From assembly GCA_023382675.1 (NCBI GenBank), contig JAHDWN010000009.1, forward strand, positions 1-64,000: a DNA stretch of 64,000 nucleotides, written 5' to 3'. The translations under genes were made by a program, and so were the position numbers. Below are positions 1 to 64,000 of this stretch, piece by piece; position 1 is the stretch's first letter; each line of letters begins with the position of its first letter. Source of the stretch: Anaerolineae bacterium. GTDB taxonomy: Bacteria; Chloroflexota; Anaerolineae; Aggregatilineales; Phototrophicaceae. The notes under the pieces are model-generated. The model ran no database searches. It saw only the letters and a list, made by a program, of their open reading frames with translations, and was not told where the DNA came from.

Positions 1-90
1 TCGTCTTTCATCCCCACCCCTGAACCTTACGGTTCTTCCCCTCCCCATTGCGATGAGGAGGGGATTGAGGGGAGGGGGCCTATTCAATCA
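1..90. repeat. C/G-rich inverted-repeat intergenic element
   Basis: Window-edge stretch made of C-runs followed by G-runs. CCCCTCCCC at 38-46 pairs with GGGGAGGGG at 69-77. It resembles the element at 43131-43237 in composition. No coding signal is seen. It may be the end of a dispersed intergenic repeat, cut by the window edge. Confidence 0.45.
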
Positions 91-159
91 CAGCGCCATG
101 AGATTGCACTTAGAGTTCCATGGTCTGGGTATATGGTGCAACGCAATAGGAGAACTACC

Positions 160-1122
160 GTGTTTGAAACGAGCATTCCTGACAAGACATTCTTTCAGAT
201 CTGTATCATCGTGGATGATGTGGAACGATACGCCGGAAATTACCGCGCCATCCTGGGGTATGACGTGCCGAGTGACTACCAGATCACGCACGCCTATGAC
301 CACACGCAGGCGCTTTACTATGGCAAGCCGATGAATGCCCGCGCCAAGATCACCAGCTTCTTGATGGGCAAAGTCGCATTTGAACTGCTGGAGCCGCTCG
401 ACGAGTCGAGTGTCTGGATGGACTACCTCAAGAAGCATGGGCCTGGCATCCATCATGTGGCGTTCAATGTGCCACGCTCTGCGCCAGCGGCGGCTCACTT
501 TGCAGATCATGGTTATCATGTCACACAGCAGGGTTTGTTTACGGGGCGCAATGGGATGTACACCTACCTCGATACCGACAAGGATCTCGGGGTTGTCATC
601 GAGCTGCTCGAACACTACGAAAATGGCGCGCATCCGGATGCACCTGTGTTTCCGGCGAACACAGGCATTGGGACGGACATCGTGGTTCAGGTGGGCCTCG
701 TCGCCAATGATATTGCGGCTATGGCGCGGCGTTATCAGGAAATCCTGGGGCTGCCAGAGCCTTTCTGGGTGCAGACGCCCGGCTATGACATCACTGAGAC
801 GACCTTCAACGGCGAACCGACAGAAGCCACGGCGAAGTTGGCCTTCTTTGATTTCGGCCAGGCGCAGTTGGAACTGATCCAGCCCGATCGCGTGCCCAGT
901 GTCTGGCGCAATTATCTCGACGAGAAAGGCGATAGCGCCCATCACATCGCGTTTCGCGTCCAGGATACCCAGCAGGCGGTCGATCATTTCGCCAAACACG
1001 GCATAGGCGTCTTGCAGCAAGGGCTGTATGGAGATCGACGGGGTATCTACACCTACATGGACAGTGAGGCGAAACTCGGTGTGATTTTCGAACTCCTGGA
1101 GAATTTCGACCAGCCGCGCTAA
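160..1122 (+). CDS. Two-domain VOC (glyoxalase/dioxygenase fold) protein
   Basis: The 320-residue protein has two consecutive vicinal-oxygen-chelate modules, roughly residues 10-150 and 165-320. Each starts with an FxQ(I/V) strand and ends in a GxFELLE-type strand, with a conserved HH(V/I)AF histidine motif in each (GIHHVAFNV and AHHIAFRV). VOC proteins use such His and Glu residues to hold a divalent metal and act as lyases, isomerases or dioxygenases; the substrate cannot be told here. The GTG at 160 is chosen over the ATG at 133 because AGGAG (148-152) lies 7 nt upstream of it. The gene is convergent with the sugar permease operon, so it is probably transcribed separately. Fold is secure, function unknown. 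Confidence 0.8.
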   Translation: MFETSIPDKTFFQICIIVDDVERYAGNYRAILGYDVPSDYQITHAYDHTQALYYGKPMNARAKITSFLMGKVAFELLEPLDESSVWMDYLKKHGPGIHHVAFNVPRSAPAAAHFADHGYHVTQQGLFTGRNGMYTYLDTDKDLGVVIELLEHYENGAHPDAPVFPANTGIGTDIVVQVGLVANDIAAMARRYQEILGLPEPFWVQTPGYDITETTFNGEPTEATAKLAFFDFGQAQLELIQPDRVPSVWRNYLDEKGDSAHHIAFRVQDTQQAVDHFAKHGIGVLQQGLYGDRRGIYTYMDSEAKLGVIFELLENFDQPR

Positions 1123-1163
1123 CGGCCATGCCACGATGGCGATATGCCACAGTCTTTGCGCAC

Positions 1164-1188
1164 CCGTCACGGTCATCGGCCGTGACGG
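1164..1188. terminator. Hairpin between convergent genes
   Basis: CCGTCACGG (1164-1172) and CCGTGACGG (1180-1188) form a perfect 9-bp stem with a 7-nt loop, between the VOC stop and the sugar permease stop. There is no T-run on either side, so it is at best a weak bidirectional terminator. Confidence 0.4.
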
Positions 1189-1204
1189 CGGACACCTCCA
1201 TCCA

Positions 1205-2059
1205 TTACCCTTTGAGCGCGCCCTGCGTCAGCCCGGCAACGAACTGCTTCTGCATGTTGATGTAGACCAGCACAACCGGAATGATGGCCATCGTCAGCGC
1301 TGCGGTCAGGGATGGCCAGTTCGTATTGAACTGCCCCACAAGGTTGAAGATGACAGGTTGAAGCGGTTTCTGAGCCACGTCCTGAACGAGTACGGTCGCG
1401 TATAGGAACTCATTCCAGATTGAGAGCAGCTGGAGGATCACCACGGTTGCGACGCCCGGTTTCACCAGCGGCAGCGCAACACGAAAAAACGTGCCCCATT
1501 CGGACGAGCCATCGATTCTCGCGGCTTCAATCAGTTCATCGGGTACCACCTCGAAGAAGGAGCGCATTAGGAAGATTGAGAATGGTGACATCGACGCCAC
1601 GTAGACCAGAATCAGCCCTGACTGTGAATTGAGCAGCCCCAGGCTTTTCACCTGGAGGTAGAGGGGGATGATGAGTGAGGCGGCTGGCATCGCCATCGTG
1701 CTCAGAAGCATGACATAGATTGTTCGCTTGAAGGGGAACTTGAGCTTGGCAAAGGCATAGCCTGCTGCAGTCGAAAAGAACAGAATGCCCGCCAGTGAAA
1801 AGAGGGCGATGACAATGGTGTTCTGAAAATGCGCGCCAAACTTAGTCTGCTGCCACGCTTGTGGATACGCGTCAAAAACAAAGTTCGTCGGGATAAACGG
1901 CCCATTGAAGATCGTGTTGCGTTCACGCAGCGAGGTCAATACCATCCAGATGAATGGGTAAACGCCCACCAGGGATAACACCAGCAGTATCGCGAACGCC
2001 GCGACGCGCGTCGGCGTGATGTAGAATTTCCCTCGGTGAGAACCTGCTTCATAAAACAT
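1205..2059 (-). CDS. Carbohydrate ABC importer permease, MalG type
   Basis: Inner-membrane permease (284 residues) with about six transmembrane helices; the first is near residues 15-37 (VAAFAILLVLSLVGVYPFIW). The EAA loop that docks the ATPase is clear at about residue 185 (ELIEAARIDGSSEWGTFFRV). This and the length fit the MalG/UgpE family of sugar and sugar-phosphate importers. It is the last gene of the operon solute-binding protein, MalF-type, MalG-type, 27 bp after the MalF-type stop. No ATPase gene is in the operon; in this family one MsmK/UgpC-like ATPase encoded elsewhere often serves several importers. Substrate unknown. Confidence 0.92.
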   Translation of the reverse strand: MFYEAGSHRGKFYITPTRVAAFAILLVLSLVGVYPFIWMVLTSLRERNTIFNGPFIPTNFVFDAYPQAWQQTKFGAHFQNTIVIALFSLAGILFFSTAAGYAFAKLKFPFKRTIYVMLLSTMAMPAASLIIPLYLQVKSLGLLNSQSGLILVYVASMSPFSIFLMRSFFEVVPDELIEAARIDGSSEWGTFFRVALPLVKPGVATVVILQLLSIWNEFLYATVLVQDVAQKPLQPVIFNLVGQFNTNWPSLTAALTMAIIPVVLVYINMQKQFVAGLTQGALKG

Positions 2060-2086
2060 CTGGCTGCCTCCGTTCCAGGAAAAAAC

Positions 2087-3025
2087 TCAATACTTCGCGC
2101 GTCTGGTCATCCAGATCTGGAAAAACAAAGCAAGTATGCACAGAATCAAGATTATCGTACTTAACGCCGAGCCATAGCCAAAGTCTGGCAGGCCGGGGTT
2201 GGCAAACGCGACTCGATAGACATACGTGCCGAGGGTCTGGGACGCATTGACAGGGCCACCCTGTGTCATGACATAGATGACATCGAACAACTTGATGCCG
2301 TTCAACAGATTCAGCGTAACCACCATGAGCGTCACAGGGCGCAGCATGGGGACGGTGACGTTTAGATAGCGTTGAAACCCATTGGCGCCGTCAATCGCCG
2401 CGGCTTCGTACAAGTCGCCGTCAATGGTCTGAATTCCGGCAAAGAAGATGATCACGTAGAGGCCGAACTGCTGCCAGATCGCCACGGCGCTGATCGACCA
2501 GAGGACGACGTTGCGATCTCCCAGCCAGTTTTGCTGCAAGGCTGCAAGGCCGATGCCCTGGAGCAGCCGATTGAGACTGCCCAGATTCGGGTCGAGGATC
2601 AGTCTCCAGAGAGCGCCGGTCACCACCCACGAGATGACACTGGGCATAAACATCATTGTTCGCCCAATGGTTCCGAATGCGCCCCAGCCCATATTGAAGA
2701 GCACGGCAATGATCTGTGGGACGACGGTCAGGATGATGGTGAGCGCGGCTGTCAAGATAAAGGTCACGAACAGCGCGCGCGCAAACACATTGTCGTCGAG
2801 CATGTGGACGTAATTGTCAATGCCGACCCACTCTGCGGGGGCGATGGCATTCCACTTCTGGAAACCGAGAAGGACGGTCTGGGTGATGGGGATGCCAATG
2901 AACAAAAGGAAGAAGATGAATGCCGGGAGGACCATCGAAAGCCCGGCAATGCGCTCTTGCCTTCCGTTGGGGCTGCCTAGTAAAACGGAGGCGAGCCTCC
3001 CAAACAAACTTTGTATTTGAGACAT
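2087..3025 (-). CDS. Carbohydrate ABC importer permease, MalF type
   Basis: Inner-membrane permease of 312 residues with about six helices and a typical EAA loop (DLYEAAAIDGANGFQRYLNV, about residue 215), the MalF/UgpA partner of the next gene. The ATG at 3025 is preferred to the longer frame starting with TTG at 3064 because GGAGG lies 5 nt upstream of it, in the 42-bp gap after the solute-binding protein gene. It should form a heterodimer with the MalG-type protein and take substrate from the binding protein encoded at 3068-4396. Confidence 0.92.
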   Translation of the reverse strand: MSQIQSLFGRLASVLLGSPNGRQERIAGLSMVLPAFIFFLLFIGIPITQTVLLGFQKWNAIAPAEWVGIDNYVHMLDDNVFARALFVTFILTAALTIILTVVPQIIAVLFNMGWGAFGTIGRTMMFMPSVISWVVTGALWRLILDPNLGSLNRLLQGIGLAALQQNWLGDRNVVLWSISAVAIWQQFGLYVIIFFAGIQTIDGDLYEAAAIDGANGFQRYLNVTVPMLRPVTLMVVTLNLLNGIKLFDVIYVMTQGGPVNASQTLGTYVYRVAFANPGLPDFGYGSALSTIILILCILALFFQIWMTRRAKY

Positions 3026-3067
3026 GCTCGCCTCCAGAGCCTCGGGCAAGATCACGAGCGACAAGTG

Positions 3068-4396
3068 CTAACTGTAGTCGAGTTCGGAAGCCCCTTCGTG
3101 CATGATTTGCGCTGCTTCCACAGGATCAGTAATGTCACCGACCGTAAAGGACATGATTGTATCGGCAACAATCTGCCCCGCCGGCCCTGTCAGCCAGTGT
3201 CTGCATCCATCAGGCAGCCAGCTCGCCATCGTCTTGATGATGGGATCCGTTACCTCTTCTGCGGCCGAGCGCGTCGCGGGCAGCGAGACCGAATCGCTCA
3301 TGACCCAGGAGTATACTTCAGGCGAATACAGATAGCGCATGAATTCCAGTGCCGCTTCCTTGTTGGCGCTGTTGTTGGCAACTGAGAAGGCTGCACCAGC
3401 GGAGTTGCCTGTCCAGTGGCGTCCGCCTTCGACCACAGCCGGAGTCTTCATCACGCGCAGGCGCTCCAAGAGTTCCGGCGGAGCATCTTTATAGATGCGG
3501 CCAGGATTCCAGGAACCGGAATAGAACGCTGCACCCTGACCCACGTACAGGGCATTCAAACAGTCAACTTGACTCATACCGGTCTGAGTCGCCGGCCACA
3601 GCCCTTCGTCCAGAGTCTTGCGGTAGAGCGTTAGCGCATCAACAACCGGTTGTGTTGTCCAGTCTTCCTGGCCCTCATCCAGACGCTTGAGCGTATCGGG
3701 ATCATCTGAGAAGCCCGTAATCATCGGGAACCAGAGATCGTTGACGCTAAAGCCGTTGTTAGCCTCCTGCATCATGCCCAGGTTGCCAGGGATACGCTCC
3801 TTGATCTGGTTGGACGCGACGATCATGTCGTCCCACGTTTCCGGTTCACCATCGATGCCGGCCTGCTCGAAGAACGCCGGATCATAGTAGAACCCCATCG
3901 TCTGAGCCATCCAGCCAACGGCATACTGCGCGTCGCCAACAATGAACATGCTGCTCGCCGACGGGAAGAAATCCTCCATGAAGTCTGCTCCCAGCGCTTC
4001 GATCAGGTTTGCGCCAAGACCTTGCTTGCCAAACTCGACCGAATAGACATGGGGTGCGTAGATTTCGGGAAGATCATTGGCTGCTGCGGCGGCGAGTAAT
4101 GCCGGGAGATAGGCCCCTTCAACTTCGGCTATGATTTGAAGATCGACCTTGATATTCGGGTTGAGTGCTTCAAAATCTGCGACGACCTTCGGGAACTGAT
4201 CTTCCTGATCGGTATACCAGCTCCAGAAGCGGACCACTGCCGGATTGCCGTTGCCCTGCCGGAGCATGGGCGCAGAGAATACCGGGCTGGCAGCCGACGC
4301 GGCAACAGCTGCCGCGCCGCCAACACCTAACCTAAGAAAATCTCGCCGGGAAAGTTGATTCTTGCCCGGTCGCTTGGACTTGCTCTTAGAAGACAT
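3068..4396 (-). CDS. Sugar ABC solute-binding protein with Tat-type signal
   Basis: Family-1 extracellular solute-binding protein, 442 residues. The N-terminus carries a twin-arginine motif, SRRDFLRLG (residues 16-24), then a hydrophobic Ala-rich stretch, so folded export by Tat is likely. Downstream features such as FWSWYTDQEDQFPKVVADFE and NSAGAAFSVANNS are usual for sugar-binding proteins of MalE/UgpB type. The start at 4396 is supported by AGGAGA 8 nt upstream; a 34-residue in-frame extension to 4498 has no such signal. First gene of the importer operon, transcribed from the promoter at 4592-4620 with a leader of about 190 nt. Sugar not identifiable. Confidence 0.92.
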   Translation of the reverse strand: MSSKSKSKRPGKNQLSRRDFLRLGVGGAAAVAASAASPVFSAPMLRQGNGNPAVVRFWSWYTDQEDQFPKVVADFEALNPNIKVDLQIIAEVEGAYLPALLAAAAANDLPEIYAPHVYSVEFGKQGLGANLIEALGADFMEDFFPSASSMFIVGDAQYAVGWMAQTMGFYYDPAFFEQAGIDGEPETWDDMIVASNQIKERIPGNLGMMQEANNGFSVNDLWFPMITGFSDDPDTLKRLDEGQEDWTTQPVVDALTLYRKTLDEGLWPATQTGMSQVDCLNALYVGQGAAFYSGSWNPGRIYKDAPPELLERLRVMKTPAVVEGGRHWTGNSAGAAFSVANNSANKEAALEFMRYLYSPEVYSWVMSDSVSLPATRSAAEEVTDPIIKTMASWLPDGCRHWLTGPAGQIVADTIMSFTVGDITDPVEAAQIMHEGASELDYS

Positions 4397-4570
4397 AACA
4401 CGATCTCCTAGAAATGCATTAGTTGAACATGATGGAAGATCCCATGGCCTACCAAGCACTGTGCTCTCGGCAGCCCCGCTTCCCAACTCGACTTCCAAAT
4501 ATCATTGCAGCGAGTAGGAAATACGCTTTAACCACACCTCCTATCGCTATATCACGGGTGAAGAGGTATT

Positions 4571-4588
4571 TGCGCAAGCGCTTTCACA
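4571..4588 (-). promoter_or_regulatory. LacI-type operator at the importer start point
   Basis: Contains the perfect palindrome AAGCGCTT (4576-4583) with a central CG and a TTTCACA flank, the usual layout of LacI/GalR-family operators. It lies over the predicted transcription start of the importer operon, about 5 bp downstream of its -10 box, so repression by the adjacent LacI-type protein is expected. Confidence 0.65.
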
Positions 4589-4591
4589 GAG

Positions 4592-4620
4592 TTTATACAT
4601 CGTCCTGAATCCACTGTCAA
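4592..4620 (-). promoter_or_regulatory. Sigma70-type promoter of sugar importer operon
   Basis: On the minus strand there is a perfect -35 TTGACA (4615-4620), a 17-bp spacer and a -10 TATAAA (4592-4597). The predicted start is near 4585, inside the LacI-type palindrome. This is the best-matching promoter in the window. Confidence 0.7.
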
Positions 4621-4680
4621 GCAATTCAAGAATGCCACTCAGGGGTAAACCCGATCCGTGCATTGACAAGACTTAGCGGG

Positions 4681-4693
4681 ACAGCGCTTTCAA
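4681..4693. promoter_or_regulatory. Possible auxiliary LacI-type half operator
   Basis: AGCGCT followed by TTTCAA (4683-4693) matches one arm and the centre of the LacI-type sites at 4571-4588 and 5115-5130. It lies upstream of the importer promoter, where a second repressor site could allow looping. Only one half-site is good. Confidence 0.35.
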
Positions 4694-4842
4694 TCAACGC
4701 TAGAAACTCCGATCGAATTCTTCTCGCTGGCAAGGAAACAAAAAGCCCGCTCCGATGCAACGGACTTGTCATATTGAACACTTTTTGGACTCAACGGGGC
4801 CGACGGGGGTCGGAGACTTGTGTGTACAAAGTGGTTCTGGTT

Positions 4843-4870
4843 CCACCTTTGCGCCAACGGTGGTTTTTAT
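4843..4870 (+). terminator. Rho-independent-like terminator with no gene upstream
   Basis: CCACC (4843-4847) pairs with GGTGG (4859-4863); three further pairs extend into the loop and a TTTTTAT run follows. It faces plus-strand transcription, yet no coding gene lies between it and the importer promoter. A second stem, AGGGCGAT/ATCGCCCT (4889-4908), follows. A short untranslated RNA ending here is possible. Otherwise 4621-5083 holds nothing recognisable. Confidence 0.45.
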
Positions 4871-5083
4871 TAAGTCTGCGGTTTTCTCAGGGCGATTCAC
4901 ATCGCCCTGTTTCACTTTGGCGGCTGCTGAACGTCAGTTTGCCAACACTGGCACACACGTAGGTTCTCTTCCGACAACTCTTCTAATGTCGAATGCTGCG
5001 CGTTTCCTGGTCAATATCCGCTGTGAAGCGTCTACTTGAAATTGATTTGCAGTCAACGCTATCAAGATAATCGACACCAGTTT

Positions 5084-5112
5084 TTGACAGCGAAAAAAAC
5101 ACGATCTATCAT
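5084..5112 (+). promoter_or_regulatory. Promoter of the LacI-type regulator
   Basis: TTGACA (5084-5089), 17-bp spacer, TATCAT (5107-5112). The predicted start near 5119 falls inside the operator at 5115-5130, and the leader to the ATG at 5153 is about 34 nt. A weaker TTGATT (5042-5047)/GATAAT (5066-5071) pair lies upstream. Confidence 0.65.
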
Positions 5113-5114
5113 TA

Positions 5115-5130
5115 TTGAAAACGATTTCAA
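5115..5130. promoter_or_regulatory. LacI-type operator at regulator start point
   Basis: TTGAAAACGATTTCAA has six-base inverted arms TTGAAA/TTTCAA around a central CG, the canonical LacI/GalR operator form. It sits at +1 of the regulator promoter, indicating autorepression. Confidence 0.7.
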
Positions 5131-5152
5131 AAGAAGGTTGCATTTTGTAATT

Positions 5153-6190
5153 ATGACGGCTCGCAAACCACGGTCGGCCATGACCACAATTCGTGAGGTG
5201 GCAGATTACGTCGGCGTTTCGCCAGCAACGGTTTCTCGTGTTTTGAACAACTATCCCTACATTAGTGACAAGGTGCGCCAGGATGTCCTGAGAGCCATCG
5301 CTGAGCTTGGATATGAGCCCAACCGCGTGGCGCAGCGCCTGCGTGCGACCTCCAGCCGTTTGCTCGGCATCGTCGTCACCGACATCACCAATCCGTTTCT
5401 CAGCACCATCATGGCGAGTATCGAGTCCGTCTTTTTCAAGCAGGGGTTCAGCGTGCTCATGAGCAACACCACAGCCGACCCGCAGAAGGAACTCGATTAT
5501 TTGAGTATGATGGAGAACGAGGGTGTCGCCGGGTTAGTGATTGCACCGACCAGTGAAAACGTCGAACGGATTGCTGAACTTGCCCACGATGGCCTTCCGA
5601 TTGTGATTATCGACCGGCGGATGTCCATGGATCACATCGATATGGTGCTGTCGGATAACATCGCGGGCGCGCACATGGCCGTGAAGCATCTCATCAGCCT
5701 GGGGCACACGCGCATCGGCCACATTGGTGGGCCGCTGCACCTGACGAGCGGGCGTGAACGCTACCAGGGTTATCAGGAAGCTATGCACGATGCCGCGTTG
5801 GAGATCGATCCTGCCTGGGTTTGCTTTGGCGATCATCGCCATGAGAGCGGCTACACCAGTGCCCTCGAACTGCTGAAGGTGACGCCGCCGCTGACTGCCG
5901 TTTTCATCGAGAACAACATGATGAGCCTGGGCGCGCTGAATGCGTTTCACGACAAAGGCATCTGTATCCCAGATGAGATTGCCGTCGTAGGTTTCGACGA
6001 TGCTCCGTGGGCACGCTCGCTACATCCTCCGCTGACAGTCATCGCCCAACCGACCGCTGAGATCGGACTGCGCGCGGCGGAACTTCTTCTGGAACGCATC
6101 CAACAACCGGATCTCCCGGCACGGCTCGCGGTCTTGCCAACAACATTAGTCGTGCGGGCTTCCTGCGGCGCCGCGCAAGAGCCGCGTTGA
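5153..6190 (+). CDS. LacI/GalR-family transcriptional regulator
   Basis: 345-residue repressor. The N-terminal helix-turn-helix and hinge are textbook (TTIREVADYVGVSPATVSRV, then NNYPYISDKVRQDVLRAIAELGYEPN), followed by a periplasmic-binding-protein-like effector domain from LLGIVVTDITNPF to about residue 335. The effector is probably a sugar. The start at 5153 fits the promoter at 5084-5112; an internal ATG at 5180, just before TTIREVA, is also possible. It diverges from the sugar importer operon and is followed 84 bp later by the family-5 transport operon. The operators seen imply control of the importer and of itself; control of the downstream operon by read-through is inferred. Confidence 0.93.
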   Translation: MTARKPRSAMTTIREVADYVGVSPATVSRVLNNYPYISDKVRQDVLRAIAELGYEPNRVAQRLRATSSRLLGIVVTDITNPFLSTIMASIESVFFKQGFSVLMSNTTADPQKELDYLSMMENEGVAGLVIAPTSENVERIAELAHDGLPIVIIDRRMSMDHIDMVLSDNIAGAHMAVKHLISLGHTRIGHIGGPLHLTSGRERYQGYQEAMHDAALEIDPAWVCFGDHRHESGYTSALELLKVTPPLTAVFIENNMMSLGALNAFHDKGICIPDEIAVVGFDDAPWARSLHPPLTVIAQPTAEIGLRAAELLLERIQQPDLPARLAVLPTTLVVRASCGAAQEPR

Positions 6191-6274
6191 AGCGGTTAGA
6201 AAGGAGGCTGCGCATCGCACGAATACGGACAATCACATACCTGAAATGGCAGCATCTGGACAAAGGAGTATTCT

Positions 6275-8032
6275 ATGTGGGCTAAAAGATCTTTGTGGAT
6301 TCTGGCAACACTTCTCACACTGGTTCTGGCGCTGAGCCTGAAACCGCAAGTTACCCGCGCTCAGGACTCGGTGACGTTGAATCGCGACGATCCGGCGTTG
6401 GTGACCTATTACATTCACGATGGCGACGTGAGCGTCGAACGTGATCCACAGTTGGCGGGCAGCGTTACATCCGTGCGCTGGGTGGACAACGCTTTCCTCG
6501 GCCTCGTCGATCTCTCGCCAGAAACGTCCGCGGCGCGCCCGGAAGTCGCCACCGAATGGTCGGTCAGTGACGATGGTCTGAAGTGGGCATTCAAGCTGCG
6601 CGACGATATTCCGTGGGTGCATTGGAATCCTGAGACACAGGAAGCCCGTGTCATGCGCATGATCACGGCAGAAGATGTCGTGACGGGCACACGCCGCGCC
6701 TGCAACGCCACTCTCGGCGGCAGCTATGGCCCGGTGACGGCCAGCTTCATCGCCGGCTGCTCCGAAGTCCTGGCATCGGCAGATCCAACGCCGGAATTGA
6801 TGGCGGGCGTCGGCGTGCGCGCCGTAGATGAGCACACGGTTGAATTCACATTGGTCGCGCCGACGGGCTTCTTCCCCGCCGTCGCCAGTCTGTGGACACT
6901 GCGCCCTGTGCCCGGCGAATTGATCGAAGAATTCGGTCCACAGTGGATCGAAGTTGGGAATGCCTGGTACAGCGGCCCCTTCCTGGTGGACAGCTACACA
7001 GCCGGCGTCGGGCGCACCATGATTCGCAATCCGTTCATGCCCGAAGACCTGCGCGGCCCTGGGAATGTCGACCGCGTCGAGTTGCTGGTCATCAACGACA
7101 ACAGCACATTGCTGTCACTGTATCTCAGCGGCCAGCTCGACATGATTCGCTCCGGTGGTATCCCAGAGGGCGAACTGGCCAACGTGCGCAGCAACACCGA
7201 GCTGGCAGACCAGCTTCTGTTCATCACCGGCACGAGCATCGACTACCTGAGCTTCAATAATGGCAAGCCACCCTTCGACGATGTGCATGTCCGCCGTGCC
7301 TTCAGCGCCGCAATTGACCGCGAATCGATCATCAACGATGCCGCGGGCGGCCTGGGGACGCCGATAATCCACATCACGCCGCCATCGATGCCCGGCGCGC
7401 CGCCTATCGACCAGGTTGGCGTCGGCTATGATCCGGAGTGGGCGGTCGAAGAGCTGAGCAAAAGCCCCTACCCCGGCTGCCAGGGCTTCCCAGAAGTCTT
7501 TTCGGTCTCCCAGCCCGGACGGCGCACACGCTATGTCGAGTTCCTGATCCAGACATGGTCAACAGTGCTCGGCTGCGATCCAACCCTGTTCCGCAACGAG
7601 GTCATCGAAGACTTCAGCAATATGATCCCCGTGATTAGCATCAGCAACGCTATGGAAGCCCGTCCCCACTGGCACCCGATCGGCTGGGGCCCCGACTACC
7701 CGGATTCGAACAACTGGGTCGGCGACATCTTGAAATGCGACATCGACAACGCGTTTACCTCACGCCCATGCTCGGAAGTCGACGACATCATCCAGCAAGC
7801 GCGCGAGGAGACCGATCCGGAGGTGCGTAAAGAACTTTACGCTCAGATCGAGGAGATGTTCTTCGGTCGCGACGGCGTCTATCCGGTTGCGCCAATCCGG
7901 CTGTCGTCGAACTACGCGCTCTACCAGACGTACCTGGAAGGGCCGATTGAAACCGACGGGCAGGTCGGCGGCGAACACTGGGACTGGTACACCATCGATA
8001 AGGCTGCGCAGTCTGCCGTGCGCGGTCAATAA
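6275..8032 (+). CDS. Family-5 (peptide/oligosaccharide) ABC solute-binding protein
   Basis: 585-residue exported binding protein of the SBP_bac_5 (DppA/OppA) class. It has a Sec signal peptide (hydrophobic residues 7-22, cleavage probably after TRA at about 28) without a lipobox cysteine. Typical family stretches are KWAFKLRDDIPWVHWNPET, DVHVRRAFSAAIDRESI and GPDYPDSNNW. AAGGAG lies 7 nt before the ATG. First gene of a run also encoding an esterase, two Dpp-type permeases, a lipoprotein and a peptidase. Family members bind peptides, but also plant oligosaccharides or opines; the LacI regulator and the esterase next door make a carbohydrate-linked ligand as likely as a peptide. Confidence 0.9.
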   Translation: MWAKRSLWILATLLTLVLALSLKPQVTRAQDSVTLNRDDPALVTYYIHDGDVSVERDPQLAGSVTSVRWVDNAFLGLVDLSPETSAARPEVATEWSVSDDGLKWAFKLRDDIPWVHWNPETQEARVMRMITAEDVVTGTRRACNATLGGSYGPVTASFIAGCSEVLASADPTPELMAGVGVRAVDEHTVEFTLVAPTGFFPAVASLWTLRPVPGELIEEFGPQWIEVGNAWYSGPFLVDSYTAGVGRTMIRNPFMPEDLRGPGNVDRVELLVINDNSTLLSLYLSGQLDMIRSGGIPEGELANVRSNTELADQLLFITGTSIDYLSFNNGKPPFDDVHVRRAFSAAIDRESIINDAAGGLGTPIIHITPPSMPGAPPIDQVGVGYDPEWAVEELSKSPYPGCQGFPEVFSVSQPGRRTRYVEFLIQTWSTVLGCDPTLFRNEVIEDFSNMIPVISISNAMEARPHWHPIGWGPDYPDSNNWVGDILKCDIDNAFTSRPCSEVDDIIQQAREETDPEVRKELYAQIEEMFFGRDGVYPVAPIRLSSNYALYQTYLEGPIETDGQVGGEHWDWYTIDKAAQSAVRGQ

Positions 8033-8144
8033 TCTGGCCTGAGACTTTGTGCTTCGGGGAGGTGTGGCTTGCTGCGCCTCCCCTAAATGACACCTTTACT
8101 TATGCTGCGAGTTTCTCGCAAACAGAGCGAAAGCTGAAACGATT

Positions 8145-9158
8145 ATGCGGTTGGCGGGACGTGTGGACACGCCTTATCTGGAAAGTCTGGTGCTCCAGGG
8201 CAATTTGCCGGGCGACCCCACAGAAAGGATGCTGCCGGTCTATCTGCCGCCTGGCTACGACGATGACACGACGCGGCGCTACCCGGTCATCTACGTACTG
8301 GCCGGGCACGGAGGCAGCGGGCCGTTGATGCTCGCGCCGGTGGCCTGGGGCGAATCCTTCCCGGAACGAATCGACCGGCTGATCCGAACGGGCAAGATGG
8401 GGCCGGTGATAGCGGTGCTACCGGACTGCTTCACCATCTTCGGCGGTGCGCAGTACATCAATTCAACGGCGCTGGGATCCTACGAAGACTATTTGAACGA
8501 GGAAATCATCCCCTACGTCGACGAGCACTACCGGACGCTGCCCGACCGCCGTCACCGCGCTATCACTGGCAAGAGCAGCGGCGGGTACGGCGCGATGGTT
8601 CAGAGTATGCGCCATCCCGAACTCTACAGCGCCGTCGCCTCGCACAGCGGCGACATCTACTTCGAGTTCGGCTATCTCCCTGACATGGCAAGGCTGCACG
8701 CCAACTTGCAGCGTTTTGGCGGCCTGGAAGGCTTTATCCAGCAGATCCCGACCATCAAGCCGAAATCGCACGACCCGTTCTATTCTGTCCTGGGGATGTT
8801 GTGCTACGGTGCGGCGTTCGCGCCGAACGAAGCCGCCGAGCGCGGTTTTGACATGCCAATTGATATGGAGACCGGCGCGCTGCGCGAAGACGTGTGGCAG
8901 CGTTGGCTCGCTTGGGATCCTGTGCGGATGATCGACGTGGCAGAAAATAGCGCCGCCTGGCGGCAAATGGCATACATCTACCTCGACTGCGGCCTGTGGG
9001 ACGAGCTCAACTTTCAGATCGGCACGCGGATCATATCCCGCAAGCTAGAGGCACTTCAAATAGCGCACGATTTCGAGCTGTTCAACGACGGTCACATCAA
9101 TGTCCCCTACCGTTACGACGTGTCGCTGCCGCGTTTGGAGGCTGCGATTCGAGCATGA
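8145..9158 (+). CDS. Putative alpha/beta-hydrolase esterase (PF00756-like)
   Basis: 337 residues, cytoplasmic (no signal peptide). It begins with the usual esterase-D-like pattern (LPVYLPPGYDDDTTRRYPVIYVLAGHGG) and has the nucleophile elbow GKSSGG (serine at about residue 147) after YVDEHYRTLPDRRHRAITG. A late histidine (NDGHINVPYRYD) would complete the triad. The family includes feruloyl and acetyl xylan esterases, enterochelin esterases and S-formylglutathione hydrolase. Its ATGA stop/start overlap with the DppC-type gene shows it belongs to the transport operon, so it may de-esterify the imported compound. Substrate unknown. Confidence 0.8.
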   Translation: MRLAGRVDTPYLESLVLQGNLPGDPTERMLPVYLPPGYDDDTTRRYPVIYVLAGHGGSGPLMLAPVAWGESFPERIDRLIRTGKMGPVIAVLPDCFTIFGGAQYINSTALGSYEDYLNEEIIPYVDEHYRTLPDRRHRAITGKSSGGYGAMVQSMRHPELYSAVASHSGDIYFEFGYLPDMARLHANLQRFGGLEGFIQQIPTIKPKSHDPFYSVLGMLCYGAAFAPNEAAERGFDMPIDMETGALREDVWQRWLAWDPVRMIDVAENSAAWRQMAYIYLDCGLWDELNFQIGTRIISRKLEALQIAHDFELFNDGHINVPYRYDVSLPRLEAAIRA

Positions 9159-10195
9159 GCCAGCCGACTTCGCAGGTGCGACGTCCGATCACGCTTTCTG
9201 CGCACGACGAACAATTGAAGCCGCGCTCGGCGTTCGCCGACGCCTGGGATCAGCTCGTGCGCAATCGAGCCGCGCTCGCCAGCGTGGTCTTCATTATCGG
9301 CCTGCTGCTGCTGGCCATCTCGGCGGATTGGCTGCGCTCGATCGGGCTGATTGAAGGCATCAACGATCAGCATCGCGGGTCATCGCTGGCACTGCCGCTC
9401 TCGTGCGCGACGATGCAGCCCAACCAGACGCCCTACCCGCCGGATGAGCCGCAGTTCTGCTTCCTGTTCGGTGCGGACTCGCTGGGTCGCGATGTCATCA
9501 GCCGGACGATCTACGGGACACGTGTGTCATTCGCGGTCGCCTTCGTCGGCGCATCGCTCAGCCTGGGTATCGGCGTCATCTTCGGCGTGATCGCCGGCCA
9601 TTATGGCGGCTGGATCGACAACCTGATGATGCGCTTTGTCGATTTTCTGTACGGAGTACCCAGTCTGGTGCTGGTCATTCTGTTCCAGACCTTCTTCAAG
9701 TCGCTCGAACAAAGCGAAACGCCGGGCATCGCCCAGACGCTCATCCAAATCGACCGGAGCATGGGCGGGCTGTTCTTCCTGTTTATCGCTCTGGGCGCGC
9801 TGAGTTGGATTCACATGGCGCGGTTGGCGCGCGGCGAAACACTGACGTACAAGCAGAGCGAATTCGTGGAGGCCGCGCGGGCGATGGGTGCCAGCGACCT
9901 GCGCATCATCTTCGTCCACATCTTGCCCAATATCACCGGGCCGCTGATCGTCGCGGAAACGCTGCAAATCCCCGGCTACATCTTCACCGAGGCTTTCCTC
10001 AGCTTTATCGGGCTGGGGGTAGAGCCGCCAACGCCGAGTTGGGGTGGCATGATCAACGCCGGGCGAGAAAGCCTGACCGCGCTGCCAAATCTGATCCTCG
10101 TGCCAGGGATCGCGCTCGCACTGACGACGCTGGCCTTCAATTTCCTGGGCGATGGCCTGCGCGACGCGCTCGACCCACACATGAGGCGGACCTGA
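9155..10195 (+). CDS. Dipeptide/oligopeptide-type ABC permease, DppC-like
   Basis: 346-residue inner-membrane permease. One helix near residues 35-58, an extracytoplasmic loop of about 60 residues, the family motif FGADSLGRDVISRTIYGTRV, then five helices with the EAA loop (EFVEAARAMGASDLRIIFVH). The real start is the ATG at 9155, overlapping the esterase stop by 4 nt; the open frame runs further upstream but overlaps the esterase. The stop is followed 2 bp later by the lipoprotein gene. It should pair with the DppB-like protein at 10580-11983. No ATPase gene is nearby. Confidence 0.92.
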   Translation: MSQPTSQVRRPITLSAHDEQLKPRSAFADAWDQLVRNRAALASVVFIIGLLLLAISADWLRSIGLIEGINDQHRGSSLALPLSCATMQPNQTPYPPDEPQFCFLFGADSLGRDVISRTIYGTRVSFAVAFVGASLSLGIGVIFGVIAGHYGGWIDNLMMRFVDFLYGVPSLVLVILFQTFFKSLEQSETPGIAQTLIQIDRSMGGLFFLFIALGALSWIHMARLARGETLTYKQSEFVEAARAMGASDLRIIFVHILPNITGPLIVAETLQIPGYIFTEAFLSFIGLGVEPPTPSWGGMINAGRESLTALPNLILVPGIALALTTLAFNFLGDGLRDALDPHMRRT

Positions 10196-10197
10196 TC

Positions 10198-10578
10198 ATG
10201 CACGTCCGTGTGAGAGCACTCTTACTCTTATTGTTGAGCCTGAGCACGGCGGTGCTGGGCTGCTGGTCGTCAGACACGTTGTTCATTCCCCCGACCGCCA
10301 CAGTCCCGCCGACAGACATCCCGCCGACGCCGGATTTCGACAGCCGCTTCCAGGTGGACGACACGGTTGTCATACTGGGCGAGGGTATCGCACCCGTCTA
10401 CCTGACAGAGAATCCAGAGCCGCTCGCGCGTCGCAACCGCGTCCCGAACGCCGCCTGCTACCCGAATAGTACGGTCGTCATCGAGGCGGTTCAGCGGGTG
10501 GACGCCGTCACCTACTATCGCATCACCTGTAACAGCCTGCCTGGATGGGTGGACGAAAGTCGGTTAGGAGCGCCCTGA
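10198..10578 (+). CDS. Small predicted lipoprotein in transport operon
   Basis: 126 residues. A signal peptide ends in a lipobox (AVLGC, Cys at about residue 21), then a Pro/Thr-rich linker (PPTATVPPTDIPPTP) and a small beta-rich domain ending ITCNSLPGWVDESRL, which looks like a bacterial SH3-type fold. A lipid-anchored extracytoplasmic protein is expected. It is packed between the two permease genes (2 bp after DppC-like, 1 bp before DppB-like), so co-translation is near certain and a role at the outer face of the importer is plausible. No known family recognised beyond the SH3-like tail. Confidence 0.75.
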   Translation: MHVRVRALLLLLLSLSTAVLGCWSSDTLFIPPTATVPPTDIPPTPDFDSRFQVDDTVVILGEGIAPVYLTENPEPLARRNRVPNAACYPNSTVVIEAVQRVDAVTYYRITCNSLPGWVDESRLGAP

Positions 10579-10579
10579 A

Positions 10580-11983
10580 ATGCGCATCATACGCATTCTG
10601 GCCGAATTTTCTGGGATGGCGGGCTTCATGGCCCAGCGTTTGCTGGCCAGCATCCCCGTATTGTTCGTACTGACGCTCGTTTCCTTCGTCATGATCCGCG
10701 CTATCCCCGGCGGGCCGTTTGTCACCAGCGGGCAGCGCGCCACCTCTACTGAGGTGATCGCGGCGATGGAGCGCTACTATGGCCTGGATCGCCCGCTCCT
10801 GCTCAACTTGCCCGGATCGTCGCCAGACTGGCAGTTGCTGCACTATGTCAACGAAGACATCTCGGAGCGTGTCGAGATACTCAACTTGCCGATGGCATTC
10901 AAAGCGGTGCTGCAGGCTGTCACCCAGGAGCCTGTCCGCGCCGAGCTAGGTGAGGGCTGGCGCAACCGTCTCGACCGGCTTGCGTTTTACGCCGATCAGG
11001 GCATTCGCCGCGAGGAGATGCCTCAGGTCGTCAACGATCTGAGCGACCTCAGCGCGGCGCTTGCGGACACGCAGCTTACACTCGCCGCGCAGATCGAGGC
11101 TGCCATCGATCCCTATCGTGGGCAGGATCTGGCGCGCTTGCCGGTGTCGCCAGCGCTGCGCACTGAGACACGGCGTGTGCTCTACTCCGATCTGTTCCAG
11201 AGCCAGTTCGGCAACTACGTCTTCAATCTGCTGCGGCTGAATTTCGGGCCGTCACTGGGCGTCACCAATCGCGGGCGCATGGTTCACTATATTATCCGCG
11301 AGAAACTGCCTATTTCCTTTGCACTGGGAGTGATGGCGGTTGGCACCGCCATTCTGATGGGCATCCCGCTCGGCGTAGTGGCGGCAGTCAATCACAACCG
11401 CTGGCCGGATTACGGTGCGATGTTCTTCGCCGTTATCGGGCGCGCCGTGCCCAATATCGTCTTGGGGCCGGTGCTGATCATCTTCTTCGCGGTCAAGCTC
11501 AAACTGTTCCCGGTGATCAATCCTTACGTCTGGCTCGCTGGCCCGCAGAGCGATCCGGGGCAGTATATTCTCACCGCGTTCTTGCCTGTGATGACGCTGG
11601 CGATGGGTATGAGCGCTTCGATTGCACGGCTAACCCGCGCCAGTTTGCTCCAGGTGTTAAGTCAGGAGTATATCCGCACAGCGCGGGCAAAAGGTCTTCA
11701 TGAACGCGCAGTCGTCTATGGTCACGGCCTGCGCAACAGCCTGATTCCAGTCGTCACAATCCTTGGCCCCCTGCTGGCCGCGGTGCTGACCGGGACGTTT
11801 GTGGTCGAGCTTGTGTTCGCGATACCCGGTCTGGGCGATACGTTCGTCACCAGCGTCACCACGCGCGATTACAATCTCTTGGTCGGCGTTACTGTGCTCT
11901 ACGCGTTTTTCCTGGTGGTAGCCAACATCCTGGTAGATATGGTCTACGTCTGGCTCGATCCGCGCATTAAATTCAGAGACTGA
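10580..11983 (+). CDS. DppB-like ABC permease with a large inserted loop
   Basis: 467 residues, against about 310-340 for most DppB/OppB proteins. The N-terminus is normal (RLLASIPVLFVLTLVSFVMIR, PGGPF, YYGLDRPLL), but about 130 extra, mostly helical residues (about 85-215) precede the usual NFGPSLG...KLPISFALG core. The EAA loop is present (SQEYIRTARAKGLHERAVVY). AGGAG lies 9 nt before the ATG. The insertion would be extracytoplasmic and could contact the lipoprotein encoded just upstream or the binding protein. The gene order DppC-lipoprotein-DppB is reversed from the common B-C order. Confidence 0.9.
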   Translation: MRIIRILAEFSGMAGFMAQRLLASIPVLFVLTLVSFVMIRAIPGGPFVTSGQRATSTEVIAAMERYYGLDRPLLLNLPGSSPDWQLLHYVNEDISERVEILNLPMAFKAVLQAVTQEPVRAELGEGWRNRLDRLAFYADQGIRREEMPQVVNDLSDLSAALADTQLTLAAQIEAAIDPYRGQDLARLPVSPALRTETRRVLYSDLFQSQFGNYVFNLLRLNFGPSLGVTNRGRMVHYIIREKLPISFALGVMAVGTAILMGIPLGVVAAVNHNRWPDYGAMFFAVIGRAVPNIVLGPVLIIFFAVKLKLFPVINPYVWLAGPQSDPGQYILTAFLPVMTLAMGMSASIARLTRASLLQVLSQEYIRTARAKGLHERAVVYGHGLRNSLIPVVTILGPLLAAVLTGTFVVELVFAIPGLGDTFVTSVTTRDYNLLVGVTVLYAFFLVVANILVDMVYVWLDPRIKFRD

Positions 11984-12006
11984 AGCTTTGTGAAGGTGGA
12001 TCAAAG

Positions 12007-13263
12007 ATGAAGGCGCAGTCACAACCTAACATTCTGCCGGTCCGTGAACAGGCCAGAGTCGTCAATGACCTGCTGCGCGCTCGCTTCGAGCGGCTGCTGC
12101 CCGCGGTTATGCGTGAAACAGATTTTGACATGTGGATTATTGTCTGCAACGAAGATAACTACGACCCTATATTCAACACGATGATCCCATGGGAATGCTG
12201 GGCACCGATTTTACAGATGATGGTCTTCTACGATAATGGCGACGAGGTCGAGCGGATCAATATCTCGCTGACCGATATGGGCACGCTGATGACCACTGTG
12301 TGGAACCTGAACGACCCGGATGATCAATGGATGCGCCTGCGCCAGATTGTGGAAGAACGCGCGCCGCGCCGCATCGGCATCAACCAGTCAGATGTGATCT
12401 GGGCGGCCGACGGTTTGACGGCAAGCCTCAAAGCCCGGCTGGTGGATGCACTTGGGCCGGACCTCGCGGGTAGGCTGGAGTCCGCCGAGCCGATGGCTAT
12501 CCGCTGGCTGGAAACACGCATCCCAGAAGAGATCGAACTCTATCATCATGCCTGCGCCGTCGGTCACTGGTTGATGAAGACCTGTTTTTCGCGCGAGGTC
12601 ATCACACCGGGAGTGACGACCATCGAAGATCTGCGCTGGTGGTACTGGCAGACGGCAACCGACCTGGGGCTACCACTTTCGTTCCCCGCGTTCTTCCGGC
12701 GCATCCGCAGCCAGGAAATGCAGCTACGATGGGGGCAAAACGATGTAGTCATCCGCCATGGCGATTTGCTGCACTGCGATGTCGGCGTGAAGTATCTGCG
12801 GCTGCTGACTGATCATCAGGAGATGGCTTATGTGTTGCATCCGGGCGAAACCGACGCCCCGGAAGGCCTGCGCCACGGCATCCGCGAAACCAACCGCCTG
12901 CAGGATGTGTTTACCGCCACCTGGCAACAAGGACTGAGCGGGAACGAGATTTTGGCGCGCGCACTCGACCATGCGCACACCGCCGGGATTCATGAGCCGA
13001 AGATCTATTCACACTCGCTCGGCTATCTGCTGCATGAACCCGGCCCACTCATGGGTCTCCCCTGGGAGCAGGTGAACTGCCCCGGCCGCGGCGACGTGGT
13101 CATGAATTACAGCACTGTCTACACGGTCGAACTAAGCGCAACCTACCCTGTGTCAGAATGGGGCGATCAAGAAGTTCGGTTCGCACTTGAACAGGATGCG
13201 CTGTTCACCGAAGGGGGTGTGACTTATCTCGATGGCAGGCAGACAGCCCTGCATCTCATCTGA
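12007..13263 (+). CDS. M24-family metallopeptidase (Xaa-Pro aminopeptidase-like)
   Basis: 418 residues; N-terminal creatinase-like domain and C-terminal pita-bread domain. Metal ligands are visible in order: two aspartates in HCDVGVKYLRLLTDHQ, a histidine in SHSLGYLLHEPGP and glutamates in YTVELSATY and RFALEQDALFT. The glutamate-bearing C-terminal end is present and the length is normal. The family removes N-terminal residues, often before proline, or hydrolyses related amides. It is 23 bp after the DppB-like gene and ends the operon, consistent with intracellular processing of an imported peptide-like compound. Confidence 0.85.
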   Translation: MKAQSQPNILPVREQARVVNDLLRARFERLLPAVMRETDFDMWIIVCNEDNYDPIFNTMIPWECWAPILQMMVFYDNGDEVERINISLTDMGTLMTTVWNLNDPDDQWMRLRQIVEERAPRRIGINQSDVIWAADGLTASLKARLVDALGPDLAGRLESAEPMAIRWLETRIPEEIELYHHACAVGHWLMKTCFSREVITPGVTTIEDLRWWYWQTATDLGLPLSFPAFFRRIRSQEMQLRWGQNDVVIRHGDLLHCDVGVKYLRLLTDHQEMAYVLHPGETDAPEGLRHGIRETNRLQDVFTATWQQGLSGNEILARALDHAHTAGIHEPKIYSHSLGYLLHEPGPLMGLPWEQVNCPGRGDVVMNYSTVYTVELSATYPVSEWGDQEVRFALEQDALFTEGGVTYLDGRQTALHLI

Positions 13264-13280
13264 CAGAATCAGGCTTCAGA

Positions 13281-13620
13281 CCGCAACTATTCGCCCCATC
13301 CTGAAGTGCGGCAGCGCAGGATTGCGATCGGCTTGCTGCATTTGAGACATAAGGCGGAGCAGGTGGCTGAGATGGTCGACATCGCCGCCAACATAAGCTG
13401 GACGTGACGTTGACGCTGGCGCAAAGCAGACGTATCTGGGTTGGAAGATCGCCCCAAGCCCGGACGTAAGACCAAAGCGGACGACAAGTACGTGCGCCTG
13501 CTGGAGGCGGCGCTGGCAACCGACCCGCAACAGCTCGGCCTGGCCTATCACGTATGGACGCTGACCATCTGCTCTTGTTGCCAAATCGGCTCAAATGCTT
13601 GTCAAAAATCATCGACGGCA
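13281..13620 (+). pseudogene. Degenerate IS630-type transposase N-terminus
   Basis: Two frames read like the start of an IS630-family transposase. Frame 1 from 13281 gives EVRQRRIAIGLLHLRHKAEQ then VAEMVDIA, and ends at TGA. After a frame change the segment from 13441 gives GLEDRPKPGRKTKADDKYVR and LAYHVWTL, the conserved basic linker and following helices. Frameshift, stop and absence of the DDE catalytic part show it is dead. No terminal repeats recognised. The rest of the gap to 13780 holds nothing recognisable. Confidence 0.6.
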
Positions 13621-13780
13621 CAGAGCAGTTCCAGTAGGCTCTACTGGGACACCTTTTTTGGTTGGAATACCCTGGAACTTATCACCTCCAGCAAAAGATG
13701 CCCCGCTTTATCCATATTCACGCTAGAATGAATTTCTCGATAGCAATTCGCTGTCCATTTACCTGCCAGGGTGGTCAATC

Positions 13781-14356
13781 ATGCCGGACTTCTCCTCGTT
13801 TTTTGGCGACCTGAAGAATTCAACATTGGTTACTTTTGCGCTTGCTTCTATCCCTTTTCTGTTGATCATGCTGTTTCTCTTCTGGCGGGCTATGCGTGGG
13901 CGCGGTCGGGCCAGCCAGGCGCGAAACTGGCCGTTCGTGACCGGGGCCGTGGTCGATGCGCGCGTCGAAGCGCGACGTTCGAGCAATTCGCGCGGCGGTT
14001 ATTCGACATCTTACTATCCGGTCGTGAACTACGAATACGAAGTCCAGGGGCATCGCTACCGGAGCAATCAGCTCTACCTTGGCGACTCGATTGGCTATGG
14101 CAGTTCAGCCATCGCCGAGAATAAGGTCGCGCCTTATCTCTCTGGTAATCGTGTCACCGTCTACTACGATCCGCAGAATCCCGGCGTCGCCGTCCTGGAG
14201 CGTGCCAGTCCGAGCAGCAACATTTTGTTGTTTGTCGTCGTGTTGATCCTGGCGATCTTGCTGTGTACAGCGGTGATCATGCTGGCTGCGTTCGGCATGT
14301 TCGGCTCGGTGTTTAGCGACATGATGAACACCATTCAAACCAGCGTGCCGGGTTAG
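13781..14356 (+). CDS. DUF3592-type membrane protein
   Basis: 191 residues with a helix near residues 18-38 and another near 148-175, flanking a soluble beta-rich domain. WPFVTGAVVDARVE, YYPVVNYEYEVQGHRYRSNQ and GNRVTVYYDPQNPGVAVLE are the usual DUF3592 signatures. Function is unknown for the family. It converges on and overlaps by 4 nt the GT39 gene on the other strand. Confidence 0.8.
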   Translation: MPDFSSFFGDLKNSTLVTFALASIPFLLIMLFLFWRAMRGRGRASQARNWPFVTGAVVDARVEARRSSNSRGGYSTSYYPVVNYEYEVQGHRYRSNQLYLGDSIGYGSSAIAENKVAPYLSGNRVTVYYDPQNPGVAVLERASPSSNILLFVVVLILAILLCTAVIMLAAFGMFGSVFSDMMNTIQTSVPG

Positions 14357-15906
14357 CGCTGTTCACTCGGCGCCGGGCGCACGATGGCGATCTTGGTCTC
14401 GTGGGCCATCAACGGATCGCGCAGCAGGTCGTTCTTGAATTCGACCGCCGTCAAGATCGACTGGACGGTGAGGATGAGCGCCGCCACCGCCAGCACGATC
14501 TGAAGTCGACCACGCCACGTCTGGGGTACACGTGCCCAGGCCATTGCCAGCAGCCCGCCGCCGAGCGCGGCCAGCAGCGGCAGCAGATGGAGCAAAAAGC
14601 GCGGATCGTAGCTGGCGAACAGCCACCAGATCAGGAAGTAGGGCACGATCCACCAGATGAGCAGGAGGAGGTGCTCGGTACTTAGTGCTCGGTGCTCGGT
14701 GCTCGGTATTCGGTGCTCAGCACGTGGAGATGAGGGCGGGGATCCCTTGGGAGCGAGTGCTGCGCGCGCGACCTGCCACAGGGCCATGATCAGCCCTCCG
14801 GTGATCACCCAGCCCATCAGTCCGTAGTCCTGCGGGCGAATGAGGAAGGGCACGAGATTGCCGAGCGTCCGCTGCGCCTGATCCGTCCAGGCGGTGTCCG
14901 GCATGAGGAAACCTGCGCCGATCAGGTTGCGCGCGTACCAGGGCGCAGCGACGACAGCGAACGCAATCAGGCTGAGTAGTGCAGTGGTCAGGCGAATGCG
15001 CTTGCGCCACACTGCCCAGGCCAGGGTTCCGACCAGCAGCGGCACGCCCGCCAGCGCCGCGTTTTTCGTCCAGGCGGCCAATCCCAGGCAAATGCCCGCC
15101 AGCAGCGCATCGACGGGCGCACCGCGCTCCAGGAGGCGCAGACAAAAGAGCACCGTCAGCGCCCAGAAGTAGGCCAGTGGCAGATCGACATAGCCGGATG
15201 ACGCCCAGCGCACAAACGTCGGCGTGAACGCGATGATCAGCGCGCTCAGGATGCCCGCCAGCTTCTGCGCGCCCGTGCGTCCCGGCAGCAGCCGACGCCC
15301 GATCAGGTACGCCGCCGGCAGGCAGCCGATGCTCAGCAGCGCCGGGATGATGCGCGCCAGATACTCGTTCTCCCAGCCGGACAGAATGTAGGTGAAAGCA
15401 TAGGCGAGCGGCAGCGCCATCGGGTAGGCGCGGTAGAGGCTGTCTGCGCCGGTCAGCGGCACGAGCGTGCGCGACTCGGCCAGCATCTGCGCGAACGGCT
15501 GGTAAATGCCGAGCGTATCGTCGCGTGAAAACGGCCAGTAGGCGGCGTTGAAGAGGATGGCGGCGGCGATCAGGATGGCAGGGATCAGGAAGAGCGGATA
15601 AGGAATGAGAATATGAGATGATGACGTATCAGGCGATGACTGGTTTGCTCTTGCCCAGAGCCAGAGGCCGAGCAAACACAGAGCGGCATACGGCAGGCCG
15701 ATGCTGGCAGCGTTGAATCGAATGCCGAACAGCCCCAGCCAGAACATGATCAGCGTCAGCGCGCCGATTGTCAGGCCGGGTGTCAGCGTGTAGGCAAGCA
15801 GACGGGTGTCATCCTCTGCGCCGCGCGCCAGCAGCACGCGCGTCCAGGGATAGGCGGCGACGATCAGCAGCAGAACGGCGAACCAGGCAAACAGGGTCTG
15901 GAGCAT
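14353..15906 (-). CDS. GT39-like membrane glycosyltransferase with in-frame repeat insert
   Basis: About 517 residues and 10-12 membrane helices. The first loop has FSRDDTLGIYQPFAQMLAES, where acidic residues of this ArnT/PMT-type superfamily coordinate the lipid-linked sugar donor. RLLPGRTG and FVRWASSGYVDLPLAYFWAL are also typical. The product should move a sugar from a polyprenyl phosphate to an outside acceptor; acceptor unknown. Near residue 400 the frame passes through a short tandem repeat (14671-14723) translated as RAEHRIPSTEHRALSTEH, an insertion in a cytoplasmic or loop segment. The ATG at 15906 was chosen; the longer frame uses TTG. It lies 28 bp after the dehydrogenase gene, same strand. 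Confidence 0.8.
   Translation of the reverse strand: MLQTLFAWFAVLLLIVAAYPWTRVLLARGAEDDTRLLAYTLTPGLTIGALTLIMFWLGLFGIRFNAASIGLPYAALCLLGLWLWARANQSSPDTSSSHILIPYPLFLIPAILIAAAILFNAAYWPFSRDDTLGIYQPFAQMLAESRTLVPLTGADSLYRAYPMALPLAYAFTYILSGWENEYLARIIPALLSIGCLPAAYLIGRRLLPGRTGAQKLAGILSALIIAFTPTFVRWASSGYVDLPLAYFWALTVLFCLRLLERGAPVDALLAGICLGLAAWTKNAALAGVPLLVGTLAWAVWRKRIRLTTALLSLIAFAVVAAPWYARNLIGAGFLMPDTAWTDQAQRTLGNLVPFLIRPQDYGLMGWVITGGLIMALWQVARAALAPKGSPPSSPRAEHRIPSTEHRALSTEHLLLLIWWIVPYFLIWWLFASYDPRFLLHLLPLLAALGGGLLAMAWARVPQTWRGRLQIVLAVAALILTVQSILTAVEFKNDLLRDPLMAHETKIAIVRPAPSEQR
14671..14723. repeat. Short tandem repeat, GTGCTCGGT units, inside a gene
   Basis: Imperfect tandem copies of a 6-8 nt unit (GTGCTCGGT, TACTTA, TATTCG variants). 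The same words recur in reverse orientation at 55806-55870. Here the repeat is translated within the GT39 protein without breaking its frame. Confidence 0.7.
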
Positions 15907-15934
15907 GATGGTCAATCGTCCTGGCGGCGCGCTT

Positions 15935-16900
15935 TCACAGTGTTACGGCGTTCGGCAAGGGCTGGCCTGTCACCCCGGCGATCAGGTTGTCTGCCGCCAT
16001 CAGCGCCATCTTCTCGCGCGTCTGCACGGTCGCGCTGCCCAGATGCGGGATGACGATCACGTTGGGCAGCAGCAAGAGCGGATCGTTGTCGGCCATCGGT
16101 TCGGGATCGGTCACGTCGAGCGCCGCGCCGCCGATCTCGCCACCACGCAGTGCGGCATACAGCGCTGCCTGATCGACGACCGGCCCGCGCGACGTATTGA
16201 TCAGAATCGCGTTATTCTTCATCCGCTTGAGTGCATCCGCATCGATCAGGTGGCGCGTCTCTGGCGACAGCGGGCAGTGCAGCGAGACGAAGTCCGACTC
16301 ACGCAGGATCGTGTTGATGTCGGCGCGCGTCACACCTGCGCTTTGGGCGTCGCTCTCTGACAGCGATGGGCTGTAGGCCAGGATCTGCATCCCGAAGGCT
16401 TGCGCCCGGCGCGCGACCGCCTGACCGATGCGCCCGAAGCCGATGATGCCGAGCGCCGCGCCGTTGAGATCGCGCCCCAGCAGCAAACTCGGATGCCACG
16501 TGCGCCATTCACCTGAGCGGATGTACTCGACGCCTTCAACAATGCGGCGCGCCGATGATAACAGCAGCGCCATCGTCAGATCGGCAGTGGCGTCCGTCAG
16601 CACGCCGGGCGTATTGCCCACGGCGATCCCGCGCGCCGCCGCTGCGGTGACGTCGACGTTGTTGTAGCCGACGGCCATGTTGCTAACGACCTTGAGCGCG
16701 CTGCCCGCCGCATCGTAGATTTCGCTGTCGATGCGATCGGTAATCAGCGAGAGAATGCCAGCGACGCCGCGCACACGGTCGCAGAGGATGCTGTGCGGCG
16801 GCGGCATTTCGCCATCCCACAGATCAACCTCGCACACAGCTTCGATCCGTTTCAGAGCGACGGGCGCAATTGCGCGGCTGATGAATACATGTGGCGGCAC
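15935..16900 (-). CDS. D-isomer-specific 2-hydroxyacid dehydrogenase (glyoxylate reductase-like)
   Basis: 321-residue soluble NAD(P)-dependent dehydrogenase. The Rossmann motif is GIIGFGRIGQAVARRAQAFG (about 148-167). The catalytic Arg lies in INTSRGPVVD, Glu in DVTDPEPMA and His in VIPHLGSAT. NMAVGYNNVDV is the usual substrate-loop region of glyoxylate/hydroxypyruvate reductases. It reduces 2-oxoacids such as glyoxylate or hydroxypyruvate; exact substrate unresolved. The N-terminus is complete. Confidence 0.92.
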   Translation of the reverse strand: MPPHVFISRAIAPVALKRIEAVCEVDLWDGEMPPPHSILCDRVRGVAGILSLITDRIDSEIYDAAGSALKVVSNMAVGYNNVDVTAAAARGIAVGNTPGVLTDATADLTMALLLSSARRIVEGVEYIRSGEWRTWHPSLLLGRDLNGAALGIIGFGRIGQAVARRAQAFGMQILAYSPSLSESDAQSAGVTRADINTILRESDFVSLHCPLSPETRHLIDADALKRMKNNAILINTSRGPVVDQAALYAALRGGEIGGAALDVTDPEPMADNDPLLLLPNVIVIPHLGSATVQTREKMALMAADNLIAGVTGQPLPNAVTL

Positions 16901-16975
16901 GGCGACCTTCTTTCTCTACACTTTGATAGTATCATATCGCCTGGAACTCGCCAGAGAATAGCGGATAGAACGCCG

Positions 16976-18820
16976 TTGACCACCACCGTTCACCATCCGA
17001 TCACGAAGGCGCGCGCCCCCTGGCTGATTGGCGCGAGCGCGCTGCTGCTGCTGTTCTCCTTCATGCTGCTCAACATCGGCTGGCTGCACATGCACCCGGA
17101 TGAGACGCTGTCATACGTTTCGACTGAAGGCAGCCTGGCCGATGTCATCCACTTTCAGATTAGCTTACAGGACAATCAAGCACCCGGCTGGTTCAGCGTC
17201 TTCTGGACGTGGCGGCAGCTCATGGGCGACGGCGAATTCGCAAGCCGTGTGCTGGGGCTGCTGACGGCGCTGCTCGCGCTGGCGGTCGCCTATCAAATCG
17301 GGCGACGGGCAGGCGGTGACGCCTGGGCAGCGAGCCTGGGGATTGTGTGTCTGATCGGCAATGCTTTTTTCTTTCAATACGCCTATGACATTCGCCCCTA
17401 CCCGCTGGTGATGCTGACCACCATGCTGAGCTTGTGGGCGTTTCAGCGCTGGCTGGCGGAGCCGAGCCTGCGGCGCACGATCATCTACGGCGTCAGCGTC
17501 GCGGCGATGCTCTATGTTCACTATCTGCTGGCGCTGTTCGTCGTCGTCCATGCCATGTACCTGCTGACGCAGGTTCGACTCACGGTCAAGCGGATCGCGC
17601 GCTTTGTGCTGGCGGGCGTGGTCGCCGGTGTGCTCTTCGCGCCCTGGTTCCCGGTGTTCGTCGCGCATGTGCAGCATCTGCGCGCGGTCGAAGCGCAGTC
17701 AGGAACCGGGCGCGGCGTCGCGGGCATTGGCGTCAGTACATTCACGACCTCGGCGGACACCATTCTTGGGTTGATCGATCTGGCGACGAACGGCCTAGCC
17801 GTGGTGTACGCAATCATGCTGTTGGCAGGCGTGGCGCTGGTTGGGCGGCGGCGCGGCTGGCGGCTGCTCGTCGTCTGCGCCCTCGGCGTGCCCATCGTCT
17901 ATCTGGCTGTCAATCTGGTCGCTGGAGCGTATGCGCCGCGCTTCATCTCCTACATGACGATCCCGCTGGCGCTGGCGCTGGGTGCCGTTCTGGCGGCACT
18001 GCCGGGGCGACTCGCCGGGATGCCGAGCGGCGCGTTCGTCGCAGTCGCGCTGGTCGCGGCGGAGATCGTGACGTTTGGCGCGCATATTCCTATCCGCACG
18101 CCCTACCGCAATATTTATCGCGCCGTCGCCGCCCAGGCGCAGCCAGGCGATACATGGCACATCGCGCCGGGCACAGGCGTCGATACGTTCGTCGGTCAGC
18201 AAATGCGGCTGTATCTGCCACCGGCGCTGGCAGCCCAGCACACCCCGGGCGAACTTATCGACGCTGCACAGCGGCGCATCTGGTTCGTCACCGATCGCTG
18301 GTTAGCAGACGACGTGCAGGCAGCGTTTCGCCAGCTTGAGCCGACGCACCCGCTGCAACTGGTGCTCGGCGACTGCAATATCCGTTGGTGTTACCTGGCG
18401 CAGTTGATGGAAGCGCCACCCAATCACGATCCGACCGTTTTCGGCGGCCAGCTCGGCTTTTATGGCATCGACATCGACCATCTGGACGCGGCGAATCTCC
18501 AGGTGCGGCTCTGGTGGCGCGTTGACGATACAGCGCCGCAGCTCGACTACTCGATTGGACTTCATCTGCTCGATAGCAGCGGCGTACTGGTCGCGCAGGC
18601 CGACGGGCCGATCAACCATTACGACGCGCAGATCTTTCCGACCTCGCAGATGCAGCCAGGGCAGATTTATATCGACCACCGCGACATCCGCCTGCCTGCG
18701 AATCTACCGTCGGGCGAGTACACACTTGAACTGGTAGTGTATCAGCCGTGGGATGGTGTGCGGCTGACTCTGCCCGACGGCGCGGACGGCCTGGCGCTCG
18801 ACACGCTCACGTTGCTGTGA
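16976..18820 (+). CDS. GT39-like membrane glycosyltransferase
   Basis: About 614 residues with a first membrane helix at APWLIGASALLLLFSFMLLN and some ten more to about residue 370. The loop motif HMHPDETLSYVSTEG carries the acidic residue expected in the PMT/ArnT-like fold. A soluble C-terminal part follows, ending in a beta-sandwich-like stretch (LPANLPSGEYTLELVVYQPW) also present in the GT39 protein at 33016-35016. The start is uncertain: the open frame begins at 16793 but that would overlap the divergent dehydrogenase; TTG at 16976 leaves a 75-bp divergent gap, though without a strong ribosome binding site. Confidence 0.75.
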   Translation: MTTTVHHPITKARAPWLIGASALLLLFSFMLLNIGWLHMHPDETLSYVSTEGSLADVIHFQISLQDNQAPGWFSVFWTWRQLMGDGEFASRVLGLLTALLALAVAYQIGRRAGGDAWAASLGIVCLIGNAFFFQYAYDIRPYPLVMLTTMLSLWAFQRWLAEPSLRRTIIYGVSVAAMLYVHYLLALFVVVHAMYLLTQVRLTVKRIARFVLAGVVAGVLFAPWFPVFVAHVQHLRAVEAQSGTGRGVAGIGVSTFTTSADTILGLIDLATNGLAVVYAIMLLAGVALVGRRRGWRLLVVCALGVPIVYLAVNLVAGAYAPRFISYMTIPLALALGAVLAALPGRLAGMPSGAFVAVALVAAEIVTFGAHIPIRTPYRNIYRAVAAQAQPGDTWHIAPGTGVDTFVGQQMRLYLPPALAAQHTPGELIDAAQRRIWFVTDRWLADDVQAAFRQLEPTHPLQLVLGDCNIRWCYLAQLMEAPPNHDPTVFGGQLGFYGIDIDHLDAANLQVRLWWRVDDTAPQLDYSIGLHLLDSSGVLVAQADGPINHYDAQIFPTSQMQPGQIYIDHRDIRLPANLPSGEYTLELVVYQPWDGVRLTLPDGADGLALDTLTLL

Positions 18821-18832
18821 TAACAGCGCTGT

Positions 18833-19240
18833 CTACTTAGCGTTGTCCGGATCGAGCTTGAGCGAGACCGAGTTGATGCAGTAACGCAGGCCGGTCTTGT
18901 CGCGCGGGCCGTCATCGAAGACGTGGCCGAGATGTGAGCCGCAGTTGGCGCACAACACTTCGACGCGCTTCATGCCGTAGCTCAAGTCCGTGCGCAGTTC
19001 GACGTGACCCTTTTCGACCACATCCCAGAAGCTCGGCCAGCCGCTGCCCGAGTCGAACTTGGTCTGCGACGAGAACAGCGGCTGCTCACAGGCGGCGCAG
19101 AGATAGGTGCCGTCGGTCTTGGTGTGGACGTAAGCGCCGGTGAAGGCGCGCTCGGTGCCGTGCTGGCGCAGGACGGCGTACTGCTCCGGCGTCAACTGCT
19201 TGCGCCACTCGGTTTCGCTCTTGGTGACTTTGTAGCTCAT
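18833..19240 (-). CDS. msrB: Peptide-methionine (R)-S-oxide reductase MsrB
   Basis: 135 residues, full length. It reduces methionine-R-sulfoxide in proteins. Zinc ligands Cys48/Cys51 (CAAC) and Cys97/Cys100 (CANC), catalytic Cys121 in [11 protein letters not shown], and SGSGWPSFW and [10 protein letters not shown] are all present. The ATG at 19240 is used because GGGAGA lies about 9 nt upstream. It converges on the GT39 gene with a 12-bp gap. Confidence 0.96.
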
Positions 19241-19403
19241 GCTTGTATTCTCCCTGATTTGCGACATCTAGCATAACGCACCAAGATTATCGGTAACTTA
19301 AGCGCGGATCAGAGACTTGTCTGACGCTTCCCCCGCGCCAGCCAATGTCGTTCGCGTTTCCGGTTTATACTGGCACTCGGTTGTCATCACCAAGGAGGTT
19401 AGT

Positions 19404-20651
19404 ATGCGGCGATTCTGGTTGATCATGGTTTTGGGTCTTCTGATGCTGATGTTCGGTGTCACCCTGATGGCTGGCGCGCAAGATGAGGCGGCAGTGTCAG
19501 CCTATCTTTTCAACAGCGCCAACCCGCAGTTGGTGCGCGTGAATGCGGACGGCACACAGGTCACGTACGACCTGGGACTGCCGGCAGGCGTGTTCCTCAG
19601 CCCGTTCGACATGGCCTTCACCCGTGATGGCAGTCGCGTGGCGTATTGTATGCAGCTCCCGCCGAACGACGCGAACGGTGGACAGCCATTGAGCCAGGTC
19701 GTCATTCGCGATTTGCAAACGGCTGTTGATCTACACGTGATCGATCTTGGCCCGGTCATGGGCTGCCGCCTCAGTATGTTCAGCGCCGACGACACGCAGC
19801 TTGCTGCCGGGGTGATCAACTACTTCCCTGGCGCGCCCGATGTGCCTGCCGATGCACCCGTCTGGCAGGTGTTTGCCATCGACGCTGCCAGCGGCCAGAT
19901 GATCAATGGTATCGGCAGCAACAGCAGCCCGCTCTTCCAAACAGAGCCGATCACGCGCGGGGGATTCCTGCCGGATGCGCGCTACTTCGACAACAACCAG
20001 ATCGTGTTTTCACTGCTGCCCTATGGCACGGAAGGGCTGCCGGAATACCCCAGCTATGTCTGGAATTTGGCCGACGGCAGTATCAGCGAGATCGAGCATT
20101 GGGGCAAATCCAGCGTCGATTCGCTGCCGACCGGCGAGTTGATCTGGGTCGACTACGACAGTTCACTCCCGGCGGGGCAGCCGGGCGGCCCGATGCCAAC
20201 CTTCAACATCGTCCGGCTGGCAGACAAGACCGGCCAGGCGCGCACAATTTTCAGCAGCCCGGACTGGATTCCCTTCCGCGCCATGTTCGTCAACGATGGA
20301 CGCGAAATCCTCATCCAACTGCTGCAACCGTTTGATCCGAGCAATGAGATGATGCAGCAAGGGACACGCTTCGTCGCTCTGGAACGCAGCGGCAATGTGC
20401 GGGAACTGGACGCCTATATCTCGTTTGCGGAACCTGCGCCTGCGCCCGGCGGTTACTTCCTGCTGTGGTCAGAGGACACGGGCGGCACAGCGCCGCCGCC
20501 CATCCATTTCGATTACCACTCCGCGGATGAGCGCCGTGAAATCTGGTCGATCACGTCGGATAACATCGGCGTTTCCTGGTCGATTGTCTGGACGCCGCCC
20601 GCTACGGCGACCGTAGGTGACGCTTTACAGCCTTTCCCCGCCGTTCGGTAG
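19404..20651 (+). CDS. Secreted beta-propeller-like protein of unknown function
   Basis: 415 residues. A signal peptide (MRRFWLIMVLGLLMLMFG, cleavage probably after AGA) is followed by a strand-rich domain with TolB/WD40-like repeats: FNSANPQLVRVNADGTQ, FDMAFTRDGSRVAYC, LSMFSADDTQLAAG. A propeller built from such TRDGS and SADDT blades is likely. The extracytoplasmic ligand or partner is unknown. AAGGAGG lies 6 nt before the ATG at 19404. Probably monocistronic; a strong hairpin follows its stop. Confidence 0.7.
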   Translation: MRRFWLIMVLGLLMLMFGVTLMAGAQDEAAVSAYLFNSANPQLVRVNADGTQVTYDLGLPAGVFLSPFDMAFTRDGSRVAYCMQLPPNDANGGQPLSQVVIRDLQTAVDLHVIDLGPVMGCRLSMFSADDTQLAAGVINYFPGAPDVPADAPVWQVFAIDAASGQMINGIGSNSSPLFQTEPITRGGFLPDARYFDNNQIVFSLLPYGTEGLPEYPSYVWNLADGSISEIEHWGKSSVDSLPTGELIWVDYDSSLPAGQPGGPMPTFNIVRLADKTGQARTIFSSPDWIPFRAMFVNDGREILIQLLQPFDPSNEMMQQGTRFVALERSGNVRELDAYISFAEPAPAPGGYFLLWSEDTGGTAPPPIHFDYHSADERREIWSITSDNIGVSWSIVWTPPATATVGDALQPFPAVR

Positions 20652-20665
20652 CGACGGATCATGAT

Positions 20666-20695
20666 GACCGGGGCTGCCTGAAACACGCCCCGGTC
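20666..20695 (+). terminator. Terminator-like hairpin after propeller gene
   Basis: GACCGGGGC (20666-20674) and GCCCCGGTC (20687-20695) form a perfect 9-bp stem, 12-nt loop, 14 bp after the stop. Only a short ATTTG follows, so termination strength is unsure. Confidence 0.5.
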
Positions 20696-20842
20696 ACATT
20701 TGTGGGCGTTGTTTGCATATAGAACTGTTCACATCCCTGATTTTTAGTCCGCTCTAGACCACTGTGGACTTTACAGGGTCAGTGCGCTTGGATTACCATA
20801 AGACACATTCCTGTTTCCCCGTCAGTGGTCAGGATTCCTTTC

Positions 20843-22628
<1,786 letters not shown>

Positions 22629-22642
<14 letters not shown>

Positions 22643-22667
22643 CACCTTAGCAAATTAGCATGAGCGG
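22629..22667. repeat. ATTAGC-type short repeats, left of four-helix gene
   Basis: Runs of the word (A/C)TTAGC(A/G) at 5-9 nt spacing overlap the ABC gene's stop codon (TTAGCGGATTAGCACCTTAG then CAAATTAGCATG). Similar words in the opposite orientation occur at 23089-23158 on the other side of the small gene. Confidence 0.55.
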
Positions 22668-22692
22668 ATGTGCGATCAAGGAGCGCCTCACG

Positions 22693-23058
22693 ATGCCTGT
22701 CTCGCGGGATTTTTACAACATGAAAGTCTGGCAGAAGAGCCATCAGCTGGCGCTATCGGTCTATCAGATGACCCGGCTGTTTCCCAAAGAGGAGCAATAC
22801 GGCCTGACCAATCAGATGCGGCGTGCAGCAGCATCGATTCCTATGAATATCGCTGAGGGCAGCGGGCGCGGCAGTCATGCCGAGTTTGCACGTTTTCTGC
22901 AAATGTCGATGGGATCTGCCGCCGAGTTGGCGTATCAATTGCTGTTTGCGCGCGATCTGTCCTACCTGCCAGATGAGCAGCATCAGGAATTACATGCGGT
23001 CGTGCTCGAAATTAAAATGATGCTCGGCGCGTTCATCAAACGGATTCAGCAATCTTGA
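22693..23058 (+). CDS. Four-helix-bundle protein (S23/Avd-like)
   Basis: 121 residues, all helical. FYNMKVWQKSHQLALSVYQM, FPKEEQYGLTNQMRRAAASI, PMNIAEGSGRGSHAEFARFL and LAYQLLFARDLSYL match the four-helix-bundle family first seen in 23S rRNA intervening sequences and related to the Avd accessory proteins of diversity-generating retroelements. These are basic, pentameric, nucleic-acid-binding-like proteins of unclear role. It lies between two genes of one ABC exporter with repeat-rich flanks, so it looks inserted. AAGGAG is 10 nt before the ATG. No reverse transcriptase or template repeat is nearby. Confidence 0.85.
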   Translation: MPVSRDFYNMKVWQKSHQLALSVYQMTRLFPKEEQYGLTNQMRRAAASIPMNIAEGSGRGSHAEFARFLQMSMGSAAELAYQLLFARDLSYLPDEQHQELHAVVLEIKMMLGAFIKRIQQS

Positions 23059-23088
23059 GCATGTCATCGGGTTATCGTCTTGTCCGCC

Positions 23089-23158
23089 AATTAGCGTTCG
23101 TTGCGAGCTAGCCCTCCGGCTACTTCGCTAGGCTGCTAATTTACCAATTTGCTGAGGA
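23089..23158. repeat. GCTAAT-type repeats, right of four-helix gene
   Basis: Contains AATTAGCG, GAGCTAGCC, CGCTAGGCTGCTAATTTACC and AATTTGCTGAGG, i.e. words of the left-hand block at 22629-22667, largely inverted. It fills the gap between the four-helix gene and the second ABC half-transporter. Confidence 0.5.
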
Positions 23159-23167
23159 ACAAACGAT

Positions 23168-25015
23168 ATGGGCTTCTGGGGCGGCTTGGCAGCCGATAAG
23201 TATGACCGGCAGTATGGCGATGATTATCTGCTTCGTCGCCTCGCTACCTACTTCAAACCCCACGCAAAAAAGGTGCGCCTGATCGTCGGGCTGACGCTCG
23301 GCTTTGCCCTGAGCGGCTCGCTGTTCACGATCATCGCGGCGGAGGCGGTGCGGGAGTTGGAAGCCGGGGCGGCGGATCGCACGCTGATCTTCCTGGCAGT
23401 GGCGATCTTTGTCGTCGCGATTGTCGATTTCATGCTCTTCTGGCTGCGCCGTGTCACGATTGTGCGCGTGGTCGCGCCGGTGATCAGCCAACTGCGCAAG
23501 GATGCCTTCGCCGCCGCTGTTGACCGCGATCTGGCCTTCTATGACACCGAGAAGTCGGGCAAAGTCGTCAGTCGCATCACGAGCGACACGCAGGAACTCC
23601 AAACTGTGCTGGTTTTCTCAGCCGAGATCATCAGCCAGATCGTCGAGTTCTTGATCTTGCTCGTCGTTATGGTCAACATCGACTGGCGGCTGACTCTCCT
23701 GCTCCTGGGGATGCTGCCACTGGTCGTCGGCGTGTCGCTGATCTTCCGGCGGCTGGCGCGCATCGCCACGCGCCAGGGATCGCGCGCCATGGCAGCGGTC
23801 AACGACAACATCCAGGAGAGCGTGACCGGCATCAGCGTGGCCAAGAACTTCCGCCGTGAAGCGATGATTTACGACGAGTTTACCGATGTGAACAAGCAGT
23901 CGTACCGCATCAATCTGCGGCGCGGCGGCGTCTTCGCGCTCATCTTCCCGGTCATGAACGCCATGCTCGGCTTTGCCATTGCCGCTGTCGTCTACATCGG
24001 CGCGCAGGCCGTCGAAGGCGGCGCAATCGAACTCGGCGCGTGGTTCCTGTTCGTGCAGGGCATCGACCGTTTCTGGTTCCCGTTCATCAATGTCGCCGCT
24101 TTCTGGGGGCAGATCCAGACCGGCCTGACCGCTATCGAGCGCATCTTCGCGCTGGTTGACGCAGAGAACTTCGTCAAACAGACAGAGCCGCAGCCAGCGG
24201 GCGAGCTGCGCGGTGAGATCATCTTCGACAATGTCTCATTCGGCTATTCTGGCGCGCAGATGGTGCTGCAAGATTTCGACCTGACGATTGCCCCCGGCGA
24301 GAGTGTCGCCTTCGTCGGGCACACGGGCGCGGGCAAGAGCACGCTCGCCAAGCTGATCGCGCGCTTCTATGAATTCCAGGGCGGCCAGATTCGGGTCGAT
24401 GGCCATGACATCCGCTCATTCGAGATCGATGGCTACCGGCAGCAGTTGGGCATTGTTCCGCAGCAGCCCTTTCTATTCAGCGGCACGGTCATCGACAACA
24501 TGCGCTATGCCAACCCGGCGCTGACCGACGAGGAGATCGAGCAGATTGCCTACAGCGTGGGCGAAGGCGAATGGCTGGAGACGATGCCGGACGGCCTGCA
24601 TACGGACGTGGGCGAGCGTGGCGCGCACCTGAGCATGGGCCAGCGCCAGCTCGTCAGCCTGATGCGCGTACTGGCACAGAGGCCGGCTATCTTCGTGCTG
24701 GATGAGGCGACCGCCAGTGTTGATCCGTTCACCGAGGCGCAGATTCAAGAGGCCATCGAACTGATCCTCAAGCGCTCGACCTCGATCCTGATCGCGCACC
24801 GCCTGAGCACCGTGCGCAGCGCCGACCGCATCATCGTGCTGCGCGAAGGCCGCATCATCGAGGTAGGCAACCACGAGCAGTTGATGGCGCAAGGCGGACA
24901 TTACGCTGAACTCTACAACACCTACTTCCGCCACCAATCGCTTGAGTACGTCGAAAACGCCCGCTCGATGTTCGACTCGCAGTCCTTCCCGCGGACGCAG
25001 GCGGCCGGGAATTGA
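23168..25015 (+). CDS. ABC exporter half-transporter, catalytic subunit
   Basis: 615 residues: exporter membrane domain (six helices to about residue 345) and ATPase domain. Walker A VGHTGAGKST; Walker B FVLDEATASVD with the catalytic glutamate; switch histidine IAHRLSTV. The signature is LSMGQRQLV instead of LSGGQ. In the head-to-tail dimer this altered signature faces the partner's D-containing Walker B, so the two deviations fall in one composite site, leaving one good ATP site. This strongly supports a heterodimer with the gene at 20843-22642, despite the 525-bp interruption. GAGGAA lies 8 nt before the ATG. Confidence 0.93.
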   Translation: MGFWGGLAADKYDRQYGDDYLLRRLATYFKPHAKKVRLIVGLTLGFALSGSLFTIIAAEAVRELEAGAADRTLIFLAVAIFVVAIVDFMLFWLRRVTIVRVVAPVISQLRKDAFAAAVDRDLAFYDTEKSGKVVSRITSDTQELQTVLVFSAEIISQIVEFLILLVVMVNIDWRLTLLLLGMLPLVVGVSLIFRRLARIATRQGSRAMAAVNDNIQESVTGISVAKNFRREAMIYDEFTDVNKQSYRINLRRGGVFALIFPVMNAMLGFAIAAVVYIGAQAVEGGAIELGAWFLFVQGIDRFWFPFINVAAFWGQIQTGLTAIERIFALVDAENFVKQTEPQPAGELRGEIIFDNVSFGYSGAQMVLQDFDLTIAPGESVAFVGHTGAGKSTLAKLIARFYEFQGGQIRVDGHDIRSFEIDGYRQQLGIVPQQPFLFSGTVIDNMRYANPALTDEEIEQIAYSVGEGEWLETMPDGLHTDVGERGAHLSMGQRQLVSLMRVLAQRPAIFVLDEATASVDPFTEAQIQEAIELILKRSTSILIAHRLSTVRSADRIIVLREGRIIEVGNHEQLMAQGGHYAELYNTYFRHQSLEYVENARSMFDSQSFPRTQAAGN

Positions 25016-25065
25016 CGGAGCGCCTCATCCTGTTTAAGTAGCGATTTCAGTCGCAAAGGTTATCT

Positions 25066-26001
25066 ATGTCGACTCGCCACGTGCTCAACGCCGATCGCCG
25101 CACACTTCACGGTCACTTCTCACGCAATCTGGCACCCGTTTTGACCATCGACCCCGGCGACACGGTGCGCTTTCAGTGCCTGGATGTCGGCTGGGGACTG
25201 GAGCCGCACAATGGCGTCGATGACAAGCGGCGCGAGTTTCCGGGGCGCGTCCCTGGTCTGGATGACGGCCATGCGCTGACCGGCCCGGTCTTCATCCGTG
25301 GCGCGAAGCCGGGAGATACGTTGGTCGTGCGCGTCGATACGATCCAGGTCGGCCAGTGGGGCACGACGATGGCGGGCGGCTGGCCGAATGCGTGGAACGA
25401 GCGGCTCGGAGTGACCGACAAAGGCGTCTTCCATACCTGGACGTTCAATCACGAGGCGCAAACGGCGCGCAATCAATTCGGGCAGACGGTGGCTTTGCGC
25501 CCCTTCATGGGCATCTACGGGATGCCGCCCGCCGAACCCGGCGTCCATTCGACTAGCCCACCGCGCGTGACCGGCGGCAACATCGACTGCAAGGAGCTAA
25601 TCGTCGGCAGCACGCTCTATCTGCCGATCGCGATCGAGGGCGGCCTGTTCAGCACGGGCGATGGACACGCCGCCCAGGGCGACGGCGAGATTTGCGTCAC
25701 TGCCATCGAATGCCCTGTGGATCGCGTTGATCTGACTTTCGATCTGCTGGATTACATGCCGCTCACGACGCCGGTGGCGAACACACCTGCCGGTTGGATC
25801 ACGCTCGGCTTCCACGAAGACCTGGACGAGGCGCTGGTGATCGCGTTGGAAGCGATGCTGGCGCTGCTCCAGCGATTGCACGGCCTGAGCCGGTTGGATG
25901 CCCTCGCACTCGCCAGCCTGACGGTGGACTTCCGGATTACGCAGGTCGTCAATCAGGTGCGCGGCGTCCACGCGGTGCTGCCCCACGGTGCGATTCGATA
26001 G
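25066..26001 (+). CDS. Acetamidase/formamidase family protein
   Basis: 311 residues of the FmdA/AmdA fold, a mostly beta, zinc-dependent amidohydrolase family that releases ammonia from formamide or acetamide. Typical stretches are GDTVRFQCLDVGWG, TGPVFIRGAKPGDTLVVRV, GNIDCKELIVGSTLYLPI and GDGHAAQGDGEICVTAIE, the last two carrying family-conserved Asp/His/Glu. Length is normal. It starts 50 bp after the ABC gene and may be in the same transcript. Cytoplasmic; substrate not certain. Confidence 0.9.
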   Translation: MSTRHVLNADRRTLHGHFSRNLAPVLTIDPGDTVRFQCLDVGWGLEPHNGVDDKRREFPGRVPGLDDGHALTGPVFIRGAKPGDTLVVRVDTIQVGQWGTTMAGGWPNAWNERLGVTDKGVFHTWTFNHEAQTARNQFGQTVALRPFMGIYGMPPAEPGVHSTSPPRVTGGNIDCKELIVGSTLYLPIAIEGGLFSTGDGHAAQGDGEICVTAIECPVDRVDLTFDLLDYMPLTTPVANTPAGWITLGFHEDLDEALVIALEAMLALLQRLHGLSRLDALALASLTVDFRITQVVNQVRGVHAVLPHGAIR

Positions 26002-26109
26002 AACCGCTGGCATCGGCTTCTCACGCGATCTGTCGCTGGTCTGGTGCAGGACGGGGAAAAGGAAAGACGGTCAGGGTGTGCCTGACACACCCCAACCGCA
26101 GCACGGGCA

Positions 26110-26715
26110 CTATTCGCTTGTGCCCGCGCGGACGTAATCGAGCGTCCACGTGACCGTCCAGGTCGCGCCGCCGTCTTCTGTCTGCTCAAAGCGCCAATTG
26201 AAGCTGTTCTCGGTGATGTTATCGAAGACTTCGCGATAGGCGCGCTCGCCCGCGATTTCGAGATCGTCATTGAGAAAGCGGCGCGCGTAGCCGGTGAATG
26301 TGTTGGTCTCCGGGTCAAAGCTGCCGATCCAATCAGCGAAGCCGCCGGGCGAAGTATCGACCCAGCGCTGCTCCCAACGCTCGTTGTTCGGGTTGTATTT
26401 GCGCAGACTCCACGCCTCGAACGGATCGCCGCCGAGCGGGCCGAAGAAGTGCTCGAAGACCAGATTGCCGCCCAGTTCATAAGTGTGGATGGTGTGGAGA
26501 TCTTCTTCCAGCCATTCGTTCGTCTCAGCATTCATCAACGTGCGCGAATGGACATCCCATTCGCCAATGAACCAGGCGAGCTGCTGCATGTGTTCATCCG
26601 GCGCGGGCAGCGCGTCGCTGGCGGCGTCGCCTTGTGCGGAAGCGATCAGGGTGAGGGACATCAGGCATACTCCTACCAAAGCGATCAAGAAAGGTTTCCA
26701 GATACGACGTGACAT
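26110..26715 (-). CDS. Secreted DUF1579-like protein
   Basis: 201 residues with a Sec signal peptide (PFLIALVGVCLMSLTLIASA, cleavage about 28). The mature part has LAWFIGEWDVHSRTLM, YELGGNLVFEHFFG and WVDTSPGGFADWIGSFDPET, a strand pattern like DUF1579 lipocalin-like proteins. Function unknown; members of this type may bind a small hydrophobic ligand. It follows the MerR/GyrI regulator by 26 bp on the same strand, so it is probably part of its operon. Confidence 0.65.
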   Translation of the reverse strand: MSRRIWKPFLIALVGVCLMSLTLIASAQGDAASDALPAPDEHMQQLAWFIGEWDVHSRTLMNAETNEWLEEDLHTIHTYELGGNLVFEHFFGPLGGDPFEAWSLRKYNPNNERWEQRWVDTSPGGFADWIGSFDPETNTFTGYARRFLNDDLEIAGERAYREVFDNITENSFNWRFEQTEDGGATWTVTWTLDYVRAGTSE

Positions 26716-26741
26716 CGAACATACTCCTCATGCAAAACGGT

Positions 26742-27569
26742 TCAGGATGATCGCCGCTGAACGGGGAATTGCAGCTCAGTGACGGTCGCCGCCTGCTCAT
26801 GCTCCCAGTCGATGTGATGGAAGACTTCGCGCCCCGCGCCCACGATCTCGTAGCCGTTCGCCACGATCCAGCGTCCGAGGTGAACGTAGCCATGCGAGAG
26901 CGTCAGCCAGGGACCGTGATGGATGGTCGTCGCCATCGCTTCAACACCGGGTAGCTCAGCCGGACGCATCTCACGGCCATCCGCGAGTGGGATGCCCGTG
27001 CGCCAGGCATGTTCGACCGGGAAACCGACCTCGACATCGATCTGCTGTGTTTCGTAGCCTTCGTCATGGAAGACGGTCAGCAGGTTGGTGCTGGTGCGCT
27101 GGCGCGCGAAGCCGTGCGTTTCGCGCAGCAGATCCACCAGCGCATCGAGCGTCGGCACAGCAGCGCGCACGGCGACGATCGGCTGCATAGGAACGGCCTT
27201 GAGCGCGACTTCGTAATCGGGCAGCCCGCCGCCGTGATCGATCTGACTCAGGCGCGTCTCGACGACGTTGAGCATGATGGCAGCATCCGCGATTTGCTGT
27301 TCAAGCTCGGCCCGCTTCAGCCGCAGCATCGCGCGGATGTCATCGGTCGTGGGATGCTCGTGCAGCAGCTGCGCGATCTGCGTTAGCCCAAGCCCCATGC
27401 TGCGAAACGCCAGGATGCGATTGACATCGCTGACCTGTTCGATGCTGTAATAGCGATAGCCCGTCTGCGGGTCGGTGACGGCAGGCGTCAGCAGCCCGAC
27501 AGCATCCCAATGGCGCAGCGCCTTGACTGATACCTGGCAGATTTTGGAGAAATCGCCGATCTTGAGCAT
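26742..27569 (-). CDS. MerR-family regulator with GyrI-like effector domain
   Basis: 275 residues. N-terminal MerR helix-turn-helix and wing (LKIGDFSKICQVSVKALRHW, GYRYYSIEQVSDVNRILAFR), a coiled-coil dimerisation helix (about 85-115), then a GyrI/SOUL-like small-molecule domain (about 125-275; EVGFPVEH, TTIHHGPWLTLSHGYVHLGRW). This is the BmrR/BltR layout, typically sensing cationic or hydrophobic drugs. It is followed by the DUF1579-like gene and diverges from the second MerR gene. Confidence 0.9.
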   Translation of the reverse strand: MLKIGDFSKICQVSVKALRHWDAVGLLTPAVTDPQTGYRYYSIEQVSDVNRILAFRSMGLGLTQIAQLLHEHPTTDDIRAMLRLKRAELEQQIADAAIMLNVVETRLSQIDHGGGLPDYEVALKAVPMQPIVAVRAAVPTLDALVDLLRETHGFARQRTSTNLLTVFHDEGYETQQIDVEVGFPVEHAWRTGIPLADGREMRPAELPGVEAMATTIHHGPWLTLSHGYVHLGRWIVANGYEIVGAGREVFHHIDWEHEQAATVTELQFPVQRRSS

Positions 27570-27684
27570 GGCGGTTCCCTGATAGGCGGTCTACGCCTGA
27601 TTAAAGACTCTGCCGCTGCGGGAGAGTCAAATGAGAGTGGGGGTGTATTTCAAAGTCCTGACTCTACCTGCCTTTCCCAATAAC

Positions 27685-27745
27685 TTGACATACACCCATT
27701 CGCGCTGGATATACTTGACTTAGAGTGTACTCTAAGTTGTAGACT
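27685..27745 (+). promoter_or_regulatory. MerR-type promoter with 19-bp spacer and perfect operator
   Basis: -35 TTGACT (27715-27720) and -10 TAGACT (27740-27745) are 19 bp apart. The spacer is filled by a perfect inverted repeat, ACTTAGAGT-GT-ACTCTAAGT (27718-27737). This long-spacer, operator-in-spacer form is the hallmark of MerR-activated promoters. The predicted start is at about 27752, immediately before the ATG at 27753. A second pair, TTGACA (27685-27690) and TATACT (27710-27715), also 19 bp apart, overlaps upstream. Confidence 0.75.
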
Positions 27746-27752
27746 CGGAAGT

Positions 27753-28160
27753 ATGACTACGAACGACGACACCCTCACGATTCAGCAGGTGGCCGAGACC
27801 ATCGGCTTGAGCGTCCACACGCTGCGCTACTACGAACGGATCGGCCTCATTCACCCGATCAACCGCGCCGCCAACACGCACCGGCGCTACACGCAGGACG
27901 ATGTTGGCTGGCTCGACTTCCTGAACAAGCTGCGCGCGACCGGCATGTCAATCCGGCAGATGCAGGCGTATGCACAACTTCAGCGCCAGGGCGACGCGAC
28001 GCTGCCAGAGCGGATCGAGATGCTCAAGGTACACCGGCGCGATGTCGAAGCGCACATGGATGTCCTGCGCGAGTTTCTCAAGCTCATCCACTACAAGATC
28101 GACTACTACGAAGGCCTCCTGGCAGAAGCAGAATCTGAAGCTGTGCTGGAAGGCTCGTAA
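27753..28160 (+). CDS. MerR-family regulator (short form)
   Basis: 135 residues: MerR DNA-binding domain (TIQQVAETIGLSVHTLRYYE, NTHRRYTQDDVGWLDFLNKL) and a C-terminal dimerisation helix, with no separate effector domain. It belongs to the group that controls aldo/keto or alcohol dehydrogenases in response to electrophiles. No cysteine is present, so cysteine-based sensing is excluded. It is followed 71 bp later by an aldo/keto reductase. The palindrome at 27718-27737 is its likely operator, giving autoregulation. Confidence 0.92.
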   Translation: MTTNDDTLTIQQVAETIGLSVHTLRYYERIGLIHPINRAANTHRRYTQDDVGWLDFLNKLRATGMSIRQMQAYAQLQRQGDATLPERIEMLKVHRRDVEAHMDVLREFLKLIHYKIDYYEGLLAEAESEAVLEGS

Positions 28161-28231
28161 CGCGTCACCGCAGCGCCAGCATATTTGGGCGTGGCTTATT
28201 TTTGCGCGACACAACACGGAGGGCAGTTCCA

Positions 28232-29221
28232 ATGCAAGCACCGTTGACACGGCGGTTAGGCCGATCAGGCATTGAAGTGAGCGCGGTCGGCATGGGGTGT
28301 TGGGCCATCGGCGGGCCGTATTTCTCCGGTGAGACGCCCATCGGTTGGGGCGACGTGGACGATGCCGAGTCGATCCGTGCCATTCAGCGAGCGCTCGATC
28401 TGGGCGCGACCTTCTTCGATACTGCCGACGTTTATGGCACGGGGCACAGCGAGCGCATCCTGGCACAGGCGTTGGCCGGACGGCGCGATCAGGTTGTCAT
28501 CGCCACCAAGTTCGGCAACACCTTTGACGAAGCCACCCGGCAGAACACAGGTCCGAACGTAGCGCCGGATTACATCCGCCAGGCGTGCGAAGCCTCGCTC
28601 AAGCGCCTGAACACCGACTATATCGACCTCTATCAGTTCCACATCAACGCTTATGACCCGGAGCGCGGCGCAGAAGTCCGCGATACGCTGGAAACGCTGG
28701 TGCAGGCGGGCAAGATCCGCGCTTATGGCTGGAGCACCGACTTTCCGGATCGCGTGCGTGTCTTCGCCCAGGGAGAGCACTGCGCCACCATCCAGCACCA
28801 GAACAACGTCCTCGACGACAACGCCGAGGTGCTCGCGCTCTGTGAGGAATTCAATCTGGCAAGCATCAACCGCGGGCCGCTGGCGATGGGGCTGCTCACG
28901 GGCAAATACGCCGCCGGCTCCAGCCTGCCCGTCAACGATGTACGCGGCGTTCGCAGCCCCGACTGGATGAAATACTTCAAGGATGGCAAGCCGAATCCCG
29001 AATGGCTGAAGCAGCTCGAAACCATCCGCGAAATCCTGACCAGCGGCGGGCGAACGCTGGCGCAGGGGGCGCTGGCCTGGCTGTGGGCACGCAGCCCGAT
29101 GACGATCCCCATCCCCGGCTTCAAGACGGTGGCGCAGGTGGAGGAAAACTGCGGCGCGATGCGGTTCGGGCCGCTGACCGCCGACCAGATGCAGGCCATC
29201 GACGCCGCATTGGGGCGCTGA
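28232..29221 (+). CDS. Aldo/keto reductase
   Basis: 329-residue NADPH-dependent (beta/alpha)8 reductase. Catalytic tetrad: Asp and Tyr in [14 protein letters not shown], Lys in VIATKFG, His in [11 protein letters not shown]-terminal nucleotide-binding [17 protein letters not shown] is also normal. It should reduce aldehydes or ketones. The ATG at 28232 has GGAGGG 8 nt upstream; the longer frame from 28202 does not. Placed directly after the short MerR gene, of which it is the probable target. Confidence 0.93.
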
Positions 29222-29291
29222 GTCACGCCAGTCAGTCGGTATAATCTCACGCAGGCGGCGCAGCCTTGCCGCTACCATCAGGGAGAAAACC

Positions 29292-30152
29292 ATGATTGCA
29301 AAACAACCATTTGGACGCACGGGACACATGAGCACGCGGACGATCTTCGGCGCGGCGTCATTCGGCTCGGTCACGCAGGAGGATGCCGACAGGACGCTTG
29401 ACGTGCTGCTGGAATACGGCATCAACCACATCGACACCGCCGCCAGCTACGGCGAATCGGAACTGCGCATCGGACCGTGGATGGCGCGCCATCGCCAGGA
29501 CTTCTTCCTCGCCACCAAGACCGGCCAGCGCACCTATCAGACAGCGCGCGACGAACTCCACCGTTCACTCGAACGCCTGCGCGTGTCCAACGTCGATCTG
29601 ATCCAAATGCACTATCTGGTCGATCCGCAGGAATGGGAGACCGCGATGGGGCCGGGCGGCGCGCTCGAAGCCCTGATCGAGGCACGCGAGCAAGGGCTGA
29701 CGCGCTACATCGGCGTGACCGGGCACGATATCACCGTCGCCGCGATGCACAAGCGCAGCCTGGAGCGTTTCGACTTCGACTCGGTGCTGCTGCCCTACAG
29801 CTACATCATGATGCAGAACCCGCAGTATGCGGCAGACTTCGAAGCGGTGGCGACGATGTGCAAGACTCGTAACGTCGCTATGCAAACGATGAAAAGCATC
29901 ACGCTCTCGCCCTGGCAGGCGGGTCATACGCACACGGCGGCGACGTGGTACAAGCCGCTGACCGATCAGCCCGCCATCGACCGCGCTGTCTGGTGGGTGC
30001 TGGGCAATCCCGACGTGTTTCTGAACACCGTCGGTGACATTCACATGCTGCCGAAGGTCCTGGATGCCGCCAGCCGTTTCGAGCAGCGCCCGACCGACGC
30101 CGAGATGCAAGCGGACGTGACGACGTATCAGATGGCTCCGCTGTTCACGTAG
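29292..30152 (+). CDS. Aldo/keto reductase family protein
   Basis: 286 residues, same superfamily as the preceding gene but distant. Asp/Tyr lie in [12 protein letters not shown], Lys in LATKTGQRT and His in LIQMHYLV. After the barrel core it has [20 protein letters not shown] and ends with a different C-terminus lacking the PIPG motif, as in YghZ-distant, YdjG-like proteins. Substrate unknown. 70 bp separate it from the first reductase; a GC-rich hairpin follows its stop. Confidence 0.88.
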
Positions 30153-30166
30153 GCCGCCGAAGTCGG

Positions 30167-30190
30167 AACCCGCGTCGCCGGGCGCGGGTT
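30167..30190 (+). terminator. Hairpin after aldo/keto reductase
   Basis: AACCCGCG (30167-30174) pairs with CGCGGGTT (30183-30190), 8-nt loop, 14 bp after the stop. No T-run follows. Confidence 0.4.
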
Positions 30191-30303
30191 GCATAGCGCT
30201 TAACAGACTCAACGATCTTTCTTAGCCTTGGCATCACCCATTCGTCCTGGCTTGATCAGTACGATCGGAGGAGTGTTTCCGCGATGCAAAGGCATACAAT
30301 AGA

Positions 30304-31032
30304 ATGAATAACCTGGCGGGGCGCGCCGACTTACACATACACACCGATGTCAGCGACGGCGTTAACAGCGTGCAGCAGGTGCTCGATCACGTCGCGCGGC
30401 AGACCCATCTCGACGTGATCGCTATCACTGATCACGACCGGTTGGATGCGAGTTTGTGGGCGTATGACCAGCGCGCAAACTTCCCGTTCGAGATCGTGCC
30501 TGGAGTCGAGGTGACGAGCGCGGATGGGCACGTCCTGGCGCTCTGGGTGACACAATCCGTGCCCAAAGGGTTGTCGCTGCCAGAGACCACCACCGCAATT
30601 CATGAGCAGAATGGCATCGCCATTCTGGCGCATCCATTAGAGCCGACGATCGCGCCGCACACGTTCTTGCGTTACCTGACGCAGCCGTCGGTGTTATTGC
30701 AGGCGAATATCGATGCGGTCGAAGTGATGAACGCGGGTGCGTTCACGCCGGGCTGCAACTGGCTGGCACAGCGTGCGTATAGACATATAGGACTGCCGCA
30801 CGTCGGCAACAGTGATGCGCACATGGTCGCCAGCATTGGCAGTGGTATCACCCGATTTGCCGGACGCACCGCTGCTGATTTGCGCATGGCGCTGAAACTG
30901 GGGCAGACGGCTGCCGAGGGAACACCATGGCCAATCACCACCTATTTGAAGCTCTTACGCATTTCGATCCTGCGGAAGCACAGCGAGTCTTTGGCGACGA
31001 AGTGGCCTTACGTCCCCCAAACCCGGCCATAG
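30304..31032 (+). CDS. PHP-domain phosphoesterase
   Basis: 242 residues. Metal-binding motifs of the polymerase-and-histidinol-phosphatase fold occur in order: DLHIHTDVSDG, AITDHDR, GVEVTS, ILAHP and GNSDAH. Such stand-alone PHP proteins hydrolyse small phosphoesters such as nucleoside 3',5'-bisphosphate, or phosphates on sugars. Its last 106 nt overlap the glycosyltransferase gene in another frame; the C-terminal 35 residues are therefore in shared sequence. Confidence 0.88.
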   Translation: MNNLAGRADLHIHTDVSDGVNSVQQVLDHVARQTHLDVIAITDHDRLDASLWAYDQRANFPFEIVPGVEVTSADGHVLALWVTQSVPKGLSLPETTTAIHEQNGIAILAHPLEPTIAPHTFLRYLTQPSVLLQANIDAVEVMNAGAFTPGCNWLAQRAYRHIGLPHVGNSDAHMVASIGSGITRFAGRTAADLRMALKLGQTAAEGTPWPITTYLKLLRISILRKHSESLATKWPYVPQTRP

Positions 31033-32222
31033 AACTCGCCCCGGTCAAACGAGTCGCCCTGTTCGCCGAGGCATTCCTGCCCAAAGTGGATGGGGTATCC
31101 AAGACGGCCTATCTCACCCTCAATTATTTGAAGCAGACAGGGCGCGAGGTCATCGTCTTCGCGCCAGACATCGCGCCACATTCCATCGACGGTACGCAGG
31201 TTGTGCCGCTGCCATCGCTTGGCCTGCCACAAGCGCCGGAGACGCGCATCGCCATCCCGCACCCGACCATCAACCAGTATCTCGATGACTTTCAGCCTGA
31301 TCTGATTCACTTGTTCAGCCCCGCGCTGATGTCGGTCAGCGGCATGACGGCAGGGCGGCAGCGCCAGATCCCGGTCATCGCCAACTACCAGACCGATCTG
31401 CCCGGCTATGCCAATGCTTATGGTTTGCCGATCTTTAGCCAGATCATGCGCGACTGGCTGCGTTACATCCACAATGGCTGCCACCTCACGCTCGCACCCT
31501 CGCGCTGGACGCTGCGCGAACTGCAAACGTGGGGATTCCGCCGCCTGCGCCGCTGGGGGCGCGGTGTCAACAGCAATCGCTTTCACCCGCGCCATGCGCG
31601 AGCGGAATGGCGCGCACGGCTGCTCAATGGGCGTCCGCCGGATTCGCTGCTCTGCATTTACGTTGGGCGGCTGGCTGCCGAAAAGCGGGTTGATCTCCTG
31701 CTGGAAACAGCGCGCACGCCCGGCATCGCCCTCACTATCATCGGCGACGGCGCGATGCGCAGTGAGCTTGAACAGCTCTTCGACGGAACGGGCACGCACT
31801 TCACCGGCTATCTTTATGGCGACGATCTGGCGCACGCCTTCGCCAGCGCAGACGCCTTCATGTTCACCGGCGGTCACGAGACGTTCGGCCAGGTCGTGCA
31901 AGAAGCGATGGCCTCCGGCCTGCCGCCGATCATTATCAACCAGGGCGGCATCACCGATCTGGTCAGCGACGGCGTCAACGGCTTCCACTGCCCGCCCGAT
32001 CCGCACGCTTTCGCACAGGCCGCGCGCCGGCTACTCGAAGATGAGACGCTGCGCCGCGCGATGTCTGCCGAGGCGCGGCGGATGGCCGAGGCACGTCCCT
32101 GGGAAGTGCTGATGGAAGAGCTTGAAGGCCACTACCGTGAGGCCTGGACGATGAACGACCGCTTCAAGCGCCGTTACGGACAACCCACCGCTCGCCCGCT
32201 TTGGTTCGGCTGGGGACGTTGA
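30927..32222 (+). CDS. GT4-family glycosyltransferase (MgtA/PimB-like)
   Basis: 431 residues, GT-B fold. The N-terminal donor-independent half starts VALFAEAFLPKVDGVSKTAY; the nucleotide-sugar half has YVGRLAAEKRVDLLLETA and the EX7E-type motif GGHETFGQVVQEAMASGLPP. Sequence style is that of GDP-mannose-dependent or diacylglycerol glucosyl transferases, making membrane glycolipids or mannosides. GAGGGA a few nt before the ATG at 30927 supports this start even though it lies inside the PHP gene. The first 35-40 residues are an extension before the fold. Confidence 0.88.
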   Translation: MANHHLFEALTHFDPAEAQRVFGDEVALRPPNPAIELAPVKRVALFAEAFLPKVDGVSKTAYLTLNYLKQTGREVIVFAPDIAPHSIDGTQVVPLPSLGLPQAPETRIAIPHPTINQYLDDFQPDLIHLFSPALMSVSGMTAGRQRQIPVIANYQTDLPGYANAYGLPIFSQIMRDWLRYIHNGCHLTLAPSRWTLRELQTWGFRRLRRWGRGVNSNRFHPRHARAEWRARLLNGRPPDSLLCIYVGRLAAEKRVDLLLETARTPGIALTIIGDGAMRSELEQLFDGTGTHFTGYLYGDDLAHAFASADAFMFTGGHETFGQVVQEAMASGLPPIIINQGGITDLVSDGVNGFHCPPDPHAFAQAARRLLEDETLRRAMSAEARRMAEARPWEVLMEELEGHYREAWTMNDRFKRRYGQPTARPLWFGWGR

Positions 32223-32269
32223 CGCGCTAGCACTCAAAGGAACAGGTCGCACAGGTCTCAGATTCTCGG

Positions 32270-32306
32270 ATACCGGTTGCATGGCCCATGCAGCCGGTAT
32301 TTTTTG
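32270..32306 (+). terminator. Strong rho-independent terminator
   Basis: ATACCGG (32270-32276) pairs with CCGGTAT (32294-32300) and TGCATGG with the inner CATGCA; TTTTTT follows. It ends the PHP-glycosyltransferase operon 48 bp after the stop. Confidence 0.85.
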
Positions 32307-32463
32307 CCTACTTTGACATAAGTATCTGAAATAGGCCGATTGTCCCCCACCCAGGCCCCCATCTGGCCCATGTCACAATCCTAGGGCGCAGGTTAAGGTA
32401 TGAAAATAGCCCTCACGCGACGCAATCCGAGAAATGCTGACGTCTACTGACGAAAGGAGCGAC

Positions 32464-32994
32464 ATGAATCACGAACAGAATTCGAGTTACCGCACCTTCG
32501 CAATGATGATCATCACGTCGATGGTGATCATGTTCGCGTTCATGTATCTGAATACGTATCAATTCTCACACGTGCGTTTTAGTGAGACGCGGCTGTACAT
32601 GACGCTGATTATGGGCGCGGCGATGGCCGTGATCATGCTGACTTTCATGCGCGGCATGTACCGCAATGCAAAGCTCAATCTCGCCATCTACGTTGGCAGT
32701 GTGATTGTCTTTCTGGTCGCGCTTTTTCTCGTTCGCAGTCAGATTCTCGTCGGCGATTCAGCCTACATGAGCGCCATGATTCCGCATCACTCGATCGCGA
32801 TTTTGACCAGCGAAAATGCTCAGATCGAGGACGTGCGCGTTCGGGAACTGGCTGATGAGATTATCGAGGCGCAGCGCCGGGAGATTCAGGAAATGGACTG
32901 GCTGCTTGCGGATATTGCCGAGAACGGCATTGCCTCGACCCAGGCTGAGGCAGATGCGCGCCCGGTGCCCGAATTCGAAGGCGAACAGCCGTAG
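32464..32994 (+). CDS. DUF305-type membrane protein
   Basis: 176 residues. Three predicted helices (about 11-30, 42-60, 73-92) precede a soluble helical domain with SAYMSAMIPHHSIAILTSEN, the DUF305 signature; the Met/His cluster is why the family is often associated with copper handling. The C-terminal half is truncated relative to two-repeat DUF305 proteins. AAGGAG is 5 nt before the ATG at 32464. Stand-alone gene. Confidence 0.82.
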   Translation: MNHEQNSSYRTFAMMIITSMVIMFAFMYLNTYQFSHVRFSETRLYMTLIMGAAMAVIMLTFMRGMYRNAKLNLAIYVGSVIVFLVALFLVRSQILVGDSAYMSAMIPHHSIAILTSENAQIEDVRVRELADEIIEAQRREIQEMDWLLADIAENGIASTQAEADARPVPEFEGEQP

Positions 32995-33015
32995 GGCGTT
33001 GCCGACCTCAAACTC

Positions 33016-35016
33016 CTACTCGCCGATTTCAACGGCTCCAACCACTGCGTAATCCAGGCCGCTGGTGGGCGCAGTCACCGGCAGGCGCTGCTTTGACATT
33101 GTTTCGTAGATGCCGATGGCGATCTGATAATCGCCCGGCGGCAGATCCGGCGGGATCGCCAGCGCCGCCATTTCGACGATGATCTCGTCCGTGCGCCAGG
33201 TCGGAGGTGGGCTGCTGGGGCAGAGCGGCACGTCGGTCTGCGCCCACAAGTCACCGCCCTCGTAAGGTGTCGGATCACCGTAGAGATGCACGAACAGCGT
33301 GTAGTCGCGGTCAAGCGGCGCGCGCGCCCGCACGAGCAGATCGAGGGGGATCGTATCGCCTCCCTGTGCCACATCCGGCAGTGCGCCGCTGATGCCGACA
33401 GCCAGACGATCAGCGAACAGCAGGCTAGCCTCCCCGAACAGGCGGCGGTCAGGCTGCGCGCGGTAGATCGTATAGCGCCCGGCATCTTCCCGCGCTGTCC
33501 AGTCCAGCGACTCGACGGTCGCCCAGGGTGTCAGCGCCTCGGCAAAGTCCGGGTCGAAGAGCGTGAGCGCGAAATAGTAGGCTTCCGGCGCATCGGGCAG
33601 GCGCAGGCAGTCCGCGCGCTCAAAGGCGCTGATCGGGCGCGGAGCGAGCGTCCACTGGCGCAGGCGCAGCACCGGGTGCGCCGGTGTGAACGGTGAGAAA
33701 TAGACCGGCGCGTCTGGCGGCGTGCGGGCAGCCAGCGTGTCGATGCCGCGATAGATGTGCTGCTCCATAGGCAAAAACAGATCCGGGCTGCGCACCCAGA
33801 CGGCGAAATCGGTCGCCGTGTTCGCGCCCGCCCAGGCCAGCAGCGCCAGCGGTACGACCGCCGCCCAGCGCTGGACTCCGCCGGCAGCCGGTAGCTGCAC
33901 GGTCGCAGCCTTGTGCAATTGCGCTGCGCCCAGGCCAGCGACCAGCCCCAGCGGTACGATCAGGCCAACCGCACGCAGCGGCTTGAGTGCGTCGGTCGTC
34001 AGCAGCGCCGGAGCCAGCGACGCCGCCGCCAGCAGCATGACGAAGATCGCTTGACCGCGCAGATCGCTTCGCCGCCACGTGTACCATATGAGCACAAACG
34101 CGCCGATTGCCGTCAGGATCAGCAGCGGCGGATCGAGCACCGGGCGTCCGGGCAGGTTGAAGGCCACGTCACGCGAGCCTTCGGCGATCAGCGCGCGCAC
34201 CCAGGCGACGACATTGGCGAACAATTCACCCAGGCTGCCGATGATCACCTGCTCGCTGCGCTGCCCGGCAAGCTGCGGATTGGCCGCCAGATAGCCGATC
34301 AGCGGCAGCGCGACGACGCACGCGATCATGCCTGCCAGCAGCGCCCCACGCTTTCCGCCAGACACAGCCAGCGCGAGTACCCACACGACTGCCAGCGCCA
34401 GCCAGGCCCGCGCCGCGATGTAGGTGTAGGCCAGCGCGCCAAACGCCAGCCCGACCCAGATCCACGGCCTGAGCGATAGGCGCTCTCCAATGGCAGACAA
34501 ACGCCATGCCCGCCACAGCAGTGCAAAAGCCAGCGTCCCGATCAGCGGATATAAATGCGCGCGAAAAGCCTGATGCCCGGCCAGCACCGCCCACAGCAAG
34601 ACACTGAGCGCCGCTGCCGACCAGACGCCCACGCGCGCGCCGAACAACTCCCGCCCCAGCCGGTAGACAGCGGCAACCGTCAGCACGCCGACGAAGAAGG
34701 CCGGGATGCGCAGGGCGAAGGCACTGCCGCCGAAGATCGCCAGCGATGGCGCAAGCAGGTACATCCACAGGCTCTCGCGCCCGAAATTCTCCGGGAAGAA
34801 CGGTGCCAGGCGCGGCTGAGCCACCAGCGACAGCGCATCGACGCCGTAGTAGGCTTCGTCGTAATGCGCCATGTCGAACATCCGGTGCAGGTCTTGCGCA
34901 CGCAGCGCGGCGGCGAGCAAGAGAATAGCGATCAACGCCCAGAAGCGGTGGGCAATGGTCTTATTCGCAGGCGGAGAAGCTATGCTATCATGATCTGGCG
35001 GTCGGGGCATTGACAT
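33016..35016 (-). CDS. GT39-like membrane glycosyltransferase
   Basis: About 666 residues. First helix FWALIAILLLAAALRA, then DMAHYDEAYYGVDALSL, the acidic first-loop motif of the PMT/ArnT fold, and ten or so more helices. The soluble C-terminal part (about 430-666) ends with two beta-sandwich-like segments (ARAPLDRDYTLFVHLYGDPT; LPPGDYQIAIGIYETM), shared with the GT39 gene at 16976-18820. The start is placed at an ATG 62 bp from the divergent decarboxylase; the longer frame to 35067 has no better signal. Acceptor unknown. Confidence 0.78.
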   Translation of the reverse strand: MSMPRPPDHDSIASPPANKTIAHRFWALIAILLLAAALRAQDLHRMFDMAHYDEAYYGVDALSLVAQPRLAPFFPENFGRESLWMYLLAPSLAIFGGSAFALRIPAFFVGVLTVAAVYRLGRELFGARVGVWSAAALSVLLWAVLAGHQAFRAHLYPLIGTLAFALLWRAWRLSAIGERLSLRPWIWVGLAFGALAYTYIAARAWLALAVVWVLALAVSGGKRGALLAGMIACVVALPLIGYLAANPQLAGQRSEQVIIGSLGELFANVVAWVRALIAEGSRDVAFNLPGRPVLDPPLLILTAIGAFVLIWYTWRRSDLRGQAIFVMLLAAASLAPALLTTDALKPLRAVGLIVPLGLVAGLGAAQLHKAATVQLPAAGGVQRWAAVVPLALLAWAGANTATDFAVWVRSPDLFLPMEQHIYRGIDTLAARTPPDAPVYFSPFTPAHPVLRLRQWTLAPRPISAFERADCLRLPDAPEAYYFALTLFDPDFAEALTPWATVESLDWTAREDAGRYTIYRAQPDRRLFGEASLLFADRLAVGISGALPDVAQGGDTIPLDLLVRARAPLDRDYTLFVHLYGDPTPYEGGDLWAQTDVPLCPSSPPPTWRTDEIIVEMAALAIPPDLPPGDYQIAIGIYETMSKQRLPVTAPTSGLDYAVVGAVEIGE

Positions 35017-35078
35017 GGCTCTGGACTCTAGAAATGGCCGCGCCATTCTGCGCGTTCTCAATCGCACGAGAAGGATAA

Positions 35079-36557
35079 ATGATGTTACCGCACGATTTTG
35101 TCAATACCGAAGAAACTCTCGATCCACAGGATTGGGAGGCGATGCGTACCCTCGGCCACCGGATGCTGGACGACATGCTCGACCTGCTGCAAACTGTGCG
35201 TGACCGTCCCATCTGGCAGCCGCTGCCGGACGACGTGAAAGCCCGGCTGCACGCTCCGTTGCCGCACAAACCGCAGTCGCCTGAATCGATCTACGAAGAT
35301 TTCGTGCGCGACGTGGCGCAGTACCCGATGGGCAACATTCACCCGCGCTTCTGGGGCTGGGTGATCGGCACGGGCACACCGCTGGGCGTGCTGGCCGAGA
35401 TGCTGGCGGCGACGATCAACCCGAACATGGGCGGCGGCGAACACGCGGCGGTCTATGTCGAGAACCAGGTCATCGAATGGTGCAAGGCGATGCTCGACTA
35501 CGCGCCGGACGCCAGCGGCCTGCTCGTCAGTGGGGGATCGATGGCGAATCTCGTCGGGTTGACCGTGGCGCGCAACGTCAAGGCCGGGTACGACATCCGC
35601 GCCGAAGGCCTCCAGGCGAACGAGCGCCGGTTCACCGTCTATACGTCGGAAGAAGCGCACAGTTCGATCCAGCGCGCCGTCGAGATGTTGGGCCTGGGCG
35701 CAAACGCGCTGCGCAAGATCCCAGTCAACGCCAATCTGCAAATCGACATCGGCGCGCTGGAAGCGGCACTCGCCGAGGACAAAGCTGCCGGGATGCAGCC
35801 GATCTGCATCGTCGGCAATGCGGGGACGGTCAACACCGGGGCGTTCGACGATCTGAATGCGCTGGCCGACATCTGCGAGCGCGAAGACATCTGGTTTCAC
35901 GCCGACGGCGCGTTTGGCGCGATGGCCGCGCTCGCACCCGCGCTGCGCCACCTCACCGCCGGGATGACCCGCGCCGACTCGATCGCCTTCGACATGCACA
36001 AATGGATGTACATGCCCTACGAGATCGGCTGTACGCTCGTCCGCAACCGTAAGCAGCATTACGACGCCTTTACCCTGACGCCGGACTATCTGGCCCACGG
36101 GACGCGCGGCGCGGCGGCGGGTGACATCTGGTTCAGCGATTATGGCATTCAGCTATCACGCGGCTTCCGAGCGCTCAAGGCCTGGATGTCGATCAAAGAG
36201 CACGGCATCGACAAGTATGGGCGGCTCATCCAGCAGAATGTCGAGCAGGCGCGCTACCTGGCCGCGCTGGTCGATGCCGAGCCGGAACTCGAACGCCTCG
36301 CGCCGGTTTCGCTCAACATCGTCTGCTTCCGCGTGCGCCCGCCGGGAATGCCGGACGATTCGCTCAACGCCTTCAACGAAGAACTCTTGATCCGCATTCA
36401 CGAGGCCGGGCTGGCCGTACCGTCGTATACGCGGCTCGACGGAGCCTATGCTATCCGCGTCTGCATCACCAACCATCGCAGCCGCCGCGAGGATTTCGAT
36501 CTGTTCGTGAGCGAAACGCTGCGGCTGGGGCATGAACTGGCCGCGGAATATCGATAG
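35079..36557 (+). CDS. PLP-dependent group II amino-acid decarboxylase
   Basis: 492 residues, full-length. SGGSMANLVGLTVARN, HADGAFGA and SIAFDMHKWMYMPYEIGC (PLP lysine in DMHKW) are the marks of the aromatic-L-amino-acid/glutamate decarboxylase family. The N-terminal HPRFWGWVIGTGTPLGVLAE segment and C-terminal RVCITNHRSRREDFD are usual. It converts an amino acid to an amine and CO2; aromatic substrates are most likely but not proven. Two adjacent ATGs (35079, 35082) follow AGAAGGA; the second has the better spacing. Confidence 0.92.
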   Translation: MMLPHDFVNTEETLDPQDWEAMRTLGHRMLDDMLDLLQTVRDRPIWQPLPDDVKARLHAPLPHKPQSPESIYEDFVRDVAQYPMGNIHPRFWGWVIGTGTPLGVLAEMLAATINPNMGGGEHAAVYVENQVIEWCKAMLDYAPDASGLLVSGGSMANLVGLTVARNVKAGYDIRAEGLQANERRFTVYTSEEAHSSIQRAVEMLGLGANALRKIPVNANLQIDIGALEAALAEDKAAGMQPICIVGNAGTVNTGAFDDLNALADICEREDIWFHADGAFGAMAALAPALRHLTAGMTRADSIAFDMHKWMYMPYEIGCTLVRNRKQHYDAFTLTPDYLAHGTRGAAAGDIWFSDYGIQLSRGFRALKAWMSIKEHGIDKYGRLIQQNVEQARYLAALVDAEPELERLAPVSLNIVCFRVRPPGMPDDSLNAFNEELLIRIHEAGLAVPSYTRLDGAYAIRVCITNHRSRREDFDLFVSETLRLGHELAAEYR

Positions 36558-36572
36558 AGGCATCGGTCGTTC

Positions 36573-36596
36573 GGACGCCAAGAATGGCGTCCCTAC
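36573..36596. repeat. REP-like palindrome
   Basis: GGACGCCA-AGAA-TGGCGTCC followed by CTAC. The form (GC-rich palindrome plus CTAC) matches the two REP copies at 58358 and 58695 near the RAYT gene, though the arm sequence differs. The remaining 36597-36765 has nothing recognisable. Confidence 0.55.
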
Positions 36597-36765
36597 GGAC
36601 CCATTGACCCACATTCCGCACCGAAATCGAGCAAAAACCGAATTAATCTGATTTGGGCTCCGACTGGTGAGGAATGTGAGTGAAATCGTGATACCGATCC
36701 TGGTACAGCTCGTTTGGTTATCTGAACGGTATTTCGCATAGGCAGTCCGAGGTTCGACGACAAGT

Positions 36766-37884
36766 CTACGTGTTCCCCAAAACAGGGGCGAACTGCGGAA
36801 GAGACTCTTGGCGTTTCGATTGATGTGATCGGATGGCTGCGTCAACCACTTGTTGCACACGCCACCCCTGCTCAAATGAAGGTTCGATAGCGCTGTTATT
36901 CAAAATGGCGTCAATGAACAATCGTGTTCCGACAGAATTGCATGTGAACACACCAAAGCCAACATCTTTTTTCGCGTCACCATAGAAGTAATCTGGTATA
37001 TCTAGGACTTGTGCACTCTCGTCACCCCTGCGGTATCCCATTATCTTCGCAGTGGGCGGCGAAGCCCAAGCATTACCATGAACTTCCAGCGTGCCGTCGT
37101 GCCCGTGTAGAACTACGACTTGATCTTGATGTCTGATGCCTGATGCTAGCCGACTGATAGTGCTGCAATGAATAGTGCCATGCGCGCCGTTAGCAAACTC
37201 GGCAAGAATGATCGCAGAATCATTTTCGTCTTGCGGCAGGTCTGATGCCTGGCTACGGTCAACAAACGTTGACAAGCTCGCGCTGATCGTTTGAATGTCA
37301 CCCAAGAACCATTGCGCCAGGTCGATCATGTGTGATGCAACTTCACTGACCACACCATGCGCCCGTTCAGGGTCATAATACCACTGATATTCGTCTGCTG
37401 GATCGGCACTCCAACTATTAAGCCAATGAAAATGACCATGATAGGGCATGCCGATATAACCTTCATCGACGAGTTGTTTGAGGTAAGCGAAAACTGGAAA
37501 CCACCGAGACGTATACATGATCATATGTTTGACGCCTTTCGCTTCTGCTTTTTCATACATTTCACGGCCTTGTTCGGCGGAAAGAGCCAGGGGTTTTTCG
37601 CAGATAACGTGTAGTCCTTGGTCCAGGGCAAGCATCGTCATAGGATAATGCAGATCTTCGGGAGTTGCGATGATAACGGCATCCAAGGCCTCGTTTCTGA
37701 GCATGACTTCGTAGTTCGCATACACTGCATTGCAGCCATATTTCTCAGCCACTTCTTCTGCGCGTTCTCGGTTACGACCACAGACAGCCCGCAATTGTGC
37801 ATTGGGATGCGATTGAATAGCCGGAAGATGGAAAGAGTCCATCCAACCACTCGTTCCAATTACTCCAAACCGAACAGTTTCCAT
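36766..37884 (-). CDS. Gfo/Idh/MocA-family oxidoreductase
   Basis: 372 residues. Rossmann domain VRFGVIGTSGWMDSFHLPAI, the family motif ICEKPLAL (Lys in EKP), then the C-terminal alpha/beta domain with SEVASHMIDLAQWFLG, where the active-site His lies. NAD(P)-dependent oxidation of a sugar, inositol or related compound. GGAGG is 8 nt before the ATG. Base composition is more A/T-rich than genes to the left. The next gene upstream on this strand is the NB-ARC/LuxR regulator, 110 bp away. Confidence 0.9.
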   Translation of the reverse strand: METVRFGVIGTSGWMDSFHLPAIQSHPNAQLRAVCGRNRERAEEVAEKYGCNAVYANYEVMLRNEALDAVIIATPEDLHYPMTMLALDQGLHVICEKPLALSAEQGREMYEKAEAKGVKHMIMYTSRWFPVFAYLKQLVDEGYIGMPYHGHFHWLNSWSADPADEYQWYYDPERAHGVVSEVASHMIDLAQWFLGDIQTISASLSTFVDRSQASDLPQDENDSAIILAEFANGAHGTIHCSTISRLASGIRHQDQVVVLHGHDGTLEVHGNAWASPPTAKIMGYRRGDESAQVLDIPDYFYGDAKKDVGFGVFTCNSVGTRLFIDAILNNSAIEPSFEQGWRVQQVVDAAIRSHQSKRQESLPQFAPVLGNT

Positions 37885-37994
37885 TGTGTTGTCCTCCTGT
37901 GAATCGATGTATCCAACAGGATATCAGTGAGGCGGTGGTACTCTAATCTACCAAAAGTGGTATTTTGGAATTTGATTGCAGAAATGGAAGGGAA

Positions 37995-40436
37995 TTACAG
38001 AAGTAGCAAGTCGCGAGCGCGAGCGACAGCTTGCGTGCGGCTATTGACATTGAGCTTGCCGTAGATATTTCTAGTATGTACCTTGACCGTTCCGACTGTT
38101 ATGGACAATTTTTCAGCCACTTCCCGATTGGATAAGCCATCATTGATGAGCTTTAAGACTTCTAGTTCACGGTCACTGAGTGGTTCAACAAGCGTCTCAA
38201 TTGTGCTTTGTGTGTGTCTATCCTCATTGATACTGGTGGTTACTTCACAGATGTCGTCGAGGAATCTCGTCAAATAAGTTTCGAAATGTTGCAGGCTGCC
38301 GCGTTGTTTGCTGGCAAAAAATACCAGGGCAGGAACGGTGTCCTCCAAAGTGGCGAGAGCAATGTTCAACTGTTCATCCAGCCAATCAGGATGAGCCAGA
38401 TTTCTGCGCTCAATTCTGCGATCATTCTGAAGCGATGCTGCCAATTCAACTGCTTGCTCCCAACGTTGATGCAAAAGAAGCAACTTCACAGCCAAAGTTC
38501 CGATTATGTGCTGCCACAACGTGAACGACATGGGGAGCGCAAGCCTAAGTGAGTTACAGACCGCTTGCTTGAGCGCAATCCCATCTCGTTGTAGGGTCGC
38601 GATCTCACCTAAACGCCAATATCTCCACAACACACCTTCCAGATCGCCAGTTTCCTCGCAGAGAGCCAGCGTTTCCTTGTTCATTGTTTTGGCTTGGTCC
38701 AAGAAACCCTCATCGCACAATAACCTTTCGATGGCTCCAAGTGGAAATGTGAGCCCCCATCGGCTCTTGATTTGTCTGAAACAAGTCACACTCTGGTCGA
38801 ACAACAATTGTGCTTGGGATATCTGCTCTTGTTGATTGATAAGAGTTCCCAGGGTGAATTTAATCCAGGCTAAGTGCCAATCGTTACGGCGGGTTGTCGC
38901 CAATGTTTCCACTTCCTGACAGAGATGTTGAATTTCGTCTAGCAGTTCCGTTTCCGGCAACCATTGCGCCATTACGCCCAGCGATAATGCAGCATCAGGT
39001 GTGATGCCAAACTCAGCCCACAGACGCACAGCTTTTTGGGCGAGTTTGATGCTGATATTATGTTGACGCCCTACCTTTAGACGAGCCAAGAACATCAAGC
39101 CTTGCGCTGCAAATTGGGGGGCTAAGTTTTTGAGGAATTTCAGAATAGGCCTAATGGCATAATCGCCTTCTAGTCGGCGGCCACGCATCATGAAATACAA
39201 CGACAAACATTGTAGATAAGCGTATAAGTGTGTGTGCGCAAGGTCGTGAAGTGCCCACTGCCAGCCCGTTGTAATATTATCAATGTCTGCCTCAATCTCA
39301 TTCAGTGCCCGGACTTGATCGTGACCCTGAAGTTCACCATAAAGTATACTTGCTAAATTGCCATAGTAATTGACGTATCTTTGCTGAAGCTGCTTGTATT
39401 GATTCGGTTGTGTCGTCACTTTCTCCCGACCATATTGCCGCAACAACGCATGAATCACAAAGCGGCCTGGTTCAACCTTGCTCACAAAAGATTTGTCGAC
39501 CAGCGCTGATAAACTAATTAAGGTTGCCTCTGTGACTTGCTGAGCCGCTTGCACTGTGCACCCACCACGGAAAACAGTGAGTTTCATAAATACGGCTTTT
39601 TCCTCTGGGGAGAGCATTGTCCAAGAGTGCGCAAAAACAGCTCGCATGCTCCGATGCCGTTCAGGGAAATCGCGCAAAGGCGTTACGAGGAAATCCCCAT
39701 CTTGTTCGATCTGGGTCGCGATGGCCGCACATGACAGCGACTTCAGCCACGTTGCTGCTAATTCAAGCGCCAATGGCATACCTTCCACCAATTGACATAT
39801 TTGGACGACATGAGACCAGTCGCGCTCAAGGGAAAAACTACCACTTATCTGTCGCGCACGACTATCAAACAATAGCACTGCATCATAGTGCTTCTCGCGT
39901 TGGGCATCATTGTTAGGAAATTTCAGTCCGCCAACGAAATAAATCCACTCTTCTTGAAGCTTAAGCGCTTCACGCGATGTAATGAGCATTTTTAAGTTGG
40001 CTGCGTTGTGCAGGATATCAGGCACAATATCCGCGCCTAGAAGCAAGTGCTCAAAATTGTCTAGAATTAGTAGCAAGTGTTTATCACGGAGATAATGGAT
40101 AAGCTGTGTCGTTGGGTGACTCCCGTCATAAAACGTGAAACCAATTGCCCTGCCTATCATTGGGACGATGAAATCGGGCGACGCGACGGACTGCAGCTCA
40201 ACAAAGGAGATACCATCGGGAAACTCGCCCACCTTTTGTGATGCTATCTCAATGGCCAGCCTTGTCTTGCCAATCCCCCCGGGCCCAACCAGTGTCAACA
40301 GCCGACAATTCGGGTCATTGAGCCGGTTAGCGACGTCGGCAATTTCATCGTGTCTGCCAACGAACGTCGTTGGTTGGGCGGGAAGATTATGCATAGTCAT
40401 GTGGATGTCCCTGCTATAGGTGGCTTGTTCGGCCAT
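37995..40436 (-). CDS. NB-ARC/LuxR (LAL-type) transcriptional regulator
   Basis: 813 residues. Walker A VGPGGIGKTRLA at about 50-61, Walker B LLLILDNFEHLL at about 115-126, then a winged-helix and long helical repeat region (about 330-730), and a LuxR helix-turn-helix at the end (PLSDRELEVLKLINDGLSNR, VKVHTRNIYGKLNVNSRTQA). This is the AfsR/MalT-like signal-transduction ATPase layout, activating transcription once a ligand or partner lets it oligomerise. GGAGG is 8 nt upstream of the start. Codon use and A/T content differ from most of the window, suggesting acquisition. Confidence 0.9.
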   Translation of the reverse strand: MAEQATYSRDIHMTMHNLPAQPTTFVGRHDEIADVANRLNDPNCRLLTLVGPGGIGKTRLAIEIASQKVGEFPDGISFVELQSVASPDFIVPMIGRAIGFTFYDGSHPTTQLIHYLRDKHLLLILDNFEHLLLGADIVPDILHNAANLKMLITSREALKLQEEWIYFVGGLKFPNNDAQREKHYDAVLLFDSRARQISGSFSLERDWSHVVQICQLVEGMPLALELAATWLKSLSCAAIATQIEQDGDFLVTPLRDFPERHRSMRAVFAHSWTMLSPEEKAVFMKLTVFRGGCTVQAAQQVTEATLISLSALVDKSFVSKVEPGRFVIHALLRQYGREKVTTQPNQYKQLQQRYVNYYGNLASILYGELQGHDQVRALNEIEADIDNITTGWQWALHDLAHTHLYAYLQCLSLYFMMRGRRLEGDYAIRPILKFLKNLAPQFAAQGLMFLARLKVGRQHNISIKLAQKAVRLWAEFGITPDAALSLGVMAQWLPETELLDEIQHLCQEVETLATTRRNDWHLAWIKFTLGTLINQQEQISQAQLLFDQSVTCFRQIKSRWGLTFPLGAIERLLCDEGFLDQAKTMNKETLALCEETGDLEGVLWRYWRLGEIATLQRDGIALKQAVCNSLRLALPMSFTLWQHIIGTLAVKLLLLHQRWEQAVELAASLQNDRRIERRNLAHPDWLDEQLNIALATLEDTVPALVFFASKQRGSLQHFETYLTRFLDDICEVTTSINEDRHTQSTIETLVEPLSDRELEVLKLINDGLSNREVAEKLSITVGTVKVHTRNIYGKLNVNSRTQAVARARDLLLL

Positions 40437-40597
40437 GCCAGCAGCCTCCAGATGTTCCCTATCTGAAGGCTACCAGATTAAATCAAAATTTGCTCGATGC
40501 AGGTGCGGAATATGGGATTGAGATCCCTAGGAACGCGCAAACGAAGGCAGAGAAGGTAACGGCGCGACCACACCCTCCGCGTATTCGCGACCAGCGT

Positions 40598-42085
40598 CTA
40601 ATACGCGTTCTCGTCGCGGCGCAGGATGATGTTGAACATCGTGCGGATGATGATGGTGATGTCGAGCCAGATCGACCAGTTTTCGACGTACCACAGATCG
40701 AAGGCGGTGCGCTCGGCGATGCTGGTATCACCGCGCAGGCCATTGACCTGCGCCCAACCGGTCATGCCCGCTTTCTCGCGGTGGCGCTCCATGTAGCGCG
40801 GGATGCTGGCGCGAAACTGCTGCACGTAGATCGGGCGTTCCGGACGGGGGCCGACCATGCTCATCTCGCCGAGCAGGACGTTGATCAACTGCGGCAGTTC
40901 ATCCAGGCTGGTGCGGCGCATGAACTTGCCGATGCGTGTCACACGCGGGTCATCTTTGACCGTCCAGCCTGCACCGCCGGCCTCGGCATCCAGGCGCATA
41001 CTCCGAAACTTGATCATCTCGAATGGATTGCCATCCAGCCCCATGCGCTCCTGGGTGTAAAAGACCGGGCCGGGTGATTCGAGCTTGATCAGGATCGCGG
41101 TCAGCATCAGCAGCGGCGAAACGAAGATCAGGCCGAGCGTCGCGCCGAGGATGTCCATCGACCGCTTCAGGCTCAGCCGCCAACCGCGCAGGGCAATGTC
41201 GCGCACGGTGATCAGCGGCATCCCATCGAGATCATCGACGCCCAGATCGCCCGCCATGTAGGCGAACATATCCGGGTAGACCTTGACATCGACACGCCCG
41301 CGCTGGCACAGCGTCACCCAATCGACCAACTGATCGCGCTGGGCTTCCGGCGCGGCGATGATCACCTGCTCGACCGCGTATGTGTCGATCAAGCGGGCCA
41401 GATCGTATTGATCGCCCAGCACCGGCACGCCGCCCCAATTCTCGCGCGGTTGCAGCGTGTCGCTGACGACGCCGACGATGTGGTAGCCGAGTTCGCTCTG
41501 GCCGCGCACCTTCTGGACGATGTCGTGAGCGACTCTGCCGGAGCCGACGACAAGCAGGTTATCGGCTGCCCAGCCGCGCCGCCGCGCTAGATTGTGAATG
41601 ACACGGTGCAGCTCGCGACCGACGACCACCAGCACCACGCTCAAGCCCCAGACGTAGAAGAACATGCTGCGCGGGTAATCGACCGGATCGAACAGCGTGT
41701 TTCTGAACAGGATCGTCTGGATGCCGTTGACGATGAACGCGCCGACGGTGACGCGCGCGAGGACACTGCGCGCCTGGTCGATGCGGCTGAACCGGCGCGG
41801 CATGTGGTACATGCGCGTGAAGTAGAAGACAGAGACAATGATGGCGATGTGTAAGAACAGGGTCGGCGCGTAGCGGATGAACTCCGGCACTTCGTCCGGG
41901 GGCGGCGCTATCGGCAAAATCGGACGCAGGTAATAGCCGAAGACGAACGCCAGCGCCAGCATCGCGATATCGAGCGCGACGCGCAGCAGATCGATGGTGG
42001 CTTTGACGCGCGCGGTGCGCCGGTTGGCACGTTCGACTGCTAGCTGCTTGCGGCCTGCCGGACGGGCTGACGCAGCATCTGCCAC
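40598..42085 (-). CDS. Polyprenyl-phosphate sugar-1-phosphate transferase (WbaP/PssY-like)
   Basis: About 495 residues: four or five helices, a Rossmann-like middle domain ([20 protein letters not shown]), then the bacterial sugar-transferase catalytic domain ([64 protein letters not shown]). It loads the first sugar phosphate on undecaprenyl phosphate for exopolysaccharide or O-antigen. The start is uncertain: in-frame ATGs are lacking before the first helix; GTG 42085, preceded by a G-rich stretch, is offered, overlapping the GT2 gene by 46 nt. Frame continues open to 42307. Confidence 0.85.
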
Positions 42086-42954
42086 ATCCCACGCCCGCCC
42101 TTGAGGAGCAGCCCGGCCATCACCAGATTGTGAAGCCACCACGGTGTCGTCGATTGGTAATGTTTGCGATAGAAGATCAGCATGGCTTTCCAGAACTCGG
42201 CCTGCGCGCGCGGGCTTTGTCTGCTTGCCGCGCGTTTGACGTGTTTCACCCGCACCTGTGGGTGATACATGATCTTCCAGCCCGCCGTCTTGATTCGGTA
42301 CGCCCAATCCAGATCCTCACCATACATAAAGAACGATTCGTCCAATAAGCCTGCCTGTGCGATTGCCTCGCGACGCACCTGCATGTAGGCCCCGACCACC
42401 GAGTCGACCTCGGTTTCGACCTCAGGATCGAGATACGTCATATTATACCGCCCAAATTGAGCGCTTTTCGGGAACAGCTTCGCCAGACCCATGTAGTGAT
42501 AGGCGCTGACCTGCGGTGACGGGAACGAACGGCGGCAGGCTTTATCCAGGCTACCATCAGGCAGCACCAGCATCGGGCCGGCAGCGCCGACCTCCGGGTG
42601 CGCGTCCATGAAGGCCACCATCTGCTGCAAGGCGTCCGGCGGCACTTCCGTGTCGGGGTTGAGCAGCAAGGCATAGCGCGGCGCATCGTCAGCGACATCG
42701 CCCACGCCGAGATACCCCAGTGCGCGCAGGCCAAGATTGTTCCCCTTGGGATAGCCGACGTTTTCCGGGCTGGCGATCAGGCGCGCGCGCGGGAACTCGC
42801 GTTCGACCATGGCGGCACTGTCATCGGTCGAGGCGTTATCGACGACCACCACCATGTAACTGAAATTGCCCATGCTGGCATAGACCGTTTTCAGGCATTT
42901 GCGCAGCAGGTCGCGTGTATTCCAGTTGACGATGACGATCCCCAGGTCGAGCAT
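42040..42954 (-). CDS. GT2-family glycosyltransferase (rhamnosyltransferase-like)
   Basis: 304 residues, GT-A fold. LGIVIVNWNTRDLLRKCL, VVVVDNASTDDS and ENVGYPKGNNLGLR form the nucleotide-sugar site; ALLLNPDTEV carries the DxD-like metal motif; FFMYGEDLDWAYRIKTAGW is the usual ED motif with the catalytic base. It adds a sugar to a lipid-linked intermediate and overlaps the sugar-phosphate transferase gene downstream, so both act in one surface polysaccharide pathway. Confidence 0.92.
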   Translation of the reverse strand: MLDLGIVIVNWNTRDLLRKCLKTVYASMGNFSYMVVVVDNASTDDSAAMVEREFPRARLIASPENVGYPKGNNLGLRALGYLGVGDVADDAPRYALLLNPDTEVPPDALQQMVAFMDAHPEVGAAGPMLVLPDGSLDKACRRSFPSPQVSAYHYMGLAKLFPKSAQFGRYNMTYLDPEVETEVDSVVGAYMQVRREAIAQAGLLDESFFMYGEDLDWAYRIKTAGWKIMYHPQVRVKHVKRAASRQSPRAQAEFWKAMLIFYRKHYQSTTPWWLHNLVMAGLLLKGGRGMWQMLRQPVRQAASS

Positions 42955-43039
42955 AATCCATCCTTGTGCTTCGCCGGCATTTTACCACAGGCAGATCGCG
43001 CGGGGATGTTACGGTCACCCAACGAAACGCCACTGCTCA

Positions 43040-43079
43040 AAACAAAAAATGCCCGACCGGGCACAGGCTCAGTCGGGCA
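43040..43079 (-). terminator. Rho-independent terminator
   Basis: On the minus strand TGCCCGAC (43079-43072) pairs with GTCGGGCA (43057-43050) and is followed by TTTTTTG. It would end transcription coming from the 43268-45993 gene group. Confidence 0.7.
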
Positions 43080-43130
43080 CATCGATGTCAGGTGAACGGA
43101 GTCTCAGTGAATCATGAAAGGCGTGCCTTA

Positions 43131-43237
43131 GCCCTCATCCCCTGGCCCCTTCTCCCGACCGCTGCGCTGGGAGAAGGGGAGCAAGTCCCTCGCCCAGGCG
43201 CGCAGCGCCGTTCGGGAGAGGGAGGTAGGGTGAGGGC
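43131..43237. repeat. Nested inverted-repeat intergenic element
   Basis: Outer arms GCCCTCA (43131-43137) and TGAGGGC (43231-43237). Inside, CCCCTTCTCCC (43146-43156) pairs perfectly with GGGAGAAGGGG (43169-43179), and another C-rich/G-rich pair follows. A compact, non-coding, foldable element of the dispersed-repeat kind; compare 1-90. Confidence 0.6.
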
Positions 43238-43267
43238 AAATACAGACTCGTGATCCACTGAGTTTAA

Positions 43268-43684
43268 TCACTTCTTCGGGCGTCCGAAGCCACCGCGCGA
43301 TTCGATATCCGGGTCGTCGTTGCTGGGGCGATTATCGGGGGCGGATTGGCTGGGGCTGCTCGCGCCAGATGACGGGAACAAGCCACTGCGCTTGCGCCCA
43401 GGGAAACCGCTGCTGTCGCCCGATTGACTCGAACCACCCGACGATGGGAACAAGCCGCCGCCGCGCCTGCCGGGGAAATTGGTTCTGTTCGGCTGTGCGG
43501 GTCGGCCCATACCGCCGCCGGATTCGATGTCTGGATCGTCCACCATCGGGCGATTCGGCCCGCGCTGCGGATAGCCGCCGGTGCCGGTATTACCACCGCC
43601 CATCCTGCCCAGCATCCGCGACATCAGCGCGAAGCCAACCAGGACAAAGACTGCCAGTAAACATAAAGTGGTGATATCGTCCAC
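43268..43684 (-). CDS. Membrane-anchored low-complexity protein with internal repeats
   Basis: 138 residues. One N-terminal helix (ITTLCLLAVFVLVGFALMSR), then a Gly/Ser/Pro/Arg-rich tail. The motif DDPDIES-GG-GRP occurs twice (VDDPDIESGGGMGRPAQPN and NDDPDIESRGGFGRPKK), and GGLFPSSG/SGLFPSSG also twice. No known domain. A disordered cytoplasmic or external tail is likely. It is 9 bp after the gene at 43694-44191 and thus last in that operon. Confidence 0.6.
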   Translation of the reverse strand: MDDITTLCLLAVFVLVGFALMSRMLGRMGGGNTGTGGYPQRGPNRPMVDDPDIESGGGMGRPAQPNRTNFPGRRGGGLFPSSGGSSQSGDSSGFPGRKRSGLFPSSGASSPSQSAPDNRPSNDDPDIESRGGFGRPKK

Positions 43685-43693
43685 GAGATTCTC

Positions 43694-44191
43694 CTACCTG
43701 ACTGTGAACGCAACGGAACCGGCGGAATTGCCGTTCACGAAGAATTCCGCTTCGTAGTTGCCGGGGTCAAAGCCCTGGCTGTTTTCAAAGACGAAGTTGA
43801 TGCAGACGCGCATATCGCTGTCGGCGACAATCTCATCCGTATCTTCGCGCGACTGCCCTTCGTAGTACAGCCGGGCGAAAACCGCCGTCCCTTGAGGAAC
43901 ATCCGTTTCACGCGCGACGACGTAGATGCTGTCATCCGGCGCGAAGCGGGTCGTCACCTCGCCGGGGCATCCATCCCGGTCGACCGATGTTGCCGTCACG
44001 AGCTGGCCGAGCTGCACGGCGCTGGAGGCCGGCGCAGCCACGACCGGAGTGGGCGGCTGAGGCGTAGCGGTCGGCGTTGCTGGTGTCGACTGCCCTTGAT
44101 TACGAAATAGCAGGAACAGAATGCCCAATGCTACAAGAATTAGAATGATCGTGCGGGTATTGAGCTTGAATCCGCCTGGCTGCTGTTGCAT
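43694..44191 (-). CDS. Membrane-anchored protein of unknown function
   Basis: 165 residues. N-terminal anchor helix (TIILILVALGILFLLF), a Thr/Pro-rich spacer, then a beta-sandwich-like domain with two cysteines (DRDGCPGEVTTRF and DMRVCINFVFE), about 62 residues apart, that could pair outside the cell. The strand pattern (SIYVVARETDVPQGTAVFAR, GNYEAEFFVNGNSAGSVAFT) resembles small adhesion or carbohydrate-binding-like domains, but no family is recognised. GGAGAAAG is near the ATG at 44191. Confidence 0.6.
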   Translation of the reverse strand: MQQQPGGFKLNTRTIILILVALGILFLLFRNQGQSTPATPTATPQPPTPVVAAPASSAVQLGQLVTATSVDRDGCPGEVTTRFAPDDSIYVVARETDVPQGTAVFARLYYEGQSREDTDEIVADSDMRVCINFVFENSQGFDPGNYEAEFFVNGNSAGSVAFTVR

Positions 44192-44305
44192 ACCGTCAAT
44201 TCTTTCTCCGGGTGCCGACCCCGATGTGTGATACCTTAGTCGAGTATAACAAATTTCACAGGTCATGCACGGGCCATGTGGCGGAGATTGCCTGCGCCAC
44301 CCTTC

Positions 44306-45214
44306 CTAAACACCATCCTGCGTCAATGTGCGCAGCGCAGCCTCATCGCGTTCCAGATTGCGGCGGCGCAGCCAGAGCGTCAGCAGAAACAAGCCCATCA
44401 GCCCGAACGTAACCACCAGACCCAAGAGCAGATAGCTGCCGTTATCGGGCGTAACGAAGAAATCGCGCACAATCGTGAAGATGTCCTCGTTCGCCTCGGC
44501 CACGGAAGCACCTGGCCCGATGATGATGTCCGCCGTGGTCAGGCTGTCACGGTGGATGGACGCGGTGAAGGGCGCGCCGTCAATCGTTACGGTCGCGCTG
44601 AAGCTGTCGTTCGCCTCGGAATCGGCGCTCAGGGAGTCGATGATCGCATCCGACTGGCCGAGCGCCGTCAGGGCGCTGGTCAGCGCAGCGCTGGCGCTGG
44701 CGTCGTCAGCGAGCGGCGTTTCGGTGCGCACGATCAGCGGCTGGACGGCACTGGCGCTCACGTAAAGCAAGACGTAGCTCTTGCCGTCATGCTGCTGGAC
44801 GAATGCCGTCGCGGTCGTGTCGTTGTCGAAGGCATACGTGCGCTGCTGCCACGGGCCAAATGCGAGTTGATCCGCGTCTGCGCCGGATGGCGCGGCAGCC
44901 TGCGGCAGGTCTGCCAGCGCCAGCGCCTGCGCGACGGCCTCGTCCACATTCGTCGTCGCCGCCGTCAGGCCGTATACCTGCGCGCCGATCGTATCGTTCC
45001 TGAGCAGCGCATAGCTCGAATTGACCACGTTCTGCCAGCCCGGCGGGATCAGGACATTGAAACGCTCGGTCGGGTGCGTGTAGAACGTGAGGATATTCGA
45101 GTCGGCTGCCGCTCCCGCTTCCTCGTCGCCGTGCGCCAGCGCGCCGCCTGCCAGCAGAAGCAGACTGCACAGCAGCAACAATGTGAGTGTAATGCGCGAC
45201 GTGGTTGACATCAT
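44306..45214 (-). CDS. Exported, C-terminally anchored protein coupled to ccmC
   Basis: 302 residues. Signal peptide (LTLLLLCSLLLLAGGALA, cleavage before HGDEE), an extracytoplasmic domain (FYTHPTERFNVLIPPGWQNV, a fold seen in PsbP/DUF1795-like proteins), and near the end a helix (GSYLLLGLVVTFGLMGLFLL) followed by a short charged tail, LRRRNLERDEAALRTL. That single helix plus charged tail recalls CcmD, the small partner of CcmC. Its start overlaps the ccmC stop (ATGA), so the two are co-translated. Role in haem delivery is inferred only from this. Confidence 0.6.
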   Translation of the reverse strand: MMSTTSRITLTLLLLCSLLLLAGGALAHGDEEAGAAADSNILTFYTHPTERFNVLIPPGWQNVVNSSYALLRNDTIGAQVYGLTAATTNVDEAVAQALALADLPQAAAPSGADADQLAFGPWQQRTYAFDNDTTATAFVQQHDGKSYVLLYVSASAVQPLIVRTETPLADDASASAALTSALTALGQSDAIIDSLSADSEANDSFSATVTIDGAPFTASIHRDSLTTADIIIGPGASVAEANEDIFTIVRDFFVTPDNGSYLLLGLVVTFGLMGLFLLTLWLRRRNLERDEAALRTLTQDGV

Positions 45215-45993
45215 GACTCCATCATTCTGATTTTCATGGCGCGGATGCGCTCCGCGGTGTTCTCCAACCGAATACGATGCCAGATCAACGTGATCGGCAC
45301 GAGCAGGGCCCAGATGAGCATGTTGAACCCAAGCGCCACGCCAACGCCGGGCGTCGCCGCCAGTTCGAACCCACCCTGAGCAGTCGTCTCGGCAGCGGTC
45401 TCGGCCTGGGCGATGACGACCGGGTGGATTGTGGCTTCGACAATGCGTGGGATCACCAACGTGATGACAGCGGTGGCAATCGCGAAGATGCCGAAGACGG
45501 CGGCGAAGCGGCGGCGCTGCTCGGCGTTCTCAATCCCCGTCCGCAGCATCAGGTAGGCGGCGTAGGTCAGCACCATGACGGCTTCAGCGGTCAGGCGCGG
45601 GTCCCAATTCCACCACGTATTCCAGATCGGGCGTGCCCAGATCGCGCCGGTAGTCAGGTTGATCAACGCCAGCACCAGGCCGACCTCGACGCCTGCCAAC
45701 GCCAGCGTATCCCATTTCACGTTGTTGGTGCGCAAATAGAGAATACCGCCGATGGTCGTCGCGCTGAAGGCGACAAACGCGCCAAAAAATGCCGGCATAT
45801 GGACGTAGAAAATGCGCTGCACATCGCCCTGCTCGATCTCCGTGCCGGCATACCCCAGCGCCAGATACAGGCCGACGATCACGCCGATGATCGTCAGGCT
45901 GGTGAGCAGGAGCAGCGCCCGTGGCATTCCAGACCTCTCACGTCCAGAGTCCGACGATGCTCCCATAGTATCGATTGATTTGACCGTCGCCAT
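45211..45993 (-). CDS. ccmC: CcmC-like haem-handling membrane protein
   Basis: 260 residues with six helices. The tryptophan-rich haem-binding motif WNTWWNWDPRLTAE and flanking histidines (FYVHMPAFFG; EATIHPVV) identify the CcmC/CcsA superfamily, which presents haem outside the membrane for c-type cytochrome maturation. GGAGG is 7 nt before the ATG at 45993. No ccmA, B, E or F is in the window. An extra stretch between the last two helices (AQAETAAETTAQGGFELAAT) is unlike E. coli CcmC. It fits the presence of a multihaem cytochrome at 61-62.5 kb. Confidence 0.88.
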   Translation of the reverse strand: MATVKSIDTMGASSDSGRERSGMPRALLLLTSLTIIGVIVGLYLALGYAGTEIEQGDVQRIFYVHMPAFFGAFVAFSATTIGGILYLRTNNVKWDTLALAGVEVGLVLALINLTTGAIWARPIWNTWWNWDPRLTAEAVMVLTYAAYLMLRTGIENAEQRRRFAAVFGIFAIATAVITLVIPRIVEATIHPVVIAQAETAAETTAQGGFELAATPGVGVALGFNMLIWALLVPITLIWHRIRLENTAERIRAMKIRMMES

Positions 45994-46183
45994 CCCGCAT
46001 CCTCCATGACTGTTTTTGACTACCGCAGGTGGGCTGCAAGCGTAACATAGCCAGGCCAAATTTCAAGAATCTACAGAAATCTACAGTCCACTCTCTGAGG
46101 TGACGCTCTGCAACTTTAACGCCTTGCATGCGTATACACGGTTGTGTCATGCACATCGCAATCCAAAAGGGGGATTACCAACG

Positions 46184-47200
46184 ATGGCCGTTGAAAGACG
46201 TAGATCCGGCCAATCGAACTCGACGTTTCTGGCGTTGATTCTGATTGGTGTAGGTGTAATCTGGCTGCTAGGGCAGTTCAACATTCTCAGTGGGGCGAGC
46301 TTCGCCGTTCTGGCCCGTTTCTGGCCGCTCATTCTGGTCGCAATCGGTGTCAATCTGCTGATTGGCCGTGGCCGCCCGCAGCTCTCGCTGTTGATCGGCA
46401 TTGTGACGGTCGCCCTCTTCCTCGTGCTGATGCTGATCGGGCCGTCAGTTGGCCTGGCGCAGACGCCTGAAGTCGAGGAAGCCCAGTACAACTATCCGCT
46501 GACTGGTGTGGAAAGCGCGAACATCAATCTCGATCTGTCGGTCGCCGAGACGACGATCAGCGCGTCCACCGATTCGAATAATCTGATCGATGCCGATTTG
46601 CGCTATGTCGGCGACGTGCGCTTTGAGACCAGTGGTGAAGGCCGCCGGGACGTGCGCTTATGGACGGAAGGCTCACTCTCCACCACCGGCTTCTTCAACT
46701 TCTGGCCGTTCACGACTGAGGATCAGGACCTGCGCTGGGACATTCGTCTCAGCCCGAACGTACCCCTGACGCTCGACATCAATGGCGGCGTGGGCAACAA
46801 CAACTTCGATCTGAGCGGTCTGAACATCACCAGCCTGGACATCAACGGCGGCGTCGGCGAAACACATATTGCCCTACCCGCGACTGACGCGGCCTACACC
46901 GCCAGCATCGACAACGGCGTCGGACGCACCGAAGTCATCGTTGCCAGTGGTGCCGCGCTCACATTGAACATCAAGGGCGGTGTCGGCGAAGTTATGATTG
47001 ACATCCCTGAGGGCGCGCCGGTTCGTCTGGAAGCTACACAGGGATTGGGCGGAGTCGATCTGTCCGGCGCAGGGTTGAATCTCATCCGCCAGGGCGATGA
47101 GGACGGCGAGTGGGAAACTGAGAACTACGCCGATGCGAGCGAGGCAGAACGCATTCACATCACCTTCAACGGCGGGGTCGGCGGGCTGCGCGTCCGCTAG
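46184..47200 (+). CDS. Membrane toast-rack (LiaF-like) protein
   Basis: 338 residues. Four predicted helices in the first 95 residues (FLALILIGVGVIWLLGQFNI; FWPLILVAIGVNLLIGRG; LSLLIGIVTVALFLVLMLIG) match the LiaI/DUF5668 region. The rest is a beta-solenoid-like toast-rack domain with reiterated GGVGxxxxDLS/LP units (INGGVGNNNFDLSGL, INGGVGETHIALPA, IKGGVGEVMIDIPE). Family members sense or buffer envelope stress. It is followed 75 bp later by a soluble paralogue. Confidence 0.78.
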   Translation: MAVERRRSGQSNSTFLALILIGVGVIWLLGQFNILSGASFAVLARFWPLILVAIGVNLLIGRGRPQLSLLIGIVTVALFLVLMLIGPSVGLAQTPEVEEAQYNYPLTGVESANINLDLSVAETTISASTDSNNLIDADLRYVGDVRFETSGEGRRDVRLWTEGSLSTTGFFNFWPFTTEDQDLRWDIRLSPNVPLTLDINGGVGNNNFDLSGLNITSLDINGGVGETHIALPATDAAYTASIDNGVGRTEVIVASGAALTLNIKGGVGEVMIDIPEGAPVRLEATQGLGGVDLSGAGLNLIRQGDEDGEWETENYADASEAERIHITFNGGVGGLRVR

Positions 47201-47275
47201 TTGGCGCGTTCGTTCAACTAGATGTCAATATCAACCGCATTACCTGTGAGTTACATGCACAAGTGAGGAAACACC

Positions 47276-48181
47276 ATGCCAGAAGAGAAGAAATTCAAAA
47301 CCGAGTGGTCGTTCTCGTTCGAGAAGCTCGGCAGTGATATCGGCGATTTCGTCAAGTCGCTCGGCATCGGCGATGAGGAATCCATCAAGCAGGGCGAGTT
47401 CAGCGCTCCTCTCGACGGCGCACAGTCAGCGCGCGTCCGGGTCGATTTCTCGGTCGGCAAATGCGTCGTCCACGCCCTGACCAATCTGGACAACCTGATC
47501 GAGGCCGATCTCACCTACGTCGGCGACATCAACTTTGTCGTCTCCGGCGAAGCGGAAAAGAACGTCACCCTCAGCCAGAAGGCCGTGGCAGCGGATTGGG
47601 TGCGCAACGTCGTCGGTTGGATCGGCAGCCGGGGTGAACTGCGCTGGGATGTCGGCCTCGCGACCGAAGTCCCGATGCAGCTTGAAGTCCATAGCGGCGT
47701 TGGCGAAGGCAAGTTCGACCTGAGCGAGCTTCAGGTGACGGACGGCAGCATTAACGCCGGGGCCGGCGAAATCGACCTGATTCTGCCGGCACGCAGTGAA
47801 CATTACGCCATGCGCGTCAACTGCGGCGTGGGCGAAACCGATATTGTCGTGCCCGCAGGCGCGAATGTCGATCTCAAGGTTCACGGTGGTGCTGGCGCGG
47901 TCGAACTCGAAATCAACGAGGGCGCGCAGGTGACAGCGCAGATCGATGGCGGCGTCGGCGAGTGCAAGATCGAGCTTCCGGCGGGCGCGGCGGCGCGCTT
48001 CGAGGCGGAGAGCGGCGTCGGCGACCTGAAGTTCCCGGCGAACTTCACGCGCGTCAGCGGCAGCGACGAGTTCATCAGCAAGAAGGGCGTCTGGGAAACC
48101 CCCGGTTACGCCGAAGCTGCAACCAAGATCAACGTCCGCTACAAGGGCGGCGTTGGCCAACTGGTCGTCAAAGTCGGCTGA
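47276..48181 (+). CDS. Soluble toast-rack repeat protein, paralogue of the preceding gene
   Basis: 301 residues without membrane segments. It repeats the toast-rack part of the preceding protein: LIEADLTYVGDINFVVSGEA parallels LIDADLRYVGDVRFETSGEG. At least five GVGE/GAGE units follow at about 20-residue spacing (SGVGEGKFDLSEL, AGAGEIDLILPA, CGVGETDIVVPA, GGAGAVELEINE, GGVGECKIELPA). Cytoplasmic, with the same fold as its neighbour's outside domain. Function unknown; duplication with loss of the anchor is inferred. Confidence 0.75.
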   Translation: MPEEKKFKTEWSFSFEKLGSDIGDFVKSLGIGDEESIKQGEFSAPLDGAQSARVRVDFSVGKCVVHALTNLDNLIEADLTYVGDINFVVSGEAEKNVTLSQKAVAADWVRNVVGWIGSRGELRWDVGLATEVPMQLEVHSGVGEGKFDLSELQVTDGSINAGAGEIDLILPARSEHYAMRVNCGVGETDIVVPAGANVDLKVHGGAGAVELEINEGAQVTAQIDGGVGECKIELPAGAAARFEAESGVGDLKFPANFTRVSGSDEFISKKGVWETPGYAEAATKINVRYKGGVGQLVVKVG

Positions 48182-48223
48182 GCCTGATGCCCCGGCCACA
48201 CACGCCGGGCACGTAAATCACAC

Positions 48224-48276
48224 AACGTCCGGACGCCACTGCGCGCTGCGCAACTGACGCGCCGGACGTTTGTTTA
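48224..48276 (+). terminator. Rho-independent terminator after toast-rack operon
   Basis: AACGTCCGG (48224-48232) pairs with CCGGACGTT (48262-48270), with a GC-rich inner part, followed by TGTTTATAT. It lies 43 bp after the stop. Confidence 0.7.
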
Positions 48277-48391
48277 TATCTGTGATGCTTTTCATTTTGG
48301 CCGTCTCCACGTTAATATCGGGCCTCATTGGCTGCCCCTTGTTTCTGGCGCAGCATCATGAGCACACACAATCATCAGCGAGAGGACTCGC

Positions 48392-49375
48392 ATGTCTGAT
48401 TACGTCATCGGTGTCGATCTCGGCGGCACACGGCTGCGCAGCGCGCTGCTGAACCCGAAGCTCGAAATTCTCAGCCGCCACGAAGTCCCGACCCTGGCTG
48501 AACAGGGTGTGGAAAAGACGCTGCCGCGCGTGCTCGATGCCATCCGCGCGACGCTGCCACAGGATAAATCCCAGGTCAGCGGCATCGGCATCTCAATCCC
48601 TGGCCCGACCAACCCGTTCACCGGCATGGTCGAATTAGGCACCAACCTCAAGGGCTGGCACGGTATCGAACTGGCAAAGATCGTCGAGGATGAAATCGGC
48701 ATCAAGACCTACCTCGGCAACGACGCCAACGTCGCTGCCCTGGCAGAAACGGCGCTCGGCGCAGCGCGCGGCTACCGTCACGTGATTTTCATTACCGTCA
48801 GCACCGGCATCGGCGGCGGTGTCATCGTCGATGGGCGAATGCTGCTCGGCAAGGAAGGCTACGCCGGTGAGGTCGGGCACATCCAAATGGTGGTGGACGA
48901 AAAAGTGACGACTCTGGAAAAAGAGGCTGCCGGGCCAGCCCTGGCGCGCCAGGCGCGTGACCGTGTTGCTGCTGGCGAAAGCTCGGCCATGCTCGATCTG
49001 GCGGGCGGCGACATCAGCGCCATCAGCGGCGCAACGCTGAGCGAGGCAGCCGGGCAGGGCGATTGGCTGGCGCTCAAGATTGTCGAGCGCGCCGGGCTGC
49101 TGCTCGGCCTGGGCGTCACCAGCCTGCTGCATATCTTCAACCCGGAGATCGTCGTCTTTGGCGGCAGCGTCAGCTTTGGCCTGGGCGAAATGCTGTTCGC
49201 GCCCATGCGCGAGGCCGTGCGCTCGCATGTTATCGACGACGGCTATTTCCGCAACGTGCGCTACGAGATGGCGGCGCTCGGCGAAAACGTCAGCATCATC
49301 GGCGCGGGCGCGCTCGTCGTCACCCACGGCGGCGTGGACGACGTGACCGAGGCGGCGGCCAAACTCACGGGGTAG
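48392..49375 (+). CDS. ROK-family sugar kinase-like protein lacking the zinc site
   Basis: 327 residues. ATP-binding IGVDLGGTRLRSALL, catalytic Asp in LGNDANVAALAE and ISTGIGGG-type phosphate loop (TVSTGIGGGVIVDGRML) are intact, as is the EVGHIQM histidine. The cysteine cluster that binds zinc in most ROK kinases (CGCGNRGC-type, just after that histidine) is replaced by DEKVTTLEKEAAG. It is therefore a ROK kinase (glucokinase or N-acetylhexosamine kinase activity likely) of an unusual, metal-free subtype. No DNA-binding domain, so not a repressor. Confidence 0.85.
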   Translation: MSDYVIGVDLGGTRLRSALLNPKLEILSRHEVPTLAEQGVEKTLPRVLDAIRATLPQDKSQVSGIGISIPGPTNPFTGMVELGTNLKGWHGIELAKIVEDEIGIKTYLGNDANVAALAETALGAARGYRHVIFITVSTGIGGGVIVDGRMLLGKEGYAGEVGHIQMVVDEKVTTLEKEAAGPALARQARDRVAAGESSAMLDLAGGDISAISGATLSEAAGQGDWLALKIVERAGLLLGLGVTSLLHIFNPEIVVFGGSVSFGLGEMLFAPMREAVRSHVIDDGYFRNVRYEMAALGENVSIIGAGALVVTHGGVDDVTEAAAKLTG

Positions 49376-49490
49376 ACCCGGCGCTGAATTGCATACCTGC
49401 GACGACTCGCCTGCGCGCGCACGTCGGTCATCGTGCAGCCCTGTGCGAATGCCGTATCCCCCATACGCAATCAGCATTCTGATTGGATTC

Positions 49491-49524
49491 TTGCACGCGT
49501 TGCTCAGTTGTTATAATAAGCAAC
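49491..49524 (+). promoter_or_regulatory. Putative promoter of EEP/membrane-protein pair
   Basis: A perfect -10 TATAAT (49512-49517) with TTGCAC (49491-49496) 15 bp upstream. An inverted repeat GTTGCT (49499-49504)/AGCAAC (49519-49524) brackets the -10 box and could be an operator. The leader to the TTG start would be about 97 nt. The rest of 49376-49621 has nothing recognisable. Confidence 0.5.
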
Positions 49525-49621
49525 CAGATTCGATCTACTAGAATCGGATTCAGCTACACTAAAATGAGGCGCTGCCGCTGAGACAACTCAAACGCGCCGT
49601 GCAGTCTCGGGAGACAGAAAC

Positions 49622-50596
49622 TTGGCCGGATCTGAGAACGTTCTCCAAGTCGTTACGCTTAACGTTGGTGGTAATCGCCATTTTCGAAATACTCCCCTGC
49701 ATCCACCGCATCTGGCGCGGGAAATCCGTGAGATTATCCCGATTGACCCCACAAAACCGGCGCTTATTGCGTTACAGGAAGCCAGCCAGGTCTGGTATCA
49801 GCCCGATCAGCCGCTCGACACGGGCGGTTTGCTGGCAATGGAATTCGGCTTTGATTACAAGTCGTACTATGGCACTGTGATTGACAGCGAGACGCATCCC
49901 CATCGGCGAGCATGGAATCGAGTCACCTTTGCGGGCGCGGTGCGGGCGGCTGAGGGCAATGCCATCGTCACGAACCTGCCGCTGACGGAATGGCCCTGGC
50001 CGCTGCCGCCGGAGAATCATCCCGGCTATGCCAACCTGCGCGTGTTATCGACCGTCATCAGCCGGGCAACGCTCTACAGCACCGGAGACAGGAACACGCA
50101 GCCGAGAGGTGTACAGGTCGCCTCGGTCGAAACGCCGTTTGGGCCGGTTTTCTTCATGGCGACCCACCTGACAACCTTCTTCGACGACACCGAGCGCGCT
50201 GATCCGAGCCTGGAACGAACAAACGGTGCCTCTCAGTCCAGGCAACATGAAGTCGAACAGATCATCCATGTCATCAATGAACTCCGCGCAGCGGAGACCG
50301 AGAGCGGAGCAAGCCCGCGTCCCATTTTGCTGGCGGGCGATTTCAATGCGCAACCCTCCTCCAAGGAGATACGGCGACTCTTAGAGGTGTTCGAATTCAT
50401 ACAACCCACAAGCAAGAGTGGCAGCCTGGCGACTCACATCAAGCAGGACGTGCAGATCGATCACATTCTGCTGTCCGACCCGCTGAAAAAGCTGGGAACG
50501 TTGAAGGAATGCTTTATTTACGAGGACGCTCGCGTTAATGCCGTCACTGATCACCGGCCGGTCATCGCGACGTTTGCAGGAAGTGCGAGGAATTGA
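49622..50596 (+). CDS. Endonuclease/exonuclease/phosphatase-fold protein
   Basis: 324 residues, no signal peptide. Catalytic motifs of the EEP (DNase I-like) fold are complete: VTLNVGG (Asn14), ALQEAS (Glu53), ATHL (about 169), AGDFNAQP (239-244), QIDHILLS (278-285) and TDHRPV (309-314). It could cut nucleic acid or hydrolyse a phosphoester; the loops do not match APE1-type enzymes. TTG at 49622 is the first start, with GGGAGA about 9 nt before it. The next gene begins 2 nt after the stop, so the pair is one unit. Confidence 0.85.
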   Translation: MAGSENVLQVVTLNVGGNRHFRNTPLHPPHLAREIREIIPIDPTKPALIALQEASQVWYQPDQPLDTGGLLAMEFGFDYKSYYGTVIDSETHPHRRAWNRVTFAGAVRAAEGNAIVTNLPLTEWPWPLPPENHPGYANLRVLSTVISRATLYSTGDRNTQPRGVQVASVETPFGPVFFMATHLTTFFDDTERADPSLERTNGASQSRQHEVEQIIHVINELRAAETESGASPRPILLAGDFNAQPSSKEIRRLLEVFEFIQPTSKSGSLATHIKQDVQIDHILLSDPLKKLGTLKECFIYEDARVNAVTDHRPVIATFAGSARN

Positions 50597-50597
50597 C

Positions 50598-51431
50598 GTG
50601 CTTAAAGGCGCTAACCTCACGTTTTCGTTAGCAGGGTTACTGTTTATTGTCGTCGGCGTTCTCCTGCGCGTCCTCGCGAGCGGTGTCGATGGCTTTATTG
50701 AGGCGCTGCCTGAGACGAGTCTGAATATTGGCGTCTCGATTCTGGCGGTGAGCATCGTCAGCGTCTTGTGGCGACAGGTCGGCAATGACCCGATCCAGCA
50801 AAGTGTTGACGAGCTGACCCGCGTGATTGATCTGTTTGTCGACAGCCGCAAGACAGGCGTCATGCGCATTCATGAGAAGCGGCAAGATTTCGTCACGGAA
50901 CATGGATATGAATTACTGCGCGAAAAGATGCGCTCGGCTAATAAGATCGATCTGATGGGGCGGGTACTCTACGACGGCTGGGCGAACAATACAGAGGTTG
51001 TTGATATCCTGAAAGAGGCCGCTGTCATTCGGAACTGCCAGATTCGCATCCTGGTCCTCGACCCTGATGGCATCGTCGCTAAGCGAAGAGATACGCAGGA
51101 AGCCAGGCTCAAAGGCGTGGAATTACAGGCTGTTCAAACCGGCAGAATGGCAGCGAGCATCAAGAGCAGCATTGCCCTGTTCAAAAAAGTGCGGCAAGAA
51201 CTGCCGCCGGCGGCGCAAACTAACTTCACGGTCAAAGTCGTTCAAGATGTCGAAATGTATTCGCAGATCGTCCGCATCGACGATTATCTGTGGGTACACC
51301 TGTATTTGTATCACCTGACGGGCGGCAGTTCGCCATCGCTGGAGATTGAGGGGATAAATACATCGCTCTTCAAAAAGTACGCAGCCGAGTTTGAAGAACT
51401 CTGGCATGAAGCCAAGGAACCCCCTGGGTAA
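50598..51431 (+). CDS. Two-helix membrane protein with PLD/DUF5919-like domain
   Basis: About 277 residues. Two N-terminal helices (FSLAGLLFIVVGVLLRVLAS; LNIGVSILAVSIVSVLWRQV) anchor a cytoplasmic domain with IDLMGRVLYDGWANNTEVVD and NCQIRILVLDPDGIVAKRRD. That layout resembles the phospholipase D-like/DUF5919 sensor-type domains found in some regulators and defence proteins. The HxK motifs of active PLD enzymes are not seen, so catalysis is doubtful. GTG 50598 is chosen: it follows the EEP stop and has GAGG 7-8 nt upstream; the frame is open from 50538. Function unknown; probably the membrane partner of the EEP protein. Confidence 0.65.
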   Translation: MLKGANLTFSLAGLLFIVVGVLLRVLASGVDGFIEALPETSLNIGVSILAVSIVSVLWRQVGNDPIQQSVDELTRVIDLFVDSRKTGVMRIHEKRQDFVTEHGYELLREKMRSANKIDLMGRVLYDGWANNTEVVDILKEAAVIRNCQIRILVLDPDGIVAKRRDTQEARLKGVELQAVQTGRMAASIKSSIALFKKVRQELPPAAQTNFTVKVVQDVEMYSQIVRIDDYLWVHLYLYHLTGGSSPSLEIEGINTSLFKKYAAEFEELWHEAKEPPG

Positions 51432-51522
51432 GCTGCCTATTTTGGATATACATTAAATCTAATTGCGCTTTATAGGCTTCTTTCTAGTTGCCCCTCTGAT
51501 CAGGAGACGAAGGACAAGAACC

Positions 51523-54162
51523 ATGCAATCACTCACGGAAAGCAAAATGGAACAATTACAATTTCTGACCTCTGCTCAGGTCGCCGACTGGTTAGCACAG
51601 CCCGACAGCGAATGGATGAGCCATCTGGTCCTCGGCAGCGTCTCCCTTCTTGAGCACCTGACGAACGATGTGGCCGCGACCAACGACGCGGCTTTTGCAG
51701 CGAATTACGGTCTGTGCGAGCGGTTTCTGGCGCGCCTCGACACCGCCGTGAGCAGCGGCGGCACCTCGGTGGAAAATCTCGCCAATATCCTGGGCATACT
51801 GACAACTTATTTCGTGGAAGCTGGCCCCTACCGATTTGAGACGAAACCATCGCCCAAAGACCAGGCGACCGCCGAACTCTTGAAAGCCTATCGCACCATC
51901 CGCGAACGGGTCGTGGCTGTTACGACGGCTCTGTTCGAGCTGCCCATCTTCGACCCCATTCGTGACGCGGTTGAGCGTGAAATCAAACCACTGCTCGAAT
52001 CTGGCCTGGAAGAATTCGATGGGCGCGATGACCGCTACATGCCCTTCCGCGTGCTGCTGGTCAATGCGTTATCGGAGGCCATCCGCATTCTGCAACTGCG
52101 CGTCGACAAGCGCAAAGCGCCCGAATTGGCGCAGCTTCTGGACGACATGTACCAGCTGAAGTACATCCGCTTCGGCACGTCGGGCTTTCGCGGCGTCTGG
52201 AATCGTGATTTCACCGAGGAAAAGGTGCGCATCGTCACGCAGGCCATCTGTGATTACATGAACTCGGCCAACGTGCCGACCTACGCGGTGGGCACGACCG
52301 AAGACCTGAACGGGCGCGTGGTCGTGATTGGCTATGACGGGCGGCGCAGTTCGCCGTTTGTCGCCAGGATCGTGGCCGAAGTCTGCCTCGCCAATGGTTT
52401 CAAGGTGCATTATGCCAGCCGGCCATCCCCGACCCCCGCTTTGAACTTCTATGCCAGAGAGGTCATCGGTCGTGATCGCGTCGCGGCGCTCATCAACTGC
52501 ACCGCCAGCCACAACCCGCCGGAGTGGCAGGGGATCAAATTCAATCCGCGTCAGGGCTATCCCGCGCCGACGAAGCTCACCGACGTGATTGCTTCGCGCG
52601 CGAGTTTCCGGCAGCTCATGAATACGCCAATCCCTCGGCAAGATACCGTCGCGGCGGAGGCGGCTGGCACCTTCCAGCAATTCGACCCCAGGAACCTGTA
52701 CCTGGATTACGTCAGGAACTCAGGCAAGCCTGGGGCGAACAACCGGCGCTTATCGATCAACCTGGACAACATCAAGCAATACTTCTCCGGCAAGAAGATC
52801 ATCCTGGATCCCATGTATGGCTCCGGGGAGGGCTACCTGACGAAAATCCTGGGCGAGTTGGGCATTCCGCATACGTCCATCCACGACGAACGCGACGAAG
52901 ACCTGGGCAAACAGACAGAAACAGTGCGCGGGATTCCGCACCTGGAATATGCCAACCCTGAGCCGGATTTCATCCAGCCGCTGGTCGATGAGGTGGTTGC
53001 CCAGGGCGCTGACCTCGGCCTCGGCCTGGACACGGATGCGGATCGCTTCGGCGTCGTCGACCGCGGCGGGAAGTACATCCGACCCAATCAGATCCTCGCC
53101 ATGCTGACGCGCTACCTGGGCATCGAACGCGGCGAAGAGGGGCGCGTGATCATTACGCAGACCGGCTTGCCGATGATCGATGCGCTGGCTGGGAAGATGG
53201 CTGGCAATGCCGCTTATCGCCCGCCAGCCGGGACGATCCCCGCGTACATTTCTCACCCGTTCTACTATCGCCGGTTGGGCAGCGAAAAATCAATCGCCTT
53301 CGCCAATACCTGGGTCGTCCCCGTTGGCATCAAGTACATCATCGATGTCGCGCGCGTGCCCGTGGGTGTGACCGACCCACGCAAGGCGTACGACACGCTG
53401 TCAGACGCGCAGATGCCCGCCGAATGGATGGACACGATCCTCATCGGCGGCGAGGAAAGCTCAGGTCTGACGACTCGCGGGCACGTCCCCGACAAAGACG
53501 GCATCTGGGCCGACCTGCTGATCCTGGATATGCTGGCCTACTACGGGCTGAAGAGTCCGTCTGGCGAGACATCCCTGAGTGACATCTGGCGTGAAACCAC
53601 CGAGATGGAGGGTGCCTGGAAGACCAACGGCAACCGGATCGATCTGGATACGACGACCGAAGCCAAAGAGGGGCTGCTGAACCACTACCTCGATATCTTC
53701 AAGGACTGGCCGGAGGACAGTACGCTGCCCACGATCGCGGGGTTGGAAGTCTATTACCTGGGCGGAACCCGTTATGATTTCGTCGAGATCTTCCTCCAGG
53801 ACGAGAAGTATGGCAAACGGCACTTCCTCCGCGTCCGTTCATCGGGCACGGAACCGATCACGCGTGTCTATGTCGAAAGCGCGGACGAGGCGATTGCCCA
53901 GCGGATGCTCGACGCCGTGCTGGCGCAGTTGGATGCGTTGAACGTCAACATCATCGGCGAGGCTTACAGCATCGACCGGCTGGCAGATGTCTTGAGCAAT
54001 ACCCACCCGTCACCGGCGGCCCACAAGGCAGCAGCCGAGATGATCGCGGCCAAGGGGTGGCAAAAGAGCGCCGTCGTCGAGGCGCTAAAGCTGCGCATCC
54101 CGCACGTCGAAAGCCGCAACGTCAAGGTCGTCCAGGAGTGGCTGCACTTCCTGGCGCAGTAG
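51523..54162 (+). CDS. Phosphohexomutase (phosphoglucomutase/phosphomannomutase family), long form
   Basis: 879 residues; the usual enzymes have 450-580. Residues 1 to about 210 are a helical N-terminal extension of no recognised family. The catalytic core follows: phosphoserine loop INCTASHNPPEWQGIKFN, magnesium loop GLDTDADRFGV, sugar loop GGEESSG and phosphate loop RSSGTEPITRVY. A C-terminal extension (about 800-879) is also present. It interconverts hexose-1- and hexose-6-phosphates. AAGGA is 8 nt before the ATG at 51523. Confidence 0.92.
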   Translation: MQSLTESKMEQLQFLTSAQVADWLAQPDSEWMSHLVLGSVSLLEHLTNDVAATNDAAFAANYGLCERFLARLDTAVSSGGTSVENLANILGILTTYFVEAGPYRFETKPSPKDQATAELLKAYRTIRERVVAVTTALFELPIFDPIRDAVEREIKPLLESGLEEFDGRDDRYMPFRVLLVNALSEAIRILQLRVDKRKAPELAQLLDDMYQLKYIRFGTSGFRGVWNRDFTEEKVRIVTQAICDYMNSANVPTYAVGTTEDLNGRVVVIGYDGRRSSPFVARIVAEVCLANGFKVHYASRPSPTPALNFYAREVIGRDRVAALINCTASHNPPEWQGIKFNPRQGYPAPTKLTDVIASRASFRQLMNTPIPRQDTVAAEAAGTFQQFDPRNLYLDYVRNSGKPGANNRRLSINLDNIKQYFSGKKIILDPMYGSGEGYLTKILGELGIPHTSIHDERDEDLGKQTETVRGIPHLEYANPEPDFIQPLVDEVVAQGADLGLGLDTDADRFGVVDRGGKYIRPNQILAMLTRYLGIERGEEGRVIITQTGLPMIDALAGKMAGNAAYRPPAGTIPAYISHPFYYRRLGSEKSIAFANTWVVPVGIKYIIDVARVPVGVTDPRKAYDTLSDAQMPAEWMDTILIGGEESSGLTTRGHVPDKDGIWADLLILDMLAYYGLKSPSGETSLSDIWRETTEMEGAWKTNGNRIDLDTTTEAKEGLLNHYLDIFKDWPEDSTLPTIAGLEVYYLGGTRYDFVEIFLQDEKYGKRHFLRVRSSGTEPITRVYVESADEAIAQRMLDAVLAQLDALNVNIIGEAYSIDRLADVLSNTHPSPAAHKAAAEMIAAKGWQKSAVVEALKLRIPHVESRNVKVVQEWLHFLAQ

Positions 54163-54194
54163 CAACCACGTTCAGAGCTGACAGATCAACTTGT

Positions 54195-54347
54195 GTGGGG
54201 GTGGCAACGCTGCCCCCCACTTGTAGCACCTCACTTGAGCGCCAGGAGGCTGAGTTACGGCGATTGGCGGATGATGTGCGCCGCTACTCCGCCGAATTGA
54301 AGGCGAGGATCAACGAGCGGCTGCGCAAAAGTGAGGCGGACGGGTGA
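54195..54347 (+). CDS. Possible small helical protein
   Basis: A 50-residue frame with GTG start and a strongly amphipathic, charged helix (LERQEAELRRLADDVRRYSA, ELKARINERLRK). Codon use looks coding-like and the frame is in line with an open frame running through the end of the phosphohexomutase gene. No ribosome binding site is evident. It could equally be the tail of a broken gene. A G/C hairpin (54195-54220) overlaps its start. Confidence 0.3.
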   Translation: MGVATLPPTCSTSLERQEAELRRLADDVRRYSAELKARINERLRKSEADG

Positions 54348-54415
54348 TATTGATAGCTACGTCCCAGATGGATAGGATTGGTATCAAATGTAGACACATG
54401 TCTAGTTCAATAGCC

Positions 54416-55012
54416 TCACTTGTCATCGCACGAGACTGCTTGATCGATCCCCCGAATCGTCCTCTCAAACGAAGCAAAGTCAACATCCTCATCCTCATCC
54501 CTGATAATTGTTGTGAGACTCAAGAGGCACGCGTTATATCTGCTCCAAAAAGCGCACATTTTAGTGGGGGCGATCTCATTTCCGATATGCGTAAGCTGAC
54601 AATGCACTTCAAACTGATTGGCGCGAAGATTTGCGATTTCCCCTGGATAATCAACCCAATCTGTGACTGCGCCCGCGCCTGGATAATGAAATATCTGAGT
54701 TCGTCGATTGACAAACTCGACCTCCGCTCGAGCAGATGTTTCATACTTCACTATCCGTATGTGGGGCCAGTACCGGGTTTGGGGATCGAAAAAATTGATC
54801 TGATATGCACCTTCCCCACGCCAACCCCCTACTTCTTCAGTGCCGGATAATCTCCAACTGGCAGGAAAATCGATCTGTGACAGCGACAGGACATCTTGCC
54901 AGCGAAATGGAGTGCGATTTGTGATGCGATTGACAAGATCGAGGGCGGCGACAAAGACAATCAGCGCCAAGATGAGGATCAGTATCAAGAATAGTCTGTG
55001 CTTCTTCGTCAT
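54416..55012 (-). CDS. Membrane-anchored protein of unknown function
   Basis: 198 residues. N-terminal anchor helix (LFLILILILALIVFVAALDL), then an alpha/beta outside domain: INFFDPQTRYWPHIRIVKYE, YPGEIANLRANQFEVHCQLT. Cys in EVHCQLTH, TKMCAFWS and NACLLSL might pair outside. No family recognised. It lies in a short A/T-rich stretch (54.3-55.1 kb) unlike its neighbours, suggesting recent arrival. Confidence 0.55.
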   Translation of the reverse strand: MTKKHRLFLILILILALIVFVAALDLVNRITNRTPFRWQDVLSLSQIDFPASWRLSGTEEVGGWRGEGAYQINFFDPQTRYWPHIRIVKYETSARAEVEFVNRRTQIFHYPGAGAVTDWVDYPGEIANLRANQFEVHCQLTHIGNEIAPTKMCAFWSRYNACLLSLTTIIRDEDEDVDFASFERTIRGIDQAVSCDDK

Positions 55013-55071
55013 CTAGTGTCTTTGGCTCTTGAAGTATCTGCTCCTTTATACGCAATTATGAGGAGGATTCC

Positions 55072-55090
55072 TTGACGCATTGTGCGTCAA
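55072..55090. repeat. Perfect inverted repeat
   Basis: TTGACGCA (55072-55079) and TGCGTCAA (55083-55090) around a 3-nt loop, in the 144-bp gap between the anchored protein gene and the toxin gene. It could be a weak terminator or an operator. Confidence 0.45.
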
Positions 55091-55156
55091 AGTCACGCTT
55101 CATGGCTAACTGCAGCAGCCCAAACGATAGCTTCGTCCATGTAGCGACTTTGAAAG

Positions 55157-55489
55157 TCACTTGATCCAATAAACCTGCCCTTCGACATCATCCATCGTAT
55201 GGGCATTCGCAAATTCGGTCAGCTTGTCCACCATGCCACCAAAATCGTTATCCGCCCCTGTCCAACAGATTAGACCAGCATGGTCGGTACGCCGAGCGGT
55301 CATGCCAGCGAAGGGCGCATCACGGGTGAAAAGCATGGCCTCATGTTCTGTGGCGTAGGCCAGATGGTCGGGATCAGCTTTCCCGATCATCTCTACATCG
55401 ACAGCCATGATGACTTCGTAGCCTCGTGCGGCAACTTGCTCTGCCACCCTGCGCGGCATCATTTCGTCAAAATAGAACTTAACTGCCAT
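55157..55489 (-). CDS. DUF5615 PIN-like toxin
   Basis: 110 residues. Starts MAVKFYFDEMMPRRVAEQVA with the first acidic residue (D8) in the PIN/Mut7-C-like nuclease fold, then GYEVIMAVD, KADPDHLAYATEHEAMLFTR and DAPFAG, which supply further acidic residues. Such proteins are the ribonuclease toxin partners of DUF433 antitoxins. The start overlaps the antitoxin end by 11 nt. Confidence 0.85.
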   Translation of the reverse strand: MAVKFYFDEMMPRRVAEQVAARGYEVIMAVDVEMIGKADPDHLAYATEHEAMLFTRDAPFAGMTARRTDHAGLICWTGADNDFGGMVDKLTEFANAHTMDDVEGQVYWIK

Positions 55490-55754
55490 GCTGCCGTGTC
55501 ATCTCGTCCAGCATCTGCTGATGCGCCGCTTCTGTCGCTTCGACCGCTTCTCGATGCTGCTCATAGTAGAGGAGCGCCGCCAGCACTTCCGTTTCGGTCA
55601 GGCTGAACTGGTAGGCCAGTTCAGACACATCCCAGTGCTGGCTGTGCGCGCTGTGCGCCAGCGTTGCTACCGGCACGCGATGTCCGCGCACATGTGGGCG
55701 CTGACCGAAGAACTCGGTCGCGATGTATTTGCGTAAATCGACGGTGGTGATCAT
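55479..55754 (-). CDS. DUF433 antitoxin
   Basis: 91 residues. ITTVDLRKYIATEFFGQRPH, VRGHRVPVATLAH and YQFSLTETEVLAALLYYEQH are DUF433 signatures with a helix-turn-helix. It neutralises and probably represses the linked DUF5615 toxin. The ATG at 55754 with AAGGATGAG upstream is preferred to a longer frame that runs back into the repeat and the ALDH gene. Confidence 0.85.
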   Translation of the reverse strand: MITTVDLRKYIATEFFGQRPHVRGHRVPVATLAHSAHSQHWDVSELAYQFSLTETEVLAALLYYEQHREAVEATEAAHQQMLDEMTRQHGS

Positions 55755-55805
55755 CGTCTCATCCTTCCCGGCAGGGCGCAGCTTGCCGCCGCGCCCCGCA
55801 TTCGC

Positions 55806-55870
55806 ACTGTGAACCGTGTACCGTGTACTGTGAACCCAGAACTGAGCACCGAGTACCGAGCACCAAGTAC
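55806..55870. repeat. Short tandem repeat related to 14671-14723
   Basis: Units GAGCACC, GAGTACC, CCGTGTA and AAGTAC in tandem, the reverse complement of the words inside the GT39 gene at 14671-14723. It occupies the gap between the ALDH16 stop and the antitoxin start. Confidence 0.7.
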
Positions 55871-55873
55871 TTC

Positions 55874-58291
55874 CTATTCCCCCGTCGGCAGCCAGACGTT
55901 CTTGACCTGCGTCGCCTCGCGCAGATACTCCTCGCCCGCGCCCTGGTGTGGATCGAGCCAGTCGCGCGGCTCGCCGTAGCCAACGAAGGTGCGCTTCATG
56001 TTGTAGGCCGAAAGCTCCTCGACCAGCGCGCAGCCCGCCGCGTCGCCGAAGTACCACATCGCGTCGACGTCGTCGTGCTCGACCAGCGTCTTGCTCAGGT
56101 GATCGCGGTCGCCGGTGACGATGTTGACCACGCCGCCGGGCACGTCGCTCGTCTCCAGCACCTGGTAGAAATCGGTCGCGCTCAGCGGATGCGCCGGGCT
56201 AGGGATGGCGACGACCGTGTTGCCGCGCGCGATGGCGGGCGCGACCGGCGCGATCAGGCCAAGCAGCGGGAACTCGTCCGGGCAAGCGATGCCGATCACG
56301 CCGATGGGTTCGGTGATACCGACGACCAGCCCGCGCAGCGGCGTCTCCTGGACTGTGCCGCCGAACTTGTCGCAGTAGGCGGCATAGGTGAACAGGCGCT
56401 CGATGCTGGCGTCGACTTCCTGCTGCGCGCTCTTGAGGCTGCGCCCGGTCTGCGCACGGATGCGCTCGGCGAATTCTTCCGCACGGGCGCTCAGGTTCTC
56501 GGCGATGTAGTAGAGGATCTGCGCGCGGGCATGGCCGTTCTTGCTGCCCCAGCCTGAGGCTTTGTGCGCTGCCTCAACTGCATCGCGGATGTCCTTGCGG
56601 TTGCCGTCCGCCGCCTGCCCGACCAGCGATCCATTCGGGGCAAGCACCGGGCGCGTGTAGTTGCCGTCGCTGCGTCGCTGCTTGCCACCGATGAAGAGCT
56701 TGGGCGTGCGGTCGAGCGTGCCGTTGGCCTTCGTCTTGCCGTTCATCGGCGCGGGGCGGCCATGGACGTAAGCACCCCACTTCTCCGGCCTGGTGAATTC
56801 GGGCTGCGGGCGCGGCTGCCAGGTCGGGCGCAGGTATTCGTACAGCCCTTCCTCGCCGCCCTCGCGACCGAAGCCGCTCTCACGATAGCCGCCGAAGCCG
56901 CTGGCCGCATCGAACATATTCGTGCAGTTGACCCAGACGCTGCCCGCCTTGATCTTGCCGGCCACGTCGAGCGCGAGGTTGATGTTCTCGCTCCAGACGC
57001 TCGCCGCCAGCCCATACTTGGTGTTGTTCGCCAGCGCGACCGCCTCGGACGGCGTGCGGAAGGTCATCGCCACAACAACCGGCCCGAAGATCTCCTCCTG
57101 GACGACGGTCGAGGCCGGGCTGACGTTAGTCATCAGCGTCGGCAGATACCAGCAGCCGCGATCCGGCAGATCGCAGGCGGGCTGGTAGATCTCCGCGCCT
57201 TCTTCGAGGCCGATCTTGACCCAGCCATCGATGGTGCGGTGCTGCATCGGATCGACAATCGCGCCGATGTCGATGCCCTTGTCGAGCGGACTGCCGACCC
57301 GCAGCGTATCCATGCGCCGCTTGACCTTGGTGATGAAGCGGTCGGCGATGCTCTCCTGCACCAACAGGCGCGATCCGGCACAGCAGACCTGCCCCTGGTT
57401 GAACCAGATCGCATCGACCAGTCCTTCAACCGCGCCGTCCTGATCGGCATCGTCAAAGACGACGAACGGGGACTTGCCGCCCAGTTCCAACGACAGGCGC
57501 TTGCCCGTGCCCGCCGTTACCCGGCGGATGATCTTGCCGACGTTGGTGCTGCCGGTGAAGGCGATCTTGTCGAACTCGACGTGCGACGTGATAGCCGCAC
57601 CCGTCTCATCGCTGCCGGTGACAATGTTGATCACGCCGGGCGGCAGGCCTGCCTCGTGCAGGATTTCGGCGAACAGGAGCGCGGTCAGGCTGGTGTAGGG
57701 CGCGGGCTTGATCACAACCGTGTTGCCCATGGCAATCGCCGGGGCGAGCTTCCAGGCCATCATCAGCAGCGGGAAGTTCCACGGGATGATCTGGCCGACG
57801 ACACCGACGGGGCCATAGCCTGCCAGTTCCGTCTCCATCAACTGCGCCCAACCCGCGTGATAGTAGAAATGACGCGCCACCAGCGGGATGTCGATGTCGC
57901 GCGTCTCGCGGATCGGCTTGCCGTTGTCCATCGCTTCCATAACGGCGAGCAGCCGCGCGTGCTTCTGGATGTCGCGGGCGATGGCGTACATGATGCGCGC
58001 GCGCTGGTGGCCGGGCGTCTTGCTCCATGACTCGAAGGCTTTGCGCGCGGCTTTGGCGGCAGCATCCACGTCCTCTTTGCCGCCGTCGGCGAATGCGCCG
58101 AGGAGCTCGCCATTCGAAGGATTGCGGCTCTCGATGTACTTGCCGCTCTTCGGCTCGACCCACTTGCCGTCGATGAACAGGTTGAGCTTGCGCCCGTGAT
58201 CGTTGAGCCAGGCGATGACGGCGTCCGCCGCCTCTGGCGCAGGCCCGTAGCTCATGGTGTGAAAATATTCGGAGACTTTTGAACCGGCCAT
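55874..58291 (-). CDS. ALDH16-type double aldehyde dehydrogenase
   Basis: 805 residues, two aldehyde dehydrogenase modules. Module 1 (about 30-500) is complete: PWNFPLLMMAWKLAPAIAMG, FTGSTNVGK, catalytic Glu in LELGGKSP and Cys in NQGQVCCAGSRL. Module 2 (about 530-805) is shorter: it keeps PVLAPNGSLVGQAADGN and IGIACPDEFPLLGLIAPVAP but ends without the glutamate and cysteine motifs. This one-active, one-inactive layout and the total length match ALDH16 proteins. NAD-dependent oxidation of aldehydes; substrate unknown. Confidence 0.9.
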   Translation of the reverse strand: MAGSKVSEYFHTMSYGPAPEAADAVIAWLNDHGRKLNLFIDGKWVEPKSGKYIESRNPSNGELLGAFADGGKEDVDAAAKAARKAFESWSKTPGHQRARIMYAIARDIQKHARLLAVMEAMDNGKPIRETRDIDIPLVARHFYYHAGWAQLMETELAGYGPVGVVGQIIPWNFPLLMMAWKLAPAIAMGNTVVIKPAPYTSLTALLFAEILHEAGLPPGVINIVTGSDETGAAITSHVEFDKIAFTGSTNVGKIIRRVTAGTGKRLSLELGGKSPFVVFDDADQDGAVEGLVDAIWFNQGQVCCAGSRLLVQESIADRFITKVKRRMDTLRVGSPLDKGIDIGAIVDPMQHRTIDGWVKIGLEEGAEIYQPACDLPDRGCWYLPTLMTNVSPASTVVQEEIFGPVVVAMTFRTPSEAVALANNTKYGLAASVWSENINLALDVAGKIKAGSVWVNCTNMFDAASGFGGYRESGFGREGGEEGLYEYLRPTWQPRPQPEFTRPEKWGAYVHGRPAPMNGKTKANGTLDRTPKLFIGGKQRRSDGNYTRPVLAPNGSLVGQAADGNRKDIRDAVEAAHKASGWGSKNGHARAQILYYIAENLSARAEEFAERIRAQTGRSLKSAQQEVDASIERLFTYAAYCDKFGGTVQETPLRGLVVGITEPIGVIGIACPDEFPLLGLIAPVAPAIARGNTVVAIPSPAHPLSATDFYQVLETSDVPGGVVNIVTGDRDHLSKTLVEHDDVDAMWYFGDAAGCALVEELSAYNMKRTFVGYGEPRDWLDPHQGAGEEYLREATQVKNVWLPTGE

Positions 58292-58357
58292 AGGGTTACC
58301 TTTTTCTGCATTCGTTCATCTTCAGAACATGAACATGGCGTCGCGAGCGGCCATTTC

Positions 58358-58381
58358 GGGCGCATCATGATGCGCCCCTAC
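58358..58381. repeat. REP palindrome, copy 1
   Basis: GGGCGCATCATGATGCGCCC, a perfect 20-nt palindrome, followed by CTAC. Identical over 24 nt to 58698-58721, which lies inside the adjacent RAYT gene. It is in the gap between the ALDH16 gene start and the RAYT gene end. Confidence 0.8.
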
Positions 58382-58449
58382 AACACCACAGATTTCGCGA
58401 CGATTGATCAAAACTCATCGTTTCTCTACCAATTTATCTTTGCCAACAT

Positions 58450-58973
58450 CTATTCCTGACGTAATCGCAATGGATGGTTCTCATCCTCCTGCCACCGTTC
58501 CGGATTCTGGATGATGTAGGCGCGAGTGGCGTTCAATTCCGCCTGGCTGCGAATGATCCGTTCATAATAGTTCCGCTGCCAGCCAAAATCCTCGTATCCG
58601 GCGTTTCGTGCTCGTTTCGTCACCGCCCCTTCGAAGAGACGCACTACAACTCCCAGCGCGCCGTTCATTGCGGTTGGATATGCGGATTCTGTCCGTAGGG
58701 CGCATCATGATGCGCCCCTACTACGGCAACGATCTCGGTCAAGACCAGAATCCCGTGTAGATGATTGGGCATGACGATCCATTCATCCAGTTCGACATGT
58801 GGAAAATGGCCCGGGATGTCCATCCAGCATCGTTCAGCAATTACCTTCAATGCCTCATCTTCAAATGACAGCACGCACTTTTGCGTGCAAATTGTGACGA
58901 AGTAAGCGCCCTCCTGCCGATAATCATAGTCGCGCAGTCGAATCGAGCGCCGGTGATGTTGTGCGTCCCACAC
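58450..58973 (-). pseudogene. REP-associated tyrosine transposase (RAYT), split by frameshift
   Basis: Two frames together make one RAYT/TnpA-REP protein. The first (58973-58665, GTG start, 102 residues) has HHRRSIRLRDYDYRQEGAYF, VTICTQ and the HUH motif VMPNHLHGILV. The second (58668-58450, 72 residues) has VVRLFEGAVTKRAR, the catalytic tyrosine helix FGWQRNYYERII and NPERWQEDENHP. They are one base out of frame and joined by an ATGA stop/start overlap, so either a disabling frameshift or two coupled halves. A REP palindrome is inside the first frame. RAYTs mobilise or maintain REP elements. Confidence 0.8.
58695..58721. repeat. REP palindrome, copy 2, within RAYT gene
   Basis: GTAGG(G)CGCATCATGATGCG(C)CCCTAC form: a palindrome of 27 nt with one extra C. 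It is translated as VGAHHDAPY in the first RAYT frame, i.e. lies in the variable segment between the HUH and tyrosine parts. Confidence 0.8.
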
Positions 58974-59073
58974 GTTCTGGCCTCATCCTTACGCATTTCC
59001 ACCCGCAGGGCATCTCGCGCTGTTTCTATTATCCTGCACAATCGAGCCGAAAGGCAAACAGGGTGCGGCGACA

Positions 59074-60063
59074 TTACGGCACGGGAAACCCAGCGTTCTT
59101 GAGCTTGGTGTGCAGGATCTGCTGCCAGTTGCCGCTGGTGTCGAAATCGTCAAAGAGCACGCCGTTAAGATCCGACGGGCGCTCGAAACGTGGGATGGTT
59201 TGGGCGGCGGGCTTGTAGAGCACGAAGACCCGATCCCAGCCGAGCTTGCCGTAAAAGTAGCCAAGTTCAAGCACGACGTTCTGCCGGGCGCGATATTCCA
59301 GCGCACGATCACCGTACTGCTGGAACTCGGCATCCAGCCCACCGAGATCGTCGGACGAGATCAGCACGACCGCGAAATAGGTGTTGCCCGCGTAGAAAAG
59401 TAGCTTCTGGAACAGGCTGTTCTGGTTGGCGTTGGGCATCTTGCTCAGTACGACCGGCGTGACATTGATGCTTTGCAGGTAGGCTTCGATATCGGCCAGA
59501 AACTGCCGATCACGCCCATGCACCACGAACACCGAGTCAGGCGGCGCGGCGGTGGTCGACGCGGGCAGACTGCCGCCGCGTGCAGCATCCGCCGACTCGG
59601 TCGCTATCTGGGCGATCTCGTTGTCATGCAAGCCGGTGTGCATGGCCGTCGGTGCAGCCTCGCTGCGCTTGATCGCATCGGCGAGACGTGAAGCCTGTTC
59701 GCCGACACGACTCCAATCGCGCACGTCGAGATACAGGATCGTCTGCAAGCTCGCAGGAATGGCTTCCGCTGGCAGATCGTCAAGCAAGACGGGGAAGACG
59801 CTGGCGGCGCGGTCGATGATGGTAGACAGCTCCGAATGCACCCAGGTCGAATTCACACTCGCGCGTGAAAGAAAGACGATCAGCCCGGCGGCATTCTCCA
59901 ATCCAACTTCGATGCTGTGGACCCAGTTTTCACCGGGGGCGAGGGCGTCGACATCGATCCACGTTCGGATGCCCTGCTCGTTCAAGCGGGCGACAAACTC
60001 ACGCACACGTTCGATGTCGGCGCGGGCATAACTGACAAAATAATAGGGCTGCTGCAAGTCCAC
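59074..60063 (-). CDS. Tandem TIR protein: canonical TIR plus CAP12/PF10137-type TIR
   Basis: 329 residues, cytoplasmic. TIR 1 (about 6-135): YYFVSYARADIERVREFVAR, GIRTWIDVDALAPGENW, LIVFLSRASVNSTWVHSELS with the expected catalytic Glu78. Linker about 136-175. TIR 2 (about 176-329): SVFVVHGRDRQFLADIEAYL, VVLISSDDLGGLDAE, RQNVVLELGYFYGKLGWDRV with Glu266, and PSDLNGVLFDDFD. The second is the nucleotide-binding TIR-like type used in CBASS/Pycsar effectors (CAP12-like). Both could be NADases. No cyclase, STING or Argonaute is next to it. GTG 60063 (GGGAG upstream) is preferred; GTG 60111 is possible. Confidence 0.85.
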   Translation of the reverse strand: MDLQQPYYFVSYARADIERVREFVARLNEQGIRTWIDVDALAPGENWVHSIEVGLENAAGLIVFLSRASVNSTWVHSELSTIIDRAASVFPVLLDDLPAEAIPASLQTILYLDVRDWSRVGEQASRLADAIKRSEAAPTAMHTGLHDNEIAQIATESADAARGGSLPASTTAAPPDSVFVVHGRDRQFLADIEAYLQSINVTPVVLSKMPNANQNSLFQKLLFYAGNTYFAVVLISSDDLGGLDAEFQQYGDRALEYRARQNVVLELGYFYGKLGWDRVFVLYKPAAQTIPRFERPSDLNGVLFDDFDTSGNWQQILHTKLKNAGFPVP

Positions 60064-60132
60064 GGCGTAATTGCTCCCGCATAACTGCTTGGCATCCCTA
60101 TTTGAGCACACTATTCAGTTGCTGCAAAATCT

Positions 60133-60185
60133 GGGAAAGCCAGCGCTGGCCGACGTTGGAGGGGGACGTTGCCGCCGGCTTTCCC
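60133..60185 (-). terminator. Hairpin after rhodanese gene
   Basis: GGGAAAGCC and GGCTTTCCC arms (60177-60185 and 60133-60141) with a GC-rich interior, starting 13 bp past the rhodanese stop on the minus strand. ATTTT follows. Confidence 0.5.
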
Positions 60186-60197
60186 TTCAAAACCTGA

Positions 60198-61085
60198 TTA
60201 TTCAGTTACGACCGGGAGTTCCGCCGCTTTCCAGGCGTTGATGCCGCCGGCCAGGTTACGAACGTTGGTGTAACCGAGCAGGCCAAGCTGAGTCGCCACA
60301 ATGCCGCCGCGATAGGCGCTGGCGCAGTAAACGACGATGCTCGTGTCTTTATCTTCTGGCAGTTCGGACAGATTGGTGTAGAAGTTGTTGATCCACAGAT
60401 GCTCTGCGCCTTCGATGTAGCCCTCTGCCCATTCATCGTCGCTGCGCACGTCCAGTAGTAGGTCGGGCATCGTCTCGAACATCTCTTCAAACAGATCGGT
60501 CGCCTTGACACCACCCCAGCCCTGCGGCAGGTTGGCGAGATATTCGCTGACGTATTCGACCAGCATCGGATCAATCGCTTCCGGAACCTCAGCCGGTTCG
60601 ACTTCGGCGGGAGCCTCAACGACAGGCAGTTCTTCACCGACCCAGGCATCAAAACCGCCGGTCAACACTTTCACATCGGTGTAGCCGAGCGTTTGCAGTG
60701 CCGTCATGCCGATGGTCGCGCGGAAGCCCGCCTTGCAGACGACGACAATCGTTGCATCCACATCGGGCAGCAGGTCGAGGTTTTCACCCAGTGTGCGCAG
60801 AGGAATATGGACAGAACCTTCGATGATGCCCACTTCTTCGATCTCGGCATCTTCGCGCACGTCAAGGATGGTGACGTCCGGATTTTCCGCCAGCAGTTCG
60901 AGGAACCCCTCGACATTGATCGTGCCGTATTTTTCGGGGATGTTGTCGTAATACGCCTCAAGCTGCGGCATGAGCACGTCTTCGACCACATCGACTTCGG
61001 CGGTCGTCTGGGCACTCGCCACGCCCGGCAGCACCAGCAGCGATGCAAGGACGAGCAGGAACAGGAACCGGGTAAACTTAGCCAT
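60198..61085 (-). CDS. Exported double-rhodanese protein
   Basis: 295 residues. Sec signal peptide (FLFLLVLASLLVLPGVASA, cleavage before QTTAE). Rhodanese domain 1 (about 45-157) has active loop CKAGFRAT with Cys117; domain 2 (about 185-295) has CASAYRGG with Cys254. Both cysteines and the following arginines are present, so both domains may carry persulfide. Acts outside the cytoplasmic membrane in sulfur transfer. AAGGG lies 10 nt upstream of the ATG at 61085. It follows the multihaem cytochrome gene by 91 bp on the same strand, pointing to a shared sulfur or electron-transfer role. Confidence 0.87.
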   Translation of the reverse strand: MAKFTRFLFLLVLASLLVLPGVASAQTTAEVDVVEDVLMPQLEAYYDNIPEKYGTINVEGFLELLAENPDVTILDVREDAEIEEVGIIEGSVHIPLRTLGENLDLLPDVDATIVVVCKAGFRATIGMTALQTLGYTDVKVLTGGFDAWVGEELPVVEAPAEVEPAEVPEAIDPMLVEYVSEYLANLPQGWGGVKATDLFEEMFETMPDLLLDVRSDDEWAEGYIEGAEHLWINNFYTNLSELPEDKDTSIVVYCASAYRGGIVATQLGLLGYTNVRNLAGGINAWKAAELPVVTE

Positions 61086-61176
61086 CAGGTCAATCCCTTT
61101 TCTATATGTCTGTAACGTTTTGCTTCTGCGCCTGCCCAAGGCAGACGTTATCCCTTACAGCTATGGCGCGCTCGCC

Positions 61177-62526
61177 TCATGGAATCGAGTCCAAATCGAC
61201 GAGCACATCTTGATTGGCGCGCCGTTCTGCACGGTCAACCGTCCGGCGCGTCAGGAACAGTTCGTCATTGTCATGACAGCTATCGCACGTTTCCGTCTGC
61301 GGCGTGACGCGCTGGATGTTATGCGGCGTCGCGTACATCCAGGTAGGACGCTCGTCGAAATTCGGCAGCAGATCTTCACCGTAGAAGCTGAACGAATCGG
61401 GTGCGATTGGCACGTGGCGCACGGGCACATACTCGTAAGGCCGATCCTCGCTGCGATTCGTGTTCAGCCCGATGTAGAAGCCGAGATAGTGATCTTCAAC
61501 GGTGTAGAACGGGACACCATCCTCGGTCTGTTCGACGTGACAGTTGACGCAGTTGGTGTAGGTCGTGCTGTGACAGACCTGACAGGCGAGATCGTACTCG
61601 TCGTGTGCGCTGTGCATCTCGATCTCGGTGTCAGCGTCCTCGCCCATCTCGATGTCGTCGTGACAGTCGAGGCAGCCCGGATCGGGCGCGCCATCATAGC
61701 GGCTGGTCTGCTCGCCCGCTGCGCCCATGCCATGCATGGCGTCCGCCGTATGGCATTCCATGCAATCCATACGCGCACGGAAGTGTACGTCGCTGGGGAC
61801 GCCTTCGTTCGCGCCATAGTATTCATTCTTGACGCGGCTGCCATGGCAGGCCGTGCATTGGCGCGACATCGACGGCGACGCTTCAAAGTCATGACCGCTG
61901 ACCAATCCACCACCGACAGAGGTGGGTTGGCTCACATGGCAGTCGCCACAAGTCGCGTGGCATTGGTTGCAATGATTGGCCTGCATCTCCTCCAGCGCAG
62001 GATGATTTTCCGGCGTACTTCTCTCGTAGAGCGCCGTGTCATATCCGGCAAGCGTGTTGTGCAAGCTGTCGTACTGAGTGGGGCCGACGTCAACGTGGCA
62101 GCGCCCGCAAACCTCCGGGCTGTTGACGACCCTCTCGACCTGCCCTTCATGCGCAAGCTCGAAATCGTCAACCGCTTCGCCGCCGTGACATTCGGTGCAA
62201 TTGATGTATGAATGTATGTCCTGACCAAAAGCTTCGGCGTCAATCCAGACGCGCTCCCATGGCTCCATCGGAGTCACGGAGCCGCCTCAGCCAGGGCCAG
62301 AAGACAGAGCTTCCGGCGCTTCCTCCTCGACCGCCAGTTCGGATAACCGCTGTTGATCCGCATGGCATTCCAGGCAGGCGAAATCCTCGAACGGTTCGAT
62401 CTCCAGGCGTGGACTTGCCAGCGAGACCGACACCCCCCCAACCGAACTCGATAACATCGCGATGCCTGCTGCCATCAGCAGCGCACCACCGGCGACCAGG
62501 GCCGAAATCAGCCGTGGACGCAGCAC
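61177..62526 (-). CDS. Exported 11-haem cytochrome c with in-frame TGA
   Basis: One continuous 450-codon frame broken only by TGA at codon 80 (62287-62289). Before it: signal anchor (LISALVAGGALLMAAGIAML) and the first haem site, CLECH. After it: ten more CXXCH sites, in order CTECH, CGRCH, CNQCH, CGDCH, CTACH, CMECH, CLDCH, CQVCH, CVNCH, CDSCH. The long second part has no signal of its own, though haem attachment needs export, so it makes sense only as one protein. The TGA is in Gly-Pro-Gly-stop-Gly-Gly-Ser. Options are selenocysteine, a nonsense change, or error. Electron transfer outside the membrane is expected; the partner may be the rhodanese protein. Confidence 0.8.
62256..62280 (-). 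promoter_or_regulatory. Candidate SECIS-like stem-loop after in-frame TGA
   Basis: In the coding RNA, nucleotides 7-17 after the TGA pair with 21-31: six pairs (two of them G-U), one A-C mismatch, four pairs, with apical loop GAU. The loop begins 17 nt after the TGA, near the distance in the E. coli fdhF element, and starts with G. A competing 6-bp stem (GGCUCC/GGAGCC) with an 11-nt loop overlaps it. Confidence 0.4.
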
Positions 62527-62718
62527 AATAGACCCCCTTCCTGCAACTATGAATGTGCAATATACATGAGATCCAGCGTGATGTGCTGGTCATGAACGGA
62601 TAACCAGACGATGCTACGAGCGTAGCAAAGGTAGGCGTAATAAGTTAGTGATTATTGTCACAAATGCCGGGTGATCTTGCGCGACACGTATTGTTCAATT
62701 GTCATAGGGTTGTCGTGT

Positions 62719-64000
62719 TTAACGCACGACAACGTTATCCGCCCCAACGCGCCGCTGCAGCTCGGCGAGCAGCGCGTCACAAATGCCCGTCGTCAAATCG
62801 GGAAAGTCGAGCGCCTGGACACGCCCATTTTCGAGCAGTTCGACGATGAATCTGTCCGCGCCGGGATAGGAATTGAGCAGGTTGAGCAGGCGATTGAAAC
62901 GGCGCACGTCCTTGTCCTGATCGCCACAGCGTTCAAAGCGAATGACAAGCGTGCGCGCGGGCGGCTGCTCGGCATCGGCGGATGGCAGCGGCTCTGGCGC
63001 GACTTCGCCGAGCGGCTCATCCGCCATCCAGGGCAGGTTGTCATAGTCCGGCGGTTCGTCCGGGAGCGCGGGCGCGACAGGCGGCGTCGTCTCGACCGGC
63101 AGCGGCGCCGCGCCATTGCCATTCTTCGGCGCATCTTGCGGCGTCCATTCCGGCGTTTCTGGCTCGGCATCAAAAAGTACGTCGTCGGTCATCCATTCTG
63201 GCGGGGGCGCGGCATGATAAGCAGGCTGAAACCCACTGTCCGCAGTCACAGCCTGGAACTCGGTCGTCACAGCCTCACAGATCACCTGCGCATCGCCGCG
63301 TGAGAGATCGAGCTTGCCCATGAACTGGAGCACCATGCCTTCCAGCACGATGTCTTCGAATTTGCGCCACGTGCGTGGGAAAAGCACAACGTCAATCGTG
63401 CTGAAGTGATCTTCGAGCGTGACGATTGCCATCATTTCCTGATTCTTGGTCGGCATCCGGCGTATCCCGGCGACGAGGCCTATGATCGTGGCCGGGCGCT
63501 GATCGCGTTCTGGTGACGATTCTTTCAGGCTTTTGGTCGTGTCGAAGTTACTGGCCTGGATGATATGCAGCACCGGGTCAATCGGATGGCTGCTGACGTA
63601 GAAACCGAGCAGCGCCTTTTCCCAATCGAGCATCTCGCGCTGATCGACCTCGTCCGCCAGCGACAGATTGGCAAGCAGGTCGTCGGCAAAACCGCTCGCG
63701 CTCATGTCGCCGAACATGTTCATCTGCCCGACTTCTTTAGCCTTGTGATGCTCGGCGCTGAAGCTCATGATGCGGTCGAGCGCGCTGATGAGCTGGCCGC
63801 GATTGCCGAAACCGTCCAGCGCGCCGACTTTGATCAGGCTCTCGATGGTGCGCTTGCCGACCGGGCGCAGATCGACCCGCTCGCAGAACTCTTGCAGATC
63901 GCGGAAGGCGCCGCCGCTGTCACGCGCGGTGATGATGTGTGTCAGCGCGCCGACGCCCGCGTTCTTGACCGCGGCCAGGCCAAAGCGAATGCCGCGCCGG
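62719..64000 (-). CDS. dnaE: DNA polymerase III alpha subunit, C-terminal part
   Basis: Partial: the reading frame enters from the right edge (RFGLAAVKNAGVGALTHIIT, DLRPVGKRTIESLIKVGALD) and ends at 62719. It covers the end of the finger/helix-hairpin-helix region, the linker with LLGFYVSSHPIDPV, and the OB-fold (ATIIGLVAGIRRMPTKNQEM, VLFPRTWRKF). A Pro-rich acidic linker (about 150 residues from the end) precedes a last small domain of tau-binding type. Replicative DNA synthesis. Confidence 0.95.
   Translation of the reverse strand, partial: RRGIRFGLAAVKNAGVGALTHIITARDSGGAFRDLQEFCERVDLRPVGKRTIESLIKVGALDGFGNRGQLISALDRIMSFSAEHHKAKEVGQMNMFGDMSASGFADDLLANLSLADEVDQREMLDWEKALLGFYVSSHPIDPVLHIIQASNFDTTKSLKESSPERDQRPATIIGLVAGIRRMPTKNQEMMAIVTLEDHFSTIDVVLFPRTWRKFEDIVLEGMVLQFMGKLDLSRGDAQVICEAVTTEFQAVTADSGFQPAYHAAPPPEWMTDDVLFDAEPETPEWTPQDAPKNGNGAAPLPVETTPPVAPALPDEPPDYDNLPWMADEPLGEVAPEPLPSADAEQPPARTLVIRFERCGDQDKDVRRFNRLLNLLNSYPGADRFIVELLENGRVQALDFPDLTTGICDALLAELQRRVGADNVVVR

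Follow-up and report, generated by a model that had tools for sequence, protein, structure and literature searches.

The selenocysteine codon of a predicted undecahaem cytochrome of Anaerolineae is kept and lost together with an adjacent rhodanese gene

This study analysed a stretch of 64,000 nucleotides from an Anaerolineae bacterium (the window); the draft genome to which it belongs has 110 contigs. The window carries a multihaem c-type cytochrome gene interrupted by one in-frame TGA, and sequence comparison makes it close to certain that this TGA is decoded as selenocysteine (Sec) by SelB, tRNA-Sec, and a SECIS hairpin. Across the relatives of this gene, the Sec codon and an adjacent rhodanese gene were shown to be kept and lost together. 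The best explanation of these findings as a whole is a Sec cytochrome that would exchange sulphur or selenium with the rhodanese and carry out redox chemistry through its haems, and we assign this explanation a probability of roughly 0.8. The features under discussion are the following.

61177..62526, minus strand: gene for a predicted Sec-containing undecahaem c-type cytochrome (translation with TGA as U, Pfam, CXXCH count)
62287..62289, minus strand: in-frame TGA read as selenocysteine (70/80 fetched and 79/80 named loci)
62260..62361, minus strand: putative Sec arm, the linker from the haem-1 motif to an invariant Trp, with the motif G-x-G-U-[GA]-G (conservation, model confidence)
62259..62277, minus strand: predicted SECIS apical hairpin with a 3-nt loop at 62267-62269 (folding, covariation, synonymous constraint)
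60198..61085, minus strand: two-domain rhodanese with an N terminus that appears signal-like by eye (translation, PF00581)

The in-frame TGA and its conservation

Translation of the minus strand revealed a GTG start at 62526 and a final TGA stop at 61177-61179; the gene comprises 450 codons including both TGAs, and the product has 449 residues, with Sec as residue 80. The TGA at 62287-62289 is the sole in-frame interruption. An earlier, sequence-only reading had described a signal peptide and first CXXCH in the same frame as ten later CXXCH motifs, parted by one TGA in the context Gly-Pro-Gly-[TGA]-Gly-Gly-Ser, and translation confirmed this arrangement: the read-through product contains 11 CXXCH motifs, one before and ten after the TGA, and its N terminus is signal-like by eye. 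The Pfam profiles Cytochrome_C7 (PF14522) and Cytochrom_c3_2 (PF14537) both matched above their cut-offs. By its CXXCH motifs and c7/c3-like profiles the product is a multihaem c-type cytochrome, with haem binding predicted.

We compared this gene with its relatives in a draw of 396 genomes of the class. Cytochrome matches were present in 78 of the 396 genomes and in 55 of 222 genera, and a TGA-bearing cytochrome was found in 69 genomes. Exactly one internal stop occurred in 70 of the 80 loci fetched from this sample (L017-L096), and it was always TGA and always within G-x-G-TGA-[GA]. Five loci carried another codon at the Sec column (TGG, TTG, CAC, TTT, and GTG), and five offered no usable column (L091, L093, L094, L095, and L096); L091 begins inside the arm at a contig edge and lacks the TGA, and L093 and L094 are fragments. 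A second set, overlapping the first in some genomes, was taken from a species-level collection in which 550 relatives were confirmed, and consisted of the best 80, which carry Chloroflexota titles, mostly Anaerolineae; TGA was found in 79 of these 80 named loci, the exception being L169 with TGG. Of 400 genomes drawn from the phylum, 13 gave a match at E 1e-30, three of them outside the class: G405 (two copies) and G502 with one TGA, and G412, a weak match, with none.

The sequence-only reading had expected either TGA or a Cys codon in homologues. The TGA was found as expected, but a Cys codon was found in none of the 80 fetched class loci and in none of the best 80 named loci. Cys homologues exist for most thiol-chemistry selenoproteins and, without being obligatory, commonly serve to support a selenoprotein; their absence was counted against the preferred explanation. 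The replacements are rare and consist of Trp, Leu, His, Phe, and Val. A non-Cys residue such as Trp, which the sequence-only reading had regarded as contrary evidence, thus does occur in a few sequences; on the tree these sit among TGA-bearing relatives and are secondary losses.

The same comparison bears on the idea that the TGA is a true stop, produced by a pseudogene mutation or a sequencing error, which the sequence-only reading had kept as an alternative. This idea is a formal possibility for a draft genome. Against it stand the identical codon in 79 of the 80 named loci (best of 550) and 70 of the 80 class loci, the conservation of the protein sequence on both sides of the TGA, and a downstream part that by eye lacks a separate signal peptide. 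Because the conservation spans dozens of genera (55 of 222 had matches), a private mutation or read error is excluded, and we consider this alternative already refuted, with a probability of practically nil. The proposal that both parts are translated as one chain is instead supported by the conserved TGA, by the Sec machinery, and by a SECIS-like hairpin in the homologue comparison.

The SECIS hairpin and the selenocysteine machinery

The stem-loop predicted from the single sequence, with a 3-nt loop starting with G, was present: in the gene of the window, the loop G-A-U (62269-62267) starts 17 nt past the UGA. Folding of this one sequence gave a divided answer. The 50 nt from the UGA folded at -23.2 kcal/mol (z -2.62; 4 of 200 shuffles equally good), whereas in an 86-nt fold the overlapping second stem that had been suspected as a competitor was preferred, and z was only -0.75. 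The hairpin of the window itself contains one A.C mismatch, because its codon there is ACT, as against GCT or CCT in the majority of relatives. The competing stem was also considered as a conserved element and was rejected, because it uses codon 54, the letters of which differ among homologues. Single-sequence folding alone is thus unconvincing; the comparison of homologous sequences puts the hairpin far beyond chance.

The alignment of the hairpin comprised 70 TGA loci with 63 distinct rows. A hairpin of seven pairs, at positions 13-29 after the UGA, was formed in 94.8% of the cells, and its covariation score was 0.236, which none of 500 shuffles reached (shuffled mean 0.071); versions of the hairpin slid along the alignment all scored at most 0.037. 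RNAalifold, unprompted, returned six of the seven pairs. One covarying pair alternated between CG and GC, another among GC, GU, CG, and AU, and a third between CG and AU. The pairing was retained even where the encoded residues changed, as in PPLEA (GCCUCC/GGAGGC), APLEP (GGCUCC/GGAGCC), PPLEG (CCCUCC/GGAGGG), and PQVEA (CCUCA/UGAGG). Synonymous constraint across 396 codon columns of 54 sequences pointed to the same element, with the hairpin codons 55-58 ranking as the top four and codon 59 sixth.

Two observations on the hairpin were counted against the preferred explanation. The standard hairpin is absent in L022, L085, and L088, although in L085 and L088 a version displaced by 3 nt may take its place, as judged by eye from their sequences. 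Both loci with TGG at the Sec codon, L031 and L169, retain a pairing hairpin; the stem in L169 reads GGCUGC/GCAGCC. The other three of the five lineages that lost Sec, in contrast, carry a damaged hairpin, with one mismatch in L046 and more in L086, L089, and L090. Rfam contained no real match to the element, the single match having an E of 8.2.

The search for selA, selB, selC, and selD that had been proposed for the genome of the window found all four components, each above its cut-off: tRNA-Sec at 72.4 bits, SelB at 367.6, SelA at 549.9, and SelD at 370.1. The same genome encodes a formate dehydrogenase FdhA with a TGA in the context ARL-TGA-HSSTV. Its SelD gene (L248, contig C17) carries an in-frame TGA of its own, and SelD is probably itself a selenoprotein. 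Among the 69 genomes with a TGA-bearing cytochrome, Sec decoding was found in 66, comprising 58 with tRNA-Sec (from lists compared by eye; background 310/396) and eight more with SelB. A recheck of the other 11 genomes found no tRNA-Sec; SelB exceeded its cut-off in eight of them (G112, G203, G224, G048, G090, G104, G285, and G393), and G124, G161, and G370 (87, 80, and 72% complete) had neither tRNA-Sec nor SelB above the cut-off, which was counted against the preferred explanation.

The conserved TGA, the covarying hairpin, the synonymous constraint, and the Sec machinery together argue for a selenoprotein, and this combination of sequence evidence leaves little room for anything except Sec. 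A selenium-free reading, in which the UGA is read as Trp or passed by ordinary readthrough, could point to the TGG codon in L031 and L169. It would leave a hairpin that covaries at the SECIS distance, a genome with Sec machinery and other UGA-containing genes of selenoprotein type, and a terminal stop of the cytochrome gene that is itself TGA, and we regard it as very improbable.

The adjacent rhodanese and its co-loss with the Sec codon

The rhodanese gene at 60198..61085 is the next gene on the same strand and begins 91 nt past the stop of the cytochrome gene; its product matched PF00581 in two stretches (E 1.3e-38). It is followed, also on the minus strand, by a gene at 59074-60111, the product of which resembles a TIR-type protein, and by a short ORF at 58665-58973, possibly a fragment of a REP-associated transposase.

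We tabulated the neighbours in the 67 named loci of more than 9 kb, with identities taken from one scanned member each. The commonest neighbour was a same-strand rhodanese, present in 64 of the 67 loci and in L097 besides; two of these rhodaneses, scanned with Pfam, contained two and six rhodanese stretches. A LysR regulator was found in 52 loci, a second multihaem cytochrome in 32, an NrfD protein in 22, and an Fe-S protein in 22. The LysR gene lies on the strand of the cytochrome in 17 of its 52 loci, and none was recognised by eye beside the gene of the window. The scanned LysR was closest to NF040786, 'selenium metabolism-associated LysR' (223.2 bits, below the cut-off of 250), and probably represents the LysR_Se subfamily that PMC5322559 ties to Sec metabolism.

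Some of the rhodaneses lack the CxxxxR loop, which was counted against the preferred explanation. A second kind of partner rhodanese carries CYSGQT, CYTGQT, or CYTGHT loops in place of CxxxxR; it was seen in L127 (5993-7159), L157 (6503-7639), L173 (6406-7566), and L150 (9267-10406), and in all but one of these loci it lies upstream of the cytochrome.

The co-loss comparison covered 122 TGA-bearing and seven TGA-less cytochromes in 128 loci (L097-L176 and L199-L246). These comprised the 80 named loci, nine TGA-less copies or relatives, and 39 loci from TGA genomes of the class draw, which were chosen before their neighbours were seen. Rhodaneses were detected by one profile search, and adjacency was scored rather than presence elsewhere in the genome. 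Every one of the 105 TGA copies that had at least 600 bases on both flanks proved to have a rhodanese on its own strand no more than 3 kb away; it lay downstream in 68 and upstream in 37, at a distance of 1345 bases at the farthest. The 17 TGA copies dropped for a flank below 600 bases included nine with a rhodanese and eight with none shown, and those eight have at most 518 bases on one side. No rhodanese was found within 3 kb of any of the seven TGA-less copies, the upstream side of L204 being cut at 41 bases. In the 29 loci with flanks of at most 1.5 kb (L018-L046), which were excluded from this count, one rhodanese query matched 25; the four misses were L031 and L046, both TGA-less, and L030 and L037, both TGA-bearing with a flank cut short.

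The tree requires five losses of Sec, and the rhodanese was concordant in all five independent pairs. The sign test with five pairs gave p 0.0625, the lowest value attainable, which was counted against the preferred explanation; Fisher's test (105/105 vs 0/6) gave 4e-10 and ignores kinship. Individual loci illustrate the pattern. L199, with TGG, has no rhodanese, although an Fe-S gene and, as judged by eye, genes for an NrfD-like protein and a second cytochrome are still there; its near relative L205, with TGA, has a rhodanese directly upstream. In G261, a TGA copy and a non-TGA copy lie on one contig, with the rhodanese approximately 1.3 kb from the former and more than 6 kb from the latter. 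Only rhodanese fragments remain in L169, where a LysR query found nothing at E 1e-8. The G261 locus (L202; G261:C10:1-18000) thus holds a TGA paralogue with a rhodanese nearby and a TTT paralogue, and second-cytochrome, Fe-S, and NrfD genes lie between the two. The joint loss of the Sec codon and the rhodanese suggests that the Sec cytochrome and the rhodanese cooperate.

The Sec arm, its possible role, and known systems

Haems 1 and 2 are joined by a Gly-rich linker, and Sec lies in it. In 54 sequences, G48, G50, G52, and G53 around Sec51, as well as W61 (alignment numbering), are invariant. G48 and G50 precede the hairpin, so the protein motif is under selection in addition to the RNA. From haem 1 onward, 77 of 79 proteins have no Cys outside CXXCH, leaving Sec as the only non-haem Cys or Sec; the extra Cys in the two exceptions, L142 and L172, resemble altered haem motifs. 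A lipobox-like stretch occurs in the leader of 59 of the 79 proteins and, by eye, not in that of the window. A structure model gave a mean pLDDT of 84.8 with weaker values at residues 41-60 (block means of 69 and 73), as would be expected of a flexible arm. Two distant relatives, L095 and L096, have 11 and 13 CXXCH motifs and a shorter linker without the Sec motif. On this sequence comparison, the arm seems to have been either inserted into an older cytochrome scaffold or deleted from it.

No strong relative emerged from the fold searches, and we therefore draw no function from the fold. Similarity was weak to hydroxylamine oxidoreductase, OcwA, and octahaem nitrite reductase (best Z 4.8, to 6t5e, with an rmsd of 5.0 over 188 aligned residues), and Foldseek returned no match to the model at E 0.001. 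The single protein matched nothing in the PDB by sequence at E 0.1; a profile search of the PDB returned 10 weak matches (best E 3.7e-7), which fall in segments of other multihaem cytochromes.

Rhodaneses carry sulphane sulphur on Cys. In the proposed mechanism, the active-site Cys of the rhodanese would hold sulphane sulphur or its selenium analogue, the sulphur or selenium would be exchanged between the rhodanese and Sec on the flexible arm, and the haem chain would then reduce (or oxidise) the Se-S adduct; in loci with NrfD, Fe-S, and second-cytochrome genes, the quinone pool would supply the electrons. A Sec that sits on a probably mobile arm, without another free thiol in the haem-bearing part, in a protein with eleven haem sites and a tie to a rhodanese, is best interpreted as the hand-over point for the persulphide or its selenium analogue, and as the site of its reduction or oxidation, with polysulphide, thiosulphate, and selenite as candidate substrates. 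The cytochrome may also serve other partners without Sec, which would explain the Sec-less copies with intact haem motifs. We infer this Sec-rhodanese chemistry, in both its exchange and its redox step, from sequence comparison. A more specific version falls somewhat short of even odds and is offered tentatively: an exported rhodanese would load the Sec arm and haem electrons would cleave the Se-S bond. The system would then be a two-protein reductase of sulphur or selenite that depends on selenium and acts outside the cytoplasm; it would occur widely in one class of Chloroflexota, may have evolved separately from ExtKL, and would rely on a Sec that Cys does not replace.

Two other roles for Sec were weighed. 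Sec might be an axial ligand or redox residue at a haem of its own protein, with the rhodanese linked only through shared selenium metabolism, and both its status as the sole non-haem Cys or Sec in 77 of 79 proteins and the His at the Sec column of one Sec-less copy (L086) would fit such a ligand. This role is nevertheless unlikely, given that Sec lies on a Gly-rich arm of lower model confidence, that L095 and L096 lack the arm despite their 11 and 13 haem motifs, that the remaining replacements are Trp, Leu, Phe, and Val, and that the rhodanese disappears with Sec in five lineages. Alternatively, the UGA might act mainly as a selenium switch for the full-length cytochrome, the residue itself hardly mattering; the LysR gene in 52 of 67 loci, with NF040786 as the nearest model of the one scanned (223 bits, cut-off 250), and replacements chemically unlike Sec are consistent with this. 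A pure switch has no need of the flanking glycines, yet 54 sequences keep them without exception, including the two glycines that precede the hairpin, and the co-loss with the rhodanese also speaks against it; we hold it to be quite unlikely. Haem ligation, a selenium switch, and selenium-free readthrough each fit the co-loss and the motif less well than rhodanese exchange coupled to haem redox chemistry.

The sequence-only reading had called selenoproteins among c-type cytochromes unusual, and this is right, but they are not unprecedented: a table in a 2026 review lists ExtKL, the GSU2204 family, and an octahaem cytochrome of the tetrathionate reductase family (TIGR04315) as selenoproteins (PMC13188914). 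The latter two share Sec in proteins with CXXCH motifs with the present family. TIGR04315 differs in haem number and matched only three of 35 members weakly (best E 0.00036), and GSU2204 differs in being given in that table as an MtrB/PioB-type beta-barrel protein. The multihaem cytochromes of the ExtM, ExtN, HmcA, and NrfB types show weak sequence similarity to the family, probably through the haem motifs. The ExtM model matched 26 of 35 family members (best E 3.3e-11), and the protein of the window scored far below the curated cut-offs (ExtM, 10.1 bits vs 800; HmcA, 15.9 vs 400); among the NCBIfam matches listed for this protein, none came near its cut-off.

The closest known system is ExtKL of Geobacter sulfurreducens (GSU2937-2936, NF040886), described in PMC6148476 and PMC5877670 as a predicted Sec pentahaem cytochrome encoded in an extHIJKL cluster with the rhodanese lipoprotein ExtH. 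According to these papers, a LysR regulator lies upstream on the opposite strand in nearly all clusters of this type. PMC5877670 reports that loss of the porin ExtI impairs selenite and tellurite reduction, and its authors mention a preliminary link between ExtKL and selenite reduction. The protein of the window did not match NF040886 at E 0.01, the model was not among the matches listed for family members (25 of 33 families, E 1), and it matched nothing in the genome of the window at E 0.001. No porin (ExtI) or small ExtJ was recognised among the nine neighbour proteins scanned.

Sec in cytochromes is not new; the Sec cytochrome family with a rhodanese partner described here is new, in that a search of the open-access literature found no report of a Sec cytochrome in Chloroflexota. 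Since standard gene callers stop at a TGA, they are likely to miss this family. Through the co-loss, the role of Sec in multihaem cytochromes can be put directly to a biochemical test, with the rhodanese as the named partner, in a Sec family that shows no Cys form in the loci compared. Like ExtKL with ExtH, the present system joins an in-frame TGA in a multihaem c-type cytochrome to a rhodanese in the cluster; a LysR gene also lies in 52 of 67 loci here, though on either strand and not, by eye, beside the gene of the window. In contrast to ExtKL, which has five haems and a TGA after the pentahaem part, the present family has 11 motifs and a TGA between the first and second; NrfD and Fe-S genes occur in about a third of its loci, whereas the Geobacter cluster is described with Rieske and cytochrome b genes. 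This is the second case, after ExtKL and ExtH of Geobacter, of a predicted Sec multihaem cytochrome beside a rhodanese.
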